Shown: piece after piece, positions 1 through 47,436 of the stretch
How positions within the stretch are numbered: the first letter of the stretch is position 1
Layout of the letters: every line of letters starts with the position of its first letter
Assembly: GCA_030621785.1 (NCBI GenBank)
Contig: JAUXGZ010000007.1
Coordinates: 1 to 47,436 of the forward strand
Origin: Gammaproteobacteria bacterium
Lineage (GTDB): Bacteria; Pseudomonadota; Gammaproteobacteria; DSM-19610
DNA: 47,436 nt
Direction: 5' to 3'
Notes under the pieces: generated by a model
Databases searched by the model: none
Seen by the model: only the letters and a program-made list of their open reading frames with translations
Told to the model about the DNA's origin: nothing
Program-made: the position numbers and the translations under genes

Positions 1-2189
1 CGTTGCACACCGGAGATCGAGGCGCGCCGGGTTTCCGTGACAATGCGTACCGCCTCGTCGTACAGCGGATCATCCTCGCTATCCGACTCGCCACTCCCCT
101 GGCTGGCTCCGCCCGGCAGGAAGTCCGTGGTGGTCTGCAGAATCTCGTCAATATAATCCGCCGCTCCACGCCCTTTCAGGTGCGAGACCACCCGGTGTAC
201 TTCCGGGTCGTCAACAAAGGCACCATGTACTCGAACCGGTATCGCCGTCCCCGGTGGCAGATAGAGCATATCACCGTGCCCCAGCAGCGCTTCCGCACCA
301 GCCTGATCGAGAATGGTTCTTGAGTCGATCTTGGACGAAACCTGAAACGCGATGCGGGTCGGGATATTGGCCTTGATCAGCCCGGTAATGACATCCACCG
401 ATGGACGCTGCGTGGCCAGAATCAGATGCACCCCGGCCGCACGAGCCTTCTGTGCCAGCCTGGCGATCAGCTCCTCGACCTTCTTGCCGACCACCATCAT
501 CATATCGGCCAGTTCATCTATGACAATCACGATGAATGGCAGCGGTTCCAGCGTCGGCACCACGGGGTTTTCTTCCAGCACTTCCTCGGCCTTGAACAGC
601 GGGTCCGGAATCGGTTCTCCCTTGTCGATGGCTTCCTGCACCTTGCGGTTGTAACCACCAATGTTACGCACACCGAGTGCCGCCATCAGGCGGTAGCGTT
701 GCTCCATCTCTCCCACACACCAGAGCAATGCGTTGGCGGCTTCCTTCATGTCGGTTACTACCGGCGTCAACAGATGCGGAATACCTTCATAAACCGATAA
801 TTCCAGCATCTTGGGGTCAATCATGATCACGCGCACTTCTTTCGGCAACGCCTTGTACAGCAGGCTGATGATCATGGCATTGATGGCTACCGATTTACCG
901 GAACCGGTAGTGCCCGCCACCAGCAGGTGGGGCATGCGCGCCAGGTCCACGACGATCGAATGGCCGCCGATATCCTTGCCCAGCGCCATCGCCAGCGGCG
1001 AGTTCATCTCGTCGTAGTCGCTGGAACTCAGAATCTCGCTGAGCGCGACGATCTCACGGGATTCGTTGGGAATCTCCAGCCCGATGACCGACTTGCCGGG
1101 AATGACATCGACTACGCGCACGCTGGTAGTCGACAATCCACGCGCCAGATCCTTGGCAAGGTTGCTGATCTGGCTCACCTTGACACCCACGCCCGGCTGC
1201 AACTCGAAACGGGTAATCACCGGGCCCGGCTGGACCGCGACCACATCGACCTCGATGCCGAAATCTGCCAGCTTCATTTCCACCAGGCGCGATAACGCCT
1301 CCAGCGCCGCTTCGGAATAACCGTCCTGGTGTTCGCGCGGCATGTCCAGCAGCGATAGTGGCGGTAACTCGGTATTCGGAGGAGCAGCGAACAATTTGAC
1401 CTGGCGTTCCCGCTCTACCCGCTCACTGGGCTCGACCTTCTTGACCACCGGCTCGATACGTGGCGGACTGCGGCGCCTGGCGCGCTGTTTTTCCTGCTTG
1501 CTGCTAACCTCTGCCTCGCGCTTCAGCCGGAGCTTGCGGGTCTGTATGTATTGTCCTAACTGCGTGAAACGAACGGAACACCAGGCCACGCCATCCAGCG
1601 TCATCTTGCCAACCCAGTCCATCAGGCTGAGCCAGGAAAGACCGGTGAACAGGGTTACTCCGGCAAGGAACAACGCCAGCAGGAACAGCGTGGCTCCCAT
1701 GTGGCTGAACAGGGATTCCAGCCCCTTGCCAACCAGGTTGCCGAACACACCACCGGCATCCAGCGGCAGAGTGCCAGGTTCAATCACGAAATGAAGTGTC
1801 GCCAGACCGCAGCCGGAGGCCACCGTCAGCAGAAACCCCGCCCAGCGGATCGCCAGCACATGCAGGTCGATCCCGCCGCCGGGGGTGCGGCCACGGAATA
1901 CCAGCCAGCCGCTGAAGCCGACCATCAGGGGAAACAGATAGGCCAGATAGCCAAACAGATAGAGGAATATGTCCGCAAACCAGGCGCCAACGACGCCGCC
2001 CAGGTTCTCGATCACCCGCGTCGGGCCGCGGTGAGACCAGCCAGGATCATCGAGGTTATAGCTCATCAGCGATGCCAGCAGGTAGGCTGCCAGCGCAGTC
2101 AGTATGAACAGCGTGCCTTCGCGCAGCCCCCTGAGGATATGCGGATGAATAGCTTTTACTTTCGCCTTTTTGGGACGTGCCTGAGCCAA
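1..2189 (-). CDS. ftsK: DNA translocase FtsK (partial, C-terminal end beyond the window)
   Basis: Septal DNA translocase that pumps chromosome ends apart and activates XerCD recombination at dif. The minus-strand reading frame is open from about 2217 to the left edge, giving about 729 residues. The N-terminal part has several membrane segments (about residues 20-190), followed by a short basic linker and the alpha/beta motor. Walker A GTTGSGKS lies near residue 425 and the Walker B region [10 protein letters not shown] near 560. The frame is cut inside the gamma winged helix, at ASISGVQR. The linker is short compared with E. coli FtsK, as in many other gammaproteobacteria. No ATG is available at the N-terminus; the chosen TTG (residues LAQARPKK) is the most plausible start, since an in-frame stop sits ten codons upstream. 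No clear ribosome-binding site is visible. Divergent from trxB, a common arrangement in this class. Confidence 0.95.
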
Positions 2190-3446
<1,257 letters not shown>

Positions 3447-3454
3447 CCCGCACG

Positions 3455-4129
3455 CTACTCAGTGCTGGCCTTGACGATCTGCTCGTAGACAAACCCGTGC
3501 AGGGCCAGCACATCCTGCTCATCCTGAACATCGAACTCGATACCGTGGTAATAACGGTCCTCGCCGGCCAGCTTATCCGCGTTGTCAGCATGTACATTGC
3601 GAAGCCACGACGGGATCCGCAGTAACTTCTTGGTACCGCCAATCTTCACCGCACAGGTCAGTAACAGTCGATCGCCCACTTCACCCAACGCTTCGTTCGC
3701 TACGACCAGTGCTCCGGAGGTACTGATATCGACTGCATGTGCACGATGATGCTCCTGTGGTGTAAAGGCCGGGTTTTCGTTACCCACCGACACGAACTGC
3801 CGAACCTGCACCCGTTGCGCCTGGCGTACCACAATCTGCTCCAGCTTCTCCGGATATGCCAGGTGCAGATAGGGATATGGCCGCGCACAACTGCGCAACA
3901 CCCTGGTGGCAAAGCCCACTATCCGGTTTCCCACCAGCATGCGCCCCACGAACGGCTGCCCCTCGCGCATAATGACGACATTACCCTTGCTCCTGGGGGT
4001 GGTTACGATCAGGCTCTGCCCGGGCAGGTAACCAATCACCCGCACCTGCATCCTCCGACCGGCCTCGTCGTTGCGCGGCTGCAACTGCAGTATCTCGCCT
4101 ACCTGGAGTTTGAGTTCTGTGGATTCCAT
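3455..4129 (-). CDS. PilZ-domain cyclic-di-GMP effector, YcgR-like
   Basis: A 224-residue soluble protein with an N-terminal YcgR-type beta domain (about 5-95) and a C-terminal PilZ domain (about 100-220). The c-di-GMP binding signature is present: closely spaced arginines R102, R106 and R110 in the RxxxR region, then DISTSG at 134-139 (the D/NxSxxG motif). Proteins of this build bind c-di-GMP and in many bacteria act as flagellar brakes or control surface behaviour. No flagellar gene is nearby, so the downstream target is unknown. It ends eight bases from the trxB stop (convergent). Confidence 0.85.
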   Translation of the reverse strand: MESTELKLQVGEILQLQPRNDEAGRRMQVRVIGYLPGQSLIVTTPRSKGNVVIMREGQPFVGRMLVGNRIVGFATRVLRSCARPYPYLHLAYPEKLEQIVVRQAQRVQVRQFVSVGNENPAFTPQEHHRAHAVDISTSGALVVANEALGEVGDRLLLTCAVKIGGTKKLLRIPSWLRNVHADNADKLAGEDRYYHGIEFDVQDEQDVLALHGFVYEQIVKASTE

Positions 4130-4209
4130 TAGGTTTATTGTAAGCAGAAATTTTCGTCGAGCGCCACCGGGATAAACTCTCCGGCGTGCGCACCAACCTG
4201 CCTGCCACG

Positions 4210-4530
4210 CTAATATCCCAGGTTATCAACGCCCGTTCGGCCCTGGCTTCCGGCGGTAATGCTGCGCTGGGACAGATAAAGCTCTTCCCGCAGCGCGTTC
4301 CGGGCCAGTTTCCGCCAGCGGTCGGTGATCGGCAATGCGGTAGTCTTGGTTTGCAACCATTGCATGCTCAGGTATTGGTCGAGGCCGAAGTAGACGCCGC
4401 AGACGGTGTCCACCAGCTGGGTGACGGCGGCGCCGATCTGGACAATGTCGATGGCGGTGACCATCGGCCCGAGTTGGGAAACCCGGCGGGCCAGCGAGGT
4501 GTCGATGCCCTGCTTGGTCAGGTCTTCCGT
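4210..4530 (-). pseudogene. C-terminal remnant of a large NAD-dependent glutamate dehydrogenase
   Basis: The last roughly 105 codons of this frame read like the extreme C-terminus of the 1,600-residue bacterial NAD-glutamate dehydrogenases: ARRVSQLG, then TAIDIVQIG, VYFGLDQYL and DRWRKLARNALREELY in the usual order. The rest of the enzyme is absent. At the upstream edge (about 4525-4530) the similarity stops and the other frame encodes an IS3-type transposase tail. This is a recombination scar, not a gene. The open frame continues to 4698 by chance. The family call comes from recalled sequence patterns. Confidence 0.75.
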
Positions 4531-4594
4531 AGACCTGATCCGGCGTCTGCCGGTCCAGGCCCTGATGCCTGCGTTCATGATTGTAGAACCGGAA
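4523..4594 (-). pseudogene. IS3-family transposase C-terminal remnant
   Basis: In a frame shifted relative to the neighbouring dehydrogenase remnant, the minus strand encodes FRFYNHERRHQGLDRQTPD, followed by QVYGR. This is the hallmark C-terminus of IS3-family orfB transposases, after the catalytic DDE core. Only about 24 codons are recognisable. No terminal inverted repeat or DDE core is visible nearby. The element was probably lost by deletion, leaving its tail abutting the dehydrogenase fragment. Confidence 0.7.
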
Positions 4595-4734
4595 GTGGAG
4601 AGGGCAAAGTTTCTTGCCAGGGCGCTTAAGTGCCATCCCGCAGTTCTCGTCGTGTCGGGTTGGGATGTACGCCGGGAATCTGCGGCATAAGCAGTCATTA
4701 GTAGGACCGACGCTAAAAGTCAGCGTGGTTCAAT

Positions 4735-5517
4735 TCAATCGTTGTGCTGCCTGGTAGTCGGAAAATTCCGCTCGAGGAAGTTTTTTACCGCTACGCGGTA
4801 GGCGACGCTGTCCGGGTACCGTTCCCACAGTGCGCGTGAGCCGTGCCGGCCATCGGTCTCGGGTATGAATTTTCTTTTGCGGGCGGGCTCGATCGCGGCA
4901 AAGATGTCGCTCCATTGTCCCACTTCGCTGCGGGCCGAACTTATAAAGACCGGCATTTTGATGTTGCGTACCGCGTCCTTTATCCAGGTGGCGCTCTTGC
5001 CGGCACGCCCGAAATACTCACCCGGCGAGAAGGCAAGCACGCCGTCCATCAGCGCAGGGTCATGGCCCGCGATCTTCAGTACCAGCGCCGCGGAATAGGA
5101 GCTTCCCCATGCGATAACGCCGGCTTTGCCATAATGCCGGCGCGCATAGACGAGGGCGGCGCGGATGTCGGGCAATGCCTCGACATAGCCTGTCAGCCGG
5201 TTTTCTTGCCGGGCTCTCAGCGCGGTTTCGTTATCGATACCGCGGGATGAGTTCCCAGAGCGCTGATCGACGGCCATGCAGTTGTAGCCCAGCGTGTTCA
5301 GCCAGGGAGCAATGTCGGTATATTCCCCCCGGCTGCTGCCGGCCTGGTGAAACAGTACGATCACAGAGGTCATACCGTTTTTATAGGGCGCATCGACAAC
5401 TGCAGTGACCAGCAAACCGTCTTCCGATGGAAAGGTGACGATCTCACTGCCGAATGTCGGGGACGTGGGGGACAGAAACGCCACGACCATGTATAAACAA
5501 AAAGCTGCGTATCTCAT
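4735..5517 (-). CDS. exported alpha/beta hydrolase
   Basis: About 260 residues. An N-terminal signal peptide (MRYAAFCLYMVVAFLSPTSP) is followed by an alpha/beta hydrolase fold. VIVLFHQAGSSRGEY gives the strand and oxyanion region, WGSSYS carries the probable nucleophile serine, and GRHGSRAL near the C-terminus is the likely catalytic histidine. The overall look is that of dienelactone-hydrolase-type or carboxylesterase-like enzymes; the substrate is unknown. I chose the ATG at 5517 because GGTGA lies just upstream; a GTG six codons earlier is possible but lacks a site. Probably periplasmic. Confidence 0.75.
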   Translation of the reverse strand: MRYAAFCLYMVVAFLSPTSPTFGSEIVTFPSEDGLLVTAVVDAPYKNGMTSVIVLFHQAGSSRGEYTDIAPWLNTLGYNCMAVDQRSGNSSRGIDNETALRARQENRLTGYVEALPDIRAALVYARRHYGKAGVIAWGSSYSAALVLKIAGHDPALMDGVLAFSPGEYFGRAGKSATWIKDAVRNIKMPVFISSARSEVGQWSDIFAAIEPARKRKFIPETDGRHGSRALWERYPDSVAYRVAVKNFLERNFPTTRQHND

Positions 5518-5736
5518 GTGGGTCACCGAATACACGGGGTGGCTGGATTAGCGGTAGTGGATCGGTCAGCAAAAGAGTCTCTGGTTGTGAAAAACATACG
5601 GGTGGCTGCCGGTGCTGGTGAATTGTAACTATATCATCCCCGATACCTGTTGGTTTGTTGACGGCCGGCCCCGGTGCGCGATCCTGGGCTAAACTGTCTA
5701 TGTAGGAAAGCACCGGTATGCATGCAAGGTATTTTC

Positions 5737-6181
5737 ATGAGATCAGGTCCTAGATTATTACTGCTATCCGCGGAATCCGTTCTGAATCGCGAAACAAGTT
5801 TCAATGCGTTCGTGTATATCCTGGTTTCGGTTCTTCTGGTCTCCGGTATGGACACAATACTACAAATCAATGCTGGGTACCGCCACGCAAGCTCACAAGG
5901 CGACGAAGGCGGTGAAGGCAATTGGCGCAGGAGATCGTCAACTTGCGGAGGCTGAGCCACGAATGGCCAGGCTCTGCGGTGCGGATCTCCAGGGTATCGA
6001 CTTGTCAGGAATATATCTTATTCTGGTGGACCTTTCCGAAGCGGAACTGTTCGGTGCAAATATGTCCGATGCCGATCTGTCGGGCGCTAATTTATCAAAA
6101 GCGGATCTAGGTGGTGCCAACCTGTCCGGAATCAAGGCCTATGGCGTAAACGTGTCCGGCGCGAATCTACAAGGAATATAA
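5737..6181 (+). pseudogene. pentapeptide-repeat protein, probably frameshifted
   Basis: Two overlapping frames look like halves of one gene. The first starts at an ATG (5737) with AAGG seven bases upstream and encodes a segment with a clear hydrophobic helix (NAFVYILVSVLLVSG). It then runs into low-complexity sequence and stops at about 5955. The second frame, shifted by one base and open from before 5804, encodes a basic/alanine stretch and then about 12 pentapeptide repeats of the A(D/N)LxG kind (GADLQGIDLSG, GANMSDADLSGANLS). Such repeats fold as a right-handed beta-helix. The stop is three bases before the next gene. If there is no frameshift, the repeat protein would start at 5804 or 5867 without a good ribosome-binding site. 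Confidence 0.5.
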
Positions 6182-6184
6182 ATC

Positions 6185-9088
6185 ATGCACTTATCGAGCA
6201 TGAAACCATTCGTGGGGTGGATGGCACGCGGCCTGACTACCCGGATACTGCTGCTCCTCCTGTTGTCGGGCACCTGGACCGCCGCAGAAGCCTTCACGAT
6301 CTACAACCGCACGGACCGTACCGACGTCAGCTTCCACAAGGGCAGTTATCTTGAAGCCAGCATTTTTACCGGTCTCCCGACAGCTGGCATTCCGATTTTT
6401 CCTCTGGGGGCGTATCCATGCCCGTCTGTTGTGGATAGTTGCACGGGCGAAGCTAACGACATTTCCGCGGCCAACGCCAGCGTTAGCATTACCATCCGCG
6501 TTGGCAGTGCTTTTTCCTGTAGCCTCGAGGTGCTGGGTGATGGCTGGGTGGAACTGGTGGAAAAAGATCGCTCGACGTTGAATGGAAACCCGGGCGCCGC
6601 GCCGCAGCCGGATAGCTTCATCTGCGAATCCTTCGCCAACGTCAGCCCGGCTAACTGTCCGTTCGGGATCCCCCCTATTCTCTTCGGACGCGATGGTTGT
6701 GTCGGCGCGCCCAATCCCTCGCTGTGGCCCAACCGCGACAGCAGTACGGACCCCAACGCCAGCTTCCCCTATGACCTGATCCAGTACCGACCCTACACGG
6801 CGCCGCAACAGCCACGCAACGTGAAGTTCCTTGCCACCGGCGACCCGCAATACATCCGCGGCGATAACACGATCGGCAACAGCAGCGCGGACCTGACACT
6901 CGCTCAAATGAAGCTTGATTTGCTACTGGAGCCGCAACTGCGTGGCGTCCTGATCCTGGGCGACCTGACCCAGAATGGCGAAAGCCGTGAATTTCAGCGC
7001 TACCGGGAGTTCATCCGTGGGCCATTTTCCAGTTATTTCTACGAGGGCCTGGGCAACCATGACCGGCCCTGCGTGGGGTCCGGATGCACTACCGGCGGCG
7101 GTGGCTGGGGGGCAGCGACAACAGGCGCTCTGGGTCCACTTGGTCCACCCGTATGCCTCGGCCCCATCCACGTTCCCGGAACGGCGATCCCTGAAATTTT
7201 TCACTTCGTTTTCGACCACACCCTTGCGGTGATCGATATGCCTTCCGACAAACCTTGTCTGGGTATAAGCAGGCAGGCGTTCTTCCCGCGGAACATACCG
7301 AAGTCCGAGCTGGCCCCACCACACTATTCCTGGGACTGGCATGACATCCATTTCGTACAACTGAATGTATTCCCCGGAGACGGGATTGACCCCGGCACAC
7401 CGGACGACTTGTGGATCGACCCGATGAACAGCCTGTCGTTCCTGGAGACGGACCTGGATAACCGTGCACCTGTGATCGATGGGCAGGGTAAACCGGTAGT
7501 ACTGCTGCACCACTACCCGCCAAACATCTACCCTCCGGATTTTAACCTGAACTTTGGTAACCTCGGGAATGGCTGGTCTGCTTCTGCCCGGCAGGAATAC
7601 TGGAATGCCATTCGCGATCACAATGTGATCGCCATCATCGTCGGTCACTGGCATTTGAGCCAGGACAGTACTCGCGGCTCGTGGGAATCGTCCTGGACCC
7701 AGCCTGCCGGCGCCCTGTCCCGACCGTTTCCCTTCGAGGATAAAATCCCGGTATACAATGTCGCCGCCGCAAAAGGCTCTGGAGACGCCATCGATGGCGT
7801 GTACAGCGAGTTCGAGATTTCCTGTGACAACAAGCTGACAGTAGTCCGGAAAAACGTTTTTGGAGGAATCATTAACAACGTTTCCTCAACACCGGTAGAA
7901 TTCTGCAGCCCGCTACCGGGTTCCTGTACTGGAACAACCTATCAAAACAGGTGTCCCGATGAAGTCACCTTTGCGAGAAAATTCTCGGCTGGCGTCTTCC
8001 CGCAGGAATCCGAGGCGGCCGAGGCGGCCCTCTCCGAACAGCTGGTGCCCTGCGGTCCTTTGCCGGTCCCTCCACCACCTGTTGTATCTTGTGACCCACT
8101 GCAGTCTGACGGAAAGATATTCAGCACCTGTTCAGTGGGGTCTCACTCCTGCGGCCGGGTCAATTTCCGTACAACCTTCACCGATTCCGATGGGGACACT
8201 ATTTCCGACCTCATCGAGGAATCTGCCTGCACCGACCCGAACCTGCGCGACACCGACAAGGACGGACTGGACGATGGCATCGAGGACAGCAACTTCGATG
8301 GTATCCACGACAGCAATGAAACGGATGCCTGCAAAGCGGATTCGGACGGCGATGGCATCAATGACGGGGTGGAGGATGCGAACCACAACGGGCGTGTCGA
8401 TGCCGGCGAAACCGATCCCCGCAAATCGGATACCGACAGCGACGCTGATGGTATTGCGGACCTTGACGACAACTGTGTACTGATACCGAATGGACCGCTG
8501 AAACCCGATACCGGCGGTAACAGTCAGCTGGATACCAATGGTGACGGCTACGGCAACCTCTGTGACGCGGACCTGGACAACAACGATAAAGTGGATTTTG
8601 CCGACCTGGCCTTTCTGAAATCGAAGTTTTTTACATCGGATCCGGACGCAGATCTCAACGGCGATGGCAGAGTTGATTTTGCCGATCTGGCCGCTCTGAA
8701 ATCCATGTTTTTCAATCCGCCCGGGCCGAGCGGACTGGTGGTACCCACCAGTCGTTGTGTAAGCATAATAAATGTAAACCAGAACGTCTCAGGCAGTTGG
8801 ACATCATCTTGTGTCGCAACGCACATTGACGGCTCGTATGCCAGATACTACACATTTATCCTGTCAGGCAGTCAGGAGATGACCATTGGCCTGCAATCCT
8901 CGATTGATACGTACCTGTTCCTGCTCGATGGTCCAGGTGAGAATGGCAGTGTAATTGCTGAAGACGATGACGGTGGCCAGGGCACGAATTCAGAAATCAT
9001 CCAGTTTCTGTCGGCCGGTACCTACACGATAGAGGCAACGACCTTCGACGCTGAAGCATCAGGGGATTTTGATCTATCGGTACATTGA
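6185..9088 (+). CDS. secreted metallophosphoesterase with TSP3, dockerin-like and PPC-type domains
   Basis: A 967-residue exported protein. Residues 1-36 form a long signal peptide (hydrophobic core ILLLLLLSG). A beta-rich segment (about 37-205) precedes a calcineurin-like phosphoesterase domain with metal-site motifs in order: GDPQ near 218, GDLTQNG near 258, GNHD near 290, LLHHYPP near 440 and GHWH near 486. Residues about 666-765 hold thrombospondin type 3 Asp-rich calcium repeats. About 782-847 is a duplicated EF-hand module with DFADLAFLKSKFF and DFADLAALKSMFF, closed by PPGPSGL. About 858-967 resembles a bacterial pre-peptidase C-terminal domain. AAGGA lies 8-9 bases before the ATG, inside the previous reading frame. 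The phosphoester substrate is unknown. It is linked by its module to the two large proteins at 25.6-32.9 kb. Confidence 0.85.
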   Translation: MHLSSMKPFVGWMARGLTTRILLLLLLSGTWTAAEAFTIYNRTDRTDVSFHKGSYLEASIFTGLPTAGIPIFPLGAYPCPSVVDSCTGEANDISAANASVSITIRVGSAFSCSLEVLGDGWVELVEKDRSTLNGNPGAAPQPDSFICESFANVSPANCPFGIPPILFGRDGCVGAPNPSLWPNRDSSTDPNASFPYDLIQYRPYTAPQQPRNVKFLATGDPQYIRGDNTIGNSSADLTLAQMKLDLLLEPQLRGVLILGDLTQNGESREFQRYREFIRGPFSSYFYEGLGNHDRPCVGSGCTTGGGGWGAATTGALGPLGPPVCLGPIHVPGTAIPEIFHFVFDHTLAVIDMPSDKPCLGISRQAFFPRNIPKSELAPPHYSWDWHDIHFVQLNVFPGDGIDPGTPDDLWIDPMNSLSFLETDLDNRAPVIDGQGKPVVLLHHYPPNIYPPDFNLNFGNLGNGWSASARQEYWNAIRDHNVIAIIVGHWHLSQDSTRGSWESSWTQPAGALSRPFPFEDKIPVYNVAAAKGSGDAIDGVYSEFEISCDNKLTVVRKNVFGGIINNVSSTPVEFCSPLPGSCTGTTYQNRCPDEVTFARKFSAGVFPQESEAAEAALSEQLVPCGPLPVPPPPVVSCDPLQSDGKIFSTCSVGSHSCGRVNFRTTFTDSDGDTISDLIEESACTDPNLRDTDKDGLDDGIEDSNFDGIHDSNETDACKADSDGDGINDGVEDANHNGRVDAGETDPRKSDTDSDADGIADLDDNCVLIPNGPLKPDTGGNSQLDTNGDGYGNLCDADLDNNDKVDFADLAFLKSKFFTSDPDADLNGDGRVDFADLAALKSMFFNPPGPSGLVVPTSRCVSIINVNQNVSGSWTSSCVATHIDGSYARYYTFILSGSQEMTIGLQSSIDTYLFLLDGPGENGSVIAEDDDGGQGTNSEIIQFLSAGTYTIEATTFDAEASGDFDLSVH
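8583..8745 (+). repeat. duplicated EF-hand (dockerin-like) coding module, copy A
   Basis: Two consecutive units each encode an Asp-rich calcium loop followed by DFADLAxLKxxFF; the second ends in PPGPSGL. Closely related modules occur at 27832-28000 and 28471-28646 on the other strand. The end of this copy shares a 19-base identical run (from ccgggccgag neighbourhood onward, ccgagcggactgg) in near-identical context with the 28.5-kb copy. Confidence 0.8.
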
Positions 9089-9101
9089 GTACTATGGCGG
9101 C

Positions 9102-10247
9102 ATGGAACTGAAAATACTTTCCGCCATCGATGAAGTCGAACGCAGTGACTGGAACCGAATTGCCGCGCACGGACATCCGTTCCTGCGGTATGAATTTCTC
9201 GCTGCGCTGGAGCGCAACGCATGTGTGGGTGCGCAGCACGGGTGGCTGCCACGCTATCTGACAGCTTTCGACGCAGATGGACAACTGGCTGGCGCCGTCC
9301 CCCTGTACATCAAGAATAACTCGTACGGCGAGTTCGTCTTCGACTGGGCATGGGCAGATGCCTGGCAACGACACGGACTGCAGTACTACCCCAAGGCAGT
9401 GGTAGCGATACCCTACACACCGGTAACCGGCCCCCGTATCCTGATTGCAGACCGCGCCGACCGGGAGAATATCGCCACGCAACTCATCGAACTGGCACTG
9501 GCCTGGTGCGAAGACGAAAACCTGTCTTCGCTGCACTGGTTATTTACTAACGAACAGGACACCCGCCGGCTGGCGGAACACGATCTGATATTACGCCTTG
9601 GCTGCCAGTTCCACTGGAAAAACAATGGCTACCGGGATTTTGCCGACCTGCTCGACGGCTTCACCTCGCGCAAGCGCAAGAAAGTGCTGCGTGAGCGGCG
9701 GCAGGTGCGGGACGCGGGTATCCGTATCGACTGTATACACGGGTCCGAAGCAAACGAACTGCAACTGCGCACCATGTACGAGTTCTATTGCAGCACCTTC
9801 GAAAAGAAATCCGGCTACCCGACATTTACACTGGAATTCTTCCGCGAAATCGCCTCGAGCATGGGAGATCAACTGGTATTTTTCATAGCCTCACTGGAGC
9901 AGCGGATCGTCGCCGGCTCTATCTGCCTGCGCAATCATGACACATTGTATGGTCGCCACTGGGGCTGCCGGGAGAACTACCACAGTCTGCATTTTGAAGC
10001 CTGCTATTACCAGGGAATCGACTACTGCATAAAGCACGGACTGGAATATTTTGAACCGGGCGCGCAGGGAGAGCATAAAATCAGTCGCGGCTTTCTGCCT
10101 GCCCCTACCTGGTCGGCACACTGGATCGCACACACCGGATTCCGGGAAATCATCCGGCGCCACCTGGAACAGGAAACGGCTGCCATGCGCGAGTACATGA
10201 CGGAACTCTCCACGCGCTCTCCCTACAAGCAGGCGGAAACTGCGTGA
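9102..10247 (+). CDS. FemAB/GNAT-superfamily acyltransferase (DUF482-like)
   Basis: About 381 residues, cytoplasmic, without a signal peptide. Motifs such as [12 protein letters not shown] near the start, [35 protein letters not shown] and [15 protein letters not shown] near the C-terminus match the PF04339-type family of GNAT-like proteins often annotated as peptidoglycan biosynthesis/recognition or simply GNAT N-acetyltransferase. The reaction is not established. The ATG at 9102 fits the family start better than the upstream ATG (9069), which overlaps the preceding gene. The stop overlaps the aat GTG start by four bases (GTGA), so the two are probably translationally coupled, and this family is often found just before aat. 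Confidence 0.8.
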
Positions 10248-11005
10248 ACGGTCACCAGCCAGGACCCTGGTGGATACCCCCGGGGGACACCAGCCTGCAC
10301 TTCCCCGATCCGGGTCTGGCCTTGCGCGATCCCGATGGTCTGCTGGCCATTGGCGGCGACCTCTCGCCAGAACGAATCCTCAGCGCCTATCGACAGGGCA
10401 TATTCCCCTGGTACAGTGACGGGCAACCGATCCTCTGGTGGTCACCCGATCCACGCACGGTGCTGTTTCCTGCGCACCTGAAAATTTCCCGCAGCCTGCG
10501 CAAGACACTGCGCAAACGGAACTTCAGGGTCACCCTGGACCAGGCGTTCGATGAGGTTATAGCGGCCTGCGCCCAGCCACGGCCCGGTAGTTCGGGAACC
10601 TGGATCACGACCGGGATGTCACAGGCCTATACCCGGCTGCACCGCGCAGGCCGGGCGCATTCTGTAGAAGCCTGGCTCGACGATGAACTGGCAGGAGGCC
10701 TGTACGGAATTTCGATCGGCCGGGTATTTTTCGGTGAATCCATGTTCAGTCGCAAACCGGACGCTTCCAAGGTCGCCTTTGTCCACCTGGTACACCAGCT
10801 CGAAAGCTGGGGTTTTCCACTGCTGGACTGCCAGGTATATTCGCAGCACCTCGCCAGTCTGGGTGCCGAGGAAATCAACCGGACCGCATTCCTTCGCCAG
10901 CTGCAGCCGCTGTGTGCGATGGAAGGCCATCCCGGAAACTGGGCCTTCGATACAGACACCGTTACGAGCCAGTGGTGGCAGGTGCCTGATCAGCATAGAC
11001 TTTAA
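10244..11005 (+). CDS. aat: leucyl/phenylalanyl-tRNA--protein transferase
   Basis: Transfers Leu or Phe from aminoacyl-tRNA to proteins with N-terminal Arg or Lys, marking them for ClpAPS degradation. The 253-residue sequence has the family hallmarks [38 protein letters not shown], here shown in pieces: [40 protein letters not shown] and [11 protein letters not shown]. Length is normal for the family. It starts with GTG overlapping the upstream acyltransferase by four bases. bpt follows 19 bases later, and clpA and clpS lie just beyond infA. Confidence 0.97.
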
Positions 11006-11024
11006 ATTTCGGGAGACCGCACGA

Positions 11025-11759
11025 ATGTCGCTGGATGACTCCAGACGGGAAAACAGGACCCTGCGCTTCTATGTCACAGCGCCGCGCGCGTGCGCCTACC
11101 TGGAGGACCGGAGCGCCGTTTCGGTAGTTGCCGATCCCGAAGCACAATTGTCGCAGAGCATCTATGACCAGTTGGCCCGGTACGGCTTTCGCCGCAGCGG
11201 CAGTGATCTGTATATCCCCGACTGCCCGGATTGCTCCAGTTGCATACCGGTACGTATCGCCGTGCAGGATTTCACCCCTACGCGCAGTCAGGCCCGGGTA
11301 TGGAAGCGCAACCAGGATCTGGATTTCAGAATACTTCCGGCAGAGTACCGGCAGGAGCATTTCGAGCTCTACAGCCGCTATCTTGCCAGCCGGCATGCCG
11401 ACGGCGGGATGTGCGACCCGGACCCGGATGAATATATGCGTTTCGTTACCGCCGACTGGGCCAGCACGCGTTTTCTTGAGCTGAGCCTGGAAGGCAGGCC
11501 AATCGCCCTGGCAGTCACGGACTATCTTGACGATGGCCTGTCAGCGGTCTATACCTGTTTTGATCCGGATCTTGACAAACGCAGCCTGGGAACCGCCGCT
11601 GTCCTGTACCAGGTCGATGTCGCCCGAAGACTTGGATTGAGCTGGCACTATCTGGGATTCTGGGTGCCAGGCTGTCGCAAGATGGAGTACAAGAACCGCT
11701 TTCAGCCATTACAGGCTTACCGCAAGGGCCACTGGTCATTTCTGGAAACAAGCGACTGA
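11025..11759 (+). CDS. bpt: aspartate/glutamate leucyltransferase (Bpt family)
   Basis: Arginyl/leucyl-tRNA-protein transferase family enzyme that adds Leu to N-terminal Asp or Glu. The 244-residue product shows the N-terminal Cys-rich block DCPDCSSCIPVRI, the RSQARVWKRNQDL segment and the C-terminal HYLGFWVPGC and MEYKNRFQP motifs. The frame is open far upstream into aat, but the true start is the ATG at 11025, with GGGAG about nine bases before it. The natural partner of aat: both feed substrates to ClpS/ClpA. Confidence 0.95.
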   Translation: MSLDDSRRENRTLRFYVTAPRACAYLEDRSAVSVVADPEAQLSQSIYDQLARYGFRRSGSDLYIPDCPDCSSCIPVRIAVQDFTPTRSQARVWKRNQDLDFRILPAEYRQEHFELYSRYLASRHADGGMCDPDPDEYMRFVTADWASTRFLELSLEGRPIALAVTDYLDDGLSAVYTCFDPDLDKRSLGTAAVLYQVDVARRLGLSWHYLGFWVPGCRKMEYKNRFQPLQAYRKGHWSFLETSD

Positions 11760-11827
11760 TTTTCCCGCATCCATGACGCCGTGACTATCCACAATGGGAT
11801 ATTCGCCCCTGTTAGCGTTTTATCAGG

Positions 11828-11833
11828 TATAAT
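11828..11833 (+). promoter_or_regulatory. possible infA -10 box
   Basis: A perfect TATAAT lies 33 bases before the infA start. The hexamer 17 bases upstream is a poor match to TTGACA, so the call rests on the -10 box alone. Confidence 0.35.
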
Positions 11834-11866
11834 GCGCCGCCGATAACATTCAGACTCTGGGAAGGT

Positions 11867-12085
11867 ATGGCAAAAGAAGATCACATTGAAATGGAAGGCA
11901 CGGTTGTCGAAACCCTGCCCAACACCATGTTCCGCGTCGAGCTGGAAAACGGCCACGTGGTTACCGCGCACATCTCCGGGAAGATGCGCAAACATTACAT
12001 CCGTATCCTGACGGGAGACAAGGTTACTGTGCAGCTGACGCCTTATGACCTGAGCAAAGGCCGGATCACCTACCGGGCGCGTTGA
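11867..12085 (+). CDS. infA: translation initiation factor IF-1
   Basis: The 72-residue S1-like OB-fold protein binds the A site of the 30S subunit during initiation. The sequence [19 protein letters not shown] and the end ([13 protein letters not shown]) match IF-1 over its full length. GGGAAGG precedes the ATG at unusually short spacing. Its stop abuts the clpA stop, with the genes convergent and no spacer. The separate -10 box suggests transcription independent of bpt. Confidence 0.98.
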
Positions 12086-14347
12086 TTATAAAACCTCTTC
12101 TGCCTCACTGATTTCGTGCAACAGCTTGCCGGCTTCGGCACGAATCACCAGATGGCCGCCACCGGCCAGTTCGCCAAACAACAGCTCCTCCGCCAGCGGC
12201 TTTTTGATGTGCTCCTGGATCAGGCGCGCCATCGGTCGTGCGCCCATCTTCGGGTCGAAGCCATGCTCGGCCAGCCACTCGCGCGCTGAATCTTCCACAT
12301 CCAGGGTCACACCCTTATCCTGCAACTGGGCTTCCAGTTCGTAGATAAACTTGTCGACAACCCGTATCATGACAGCAGGATCCAGCGCCTTGAACTGGAT
12401 AATACTGTCCAGGCGATTACGGAATTCCGGGCTGAACAATTTTTTGATGGACTCTATCCCGTCCGTGGAGTGATCCTGGTGCGTAAAACCGATCGACGGA
12501 CGGCTCATTTCCGAAGCGCCGGCATTGGTCGTCATCACGATGATCACGTTGCGGAAATCCGCTTTGCGACCATTGTTGTCAGTCAGCGTGCCATGGTCCA
12601 TGATCTGCAGCAGCAGATTGAATACATCCGGGTGTGACTTCTCGATCTCGTCCAGCAACAGTACCGCATGCGGATTCTTGGTTACCGCCTCGGTCAGCAG
12701 CCCGCCCTGGTCGAAGCCGACGTACCCCGGAGGCGCACCGATCAGGCGCGAGACCGTATGCCGCTCCATATATTCGGACATATCGAAACGAATCAGTTCG
12801 ATACCCATAATCATCGCCAGTTGCCGGGTAACCTCGGTCTTGCCTACACCGGTGGGGCCGGAGAACAGGAAGGAACCGATAGGCTTCAACTCGTTACCCA
12901 GACCGGATCTCGACATCTTGATGGCGCTTCCCAGTGTTTCGATGGCCTCGTCCTGGCCGTATACAACCAGTTTCAGGTCACGGTCCAGAGTGCGCAGGGA
13001 ATCCTTATCCGTAGAAGAAACCGTTTTGGGCGGGATGCGTGCAATTTTGGAAACGATGGACTCGATATCCGAAACGCTGATGATTTTGCGTCGCCGCGAA
13101 GGCGGTAACAACCGCTGACTGGCACCCGCCTCGTCGATAACGTCGATAGCCTTGTCCGGCAGGAACCGATCGTTGATGAATCGCGATGAAAGCTCGACTG
13201 CCGCACGCAGCGCCTTGGGTGAATACTTCACTTCGTGGTGTTCCTCGAAACGGGACTTCAGCCCCTTCAGGATGCTGAAGGTTTCATCGATCGTTGGTTC
13301 AACCACGTCGATCTTCTGAAAACGGCGCGCCAGAGCCCGGTCTTTTTCAAAGATGCCACGGTACTCATGGTAGGTGGTTGAGCCAATACACTTCAGCTCG
13401 CCCGATGCCAGCATCGGCTTGATGAGGTTGGATGCATCCATGACACCACCCGATGCCGCGCCAGCACCGATAATGGTGTGGATCTCGTCGATAAACAGGA
13501 CCGCACCATCTTCCTTGCGCAACTGGGCAAGTACACCTTTCAGGCGCTTCTCGAAATCACCACGGTACTTGGTACCGGCTACCAGTGCGCCCAGATCGAG
13601 GGAATATATGGTGGCATTGAGCAACACTTCCGGCACATCACCATCCACAATCAGTTTTGCCAGGCCCTCTGCGAGGGCGGTTTTTCCCACGCCCGCTTCA
13701 CCCACATACAACGGGTTATTCTTGCGACGACGGCACAAAATCTGGATGGTGCGCTCAACCTCGGCACGTCGACCGATGAGCGGATCGATCTTGCCCCTCA
13801 TCGCCATCTCATTCAGATTGGAGGCGAAATTCTCCAGCGGTTTCCTGGCGGGCGCCTCGGCGGCCACATCGACGCCGTTTTCCGCAGCAGGTTCGTCGTC
13901 TGACTGGTCGCCCGAGATCTTGGAAATACCGTGGGAGATATAATTCACGATATCCAGACGAGTGATGTCCTGCTTGTTCAGAAAATAGGCTGCCTGTGAC
14001 TCCTGCTCGCTGAAAATCGCCACCAGCACGTTAGCACCGGTTACTTCCTTCTTGCCGGAGGACTGCACGTGAAACACGGCGCGCTGCAGCACACGCTGGA
14101 AACCAAGGGTAGGTTGCGTTTCCCGGCTATCGTCGGGAGGAAGAAGCGGGGTAGTTTCTTCGAGAAAACCGGAGAGCTCGCGTTTCAGCTTCTCCGTATC
14201 GGCACCGCAGGCCTTCAACACGTCTGCGGCGGTCGTGTTATCCAGTAGCGCGAGCAACAGATGCTCGACCGTCATGAATTCATGACGCTTTTCCCTTGCC
14301 TCTTTAAAGGCGAGGTTGAGGGTAAATTCCAGTTCTTTATTCAGCAT
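12086..14347 (-). CDS. clpA: ATP-dependent Clp protease ATP-binding subunit ClpA
   Basis: AAA+ unfoldase that feeds substrates to ClpP. The 753 residues comprise the Clp N-terminal repeat domain (about 1-145, the ClpS docking site), AAA-1 with GEAGVGKT near 217 and an arginine-rich sensor region, and AAA-2 with GPTGVGKT. The second large AAA domain carries the ClpP-docking loop IGF in RPSIGFTHQDH (E. coli has IGL). The ClpB-type middle domain is absent. clpS is upstream with a 21-base gap, so the pair is one transcription unit. Confidence 0.97.
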   Translation of the reverse strand: MLNKELEFTLNLAFKEAREKRHEFMTVEHLLLALLDNTTAADVLKACGADTEKLKRELSGFLEETTPLLPPDDSRETQPTLGFQRVLQRAVFHVQSSGKKEVTGANVLVAIFSEQESQAAYFLNKQDITRLDIVNYISHGISKISGDQSDDEPAAENGVDVAAEAPARKPLENFASNLNEMAMRGKIDPLIGRRAEVERTIQILCRRRKNNPLYVGEAGVGKTALAEGLAKLIVDGDVPEVLLNATIYSLDLGALVAGTKYRGDFEKRLKGVLAQLRKEDGAVLFIDEIHTIIGAGAASGGVMDASNLIKPMLASGELKCIGSTTYHEYRGIFEKDRALARRFQKIDVVEPTIDETFSILKGLKSRFEEHHEVKYSPKALRAAVELSSRFINDRFLPDKAIDVIDEAGASQRLLPPSRRRKIISVSDIESIVSKIARIPPKTVSSTDKDSLRTLDRDLKLVVYGQDEAIETLGSAIKMSRSGLGNELKPIGSFLFSGPTGVGKTEVTRQLAMIMGIELIRFDMSEYMERHTVSRLIGAPPGYVGFDQGGLLTEAVTKNPHAVLLLDEIEKSHPDVFNLLLQIMDHGTLTDNNGRKADFRNVIIVMTTNAGASEMSRPSIGFTHQDHSTDGIESIKKLFSPEFRNRLDSIIQFKALDPAVMIRVVDKFIYELEAQLQDKGVTLDVEDSAREWLAEHGFDPKMGARPMARLIQEHIKKPLAEELLFGELAGGGHLVIRAEAGKLLHEISEAEEVL

Positions 14348-14368
14348 GTCGACTACCTCACTGCTTTC

Positions 14369-14692
14369 CTAGGCCTCCTCCATGGCGCACAGAAGCGGAT
14401 GTTGATGTTTTCGCGAAAAGTCATTGGCTTGCGCCACTTTTGTTTCTGCTACTTCACGGGTGAACGACCCACATACACCCTTCCCTCGCGTGTGTACGTG
14501 CAGCATCACCTGAGTAGCCTTCTCCCTGGACATCCCGAAAAGCTGTTCCAGCAGCGTAACCACAAATTCCATAGGCGTATAATCGTCGTTGTACACCACC
14601 ACCTGGTACATGCGTGGGGGCTTTACCCTCGGTTTCGCCTCCAGCAACGACAAGCCGTGATCGTCGGAATTTTCTTTGCTCCCCTTTTCCAT
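14369..14692 (-). CDS. clpS: ATP-dependent Clp protease adaptor ClpS
   Basis: N-recognin that binds N-terminal Leu, Phe, Tyr and Trp and delivers the protein to ClpA. The 107-residue sequence has an acidic flexible N-terminus and then the core [17 protein letters not shown], including the NDD/TPMEFV pocket region. [12 protein letters not shown] follows, with the conserved His of the pocket. First gene of clpSA, divergent from cspD. Confidence 0.97.
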
Positions 14693-14833
14693 AGTTCTGA
14701 TTGTAACCGATTATTCAAGCAAATAACCTTGAAACTCCGGCGCTTGAAGACCAGCATACACCTGCTTTGAGTAGATGCAAACTGTATGCTCCGACCGGCA
14801 ACCGGGACTGCCCTTTTCCAGCTGAACAAGGGC

Positions 14834-14862
14834 TTGACTTATTCGATTTCCGGACCAAGAAT
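14834..14862 (+). promoter_or_regulatory. possible cspD promoter
   Basis: TTGACT (14834-14839) and AAGAAT (14857-14862) are separated by 17 bases. The predicted transcript would carry a leader of about 100 bases before cspD, typical of cold-shock genes. Confidence 0.35.
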
Positions 14863-14971
14863 AAACCGTTCCAGAGGAGGGTCGTTTCATTGCCGCAGAG
14901 CAAAGGACGGCGCATTAATAACAATGATTCAGGCGGTTCATCCGCCGAACGATGTCAGTGAGGGTACATCC

Positions 14972-15184
14972 ATGCCAACAGGAATTGTCAAATGGTTCAG
15001 CAATGCAAAGGGCTACGGCTTCATATCACCGGATGAGGGTAGTGAGGATATTTTCGCCCACTTTTCAGCAATCGAGATGGATGGCTACAAGAGCCTGAAG
15101 GAAGGACAGCGCGTCGAGTTCGATGTCGCGACCGGACCCAAGGGCCTGCAGGCCAGCAAAATAAATCACTCCCGGGAACACTAG
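14972..15184 (+). CDS. cspD: cold-shock domain protein, CspD type
   Basis: A 70-residue OB-fold nucleic-acid-binding protein with RNP1-like KGYGFISPD and RNP2-like DIFAHFSAI. In E. coli, CspD inhibits replication in stationary phase, and its gene also sits divergent from clpS. The open frame extends upstream, but the ATG at 14972 is preceded by GAGGG at good spacing and gives the canonical MPTGIVKWF start. Confidence 0.9.
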
Positions 15185-15202
15185 CCCAGGGCTCACAGGC
15201 AA

Positions 15203-16459
15203 TCACATGTTGTCGATGATCGCATCCCCGAATTGCGAACAGCTCAGCTTGGTAGAGCCATCCATCAGGCGATCCAGATCATAGGTTACCGTCCTGGCGG
15301 CAATCGCGCCCGAAAGTCCCTTGACGATCAGGTCCGCAGCTTCGTTCCAGCCGAGGTGACGTAACATCATCTCCGCCGACAGGATCAGCGAACTGGGATT
15401 GACCTGATCCTTGCCCGCGTACTTCGGCGCAGTGCCGTGAGTCGCCTCGAACAGCGCCACATTGTCGGACAGGTTGGCGCCGGGCGCCATGCCGATACCG
15501 CCCACCTGGGCCGCCAGGGCGTCGGAGATGTAGTCTCCGTTGAGATTCAGGGTAGCGATTACGCTGTATTCGGTCGGACGAAGCAGGATCTGCTGCAGGA
15601 ACGCATCGGCAATCACGTCCTTGACCACGATCTCGTGACCGTTAACCGGGTTCCTGAACGAGCACCAGGGCCCGCCATCGATTTCCACCGCACCAAACTC
15701 TTCCTTCGCCAGTTCATAGCCCCAGGTCTTGAAAGCACCTTCGGTGAACTTCATGATATTGCCCTTGTGCACGAGTGTCACCGAACTGCGGTCCTGGTCG
15801 ATGGCGTATTGAAGTGCACGACGCACCAGTCGTCGGGTGCCCTCCTCGGATACCGGTTTGACGCCGATGCCCGAGGTATCGGGGAAACGAATTTTGGTAA
15901 CACCCATTTCGTTACGCAGGAAATCAATTACCTTGCGAACCTCGGGACTGCCCTTCTCCCATTCGATACCGGCGTAGATATCTTCAGAGTTCTCCCGAAA
16001 AATGACCATATCGGTTTTTTCCGGTTCCTTGAGGGGGCTGGGTGTGCCCTGGTAGTAGCGCACCGGGCGCAGGCAAAGATAGAGATCCAGGTCCTGACGC
16101 AGGCTGACATTGAGGGAACGGATGCCACCTCCGACGGGCGTCGTCAGCGGCCCCTTGATGGCTACCGAAAATTCCTTGATCGCGTCCAGCGTCTCGGCCG
16201 GCAACCAGGCATTCTCGCCATACACCTGGTTGGCTTTTTCGCCGGCAAAGATCTCCATCCAGGATATGCGACGCCTGCCGTCGAAAGCCTTTTCCACCGC
16301 GGCATCCACGACCTTGAGCATTACCGGGGTAATATCGACACCGATACCATCCCCTTCGATAAAGGGGATCAGGGGTTGATCCGGTACATTCAGTGACGCG
16401 TCATCGTTGACGGAAATCTTCTCGCCCTGATCGGGCACGACAATTTTCTGGTATCCCAT
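15203..16459 (-). CDS. icd: NADP-dependent isocitrate dehydrogenase
   Basis: TCA-cycle enzyme converting isocitrate to 2-oxoglutarate and CO2 with NADP. The 418-residue protein matches the E. coli-type homodimeric enzyme: [28 protein letters not shown] (containing S115, equivalent to the E. coli serine phosphorylated by AceK), YAGIEW, and [17 protein letters not shown] near the active site. Convergent with cspD. acnA, the preceding step of the cycle, is also in this window. Confidence 0.97.
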
Positions 16460-16523
16460 GGAACATCCTGACTTGCTAAAAATGTCGCGGAATTGTACCA
16501 GAGGCGCGGCTGTTTATCCGCAC

Positions 16524-16559
16524 AAAAAAAGCCCCGCGACCGTAACCGGTTGCGGGGCT
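16524..16559 (-). terminator. Rho-independent terminator
   Basis: Read on the minus strand: AGCCCCGCAACCGG, a short loop, CGGTCGCGGGGCT (one mismatch), then seven Ts. It lies just after the 16585-17502 gene and closes its transcript before icd. Confidence 0.9.
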
Positions 16560-16584
16560 CAAGCTTCGTAGCGATCGATCCCTG

Positions 16585-17502
16585 TTAGATGTCACCACCT
16601 GCAGTTTCGATCAAGGCTTCTTCAATGGCGTTCGGGGAACACATGATCTTGAAGAAAGTACCACCGGTGTCGCTCTGAACCATGGGCAGGTTCGGATAGC
16701 TGATAGCGATACGGAAGCGCGCATAGAGGGCGTACACGTCACCGTCGGATACCAGAATTTCATATGGCAGATGCGCCGTGGAACGGATCGGATTCTTGTC
16801 AACGTTGCCCATGACAAACTTGTCAGCACTGCAGTCATCCTTGGTCAGGGCAACTCCGAAAACGGTTTCGTCCTTGCCGGGGATATCGATGCGGTAAACC
16901 TTCTGTGCACCACCACGACCTTCTTTCAGACCCTCTTCAACCGCGGCGATCGCTTCGTCGTAGCTGTCGTATTCGGCCAGCTCGCTGGGATCGTCGAAGT
17001 ATTCCATACCAAACATGTAGTGATACTTGCGCAGGTTCTTGGCGGTCAGTTCCTTGTCACCGGTACCGTAGGTTTCGACATTACCGAGCGCACCTTCCAG
17101 CTTGTCAAGCGCGGCCTGGGCATCAGCAGTATCATCGATCCGATAGGCGTTGGCGTAGTACACCGGGTTGCTGTAGGAAACCTGAATTTCGTCATCCACC
17201 CTGGTGATCGAAACACGTTGTCCGGCAACATAACCACCAAACTCGGAACTGGCAGCCGCCTTTTTCAGACCCTCATCAGTGATCGCCAGAATGACAGCGC
17301 CATCGTAGGGGGAGTATGAACCAACCACTTCAAAACCGGCACCTTCCACCTTGCCTTTTACTTCCCCGGTGACGGCCTGTATGTCGCCACTGGTCTTGTA
17401 AGCGAGTACAAATGGTTTCAGGATTTCATCAGCGAATGCATTTCCAGATACCAGGGCCAGCAAGGCTCCGGACAGGAACAACTGTTTTACGACTTTGAGC
17501 AT
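16585..17502 (-). CDS. exported protein of unknown function
   Basis: A 305-residue protein with a clean signal peptide (MLKVVKQLFLSGALLALVSGNAFA), so periplasmic. The mature part begins with a ferredoxin-like looking segment (TGEVKGKVEGAGFEVVGSY) that faintly recalls DUF302 domains, although I would not assign it. Later it is acidic, with a conserved-looking DDCSADKFVMGN and a C-terminal CSPN; two cysteines could form a disulfide. It has every sign of strong, single-gene expression: a good promoter, GGAGGAG six bases before ATG, and a strong terminator. Confidence 0.8.
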   Translation of the reverse strand: MLKVVKQLFLSGALLALVSGNAFADEILKPFVLAYKTSGDIQAVTGEVKGKVEGAGFEVVGSYSPYDGAVILAITDEGLKKAAASSEFGGYVAGQRVSITRVDDEIQVSYSNPVYYANAYRIDDTADAQAALDKLEGALGNVETYGTGDKELTAKNLRKYHYMFGMEYFDDPSELAEYDSYDEAIAAVEEGLKEGRGGAQKVYRIDIPGKDETVFGVALTKDDCSADKFVMGNVDKNPIRSTAHLPYEILVSDGDVYALYARFRIAISYPNLPMVQSDTGGTFFKIMCSPNAIEEALIETAGGDI

Positions 17503-17579
17503 GTCAACTCCTCCTCAGGTGTAGTCGTTATGTCTAACTATCTATCGTTTAACCAGAATCTACGCGGAGCAATTCCAGT

Positions 17580-17609
17580 ATTATTATTATGGCCCTGACA
17601 CTTTGTCAG
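17580..17609 (-). promoter_or_regulatory. promoter with inverted repeat over the -35 box
   Basis: On the minus strand CTGACA (17604-17609) and AATAAT (17580-17585) are 18 bases apart, each one base off consensus, giving a leader of about 70 bases. CTGACA-AAG-TGTCAG, a 6-3-6 inverted repeat at 17595-17609, overlaps the -35 box and may be an operator. Confidence 0.5.
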
Positions 17610-17819
17610 CCCCCCCGCCCGGATCTACCCCGGAAAAACGGAAATGAACCCGCGCAAAGCGGCGTAGGTCATAGGCGTAGCTTTCATCAAGCACGGGATC
17701 AATGTCAAGTCTATGACGCCCATTTTATGTTAATTTCCTGAAATAATCCTGAAATATTTAAAATAACTCACTGTTTATAGTAAAATTCATTCTTGGTTTG
17801 TTGGAGTTGTTACAAAATC
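17610..17819. other. intergenic region before nudJ
   Basis: Starts with a C-rich run and becomes AT-rich from about 17725. TATAGT near 17778 may be a -10 box for the nudJ operon, without a good -35. GTCATAG near 17668 and CTATGAC near 17711 form a loose inverted repeat. No coding or RNA gene was recognised. Confidence 0.3.
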
Positions 17820-18272
17820 ATGGTCTGGAAACCACGTGTCACGGTCGGCATAATCTGCGAGAGAAACAAGCGCTTTCTCATGGTTGAAGAATGTATCCAC
17901 GGAGAAACGCGCTTCAACCAGCCGGCCGGGCACCTGGAGGACCAGGAATCGCTGATCGATGCCGCGATGCGTGAATGCATGGAAGAAACCGCCTGCCAAT
18001 TCGACCCGCAAGCCCTGGTCGGCCTGTATCGCTGGCGCAACAATGACCAGGGCGAAACTTTTCTGCGCGCAACCTTCTGCGGCGACTGTGGCAAGCGTAA
18101 AACCGGGCAGGCACTGGACGCGGATATCGTCGCCACACACTGGCTGAGTACAGAGGCTATCCGGACACTCGACGGGCGGGGGCAGCTGCGCAGCCCGCTG
18201 ATACTGCGTTCTATCGACGACTACCTGGCCGGTCGGCGCTATTCCCTTGACCTGTTGATCGACGTCAGCTGA
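17820..18272 (+). CDS. nudJ: NUDIX phosphatase NudJ
   Basis: A 150-residue NUDIX hydrolase. The Nudix box is visible as GHLEDQESLIDAAMRECMEE (G-x5-E-x7-RE-x2-EE), with the usual final glycine replaced by alanine. E. coli NudJ hydrolyses thiamine pyrophosphates and nucleoside di/triphosphates, and its gene lies immediately before mnmA, hflD and purB, as here. ATG 17820 gives the usual MVWKPRVTV start; a TTG nine codons upstream also keeps the frame open. GGAG is present but rather far (13 bases). Confidence 0.92.
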   Translation: MVWKPRVTVGIICERNKRFLMVEECIHGETRFNQPAGHLEDQESLIDAAMRECMEETACQFDPQALVGLYRWRNNDQGETFLRATFCGDCGKRKTGQALDADIVATHWLSTEAIRTLDGRGQLRSPLILRSIDDYLAGRRYSLDLLIDVS

Positions 18273-18292
18273 CACCGGTATCGTTCCCCGTT

Positions 18293-19378
18293 ATGGTCCC
18301 GGATGTGAAACAGAAAATTCTGGTCGGTCTGTCGGGTGGCGTGGACTCCGCCGTGGCAGCCAGCCTGTTACTGGAACAGGGTTATACGGTCGAAGCCCTG
18401 TTCATGAAGAACTGGGATGAAGATGACGAGGACGGCTATTGCCCGGCAGAGCAGGATCTAGCCGATGCCAGGGCAGTCGCAGAATGTCTGGATATTCCAT
18501 TACATACCATCAGTTTCTCCAGCGAATACTGGAATCGCGTATTCCGCTATTTTCTTGACGAGTACCGCGCCGCCAGAACACCCAACCCCGATATCCTGTG
18601 CAACCAGGAGATCAAGTTCCGGGCCTTTCTCGATCACGCACTCGCGCAGGGGAACGACGGCATCGCCACCGGTCACTATGCGCGCATCGTGGGTCAAACC
18701 GGCCGGCGGCGCCTGCTGAAAGGCAGGGACCCGAACAAGGACCAGAGTTATTTTCTCTACCGCCTTGGTCAGCGGGCCCTGGCTCACAGCCGGTTTCCGC
18801 TGGGCGAACTGGCCAAGAGCGAGGTACGCGGCATGGCGGAAAAACGCGGTTTTCTGAATTCTTCCAAGAAAGACAGTACCGGCATCTGCTTTATCGGCGA
18901 GCGCAAGTTCCGCGATTTCCTGGCGCGCTACCTGCCCGCCAGCCCGGGTGATATCGTTTCAACGGAGGGGGAACTGCTGGGCCGGCACCAGGGGCTGATG
19001 TTCCATACCATTGGCCAGCGCCAGGGGCTGGGCATCGGCGGCCTCAGGAAACACAGTGGCGAGGCCTGGTATGTGGCGGACAAGGACCTGCAGACCAATC
19101 GCCTGAGCGTGGCCCAGGGCAAGAATCATCCCGCCCTGTTCCAGCTTTCGCTGGAGGCAAACGATCTGCACTGGATCTCCGGCAGTGCGCCGACCGCCCC
19201 CCTCACCTGCAGCGCCCGTATTCGCTATCGCCAGACCGACCAGGCGTGCGAAATAGTGGAACTGGACGAGCACCGCTGCCGCGTGCAGTTCGCCACGGCC
19301 CAACGAGCGATAGCACCGGGACAGGCAATTGTCTTCTACCAGGGCGATGAGTGCCTTGGAGGTGGTACGATTCAATAA
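18293..19378 (+). CDS. mnmA: tRNA-specific 2-thiouridylase MnmA
   Basis: Makes s2U34 in tRNA-Lys, -Glu and -Gln, taking sulfur from the Tus relay. The 361-residue protein has the PP-loop SGGVDS at residues 14-19, the catalytic cysteine in NPDILCNQEIKF (C103) and the second cysteine in STGICFIGERKF (C199), all in standard order. Length is normal. Its stop overlaps the hflD start by one base (TAATG). Confidence 0.97.
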   Translation: MVPDVKQKILVGLSGGVDSAVAASLLLEQGYTVEALFMKNWDEDDEDGYCPAEQDLADARAVAECLDIPLHTISFSSEYWNRVFRYFLDEYRAARTPNPDILCNQEIKFRAFLDHALAQGNDGIATGHYARIVGQTGRRRLLKGRDPNKDQSYFLYRLGQRALAHSRFPLGELAKSEVRGMAEKRGFLNSSKKDSTGICFIGERKFRDFLARYLPASPGDIVSTEGELLGRHQGLMFHTIGQRQGLGIGGLRKHSGEAWYVADKDLQTNRLSVAQGKNHPALFQLSLEANDLHWISGSAPTAPLTCSARIRYRQTDQACEIVELDEHRCRVQFATAQRAIAPGQAIVFYQGDECLGGGTIQ

Positions 19379-20004
19379 TGACGGAACACACTGACACCGA
19401 TCGCGCACTGGCATTTGCCGGCATACTGCAGGCCCTGCGTCTGGTGCAGGACAGCGCGCATGGCCGATCCGGTGATACTGCTGCCCTGCACGCCAGCCTC
19501 AACAGCATCCTGGCTATTGATGCGCCATCGGTGCGGGAGGTTTTCGGTGAACTCGAAGGCCTCCGACCCGGCCTGCAGCTGCTGGTATCGCAACTGACGA
19601 AGAAACGTCAGAACCCGGATATCGAACTCAGTCGTTACCTGATTACCCTGCTCCACCTGGAACGCAAGCTGAGCAAGCGTTCCGACCTGCTGGACCGGAT
19701 TCGCGCCGGCGTCGAACGAGCACAGCAGCAGCTGGAACACTTCGATATCGATCACCCGAATATCGTCGCCAGCCTGGCGGAGACCTATTCACAGACCGTC
19801 AGCACCCTGCGGCCACGCATCATGGTCAATGGCAATCCACAGCGACTGGCCGATGCCGTGGTCGCCAACCGGGTTCGCGCCCTGCTGTTGGCCGCCATGC
19901 GCGCCGCCGTGTTATGGCGTCAGTGTGGTGGCACCCGCATTGGCTTGCTGTTCGGACGCGGAAAACTGGTGCGAGCGGCCAGCAACGCCCTCGCCGCGAA
20001 TTGA
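19378..20004 (+). CDS. hflD: high frequency lysogenization protein HflD homolog
   Basis: A 208-residue helical protein of the HflD family, peripheral to the inner membrane. The pattern ALAFAGILQALRLVQDSA at the N-terminus and NRVRALLLAAMRAAVLWRQ near the C-terminus is typical. In E. coli it affects lambda CII stability; its general role is unclear. The ATG overlaps the mnmA stop, so the two are coupled. Confidence 0.93.
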   Translation: MTEHTDTDRALAFAGILQALRLVQDSAHGRSGDTAALHASLNSILAIDAPSVREVFGELEGLRPGLQLLVSQLTKKRQNPDIELSRYLITLLHLERKLSKRSDLLDRIRAGVERAQQQLEHFDIDHPNIVASLAETYSQTVSTLRPRIMVNGNPQRLADAVVANRVRALLLAAMRAAVLWRQCGGTRIGLLFGRGKLVRAASNALAAN

Positions 20005-20081
20005 CCCTGCGCCCCTGTTCAGCCGTTTTCAAATAGCCCATAATTGCGCGCCTGTCAGAATTCCGGCTACAGGAGCCATGC

Positions 20082-24130
<4,049 letters not shown>

Positions 24131-24360
24131 CTCCTTCCTGATCGATCCGATCAACAAATCGACGGTGGATTTTCACCCGCCTCAATGCCAGTAATCAACC
24201 GGTTACAGCATAAAACGGTGCTGATACCGGGTGGAATATGTATGCTCGACAGGATCGATGCACTGTGTAACTCATCGGTCCGCTATACTGTATGGACAAT
24301 TGTGCTGGATCAAGAATAACCATATCCGGATTTATATGCCCCATGCAGTACCGTGTAAGC

Positions 24361-25248
24361 ATGAGTACGATTAATAAATACAATGTGTTGTATGCGATTC
24401 TTGTTTGCATGCAGCTGATTGCGTGTACCGCGCAGCAAACACGTATTCCACACGGCGTGATCCCGGAGTCAGTTCCGCCAACCGCAGAGGAAGAGGCCGG
24501 CGGGAAGGAAATATTCACGGACCTGAGCGCAGATTACCCGGTTGACACCAGCAGCGCCCGTCACGACCAGCTGGATCGCGTATTCAATCGTCTGGCGGTA
24601 GCAGCGACGGTCAACCCTGGCGACTGGCAGGTTTTCCTGCTGAACGCGCCGGATGTTGCAGATATTCGAGCTATACAGGGCAACTATCTTTTTGTCTGGT
24701 CGGGTATATTCGATGTTGTCGAAGACGAGGATGAACTGGCCGGCCTTCTGGCCTGTGAAATGGCACACGGTCTGGCGCGGCATACTGATCCGGTTGAATT
24801 CAACATGGCGTCAGAGTTGCTGTTTGGTTTTACCGATGTCGCCACCAGCATTGGTCTTGTCGTTCTGACGCAAGGAGCAGTGAACCTCAGCGGCATCAGC
24901 GTGACTCGCTGGGCATACGTGGAGGCAACCGACCTGGATCCTGTCGATCGCGCATACAGCGACGAGCAAGTTGAGGATATGGCGGAAATTGCCCTGCTTA
25001 TTCTTGATCAATCCAGCTATTCCCCGGACGGGCTGTTGCAATTCTGGAAGCGAGCCGGAAAGGATCGTGCTTCACAGAAAAATGTGAAATTGCTTATCCG
25101 CAAGACACCGCCACTGGAGCGGGTAATCATCCTGGAGGCAGCCCGGGCACAACTTCCTGCCGGGTATAAAACAGGTGATAAGGCTGAGGACGTTGCTGAA
25201 AAGGTCGTTCCCCCCGGTGGGCAGGCCACTGATTCCCTGTCCATGTAA
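24361..25248 (+). CDS. M48-like lipoprotein with altered zinc motif
   Basis: A 295-residue protein from the ATG giving MSTINKYNVLYAILVCMQLIAC, a lipoprotein signal with a LIAC lipobox; the upstream ATGs at 24292 and 24343 would bury it. The body follows M48 peptidases (LoiP/YcaL/BepA-like): WSGIFDVVEDEDELAGLLACEMAHGLARH, given here in part, then a YSDEQVEDMAE helix where M48 enzymes have ExEAD. The normal HExxH is C132-E-M-A-H136, so the first zinc histidine is cysteine. It may be catalytically inactive or use an unusual site. No clear ribosome-binding site. Isolated between purB and the dockerin-like gene. Confidence 0.75.
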   Translation: MSTINKYNVLYAILVCMQLIACTAQQTRIPHGVIPESVPPTAEEEAGGKEIFTDLSADYPVDTSSARHDQLDRVFNRLAVAATVNPGDWQVFLLNAPDVADIRAIQGNYLFVWSGIFDVVEDEDELAGLLACEMAHGLARHTDPVEFNMASELLFGFTDVATSIGLVVLTQGAVNLSGISVTRWAYVEATDLDPVDRAYSDEQVEDMAEIALLILDQSSYSPDGLLQFWKRAGKDRASQKNVKLLIRKTPPLERVIILEAARAQLPAGYKTGDKAEDVAEKVVPPGGQATDSLSM

Positions 25249-25299
25249 TTTTCGATGGCTGGAATTGATGGGTCAACCGGCTGGTAACATAATCCGGAG

Positions 25300-25500
25300 C
25301 CCATTGTCGCCAACTACAAGTCAGGTTTTGAAACCATCAGGCAGCGGTACTTTCCTGACCAGGACGCACTGTTCCATATGGATTTCTCCATGTACGGTGA
25401 GGGCACGAACACCCAGACCTTCGGTACAGAAGAAGCCGTACATGTCTCACTGGTACTGATCGAAAGCTTAATGAAAGACAGGAAACATAAACCGGAATAA
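25300..25500 (+). pseudogene. possible C-terminal remnant without a start codon
   Basis: After an in-frame stop at 25285-25287 the frame encodes about 66 protein-like residues (PIVANYKSGFETIRQRYF, DQDALFHMDFSMYGEG, VHVSLVLIESLMKDRK) with no ATG, GTG or TTG near the beginning; the first ATG is at 25377. The family was not recognised. It could be a truncated gene or chance. Confidence 0.3.
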
Positions 25501-25560
25501 CCCCCTGCCACCCGACTTGTTACCTCGTAGACGGCGCGATCACTCTATGACCGGAACTGC

Positions 25561-28170
25561 TCAGGGACAGTAGGCCGCATTGATGAAACCGCCCAGCTCG
25601 TGATGCTCCCACGTGTCGCACCACTGATCCCTGAGTTGTTCCTTTTGGGCGTTGCTCGAAAAACCCAGGTTATTGATCGACAGCTGCATCCAGCGGTTGG
25701 CCATCTCGTAACGATCCTTGTACGTCGATGCCTGTACCAGATCGGCCGCCCAGTACGACAGGTTCAGGAAGGTAAGATCGTCGGCGGGACGCAGGATATT
25801 GGTCAGCGAGTTTCCGTCGGCGCGCTTGCCGTGATAGATTTCCCACATCGGTTGTCCCGGCACGCGGCCGGCCTCGTACGGACCCTGTCCCGAGGTATTG
25901 TCGACACACCAGTAGTCGCTAAGATCCAGTCGGGTCGAAGTATTGGCATGCACGCGTCCCCGCACCGCACTCTTGGTAAACAGGCGGCTGTTGGATGGGT
26001 TGAATCCGACTCCGTAGTAGTAATGCCAGAACGCCTGTGGAGCGACCGAGCCAAGCATGCCCTCGTGCAGGAATTTACCCTGGTTGCCGCCACCGCAATC
26101 GAGTCCGCTGCTGATGCCGAAATACTGCCCCATGACGAAGTGATTCATCTCATGATGAATCACGCTCGGCGTACCCACGCAGCCATTTCCCTCGCAGGTC
26201 ACGAAGCTACTGCCGCCATCGTCGTAATCCGAGGCGAAACAGTTCGCGTTCGTGCTCTTGCATTCCTCGCGTATACGGATCTTGTAGAGGCTCTCACCGA
26301 GGTTGTGTTGCGTAGCTACCGGCAGGCTCGAGGAGGCGTAATAGTCGTCGCTGCAGGAGTTGATGATGAACGCGAAGCGCTTGTAGTTCGACACGTTGGA
26401 CGACAACACGCCGAGATGACTCAGAGTGGGTCTTAACCACAGTATGAACTTGCGTGCCCAGAAGTAGGTATGACTCTCGGCGAAACTGCCTGACGAGGCC
26501 GCCGGGCTCCAGATGTTGAAATCACGCGCCGAACGATGCGTGTGACGGATGAAGGAGTTCGTGCCGTTGGTGGTGTTATACGCCAGTGGCCGCCACAGGC
26601 TATTCCTCGGTGTCGACGTACAGGTGAACTGGCCGAAATTACCGCCTCCGCGCTCATCGGTCATCAGGTAGAAGAAATCGTGTTCGAGCGAGTTGTCATC
26701 ACGCGTATAAATGCCGTTGGAGGTGACCTGGAATGCACCACTGCCCAGGTCACCGTTACTGTATGCCCAGCGACGTGTCCTGGCGTCGGTGTAGGCAGTG
26801 ACATTGTCACTGACGTTCAGCACCCTGGCCGTATCCGCATCGACGAGTACGGTCAGATCGAATTCCGGATCCTCCGGGATTACCAGATCGACACGCCAGA
26901 CATTCAGGCGACGAATCACATCGACATGGATCTTGCTGGCAACGATGCTCCATCGCGTTATCGGTTCACCGCTGGTTTTCCCGGCGGCCGCCAGCGCGGC
27001 TTTTTCGGCCGCAGCTTGATCCACGGTCGTGTCGGGGGGTACTGACAACTTCCCGGGCGTCATCAGCTGCCGGGAAATATTGATCACATTCCAGTTGTGA
27101 TCGAGCTGAATAACGGTTTGCCCGTACAGGACAGGCAGCTTGCCCAGCATCTGGCCGTCAAACCTTAGACGTCGGTAATACTTGCCTTCGCTGTACTGCA
27201 TGCCGGTCAGTGACGAGAGATCGGCACCACCAGCCGCATTTCGCGGCATTTTGAACAGCTCACCAAAACGGGCCATAAATGCGCTTGCAATTGCCATCGC
27301 CACAGGCGCGTTGCGCTTTTGTGCCTCGTCTCTCGGCGGACGGTAATCCTCGGGAACACCGTCGAGGAACCTGGCCGGCCTCGTGCGAACGATCTCGGCC
27401 GGTTTTGTCGGCGAGGGGTCGTTCTCCACGGCATCGAACCGCTCATTCTCTGGTGGCGGTTTGGGGTTCTCCGGCTCGAACAGCAAAGGGAACCGCGAGG
27501 CCTGGTTCTTCGGTGCATCCAGGTCCTGTCCGGCCCTGGCCAGATCGGTGGGTGCCGCCATGAGCGCGGGTGGTACGGGATCGGTGGAACCCCCCATACT
27601 GGTCAGGACGTCGCGCGCGTAGTCCGGGATCGTCTCCTTCGGCGTGGTGGCAAAACTGTCAATTTCGCAATTGAAGAAACTGAATGCGGCATCGGGATCG
27701 GTTCTCTGGAATTTTGTAATGGCTTTGCGCAGGGCGACTCGTGGCATCGGTTCGAGAAAACGCCCGTCCTCACGCACGATACCCGCTGGTTGTGGTGTAC
27801 ACACGTCTGCCGATGGACCCGGCGCACCGAAGAAGAACCCGCGGAGAATACTAAGGTCGGCAAAGTCGATCTTCAGATCGCCGTTTAAATCGGCAGTGGC
27901 ATCCCATCCTGATGTACCGGGTGCGGTGAAAAATGCGGCTTTCAGCTGGCTCAGGTCGGCGAAGTCGACCTTGAGATCACCATTCAGGTCGGGGTCACAG
28001 GCATTGCCATAACCGTCATCGTCGCTATCGAGCTGCCCGCGATTTCTGATCTCGATGCAATTATCGAAATCGTCGTCTACCCCGTCGAGGTCCTGATCGG
28101 CCGCCCAGGCCACGCTTGTCGCGTTAAGCAGGCCAATCCACAAAAGTGCAAATCCCTGATGCAATGACAT
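25561..28170 (-). CDS. secreted zinc metallopeptidase-like protein with N-terminal dockerin-like module
   Basis: An 869-residue exported protein. The signal peptide (MSLHQGFALLWIGLLNATSVAWA) is followed at once by a TSP3-like loop and a duplicated EF-hand module: DFADLSQLKAAFF near 62-83 and DFADLSILRGFFF near 92-113. A propeptide-like part (about 270-430, with FTP/PepSY features such as GQTVIQLDHNWNVI) leads to a catalytic region with HEMNH at 673-677 and FLHEGMLGS about 30 residues later as a candidate third ligand. This resembles M36/M4-type gluzincins but is not a clear family member. GGAGG lies five bases before the ATG at 28170; the frame extends 34 codons upstream. It is the same kind of protein as its neighbour at 28460. 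Confidence 0.8.
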   Translation of the reverse strand: MSLHQGFALLWIGLLNATSVAWAADQDLDGVDDDFDNCIEIRNRGQLDSDDDGYGNACDPDLNGDLKVDFADLSQLKAAFFTAPGTSGWDATADLNGDLKIDFADLSILRGFFFGAPGPSADVCTPQPAGIVREDGRFLEPMPRVALRKAITKFQRTDPDAAFSFFNCEIDSFATTPKETIPDYARDVLTSMGGSTDPVPPALMAAPTDLARAGQDLDAPKNQASRFPLLFEPENPKPPPENERFDAVENDPSPTKPAEIVRTRPARFLDGVPEDYRPPRDEAQKRNAPVAMAIASAFMARFGELFKMPRNAAGGADLSSLTGMQYSEGKYYRRLRFDGQMLGKLPVLYGQTVIQLDHNWNVINISRQLMTPGKLSVPPDTTVDQAAAEKAALAAAGKTSGEPITRWSIVASKIHVDVIRRLNVWRVDLVIPEDPEFDLTVLVDADTARVLNVSDNVTAYTDARTRRWAYSNGDLGSGAFQVTSNGIYTRDDNSLEHDFFYLMTDERGGGNFGQFTCTSTPRNSLWRPLAYNTTNGTNSFIRHTHRSARDFNIWSPAASSGSFAESHTYFWARKFILWLRPTLSHLGVLSSNVSNYKRFAFIINSCSDDYYASSSLPVATQHNLGESLYKIRIREECKSTNANCFASDYDDGGSSFVTCEGNGCVGTPSVIHHEMNHFVMGQYFGISSGLDCGGGNQGKFLHEGMLGSVAPQAFWHYYYGVGFNPSNSRLFTKSAVRGRVHANTSTRLDLSDYWCVDNTSGQGPYEAGRVPGQPMWEIYHGKRADGNSLTNILRPADDLTFLNLSYWAADLVQASTYKDRYEMANRWMQLSINNLGFSSNAQKEQLRDQWCDTWEHHELGGFINAAYCP
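27832..28000 (-). repeat. duplicated EF-hand (dockerin-like) coding module, copy B
   Basis: Two units encoding an Asp/Asn loop and DFADLSxLxxxFF, followed by APGTSG and APGPSA respectively. Unlike the other two copies, this one is at the N-terminus of its protein. Confidence 0.8.
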
Positions 28171-28459
28171 GTCTGCCTCCATACGTGACATGCACACGGC
28201 CCTGAAAACACACCCCGGATTCCCGATCCGTGTGTCATGTGTGTCCGCCCGATCTCCGACCGGAGACACCACTCATGATCCTTTAACCATAGTAGAAAAT
28301 CTAACGTTTGCAAGCACGTCAACAGGGTCATATTTAGGCTCAAAAGCCTTGTCATTGCGCGGAACGCAGTTGATGTGAGGTTGCTGAACCCCATCCGTAA
28401 TGCCGGTAGCGAGGTACTTCAGACGAAATATATGGACAACAAATAATGCAGCAGCCGAG
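28171..28459. other. intergenic region between the two large secreted-protein genes
   Basis: About 290 bases on the minus strand upstream of the 25561-28170 gene. TTGACG is present near 28317-28322 (minus strand) but no -10 box lies at 16-18 bases; TACTAT is at 22. No terminator with a T run follows the 28460 stop, so readthrough from the upstream gene is possible. Confidence 0.3.
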
Positions 28460-31400
28460 CTATGGCGCCAGTCCGCTCGGCCCCGGTGGGCTGAAAAACC
28501 TGGATTTCAGGATGGCCAGGTCGGCAAAGTCCACCCGGCCATCGACATTGAGGTCGGCATCCTTATTTTGGCCGACGGTGAAGAACATCGACTTCAGAAT
28601 CGCGAGATCCGCGAAGTCGACTCGCAGGTCGTTATTCAAATCCGGATCACAGTGGTTGCCGAAGCCATCACCGTTGGTGTCCTGCTGATCCGGGTTGGTA
28701 GCGAGTGTACAATTGTCTTCAAGGTCCGACACACCATCGCCATCGCTGTCGAGCGGCACCATAATCTGCTTGCCGATATCTGAAAATCGTCCCGCCAAGA
28801 CACGTACGTTGTCGAGCATGATGTCCTCGTAACCGTCGCGGGAGATAACGAGTGTATAGTTACCCGGAGGCAGATCCCGCATCTTCAGCCTGCCCTCCCG
28901 ACTAAGGAAAAACGGCGGTACTGTGGCGGCCTCAGCCAGGTATACCGCGACCCCGGACGGATCAGCACTTGACATCAGGGAAATCTCGCCGAGAATTGCA
29001 CCCACGACACGGGGTAATACCACCTGGATGGAATCACTGTAATCACTGGGCGATTCATTCTTGTCGGCGTCACGGAAGCGCACGTAGACGGTAGCGATGT
29101 CCGTCACCGGATCCGGTACAACGACGGTATTCACAATCACGGAATAAGGCTGCCAGTTGAGCAGGGGGAAGTCGGCCGGATTGGTGGCAATTTTCATCTC
29201 AGTAACATCCACGGAGGCGACCAGTGACAGGGTCACCGACGTCGAACTCGCCAACTCGGCACCGTTGTTGATAATCACCGATCCGATCGGCGGAACCGGT
29301 TCGGCCTTTGGTGTGCCGGAAAAGACACGGCTGTGCGCCCCCGCGTTGCCGTTCAGATCCAGCGGCTGCACCATGTAGTAATAGGTCTTGTTGTTCTCGA
29401 GTCCGGTATCGGCGTAGAGGCCGGTCATCTCAAGGCCGGAAAGCACCGTCACCACGGACCACGGACCGAAGGAACTGGCCGCCCGCCACAGGCGCATCCG
29501 GGTATAGGTCGGGCTCATGGGATAGCGGATCAGGTTCGTTTCCGGTAACAGGGCAATACCCGGTGGGAACGGCAGATGCTCGTCTACCCAGTCGATGACC
29601 TCCGGGTCGATGGGCAACTCAAGCATATCGTCGTCGGCATCGAACGGATTGGCCCCGCGCAGCGCCTCGGAACCATCGGACTCGCCCCCGTGATCGGTAT
29701 CGGGATGACAGGGATCGGTACCCAGGCGCCATTCCGCAGCCGTGCTCAGCCCATCAAGGTCGAAATCTTCGGCGGTTTCATCGGCAAACGGGTCGAGACA
29801 CGGTTTCGGCAGTTCATAACGATCCGGCATGCCGTCCTCATCCGTGTCGGCCACGGGATCATTCAATTCAGAGACCGAGAAGCCACGCTTGCGGATGCGG
29901 ACAAATGCCTGCGCCAGATTATTGCTTCCATTCGCGACCACCCGAATCTGGTAACTGCCCTCACCGTTGGCCTGTGGAAAGAAATTGGTGGACGTGGTGC
30001 GGGTGTATTCATTGGCATAGGCACCATCGTTCGGGTTGCCATCACCGTGCAGACCGTCATCGAGCAATGGTAGTTCGTTGGTCGCACCGTCCGGATGGAG
30101 AACCAGCGCCGTCACCGCTGCGCCTGTAATCGGGCCCGTCTTGTCGACCAGAGTAGCCACGATGGGCTGCGGCAGGCCCCAGAGGTAAGGAATGCCTTCA
30201 CTCAGGGCATTCTGCTCGTCGTGGGTCTGGCCGAAATAAAAGCGCAAGTTCGCGGCCTGCTGGTCACGCCCGGTGAGGACACCGACATAATCGACATCAC
30301 CCGTCGCGGCAGTCAACTGAATTTCCCACGTACCCATGGACAGGATCCCTGCATGTACGACAATGTGGGCATCGCCCGAAAAAACCTCCACACCTCCAAC
30401 CCCGTTCTGGACAATGGTGTGATCAGGGCGTGTGATCTGTACATCAAGCACATCGCCGGGATCGTTCCAGTGAAATGCGAAGACCGCCTCGGTAATGCCG
30501 CCTTCCTCGATATTCAGAGAATGAACAACGCTTTCTGCATTATCCAACGCACCACTGTCATCCCACAAACGCTCGCGGCGCTCGGCGCTTTCGTTGGCCA
30601 GCAGATAGGCGTCAGCCAGGAGGTTAGGCAGCGGGTCCGAACCGACTGCGGCCGCCGGTGCTATTGCCTTCGCCGATGACGTGGATGCGGTATCGATAGG
30701 AAAAAAGAAGCCATTGGTCTCATCGGCAATCTCCTGCATAAGCCGGTGGTCGGCATCGACACCGAGCGCAAAGGCCGCGACGTGGATACCGGCGTTCTTG
30801 ATACTGGTCCTGACATCCGGCCAGTTGAGAGATGCAGTTTCCCTGCCGTCGCTTAACAGCAGTACCCAGTCCTCCTGAATGGGGCTGCCATTACCGAGGA
30901 GTTCATCCCCGGCACGATCCAGACCGTCGCCAATAGATGTAAGACCAGCCGGGTTGGCATTGATGTTTCTGATAGCGGTCTTGAGCACATCACGGAAGGC
31001 CTGAACCTCCACTAACGGTTCAACAGTCATGGCATCACCATCGAACACCACGACGCCCATGTTGCCGCGCAGGTGGGCGCGATCGACCAACATGGATGCC
31101 GCGCTCCTGGCGGCCGCGATCTTGACCGCGCCGCCGGGTTGGGTCGTACCCAGCATACTGCCGGAAATATCCAGGGTAATGACTTCATCGACGATGTGTT
31201 CTTCGTAACTCACAGAATTGAGTTCGGTCGCAGTGAGGGTGTCAGCAAGATTGACGTATAAATTATATGTACTGGAGTTCGGTTTGTCGGGTGGATAGAT
31301 CGTCAACCAGTAAGTTTGACCAACCTCGCTGCTGGCAAGTATCACGCCCTGGTCATTGGGGTCGTTGTTGTTGCCGATGTAAACGGTGAAATCATCAATA

Positions 31401-32896
31401 TCCAGGCCCTTGATGGTCGGTGCGGCGAGAGAGTTTGGCCCGGTCACGCGCACCGCAACGATCAGCATCTGGCGATCAGGGCCCGGCGGCCCGACATAGG
31501 CCTTGTAACCCGCGGTCGGCAACTCGATATCCAGCGCGCCCGGCCCGCAGTCAAAAATGTATTCAACACGGCGCGAGGCACTCGTGGTGGTAATCACCGC
31601 GCCGAGCTGCGAGTAACCCGTGGTCCCGATGACAAATGCCGCGCCAAAGTCCTTGCCGGCGCCACGCAACAGATTGACGACCCTGGGGTTTGTTGCATCA
31701 TCATCGATACCAAAGACCGCGAAACGCACCGGATCGCCATGATCGAACAGTGTCAGGAACGGCCCCTGATCGATACCACGAAAACCAAAGATATTGCCGC
31801 GCGCGCAATCGCCCGCGACGGCAATATAATAGGCCGATGCCCAGTGCAGCATATCGACCGTGCCCGTACTCAGGCCCTGAGGGACCAGGAAGATGCCATT
31901 GAGGCTAACATTCGCGTAGGTCACGTTGGTGCCGTCGTTCTCGTCGAAATACTGATACCTGCTGGCATCGGGCAACACTGATACATCGTAACTGCGCAGG
32001 ATGTTGGCGATGGAAAAATCCTGGAACCAGTTTTCCAGCGTGGTACCGGGTTTAAAATCCTGCAGCGTCTGCCTGAATGTACCCGGTGTGTTCGGGTTAT
32101 CCTGGTTGGCAGCAGCATTGGCCCAGAACTGGCGCACGAAGTCTGCACCGCGTTCGGGCTCGGTGGTAATATTACCGAACTGTTCAGCGGCGTATTTCCA
32201 GCCCAGTGCCGATTTGTAAGAGGATCCCCAGAACGTCTGGCCAGGGTTATTGAGATAGTTGCCGACTTCAGAAATGTAATTGGTAGCCCCGCTGCCGTCA
32301 TCGAGATCGCTGAACACCTGATCCTCCATCATGCGCGCAGAGCCCTCCACTGCCATCCGGCCCCACTCCACCCAGTTATCGAAGTCGATGTAGGCATACT
32401 GAACGTGGTGAAATAATTCGTGACCGATGACAAGGCGGATGCTTTCTTCGGTTGATGCACAGTAACCGGTGGCCGGCATCGTGATCAGATCTTCTGATGC
32501 ACTGCCGTTATCACAGTTATCATCATCATGAACCCCGCCCGGCGCACAGTCGTAAACCAGCACCAGGGGATCTTCGTCATCGAAGTCCGGCGCTGCAAAG
32601 CCCAGGTCGGAAAAACCATCAAGAAACCCATTCGGATCGCTGAACCCGGTCGATACCGGGCCGGCAATGGCACGTAGCATATTAAGCGCCTGAAAATCAG
32701 GCAGAAAATTATTATCAGCACCACCCGGGGCGGGAGTACCGGGCATGCAGTTGTAAGGGTTGTCGTTCGTGTAGAGGACGCTGTACCCGTCCTTGCTCCA
32801 GTTGTCCTGTAGCGAAAAGAAATGATCTGCGGCCGCTGGTATGGCGGCCAGAAGCGCAGCCAGCGCAAGAGGAATAGACCGGATCGACCTGAACAT
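28460..32896 (-). CDS. giant secreted protein: metallopeptidase-like, VWA, choice-of-anchor and dockerin-like domains
   Basis: A 1,478-residue exported protein starting at MFRSIRSIPLALAALLAAIPAAA, with GGGAGG seven bases upstream. The N-terminal domain has HELFHH (H159, E160, H163) and a downstream VEGSARMMED, as in MXAN_6640-type putative metalloproteases. Residues about 570-760 are a von Willebrand A domain with an intact MIDAS (DISGS from D576, a threonine in GLTSIGDG, and LSDGRE). About 905-1000 resembles the choice-of-anchor X domain (LLDDGLHGDGNPNDGAY). TSP3-like Asp repeats lie near 1015-1095, a fibronectin III-like segment follows, and 1382-1478 ends in a duplicated EF-hand module with DFADLAILK twice and the tail PPGPSGLAP. 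Substrate and location are unknown; I infer an extracellular adhesin/protease. Confidence 0.83.
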   Translation of the reverse strand: MFRSIRSIPLALAALLAAIPAAADHFFSLQDNWSKDGYSVLYTNDNPYNCMPGTPAPGGADNNFLPDFQALNMLRAIAGPVSTGFSDPNGFLDGFSDLGFAAPDFDDEDPLVLVYDCAPGGVHDDDNCDNGSASEDLITMPATGYCASTEESIRLVIGHELFHHVQYAYIDFDNWVEWGRMAVEGSARMMEDQVFSDLDDGSGATNYISEVGNYLNNPGQTFWGSSYKSALGWKYAAEQFGNITTEPERGADFVRQFWANAAANQDNPNTPGTFRQTLQDFKPGTTLENWFQDFSIANILRSYDVSVLPDASRYQYFDENDGTNVTYANVSLNGIFLVPQGLSTGTVDMLHWASAYYIAVAGDCARGNIFGFRGIDQGPFLTLFDHGDPVRFAVFGIDDDATNPRVVNLLRGAGKDFGAAFVIGTTGYSQLGAVITTTSASRRVEYIFDCGPGALDIELPTAGYKAYVGPPGPDRQMLIVAVRVTGPNSLAAPTIKGLDIDDFTVYIGNNNDPNDQGVILASSEVGQTYWLTIYPPDKPNSSTYNLYVNLADTLTATELNSVSYEEHIVDEVITLDISGSMLGTTQPGGAVKIAAARSAASMLVDRAHLRGNMGVVVFDGDAMTVEPLVEVQAFRDVLKTAIRNINANPAGLTSIGDGLDRAGDELLGNGSPIQEDWVLLLSDGRETASLNWPDVRTSIKNAGIHVAAFALGVDADHRLMQEIADETNGFFFPIDTASTSSAKAIAPAAAVGSDPLPNLLADAYLLANESAERRERLWDDSGALDNAESVVHSLNIEEGGITEAVFAFHWNDPGDVLDVQITRPDHTIVQNGVGGVEVFSGDAHIVVHAGILSMGTWEIQLTAATGDVDYVGVLTGRDQQAANLRFYFGQTHDEQNALSEGIPYLWGLPQPIVATLVDKTGPITGAAVTALVLHPDGATNELPLLDDGLHGDGNPNDGAYANEYTRTTSTNFFPQANGEGSYQIRVVANGSNNLAQAFVRIRKRGFSVSELNDPVADTDEDGMPDRYELPKPCLDPFADETAEDFDLDGLSTAAEWRLGTDPCHPDTDHGGESDGSEALRGANPFDADDDMLELPIDPEVIDWVDEHLPFPPGIALLPETNLIRYPMSPTYTRMRLWRAASSFGPWSVVTVLSGLEMTGLYADTGLENNKTYYYMVQPLDLNGNAGAHSRVFSGTPKAEPVPPIGSVIINNGAELASSTSVTLSLVASVDVTEMKIATNPADFPLLNWQPYSVIVNTVVVPDPVTDIATVYVRFRDADKNESPSDYSDSIQVVLPRVVGAILGEISLMSSADPSGVAVYLAEAATVPPFFLSREGRLKMRDLPPGNYTLVISRDGYEDIMLDNVRVLAGRFSDIGKQIMVPLDSDGDGVSDLEDNCTLATNPDQQDTNGDGFGNHCDPDLNNDLRVDFADLAILKSMFFTVGQNKDADLNVDGRVDFADLAILKSRFFSPPGPSGLAP
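28471..28646 (-). repeat. duplicated EF-hand (dockerin-like) coding module, copy C
   Basis: Two units encoding DFADLAILKSMFF and DFADLAILKSRFF, ending PPGPSGL three residues from the protein end. It is very close in both protein and DNA to copy A, with the same PPGPSGL ending. Confidence 0.8.
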
Positions 32897-32932
32897 CGAG
32901 TGCCTCCCTTCCTTTGTCAGCACGGTCACTAA

Positions 32933-32938
32933 ATTATA
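32933..32938 (-). promoter_or_regulatory. possible -10 box for the giant secreted-protein gene
   Basis: A perfect TATAAT on the minus strand 37 bases before the ATG. The -35 region is poor; ACCAC and GTGGT flank a small inverted repeat just upstream (about 32941-32963), suggesting an activator- or repressor-controlled promoter. Confidence 0.4.
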
Positions 32939-33055
32939 GACCACCACGTCATGGGTAGTGGTTTTTTGAATCAGCTGAACAGGCCGGCCTGCACAGGTGC
33001 CCGGCCAGGCTGTCCGTCTTCCGCCTGTAGACGGATTGGTTACGAATCCCGAACC

Positions 33056-34321
33056 CTACTGCTTCACCATGCGGTCAATTACAGGAAACAGCGCATCGGC
33101 CAACGCGCGGTGTCCACGTGCGTTCCAGTGCATATCGTGTCTTGGCAGGTACAAGCCTTCACCGCCGGCTTCATAGTTTTCTTTCATCTGTTGCGTTGGA
33201 TCAAAACAGTTGATTTTGTTTGTCTTGCAGAAATCCATGATGCGACGATTGGGGAGTTCTCGATCAAAGCACGCTTCACGCAGTCCATACACGTCCAGAG
33301 TCACAGGCCAGTCCTGCTCCTGGACCTGAAAACGCTGGGGGAAAATTACTGCGAGAAACTCCATATTTCCGGAGCGGGAAAATGTACTGTATGCCGCCAG
33401 GGTCATGAACAGGTCATCGTATGCCTCGCTAACCTCGGCTGGCGGTGACCGGAGGAATATGCCCAACCCGTTGCTGTCGAACAATCGTGGAGCATCGTAT
33501 TCCTCCCAGTTGCTTACTACTGTTTGTGGTTCATCTTTATCAAGTCGTTGTCTTATGCTGGAAAGAAGCGAGAGTATTCTGAATTCATCTTCTCGCCTGG
33601 ATGCATCGCTCCATCGAGGTCCTGATTCATTGAAGCTACGAACCGGGTCGCGTGGAGTCAGACAGTTCGACGGAATCTGCTCGGCCTCGAACTTTGCCCG
33701 CCTTTCCTTGCTTGCATCCCAGTCATTTATTTCTTCGACAAATGGCTCACCGTCAATCAGGCGGTATATTGGCCCCATGTTCCAGTGTGTTTGCGCAAAA
33801 TCGTTGCCTAGCGTAATTCCGAGTATAACCAGATCCGGAGAATAGGAGGCACCCTGACTTGTGAGATAGTAAAGCCCGGTCAGTGGGTCTTCGATTACAG
33901 AGACCATCACCTCCGGATTCACATCAACATACTTTTCTGCCAGTTGTTGCTCCACCAGAAATGAAAAAGTTTCATCCTGCCCTACGCGGTACCCTCCGGT
34001 GAACGAATCTCCCATGGACAGGATCCGAAATGTATTGGCAGGCGGCGGCACCGCGAAATCTTTAGCGTTCCGGAACCCCTGGGAGTTATTTTGCCAACGG
34101 ATTGCGCCGCCAAAGCCATCCTGCATGTTTGCGGCGAAGTCTTCTTTCAAATACCCACCGGGTCCAAGACCTCCTCGCCGCCATGCATCACGATAATCAG
34201 GTAATTTTTCTGCACCCTCTTGCTCTGGTGCCAGACGAAGTAGTAGTTCTGCACCAACCAGGGAAACCAGGATAGCGATCAAAAAAACGAGGGCGTTTGT
34301 GAGTATATTTTTCTTTTTCAT
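33056..34321 (-). CDS. membrane-anchored SGNH/GDSL hydrolase-like protein
   Basis: A 421-residue protein with an N-terminal hydrophobic anchor (NALVFLIAILVSLVGAELLL) and the rest outside the membrane. GDSFTGG (S106) is the block I nucleophile, LGITLGND supplies the Gly/Asn oxyanion blocks, and RHDMHWNARGH (D396, H398) near the end supplies the catalytic pair. This architecture is seen in AlgJ/AlgX-related proteins and other polysaccharide O-acetyl esterases or transferases; the substrate here is unknown. The start was placed at MKKKNIL rather than 12 codons upstream, since it puts the anchor at the N-terminus. It lies between the giant secreted protein and csp, all on the minus strand. Confidence 0.8.
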   Translation of the reverse strand: MKKKNILTNALVFLIAILVSLVGAELLLRLAPEQEGAEKLPDYRDAWRRGGLGPGGYLKEDFAANMQDGFGGAIRWQNNSQGFRNAKDFAVPPPANTFRILSMGDSFTGGYRVGQDETFSFLVEQQLAEKYVDVNPEVMVSVIEDPLTGLYYLTSQGASYSPDLVILGITLGNDFAQTHWNMGPIYRLIDGEPFVEEINDWDASKERRAKFEAEQIPSNCLTPRDPVRSFNESGPRWSDASRREDEFRILSLLSSIRQRLDKDEPQTVVSNWEEYDAPRLFDSNGLGIFLRSPPAEVSEAYDDLFMTLAAYSTFSRSGNMEFLAVIFPQRFQVQEQDWPVTLDVYGLREACFDRELPNRRIMDFCKTNKINCFDPTQQMKENYEAGGEGLYLPRHDMHWNARGHRALADALFPVIDRMVKQ

Positions 34322-34378
34322 AGTTTGATGCCCGGCGGGTTCTGCTCCGAAGCACAATTCCCGATTAATCTGCCGTTC

Positions 34379-34406
34379 AAAAAAAACCCCGCCTGAGCGG
34401 GGTTTT
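34379..34406 (-). terminator. Rho-independent terminator after csp
   Basis: CCCCGC-TCAG-GCGGGG followed by eight Ts on the minus strand, 30 bases after the cold-shock gene. AAAA/TTTT flanks extend the stem; a shorter T run also follows on the plus strand. Confidence 0.9.
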
Positions 34407-34432
34407 CTTCGGTTTATCCGACGAGGTTTCGC

Positions 34433-34636
34433 CTAGGCAGCGGTAACGTTAGCCGCCTGGAGACCCTTCGGGCCTTTTTCCACTTCATAGGTAACCGCCT
34501 GACCTTCGGACAGGGTTTTGAAACCCGAGCCCTGAATCGCGTTAAAATGCACGAAGACGTCATCGCCGCCGGCATCCTGAGAAATAAAACCAAAACCCTT
34601 GGACTCGTTAAACCACTTCACAGTACCTGTAGCCAT
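34433..34636 (-). CDS. cold-shock protein, CspA family
   Basis: A 67-residue single OB-fold RNA chaperone: [19 protein letters not shown] with RNP1 KGFGFI and RNP2 VFVHFNAI, ending [13 protein letters not shown]. The ATG at 34636 has AAGGTG about nine bases upstream; a GTG four codons earlier overlaps that site and is less likely. It has its own promoter, a long leader and its own terminator, so it is a free-standing transcript. It is closer to CspA/CspE than to the cspD gene at 14972. Confidence 0.95.
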
Positions 34637-34939
34637 ATTACTTTTCACCTTGAAAATTAAACAAATAGTAGTGTTGCATACAGGTAATGAAACAAGAATG
34701 TCACGCGGGTAACACGGAGGAAACCAGGACTGCCAATAACAAAATCTGTAGCTGGGGATAGTATATAGGCGAATTCCACCAATTTTTCAAGAGATATAAT
34801 CGATATTTCAGTGAGATAAACTGAACACCGGGGCAAAACGGCAGTTCTTTCAGGGGAAAAACCTCAGCGAGAACCGGAATAATTCCCGTAACTACCCGCC
34901 ATTCTGAATAAAATACCGGACTGGCCGATACCATCGGGC
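34637..34939. other. csp leader and shared upstream region
   Basis: Holds the roughly 120-base csp leader (minus strand) and its promoter. The remainder toward 34939 is upstream of the plus-strand gene at 34940. No small gene was recognised. Cold-shock leaders of this length often act as thermosensors, but I cannot show a fold. Confidence 0.5.
34762..34790 (-). promoter_or_regulatory. csp promoter
   Basis: Minus strand TTGAAA (34785-34790), 17 bases, then TATATA (34762-34767) continuing into TATACT. It predicts a 5' leader of about 120 bases. Confidence 0.5.
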
Positions 34940-35470
34940 ATGAGTACCCCACCTGTTCCGGAAAGACTGTTTGCGCTTCGACTGGGCCTGTCGAACAATG
35001 TGATCGAGCTGCAAACCTGTGACGAAACCGGTCACGCCTGCGACTTACTGGCCAGCCAGGCGAGTCTCTCTCTGGATATTTTCAGCCGTGAGCTTGATCC
35101 CGCACTCTACGACCGGCAGGCATTTCTGGACGAAATTGCCCGTTTCTGCAAGCAAAACACCGTGGTCAATGTTCGTATCCTGGTCCAGGAACCGACCCGA
35201 CCGGCGAGAGAAGGACATCGATTGATTGATCTGTCGCGACGACTCAGCAGTAAAATCGAGATACGTCAGCCGCACGCAGATTACCGCAGCTGGAACGAAG
35301 CCTTTCTGGTCGCAGACGGCTGTGGTTTCGTACATCGAAAATTTTCCGACCGCAGCGAAGGCACTGCAAACTTTCACGATCCTACCCGGTCCAGACGCCT
35401 GCTGGACTTTTTCACCGAGGTTTGGGAACGTAGCGAGCAACACCCCGAAGTCAGGAGGCTGTACCTGTGA
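34940..35470 (+). CDS. conserved protein of unknown function (DUF7931-like)
   Basis: A 176-residue cytoplasmic protein without a signal peptide. The pattern VNVRILVQEPTRPAREGHR, IDLSRRLSSKIEIRQ and ADGCGFVHRKFSD recalls a conserved gammaproteobacterial family that I believe is DUF7931 and is sometimes fused to a GNAT acetyltransferase; this name is from memory. The strand-helix pattern and HR/LID motif hint at a phospholipase-D-like or nuclease-like fold without its catalytic HKD. It overlaps the next gene by four bases (GTGA), so the pair is coupled. Confidence 0.65.
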   Translation: MSTPPVPERLFALRLGLSNNVIELQTCDETGHACDLLASQASLSLDIFSRELDPALYDRQAFLDEIARFCKQNTVVNVRILVQEPTRPAREGHRLIDLSRRLSSKIEIRQPHADYRSWNEAFLVADGCGFVHRKFSDRSEGTANFHDPTRSRRLLDFFTEVWERSEQHPEVRRLYL

Positions 35471-36366
35471 TACCTGTGATATTGAGAAAACTCTGCCTGT
35501 TAATTCTTCTCGTCCTCATTTTTACGGCTCCCGGACAGGCTGACGACATCGAAATCATCAACTTGCAGAATCGTCCGGCCACCGAACTCATCCCCATCAT
35601 CAAACCTATGCTGGATGAATCCGGCTCTCTGACCGGCAAGGATTTCCAGCTGTTCGTGCGCACATCTCCGGAGAATCTGCAACAGATCCAACATCTGGTG
35701 CGCAAGCTGGACACGGCGGCACAACAGTTGGTGGTCTCGGTATTCCAGGGCAACGACCGGGATCTGCGGGCGCTCTCCATGACCGGCGGACTGGACTATG
35801 AAAACAACAATCTGAATGCCGGCACCAGTAATCGCGACACACTGGACCGGGGCAGCAGCACCAGCTCCAGCACTCGCGGAGTCTCGACGGGTGGCCGCAG
35901 CATCGGTGCTACACACGGGCGGCTCACCGATAACCCGATTCAGCAACTGCGTGTTACCGACGGTACAGAAGGTTATATTGAAACCGGAAAATCGATTCCC
36001 TATTTTTCCGGCGACGTCTCGTTTGGGAGCCGTAGCGGCAGCCGTGGTCGTAGCCGTAGCCGTGGCGTAAGCCCTGGCGTTGAATACAGAGACGTCCCTA
36101 CCGGCTTCTATGTGTTACCACATATTCACGGCAACCAGGTGACTCTCCGCATCAGCCCGTACAAACAGTCGCTCAGCAAAACCCGCGCCGACGCTATCAA
36201 TACCCAGCGCGCCTCTACGCAGATTACCGGCCGTCTGGGTGACTGGCTGCAAATCGGCGGCACCAGCGAAAGTATCCAGACATCCAGTTCCTCCACCGGC
36301 AGTCGCGTGTCTACGCAGAGTCGCGACAACACCAGCATCTGGATCAAGGCTGAAGTACAGCCCTGA
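35467..36366 (+). CDS. exported secretin-like (N0/N1, NolW-type) protein
   Basis: A 299-residue exported protein. A signal peptide (KLCLLILLVLIFTAPGQA) precedes a secretin N-domain-like start: EIINLQNRPATELIPIIKPML and LFVRTSPENLQQIQHLV, as in type II/IV secretin short domains. A Ser/Gly/Arg-rich linker (about 118-150 and 183-200) splits the beta-strands. The C-terminal part (FYVLPHIHGNQVTLRISP) looks like a secretin beta segment, but the full pore-forming domain is absent. GTG start overlapping the upstream gene. The role is unknown. Confidence 0.7.
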   Translation: MIPVILRKLCLLILLVLIFTAPGQADDIEIINLQNRPATELIPIIKPMLDESGSLTGKDFQLFVRTSPENLQQIQHLVRKLDTAAQQLVVSVFQGNDRDLRALSMTGGLDYENNNLNAGTSNRDTLDRGSSTSSSTRGVSTGGRSIGATHGRLTDNPIQQLRVTDGTEGYIETGKSIPYFSGDVSFGSRSGSRGRSRSRGVSPGVEYRDVPTGFYVLPHIHGNQVTLRISPYKQSLSKTRADAINTQRASTQITGRLGDWLQIGGTSESIQTSSSSTGSRVSTQSRDNTSIWIKAEVQP

Positions 36367-36468
36367 TCAGACCCTGTCAGAAAATCCGTCGGTTGTACAT
36401 GCCGGTACAACAGGCGCATCATGTCCCTGAATCAAGGTCATTGCAGACTAAAACCGGGGAGAATAACC

Positions 36469-37068
36469 ATGAAAAGAACGACCATGAGCAGCATCGTTAT
36501 GCTGGCAGCACTCGCGGGGTCGGTCACGTCTGGCAGTGTTCAGGCAGGTGGAATGGGTATGGGTGGCAACCGGGCTCCTGATCAGAATTATGGTCCGGGC
36601 GCCCGCGGCCGGGACATGGATCCCAACGACCGGCGCGGCTACGGATCAGGTTACCAGGGGCGCAGTGGTCCCGGCACGGGCATGGACGGACCACGCAGCG
36701 GATCCCGTGACATGGATCTCAACCGGCGTGGTTACGGACCGGGTCCGCAGGAACACAGTCGCTCAGGCATGGGCATGGACGGGCCGCGCAGCGGATCCCG
36801 TGGCATGGATCCCAACCGGCGTGGTTACGGACCGGGCCCGCGGGAAAGCAATCGCTCCGGCATGGGCATGGGCGGGCCGCGCAGTGAATCCCGTGGCATG
36901 GATCCCAACCGGCGTGGTTACGGACCGGGCCCGCGGGAAAGCGATCGCTCCGGCATGGGCATGGACGGACCGCGCAGCGGATCCCGTGGCATGGATCCCA
37001 ACCGGCGTGGTTACGGACCTGCTCCACAGGGTCGCGGCGGTCCCGGTATGGGCATGGGCGGTTCCTGA
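36469..37068 (+). CDS. secreted Gly/Met/Arg-rich tandem-repeat protein
   Basis: A 199-residue protein from the ATG at 36469, with GGGGAG eight bases upstream. Signal peptide (TTMSSIVMLAALAGSVTSGSVQA), then a low-complexity mature part made of about four 31-residue repeats of the form MDGPRSGSRGMDPNRRGY followed by GPGPRESDRSGMG. The mature protein is mostly Gly, Arg, Met, Pro and Ser, with no cysteine and almost no hydrophobic residues, so it is disordered. Function is unknown; Met- and Arg-rich character could suit metal or polyanion binding, but this is a guess. Confidence 0.7.
   Translation: MKRTTMSSIVMLAALAGSVTSGSVQAGGMGMGGNRAPDQNYGPGARGRDMDPNDRRGYGSGYQGRSGPGTGMDGPRSGSRDMDLNRRGYGPGPQEHSRSGMGMDGPRSGSRGMDPNRRGYGPGPRESNRSGMGMGGPRSESRGMDPNRRGYGPGPRESDRSGMGMDGPRSGSRGMDPNRRGYGPAPQGRGGPGMGMGGS
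36682..37053 (+). repeat. 93-bp tandem repeat, four copies
   Basis: Units begin at 36682, 36775, 36868 and 36961 (exact 93-bp steps), each with atgga/atggg followed by cggrccgcgcag and later ccggcgtggttacggacc. The last copy is divergent at its end. The unit is a multiple of three, so all reading frames stay open across it. Confidence 0.9.
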
Positions 37069-37161
37069 AAATACAGCTCTGACTCCAGAGCAACACCGAT
37101 ACTGTCGGGCTTCGTCAAGCGAAGCTCGACGTTGGCTGTCACCAGTTTCTCTGCCTTTCCA

Positions 37162-37170
37162 TGCTAGACT
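37162..37170 (+). promoter_or_regulatory. possible metH extended -10
   Basis: TGCTAGACT: a TGn extension and TAGACT, 31 bases before the metH ATG. No -35 was identified. Confidence 0.3.
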
Positions 37171-37200
37171 GCACAATCTTTTACCACTCCTTTATTCGAC

Positions 37201-40200
37201 ATGAAAGAACTCTGGCAACTACTCGAAGAGCGCATCCTGATCCTGGACGGCGCCATGGGGACCATGATCCAGCAGTACAAGCTGGAAGAGGCCGACTACC
37301 GCGGTGAACGATTCGCCGACTGGCACATCGATCTCAAGGGAAATAACGACCTGCTGACACTGACCCAACCGGACATTATCCGCAGCATTCACAAGGCATA
37401 CCTTGAGGCCGGTGCGGACATCATCGAGACCAATACCTTCAATTCGACCTCCGTATCGATGGCGGATTACCAGCAACAGGAGCTGGTGCAGGAACTCAAT
37501 TACAAGGCCGCTCAGCTGGCCCGCGAAGCAGCCGACGAATTTTCTACCGACGACAAACCACGCTTTGTCGCCGGCGTACTGGGGCCAACCAGTCGCACCT
37601 GTTCCCTCAGTCCGGATGTCAACGATCCGGGGTTTCGTAATATCACCTTTGATGAACTCCGGGAAACCTACTACGACGCCACCAAAGCACTAATTGAGGG
37701 CGGCACAGACATTATTCTGATCGAAACCATTTTCGATACCCTGAACGCCAAGGCCGCCGCCTTTGCCGTGGCGGACTATTTCGAGGACTCTGGCAACCAG
37801 CGTCCGGTCATGATCTCCGGCACCATTACCGACGCTTCCGGACGCACCCTGTCCGGCCAGACTGCCGAGGCGTTTTTTAATTCCATGCGTCATATCGAAC
37901 CCGTTTCACTGGGCTTCAACTGTGCACTCGGTGCGCAGCAGTTACGCGAATACATCGAGGAACTGGCGGGTACAGCCGACTGCTACATCAATGCCCACCC
38001 CAATGCCGGCCTGCCCAACGAATTCGGTGAATACGATGAATCCCCCGAAGCCATGGCTACTGAACTCGGTGAATGGGCCGGGTCGGGCTTTCTGAATATT
38101 GTCGGCGGCTGCTGTGGCACGACTCCGCAACATATCCGCGCCATTGCCGATGCCGTAGCGAAATTCCCGCCACGCAAGAAGATCAAGCACGATTTCACCC
38201 TGCGACTGGCCGGCCTGGAACCACTGAATATAGACCAGGACTCGCTGTTCGTGAACATCGGCGAACGCACCAACGTCACCGGCTCGGCCCGCTTCAAGCG
38301 ACTGGTACTCGAAGGTGACTACGACACCGCACTGGAGGTAGCGCGCGAACAGGTGGAAAACGGTGCCCAGGTCATCGATATCAACATGGATGAAGGCATG
38401 CTGGATGGCCAGCAGGCCATGGTTACCTTTCTTAACCTGATCGCTTCCGAACCGGACATCGCACGCGTGCCGGTGATGATCGACTCATCGAAATGGCCCA
38501 TCCTCGAAGCCGGGCTCAAGCGCGTGCAGGGCAAGGGCATTGTCAATTCCGTCAGCATGAAAGAAGGCGAGGGAAAACTGATCGAGCAGGCCAGGCTGTG
38601 CAGAAAATATGGCGCTGCCATCATCGTCATGGCCTTCGATGAAAAAGGCCAGGCCGATACCCGGGCACGCAAGGTCGAGATCTGCAGTCGTGCCTACCGG
38701 GTACTCACCGAAAAAGCCGGCTTTCCGGCGGAAGATATCATCTTCGATCCCAACATCTTCGCCGTCGCCACCGGCATCGAGCAACACAACAACTACGGCG
38801 TGGACTTCATCGAGGCCACACGCGAGATCAAGCAGCTGCTGCCACACACCAGCATCAGTGGCGGTGTCTCCAATGTGTCATTCTCTTTCCGTGGCAACAA
38901 CCCGGTACGCGAAGCCATCCATGCCGTATTCCTCTACCACGCCGTCCAGGCAGGCATGGACATGGGCATTGTCAATGCCGGCCAGCTCACCGTCTACGAT
39001 GAATTGCCGCAAGAACTGCGTGAGCGCGTCGAGGACGTGGTGCTTAACCGGCGTGACGACGCCACCGAGCGCCTGCTGGACATCGCCGACAAGTACCGGG
39101 GTGACGGCAGTAGTACGGAGAAAAAAGAAGACCAGGAGTGGCGCAAGCTGCCGGTCATCAAGCGGCTCGAGCATGCCCTGGTCAAGGGTATTGATGCCTT
39201 TGTTGAAGAAGACACCGAAGAATGCCGGCAGCAGTTTGCACGACCCATTGAGGTCATCGAGGGTCCTCTCATGCAAGGCATGAACGTGGTCGGTGACCTG
39301 TTCGGTGCCGGCAAGATGTTTCTGCCGCAGGTGGTCAAGAGTGCACGGGTAATGAAAAAGGCCGTTGCCTGGCTGCTGCCATTCATTGAGTCGGAGAAAG
39401 GCGAAGGTGCTCGTGCCAAGGGCAGAATTCTCATGGCCACTGTCAAGGGTGACGTGCATGACATTGGCAAGAACATCGTTGGTGTGGTCCTGCAATGCAA
39501 CAATTTCGAGATCGTCGACCTGGGCGTCATGGTGTCAGCCAGCGAAATTCTCGACAAGGCGCGTTACCACGATGTGGACATTATTGGCCTGTCCGGCCTG
39601 ATCACACCGTCACTCGACGAGATGTCGCACGTGGCAAAGGAAATGCAGCGACAGGGATTCACCATCCCCCTGCTCATCGGCGGCGCCACAACCTCCCGCG
39701 TACATACCGCTGTAAAAATCCAGCCCGGTTACGAAGGCACCACCGTGTATGTCAAGGATGCATCCCGCGCAGTCGGTGTGGCACAGAATCTCGTCAGTAC
39801 CGAGCACAGGAGCAACTATATAGAGCAACTCCAGGAAGAATATGAAAAAGTTCGCGAACAACATCGTAACAAACAACGCAAAATCGACTGGCTGACCCTG
39901 GATGAGGCACGGGCCAACAGGATTAACATCGACTGGAGCCACTACACCCCGCCCCGTCCGCGGATTCTAGACGCCGAAGGCAAGGATAAACACATCCTGC
40001 AGTTCGATGATTATCCGTTAACGGAGCTGCTTGAATACATCGACTGGACACCTTTCTTCAAAAGCTGGGAGCTCGCCGGCAGCTATCCGAAAATTCTCGA
40101 TGATGCAGTGGTAGGCGAACAGGCACGCCAGCTGTTCGCAGATGCACAGGAAATGTTACAAACCATCATCGATGAAAAATGGCTGGGTGCCCGTGCGGTG

Positions 40201-40875
40201 GTCGGACTGTTCCCCGCCAACCGGATTAATGATGACGACATCCGCGTACAACTGGATAACGGTGAACTGGTGCTGCACCAGTTGCGCCAGCAGAACCGTA
40301 AACCCGCGGGCAGGCCGAACCAGTGCCTGAGCGACTTCATTGCCCCGGCCGACAGCGGACTGACTGATTACATCGGTGCTTTCGCTGTCACCACCGGCAT
40401 CGGCATCGACGAGCATGTAAAACGCTTCGAGGCTGCTCACGACGACTACCAGGCCATTTTACTCAAGGCCCTGGCCGATCGCCTGGCCGAGGCTTTTGCG
40501 GAACGTATGCACGAACGTGTGCGTAAGGAATTCTGGGGTTACGCTGCGGACGAAGTGCTCGACAACAAGGCATTAATCAAGGAGCAGTACCGGGGCATCC
40601 GCCCTGCCCCCGGTTATCCGGCCTGTCCCGATCACACTGAAAAGGCCTTGCTGTGGCGGTTAATCGATCCCGTAAACCGTGCCGGCATGGAAATCACCGA
40701 TCACTTTGCCATGCTGCCAACCGCGAGTGTATCGGGCTGGTACTTCAGCCACCCGCAATCCGGCTATTTCGGGCTGGGCAAGATTAATCGTGACCAGGTC
40801 GAAGACTATGCCGCCCGCAAGGGCATGACGCTGGAACAGGCCGAGCGCTGGCTGTCTCCCAATCTCGGATACTGA
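37201..40875 (+). CDS. metH: cobalamin-dependent methionine synthase
   Basis: Transfers the methyl group of 5-methyltetrahydrofolate to homocysteine through methylcobalamin. The 1,224-residue protein has all four modules: homocysteine domain with zinc cysteines C241 (GFNCALG) and C304, C305 (GGCCGTT); pterin-binding domain ([18 protein letters not shown]); cobalamin-binding domain with the lower-ligand histidine H753 in DVHDIGKN; and the AdoMet-activation domain to the end ([22 protein letters not shown]). Residue numbers run six behind E. coli MetH. ATG directly after a short AT-rich leader; no cobalamin riboswitch seen. It stands alone in the plus direction. Confidence 0.98.
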
Positions 40876-40907
40876 CAGCATATCAAGAGTCACTTCAGGA
40901 AAATATT

Positions 40908-41282
40908 ATGCCAAGAAAACTATGCTGGCCGGGAATCTGGGCACTTGCAGTCATCCCATTACAGGTAACGGCGATCCAGCTGGACTGCCAGGATAACGGA
41001 GACGGCACCTATTTCTGCGTCGAAATTGACCCTGTCCGGGATGCCGCCGCAAGTTCATCTGCCCTGTCCGAGGCAGTAGAACGCAATAATCCGTATATCG
41101 AGGAAGCAAAGAAGGAATGCACCTATAAGCCGCCACGCCGACACGGTAACGCCTCCGGCTCGCGCGCTGCACTGTTCAAGGAAAGAGAAAAATCGGCAAA
41201 ACAGGATTATGAGCGCTGCCTGGCCAGCAAGGCGCACGAGATCAAAAAAGAGCGCAGCAACAGTAGAGGCGCGGGCGAGTGA
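40908..41282 (+). CDS. small exported protein of unknown function
   Basis: A 124-residue protein with a short signal peptide (MPRKLCWPGIWALAVIPLQVTA), then DCQDNGDGTYFCVEIDP with a probable disulfide pair, and a long charged C-terminal half (YIEEAKKECTYKPPRR, FKEREKSAKQDYERCLASKA) that should be helical. Its start is 32 bases after metH, so it may ride on that transcript. Family not recognised. Confidence 0.6.
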   Translation: MPRKLCWPGIWALAVIPLQVTAIQLDCQDNGDGTYFCVEIDPVRDAAASSSALSEAVERNNPYIEEAKKECTYKPPRRHGNASGSRAALFKEREKSAKQDYERCLASKAHEIKKERSNSRGAGE

Positions 41283-41284
41283 CG

Positions 41285-41512
41285 CTACAGATCCATCGAG
41301 AAAACCGCAGCGTCGTAGTCGTCAATAATCGCGCGCGCACGCTCGACGCAATCTTCCGACACCCGGACGGTAATCAGTCCCGCAACCGGTAGCTCACCAA
41401 TAGCGCCCTGCAGATCTGCACCGAAAACCTCGGCGTGCACGCCTTCGCTTTCAAGCAGCCCGCGTATCAGGTGCGCATCCATAATACCCGCGGCGGTGTA
41501 CACAATGATCAC
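41285..41512 (-). CDS. DUF2007-family putative signal-transducing protein
   Basis: A 75-residue protein: MIIVYTAAGIMDAHLIRGLLESEG, then LPVAGLITVRVSEDCVERARAIIDDYD (in pieces), the usual pattern of DUF2007 (PII-like ferredoxin fold). The GTG at 41512 is chosen because it overlaps the stop of the upstream gene by four bases (GTGA) and gives the family's normal N-terminus; TTG at 41533 is possible. Role unknown. Confidence 0.8.
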   Translation of the reverse strand: MIIVYTAAGIMDAHLIRGLLESEGVHAEVFGADLQGAIGELPVAGLITVRVSEDCVERARAIIDDYDAAVFSMDL

Positions 41513-41850
41513 CGGCGTGCCGACTCCGTACAACGGTATACGGTAAACAGTTGCGAGCGATTATCGATCTCGCTCCGCGCAACAGCCGTGTTGCCGCCGA
41601 TCTGTGCCGCAGCTTCGCGCGCCAGCGTTTCAAGAGCGCCGGCAACGTCCTCGTCACTGCGATGGCTCTCCATCGTACCCGGCGTCAACGACACCTCGGT
41701 AGTCGCAATCTCGGTACAATCCTGAACATCAGCCGTATGTACCACACGAACATCATCTGCCTCTTGTACCGACCGGAACAGACTGCAACCCGCCACAGAC
41801 AGCAGCAACAGGCAACACACCAGGCAGTGCAACAAAGCTGGCAGACGCAC
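41509..41850 (-). CDS. DUF4156-like lipoprotein
   Basis: A 113-residue lipoprotein from a GTG at 41850, with AGGGGA six bases upstream. The leader LLHCLVCCLLLLSVAGC has a SVAGC lipobox. The rest (VQDCTEIATTEVSL, EDVAGALETLAREAAAQIGGNTAV, FTVYRC) fits the DUF4156 type of small envelope lipoprotein with a disulfide. The frame continues to 41907, but that would bury the lipobox. Coupled to the DUF2007 gene. Confidence 0.75.
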   Translation of the reverse strand: MRLPALLHCLVCCLLLLSVAGCSLFRSVQEADDVRVVHTADVQDCTEIATTEVSLTPGTMESHRSDEDVAGALETLAREAAAQIGGNTAVARSEIDNRSQLFTVYRCTESARR

Positions 41851-41919
41851 CGGAAATCCCCTTTGGTAAATATCGACTGCCTGATAATAGCCTGCATGAG
41901 AAACCATGGATACTCCGGC

Positions 41920-42594
41920 TCAGAACGGAGCTTCACTGGTGAACTGCATCGGCTCGCCGGTAGCCGGGTGAGAAAATGCCAGTGCAGTGGCATGTAACAG
42001 AAGACGCTGCGACTTTTTTCGAACCGCAGCACTGGCGTACAGATTGTCCCCGAGAATCGCGTGTCCGAACGCGTACATGTGTACCCTCAACTGGTGGCTT
42101 CGCCCGGTTTCCGGAGCCAGTTCTAGACGGGTAGTATGCATGGCAACATCGCGGCAAAGAACTTGATAACGAGTCAGTGATGGTTTGCCGCGAACAGAAT
42201 CGACCACTTGCCGCGGCCGGTTCGGCCAGTCGGTGATCAGGGGCAAATCGACTTCACCACCGTCAGCCGGTATACAGCCATCGACTACGGCCATATAACG
42301 TTTGGTAACCCGGCGTTCCTGGAACAGCAGGCTCAGCTGCCGTTGCGCGAACTTGTTCCGGGCCATCATCAGAATACCGGAGGTATCCATATCCAGCCGA
42401 TGGACCACCAGGGCTTCCGGGTATTCGTTCTGCACCCGCACACTGAGTGAATCGCAGCGTGTAGCGCCCCGCCCGGGTACCGACAACAGTCCGGATGGCT
42501 TGTTCAGCACCAGTATCTGCGCATCGCAGTACAACAGCTCAAGCCCGTAATCAGCAGGTGGTTGATACACAAACTCCTGGATAGCCACACGCAA
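41920..42594 (-). CDS. rluA: RluA-type pseudouridine synthase
   Basis: A 224-residue single-domain enzyme with the catalytic HRLDMDTSG motif (D68) and the later TGRSHQLRVHM and AILGDNLY motifs. Length and lack of an S4 domain fit RluA, which modifies 23S rRNA U746 and tRNA U32. Start is TTG at 42594, or GTG two codons later; neither has a strong site. The stop is 69 bases before the DUF4156 start. Confidence 0.88.
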   Translation of the reverse strand: MRVAIQEFVYQPPADYGLELLYCDAQILVLNKPSGLLSVPGRGATRCDSLSVRVQNEYPEALVVHRLDMDTSGILMMARNKFAQRQLSLLFQERRVTKRYMAVVDGCIPADGGEVDLPLITDWPNRPRQVVDSVRGKPSLTRYQVLCRDVAMHTTRLELAPETGRSHQLRVHMYAFGHAILGDNLYASAAVRKKSQRLLLHATALAFSHPATGEPMQFTSEAPF

Positions 42595-42661
42595 GGATTC
42601 CTTCAGCGCTGCCCTTCACCGGGCAGCCGGAATTGCTATGGTAAACGAAAATCCTGGAGAT

Positions 42662-43063
42662 TCAGTAGCCGCTGGCAGGTAGCCTGCCGGGGGATTCGTA
42701 GATATCGCTGAGCATGTTGCGGAAGTCCGAACGCCGGAATATTCCCTTGATCGGTAGTGGTGCCACATCGCTGGCAGTGAAATGTGCTTCAAAAAGATCC
42801 AGGCATTCGTTTTCGTCCAGATGGCAGCCGCTGGAACAGGGCACACGAATACGGCGCAGGGCGCCACGCAACAACTCCCGTTGTTGTTCCGCTCGCGAAA
42901 GTTCTGCCATGAGGTAATCGAGTCGGTCCATGCAGGACAGATTCCCTTGCAGAATCTGGATATTGAGAAAGCAGGATTCGGCATAGACGCAGATCATTTC
43001 GCGTTCAACGGCGAGTATGTCGTCCAGTATCCTGCGCGCAAAAACATTGTCGGTGACAGCCAT
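42662..43063 (-). CDS. conserved hypothetical protein
   Basis: A 133-residue soluble protein starting MAVTDNVFARRILDDILA, with AAGGA seven bases upstream. Mainly helical, with a Cys-rich patch PCSSGCHLDENECLDLF that could bind a metal, and the C-terminus IFRRSDFRNMLSDIYESP. Not recognised. Upstream of rluA on the same strand. Confidence 0.6.
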   Translation of the reverse strand: MAVTDNVFARRILDDILAVEREMICVYAESCFLNIQILQGNLSCMDRLDYLMAELSRAEQQRELLRGALRRIRVPCSSGCHLDENECLDLFEAHFTASDVAPLPIKGIFRRSDFRNMLSDIYESPGRLPASGY

Positions 43064-43292
43064 TGTCCATCCTTCCATGCCGTGTTCCTGCTCAGGTTAG
43101 CGGACGGATGTGACTGAAGTTTAACGTCACCCCTGTTTTTTAAATATTTAATAAAATTATAATGTTCGGATTAACAGTTATTCAGGTTTGGTAGAAATGT
43201 TTATCAACCTATGGATTTTTATGGAAAAGGTAGTACAGTAGTTAGCGACGGGTTATATACCAACACTAACTGTAGCGAAACGGGTACACCAT
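43064..43292. other. AT-rich divergent intergenic region
   Basis: Very AT-rich from 43135 to 43170, with TATAAT at 43158-43163 on the plus strand. Probably holds promoters for both divergent genes; no -35 was assigned. Confidence 0.35.
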
Positions 43293-43736
43293 ATGAAAAT
43301 AACTTCGCGCACTTTTCTGTACGTCACCACATTGCTTCTGGCCGCACCACTGGCAAGAGCGACTCCCGGGTTCAGCTATTTTCCTGACCCCTCACTGCCG
43401 GATATTGCCGCCGTTACCTACCGGCCCGGCAAGGCACCGGTTATCTCCTTCAACCCCTCGCTATGCAAACAGGCCGGTGTCTTGTTGTGCGAGTTCTACC
43501 GTTACCATGAGATCGCTCACATCATGTTGCATCATAATGATCGCGACAGTCTCAGCATCCAGGACAAGGAACGTGAAGCCGATCGCTGGGCCGCAAAGTA
43601 CGCGCCCGTACATTGCGTGCAGGCGGCCTACCGGTTCTTTACATCCGGTGGCGGCAGCACTCCCAGCCACGGTAGCAGCCGGATTCGCGCGGAACGCATG
43701 ATCGCCAGTGTCGAAACCCGCAAACAACGGAACTGA
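43293..43736 (+). CDS. small exported HExxH metallopeptidase-like protein
   Basis: A 147-residue exported protein. Signal peptide (MKITSRTFLYVTTLLLAAPLARA), a short linker, then YHEIAHIMLHH with H72, E73 and H76, followed by DKEREADRWAAKYAP, where the third ligand of M48-type gluzincins is expected. It is far shorter than standard M48 enzymes, so perhaps a minimal peptidase. Two cysteines in LCKQAGVLLCEF could pair. Confidence 0.75.
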   Translation: MKITSRTFLYVTTLLLAAPLARATPGFSYFPDPSLPDIAAVTYRPGKAPVISFNPSLCKQAGVLLCEFYRYHEIAHIMLHHNDRDSLSIQDKEREADRWAAKYAPVHCVQAAYRFFTSGGGSTPSHGSSRIRAERMIASVETRKQRN

Positions 43737-43752
43737 GCAAGGTTGTCCCGCA

Positions 43753-44304
43753 ATGCGGGTTAACAATGACGAACAAGCCATCCGACAGACCCGGGCCTGG
43801 GTTGAGTCGGTAGTGGTAGGCTGCGATTTTTGCCCTTTCGCCCGCGCGGTTCTCGAGCAGCAACGCCTGCTCTTCAGCGCAAGTATGGAAACGAAGCTGG
43901 AGGGGGCGCTGGAAGCACTTGCGCTCGAGTGCCTGCGCCTGGATCGCGATCGGGAAATCGAAACCACGTTGCTGGTTTTCCCCAGGGCGTTCCAGGATTT
44001 TGATGATTTCCTTGACCTGCTGGCGCTGGCCGACGCCCTGCTGGTTGACCAGGGCTATGAAGGAACCTACCAACTGGCCAGCTTCCATCCCCGGTATTGT
44101 TTCGCTGATGCGCCGGCAGACGATCCGGCCAACTATACCAACCGTTCACCCTGGCCCATGCTGCATCTGTTGCGGGAAACGAGTATTGCCAGGGCATTGC
44201 AACACTACACCGGTGACCCGGAAGAAATTCCGCAGCGGAATATCCGTGTTGCGCGGCGCAAGGGAATTGACGCAATGAAGAAAATGCTGGAGACCTGCTA
44301 CTAG
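43753..44304 (+). CDS. DUF1415 family protein
   Basis: A 183-residue protein with the family's signature TRAWVESVVVGCDFCPFA and FHPRYCFADAPADDPANYTNRSP (in pieces), then PMLHLLRE and IPQRNI. The function is unknown; the family is widespread in proteobacteria. The ATG at 43753 gives the family N-terminus; GTG at 43708 would overlap the preceding gene. Confidence 0.88.
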   Translation: MRVNNDEQAIRQTRAWVESVVVGCDFCPFARAVLEQQRLLFSASMETKLEGALEALALECLRLDRDREIETTLLVFPRAFQDFDDFLDLLALADALLVDQGYEGTYQLASFHPRYCFADAPADDPANYTNRSPWPMLHLLRETSIARALQHYTGDPEEIPQRNIRVARRKGIDAMKKMLETCY

Positions 44305-44342
44305 CGCTACATCGCTGATGCGTAAAACCCGGCCAGAGTTTA

Positions 44343-44990
44343 TTAAAATCTGATCCCTTCACGCTCCATCGAGTCGACCAGGTGGCGCCTTGCGGTTTCG
44401 GCATCGACCAGCACGGCCGCAAAGGGATAGGAAGCGGTCAATACCGCTACCAGCTGGCTGGCCGCATTGACGAAGACCGTGTCATCAGCGAAATCCAGGG
44501 CGTCAAGAGAAGCGGCGATCAGTTCGTTTGAACGCACCGCAGACACACGCACCGATTCCGGAATACTGATTACATCGTCATCACGATTCGAGTCCAGTGT
44601 CTGCAGCAAGCGGGCCATATTGATCACGCCCGGCGCATCGAGACCTTCTCCACCCACGAGGTCCGGCAAGGTAACAAGGGATTTTCCGGTGGTTACGCCG
44701 CCAAGCTGGATATCACCGATAGAGAAGCGAACGCCCTGCCCCTCCTGGTACTCGTACTCACCGTCAGCCCCCGTGACACCCGATACGGAACCGGACTCAT
44801 AGGAGACTCCTTGCACCGGCGCATCCACCAGTCGACCACCGCTACCAACCACGACGGTCAGCCCGCCGCCGCGATCGGCGTCATTATCTGACCCTGTGCC
44901 GCTCGTACCAGACATGGTGCAGTCCGTGCCGCCGGACAACCAGAACACGGCCAGGAGCGCAAAACCAACTTGCAAATTTCCGGATTTCAT
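44343..44990 (-). CDS. exported protein with a beta-sandwich domain, unknown function
   Basis: A 215-residue protein. Signal peptide (MKSGNLQVGFALLAVFWLSGG) then a Gly/Ser-rich stretch and a domain reading DAPVQGVSYESGSVSGVTGADGEYEYQEG and VRFSIGDIQLGGVTTG (in pieces). This module is common near the N-terminus of proteobacterial envelope proteins. IARLL-type text follows (VINMARLLQTLDSNRDDD). A cysteine in GGTDC might be lipidated but the lipobox is not standard. Often such proteins have larger C-terminal domains; this one ends after a short helical tail. Confidence 0.65.
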   Translation of the reverse strand: MKSGNLQVGFALLAVFWLSGGTDCTMSGTSGTGSDNDADRGGGLTVVVGSGGRLVDAPVQGVSYESGSVSGVTGADGEYEYQEGQGVRFSIGDIQLGGVTTGKSLVTLPDLVGGEGLDAPGVINMARLLQTLDSNRDDDVISIPESVRVSAVRSNELIAASLDALDFADDTVFVNAASQLVAVLTASYPFAAVLVDAETARRHLVDSMEREGIRF

Positions 44991-45157
44991 CCAGGTGCCT
45001 CTCTTGTTACGCCCCCGTCTGTCCTGTCTGCCAGACCCTCCCTGGAAAAGTGGAGCGGTACCATTCTACACCAGTTGCCTGTACCCATGGTCATCCCTGC
45101 ATTGCGATAGTAAAATACAGGGCATATCATCACCTGCAACCGAGCGGAATTTCCGGC

Positions 45158-45541
45158 ATGTCACCTGAAAAGAAATCAAGTACAAACAGTAAACTGGACA
45201 AAATCGTCGCGGAATCCAGGAAAAATCGCGAAAGCCGTGAGCAGGGTTACCGGGAACGCTCGTTGCGCATGTATCCCTGGATCTGTGGCCGCTGCAGTCG
45301 GGAGTTTACGCGCGAAAATGTGGCACAGCTGACGGTTCACCACCGGGATCACAACCACGACAACAACCCCCTGGACGGCAGCAACTGGGAACTCCTGTGC
45401 GTCTACTGCCACGACAATGAGCACCAGCGCCAGCTGGAGGCACACGCTCAGGGGCCGGGCACAGCCGGGGAAGCAAAGGCCTCGGGTTCCACTCACAATC
45501 CGTTCGCCGACCTGAAAAGCATGCTGAAAAAAGACACCTGA
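45158..45541 (+). CDS. yajD: HNH nuclease YajD homolog
   Basis: A 127-residue HNH-fold protein. Structural zinc cysteines C43, C46, C81 and C84 and the HHRDHNHD motif (H61, H62) resemble YajD closely, with GSNWELLCVYCHD at the end of the core. The ATG at 45158 has GGAA eight bases upstream; the long open frame upstream is not coding. Biochemical role of YajD is not established. Confidence 0.9.
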   Translation: MSPEKKSSTNSKLDKIVAESRKNRESREQGYRERSLRMYPWICGRCSREFTRENVAQLTVHHRDHNHDNNPLDGSNWELLCVYCHDNEHQRQLEAHAQGPGTAGEAKASGSTHNPFADLKSMLKKDT

Positions 45542-45574
45542 TTTTCAGACAGGCAGACCCGGAACACCATTATC

Positions 45575-47170
45575 ATGTCATTTTTCAGACTACTCCTCGT
45601 GGCCCTGTGTTCGTCGTTTACAGCGGCGTGCATCATCTCGATCAACAACACCGTGCTGGCAGACGAGCAGCATGAAGCGTTCGCCTATGCAGAGCCTTTC
45701 TCCGGCGATCTTCCCGATATGCGCAAGCGCAAGCTCATTCGCGCACTGGTCACCTACAGCCAGACAGATTTCTTTTATGACAAGGGCTCACCCAGGGGGC
45801 TGCAGGTCTCCCTGCTTGACGAGTACCTGAAATTCGTCAACCGGAATGTTCGGCGTGAAGAAAACAAGGTGCATATCGTCTACATTCCACTGCCTTTTAA
45901 CCAGCTGATCCCCGCCCTCTTGCGTGGCCAGGGCGATATTGCCGCAGCCCTGTTAACCATTACTCCGCAGCGGGAAAATCTTGTAACCTTTGCAACCGGT
46001 AGAAAACTGGAAGTGGCTGAGCTGGTCGTCAGTCACAAAAGTGTAACGGGATTGACAAGCATCGATGACCTGTCAGGGAAGGAAGTATACGTACTCAGTG
46101 GCAGCAGTTATGTACAGCACCTCCGTGCGCTGAACAAATCTTTCGAAGCCCGCGACATGAAGCCGATCACCATCCAGAATGCCAACTCCGATCTCCAGAG
46201 CGAGGATATCCTGGAGCTGGTAAACGCCGGCGCTGTAAAAATAACCGTTATCGATGACTATCAGGCTCGCCTGTGGCAAAAGGTTCTGCCCGACATCCGG
46301 GTGCACGAGGGTCTGAAAGTCGCCGAGGGCAACCACGTCGGCTGGGCGATCCGCAACCACAGTCCAGAGCTGGCCGAAAGTCTTGATGCCTTTGCCCAAA
46401 CGGTCAGGAAAGGCACCCTGCTGGGTAACATGCTGTTCAAGCGTTTCTATGCCAATACCCGCTGGATCAGCAATCCTCTGAGCAAGAAGGAACTGGCGAA
46501 ACTGGACAGCAAACTCGAACTGTTCAGAAAGTACGGCCGGCAATACGGGATCGATTACTGGGCCCTGGTCGCCCAGGCTTTCCAGGAATCCAGACTGAAC
46601 AATGCCAAGCGCAGTTCCCGGGGCGCCATCGGTATTATGCAGGTGCTGCCATCCACTGCCGGTGACCCGAACGTAGCCGTGAAAAACATAACTGTGCTGG
46701 AAAACAACATTCACGCAGCGGCAAAATACCTGGCTTTCCTGCGCGACCGGTATTTCAGTGATACGGCAATCACCGCTGCCAACCGCCAGGCATTCAGCTG
46801 GGCGGCGTACAATGCCGGTCCGGCAAACGTACGACGATTCCGCGACCAGGCAAGCAAACTGGGACTGGATCCCGATGTATGGTTTTCGAACGTGGAAATC
46901 GCTGCCAGCAAGAATGGTCGCGAAACCGTGCAGTACGTTGCTCACGTACACAAGTACTACATTTCCTACAAGCTTGCCAGCAAGGCAATAAAGGATGAGG
47001 CGACCCTGATAAGTGAAACGCCCGCTGCCCGGGAACGTCTGCTAGCGAATTATCGACATCACAAACAGGCAGCCAACCCAGACAATCAGCCCCAGTACGG
47101 CACAATGATGAATGCGCACAAAGGTACAGGTGCGCTTGCTCAGGTTTTCCCTGTCACGACGATCCAATAG
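45575..47170 (+). CDS. MltF-like membrane-bound lytic transglycosylase
   Basis: Cuts peptidoglycan glycan strands, releasing 1,6-anhydro-MurNAc ends. The 531-residue protein has a signal with a possible TAAC lipobox, a solute-binding-protein (SBP_bac_3) domain at about 50-290 that in MltF senses muropeptides, and a C-terminal SLT (family 1E) domain: AQAFQESRLN with the catalytic E338, RGAIGIMQVLPSTA, and AAYNAGPANV. Longer than E. coli MltF by a basic C-terminal tail. Start follows yajD by 33 bases. Confidence 0.9.
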   Translation: MSFFRLLLVALCSSFTAACIISINNTVLADEQHEAFAYAEPFSGDLPDMRKRKLIRALVTYSQTDFFYDKGSPRGLQVSLLDEYLKFVNRNVRREENKVHIVYIPLPFNQLIPALLRGQGDIAAALLTITPQRENLVTFATGRKLEVAELVVSHKSVTGLTSIDDLSGKEVYVLSGSSYVQHLRALNKSFEARDMKPITIQNANSDLQSEDILELVNAGAVKITVIDDYQARLWQKVLPDIRVHEGLKVAEGNHVGWAIRNHSPELAESLDAFAQTVRKGTLLGNMLFKRFYANTRWISNPLSKKELAKLDSKLELFRKYGRQYGIDYWALVAQAFQESRLNNAKRSSRGAIGIMQVLPSTAGDPNVAVKNITVLENNIHAAAKYLAFLRDRYFSDTAITAANRQAFSWAAYNAGPANVRRFRDQASKLGLDPDVWFSNVEIAASKNGRETVQYVAHVHKYYISYKLASKAIKDEATLISETPAARERLLANYRHHKQAANPDNQPQYGTMMNAHKGTGALAQVFPVTTIQ

Positions 47171-47436
47171 TAACAACATGCTTCCCCCCCGGGAAATTAA
47201 AATCTCCCGAAACAAGAGCAATCGTCATGCCATGCTGCACAGGAGCAGCAAAGCGACTCTATCCCACTGATTTCCATACTCTCGCAGTTTGCAAGACGCG
47301 TCAGCATCCTGCCAGGAATTTGTCGTAAACCCGGAAGCTGCCAGGAAACAGGCGCATTCCGTAACCCTCATTTCCGCAGGAGCCTGTCATCATTTCCGTG
47401 CTTGCCGGTACAATGAGTACCGCGATAACAACCACT
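47171..47436. other. region after the lytic transglycosylase
   Basis: No gene recognised. A weak hairpin (CGGGA...TCCCG, 47190-47209) follows the stop, but has no T run and is not called a terminator. Confidence 0.3.

Follow-up and report, generated by a model that had tools for sequence, protein, structure and literature searches.

In peptidases of the M48 family, BepA among them, protein cutting is believed to go together with a chaperone-like holding of outer-membrane proteins. The E. coli enzyme (BepA/YfgC; PDB 6ait/6sar) coordinates zinc through H136, H140, E201 and H246, and the same work describes the role of His246 and the HPx4R active-site plug that is conserved across PF01435 (PMC7950410). 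Through its edge strand the enzyme binds LptD intermediates, and with the protease repressed this strand is required for the chaperone-like function (PMC8423444). A family member that has lost a catalytic residue is known from sugar beet, RF1-Oma1, which carries HQVGH and remodels the assembly of its client preSATP6 with no degradation (PMC6894571, PMC7154926). Pseudopeptidases as such are well known, and in other metallopeptidase families metal ligands have been lost while the fold and a binding function were kept (PMC11266112). The term 'M48' is absent from the text of that 2024 review, and a limited literature search found no earlier account of a bacterial M48 lipoprotein subfamily that is inactive.

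The locus lies in a window of 47,436 nucleotides, the whole stretch of DNA that was analysed, from a gammaproteobacterial genome of 2.15 Mb that is 75% complete. The putatively inactive M48-like lipoprotein is encoded on the plus strand by a full open reading frame at 24343..25248, or from 24361 according to an earlier note made on this DNA from the sequence alone. The frame 24361-25248 is clean and yields 295 aa (the numbering used below), and an in-frame ATG six codons upstream, at 24343, would give a product of 301 aa; the latter may be the true start, since an MQ[YW] start is common to the four gammaproteobacterial members of the subfamily. A signal peptide and lipobox (24361..24426, +) can be read directly from the sequence, LIAC with the lipidated Cys22 followed by Thr, as in a bacterial lipoprotein, and this Cys-Thr pair is aligned in all clade members that cover the region. 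Under the standard Lol rule a Thr at position +2 sorts a lipoprotein to the outer membrane, and because the lipobox carries this residue the protein is probably anchored there, on the periplasmic face. The earlier note described both the lipobox and the frame correctly, and its central observation, that C132-E-M-A-H136 (24754..24768, +) stands in the place of HExxH, is borne out by sequence and alignment, the cysteine codon being TGT at 24754-24756.

The protein belongs to M48 by its Pfam match to PF01435 (E 4.7e-9; score 36.8 bits, cut-off 20.3) and by a predicted fold that resembles BepA and 3c37 with Z scores of 16-17. PF01435 is matched in 12/12 members of the subfamily and is the sole Pfam domain found in the 295-301 aa protein. 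An AlphaFold2 model built from six sequences has a mean pLDDT of 64.6, with most core blocks at 80-96 and an unreliable segment at residues 148-202. It superposes on BepA with Z 16.8 and 3.7 A over 193 residues, and on PDB 3c37, a stand-alone M48 peptidase from Geobacter sulfurreducens, with Z 16.3 and 3.5 A over 182. The latter also gives the best sequence match of any solved structure (profile E 4.3e-15), but where 3c37 has HExxH and ExxAD the window protein has CExxH and VxxxA. With BepA it shares the M48 core fold and alignable edge-strand and plug regions, but it has no TPR domain and is missing three of the four ligands; with 24.4 bits against a cut-off of 570 for the BepA equivalog NF052400 it is thus not a BepA. 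Four other M48 genes are present in the same genome, all canonical and all far stronger matches to M48.

Eleven further relatives were found. Three come from gammaproteobacterial MAGs and are 48-53% identical; the other eight, at 34-44%, are spread over seven genomes of the order Desulfobacterales. Two strong homologs (54% and 57% over the matched part, E about 1e-92) came from a sample of 369 genomes across the class, and the third gammaproteobacterial one from a family search. A contig scan with an alignment as query placed these homologs in uncultured gammaproteobacterial MAGs and added two partial copies in a Desulfobacterales MAG, whose order, once searched, contributed six more genomes (carriers 7/291). 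The partial copies (L069 1-702 and L070 5923-6570) lie at contig ends of that one MAG and are 99% identical as proteins; at a dS of about 0.10 they may be strain variants or a duplication. No relatives were returned by a scan of genome contigs with a single-sequence query or by a search of viral contigs and plasmids, and in a phylum-wide sample of 398 genomes the gene was found only in the window's own genome.

In a tree computed with the motif columns left out, the 12 members are united in a single clade (support 100/100), whose stem is long at 1.82 changes per column; a long-branch protein (L015) adjoins it, its placement unsure. Inside the clade the gammaproteobacterial members cluster with L069, from Desulfobacterales (99/90). 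This would be compatible with a transfer between phyla, the position of the clade's internal root not being established. A search of the Desulfobacterales phylum for a member with HExxH inside the clade found none, and the next four matches there (81-91 bits, versus 244-544 for most members) are ordinary HExxH lipoproteins. Between pairs of members dN/dS lies mostly at 0.1-0.25, and at about 0.05-0.33 overall; the deeper pairs, being close to synonymous saturation, carry less weight, and the least saturated pairs give 0.21 at a dS of 0.71 (L086/L087) and 0.05 at a dS of 0.10 (L069/L070). Judged by these ratios, the subfamily is under purifying selection in two phyla.

The extent of the active-site losses is apparent from an alignment of the 12 members with 63 other M48 proteins, which were picked for carrying HExxH, so that their first His is there by selection and their other positions are not. 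In all 63, H-E-H is intact, as are the third-ligand Glu, the EAD Asp and the plug His-Pro. None of the 12 members has His at the first position of the motif (C in eight, T in two near-identical copies from one MAG, G in one and Y in one, versus H in 63/63), and the general base Glu133 and the second ligand His136 are invariant (12/12). The third zinc ligand, BepA Glu201, is replaced by V204 in the window protein (24970..24972, +), as seen both in this alignment and in profile alignments to 3c37 and BepA; across the clade the position holds V in three members, L in one and E in seven, one member not reaching it, versus E in 63/63. The non-Glu residues (V, L, V, V) are those of the gammaproteobacterial group, and the seven with Glu are Desulfobacterales sequences. 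Further along the helix A208 (24982..24984, +) takes the place of the invariant Asp of ExEAD, a position occupied by A, T and V in eight, two and one of the 11 covering members versus D in 63/63, and K248-T249 (25102..25107, +) stands where BepA has the plug residues His246-Pro247, a pair absent from all 11 covering members versus H and P in 63/63 each. The Desulfobacterales sequences settle the register of this third helix, as they bridge M48 and the window protein without a gap (Desulfobacterales YNEAHEREAAGIALLIM, M48 YSREHEKEADRIG, window YSDEQVEDMAEIALLIL), and the profile alignments to 3c37 and BepA give the identical register. The ED-x-AE helix that the earlier note had matched to M48 is one residue out of this register, and the active site is therefore more degraded than was thought. 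The clade also has an acidic motif of its own, WxYVExxDxDxLDRxY. Altogether the window protein keeps one of BepA's four zinc ligands, and it has neither HExxH with both His, nor the third Glu of ExEAD, nor the HPx4R plug.

By sequence the protein thus has the marks of a pseudopeptidase, with ligand residues lost and selection retained, and we consider it probable that the clade is a proteolytically dead M48 subfamily acting as a periplasmic client-binding or chaperone-like lipoprotein. The two parts of this reading, which the earlier note had raised as an option, stand on different footing. The proteolytic inactivity of the subfamily is well supported by the pattern of ligand losses and selection, and the window protein itself presumably neither holds zinc nor cuts. 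The client-binding role is one that we infer by analogy with the BepA edge strand and with sugar-beet RF1-Oma1, an M48-fold protein that has likewise lost a catalytic residue and alters its client without degrading it, but which is a plant mitochondrial protein of another lineage and keeps both motif His while losing the Glu. The substrate-binding edge strand of M48 (NAFxxPGG) has its counterpart in D101-IRAIQG-N108 (24661..24684, +), a strand in the model, in which R103, A104, G107 and N108 are invariant in 12/12 members; the motif has been recast to xxRAxxGN and is strongly conserved. According to the mechanism we propose, the protein is exported, lipid-modified and probably placed on the periplasmic face of the outer membrane. 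It retains the M48 fold, the ExxH active-site helix and the recast RAxxGN strand. Because it has lost the first His, in the window's group the third Glu, and in all covering members the EAD Asp and the zinc-capping His-Pro of the plug, it would keep an extended client polypeptide in its old substrate groove and leave it uncut, serving as a chaperone or a decoy. An unfolded outer-membrane protein and the substrate of an active M48 peptidase are possible clients. If this is true, a cutting-dead M48 subfamily under purifying selection offers a ready test of whether the holding function stands alone, and database labels such as 'M48 family metalloprotease' will mislabel its proteins.

Several observations weigh against this reading. 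Glu133 and His136 are kept in 12/12 members, more than a wholly unused site needs, and the site may for this reason still have some metal or polar function. The third Glu is kept in seven Desulfobacterales members, four of them with C, H and E together. As to the client, the neighbourhoods are not conserved beyond close relatives and point to none. The earlier note had offered a second option, in which the protein is an active or metal-binding M48 peptidase with Cys132 in place of the first His as zinc ligand. We regard this as improbable, even though Cys is present in 8/12 members next to an invariant ExxH, is, apart from the lipidated one, the only Cys of the mature gammaproteobacterial proteins, and co-occurs with the second His and the third Glu in L085-L088. 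Whether the Cys is fixed among homologs, the check proposed in the same note, has a clear answer: it is not obligatory, four members (two of them the near-identical copies from one MAG) having T, G or Y. Moreover, Glu is lost in the window's group, which keeps the Cys, and kept where the Cys is absent (L069, L084, L089), and the EAD Asp and the plug His-Pro are each lost in 11/11. L085-L088 alone combine C, H and Glu, so that a zinc site with Cys is conceivable in those four but unlikely in the window protein. In five Desulfobacterales members (L084-L088) there is an extra Cys near residue 60-80 (LC[ED]D), and in the four of these that also have the active-site Cys a disulfide is possible.

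It is similarly doubtful that ExxH, the Cys where present and WxYVExxDxDxLDR make up a non-canonical metal or catalytic centre, which would render the clade a repurposed enzyme and not a dead one. The more specific version, in which E133, H136 and H141 form a new metal or hydrolase centre with the acidic motif, draws on the invariance of E139, H142, H147, D197, D199, D202, R203 and Y205 (301-aa numbering) across two phyla. These residues could equally be structural salt bridges, the segment 148-202 is modelled without confidence and we know of no enzyme with such a residue set. We hold this version to be slightly less credible still. A decaying gene, a recent mutation or a sequencing error in the window genome would suit the absence of the gene from the sampled same-genus genomes and the end of homology at purB but is scarcely conceivable, given homologs that all lack the His, an open frame, lipobox and Cys common to relatives at 48-53% identity, and low dN/dS among members, so that the earlier note was right to see more than simple decay. 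The same note had held that sister species all having His would point to a mutation or error; no same-genus copy turned up in 16 genomes, and the true relatives, which belong to another family and another phylum, are all without it.

The preferred reading, a pseudopeptidase, concerns a gene that is patchily distributed, by gain or loss, as follows from its absence from the genus and from the end of homology at purB. It occurs in 0/16 sampled same-genus genomes, where the best M48 matches are paralogs of about 20-36% identity. In ten relatives, nine of which belong to the genus, DNA homology breaks off where purB ends, with no trace of the gene beyond. Mis-binning of the contig as the cause of this pattern was rejected because purB, which lies on this contig, matches genus members over its full length at 78-83% identity. 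The region downstream of purB (about 24131-33000, compared up to position 30000 of the window) looks lineage-specific.

A comparison of neighbourhoods found no gene common to the loci of the whole clade. Synteny is local: four Desulfobacterales loci share it with one another, and so do two gammaproteobacterial loci, which have pbpG-like, ttcA-like and dsbB-like genes nearby, names that come from reading the sequences. The loci of L085-L088 (L091-L094) share genes for a secreted protein of 217-252 aa, a solute-binding-protein-like protein and a PLP-enzyme-like protein, functions likewise assigned by reading. In the window the minus strand encodes a 903-aa protein at 25561-28272 with an HExxH-like HHEMNHF and dockerin-like repeats (PF00404, E 1.5e-5), for which Pfam names no peptidase family. 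A 1495-aa protein at 28460-32947 (-) combines GHELFHH with a VWA domain and, at its C terminus, a dockerin-like repeat, and the two neighbours thus form a pair of large proteins that both carry such repeats.
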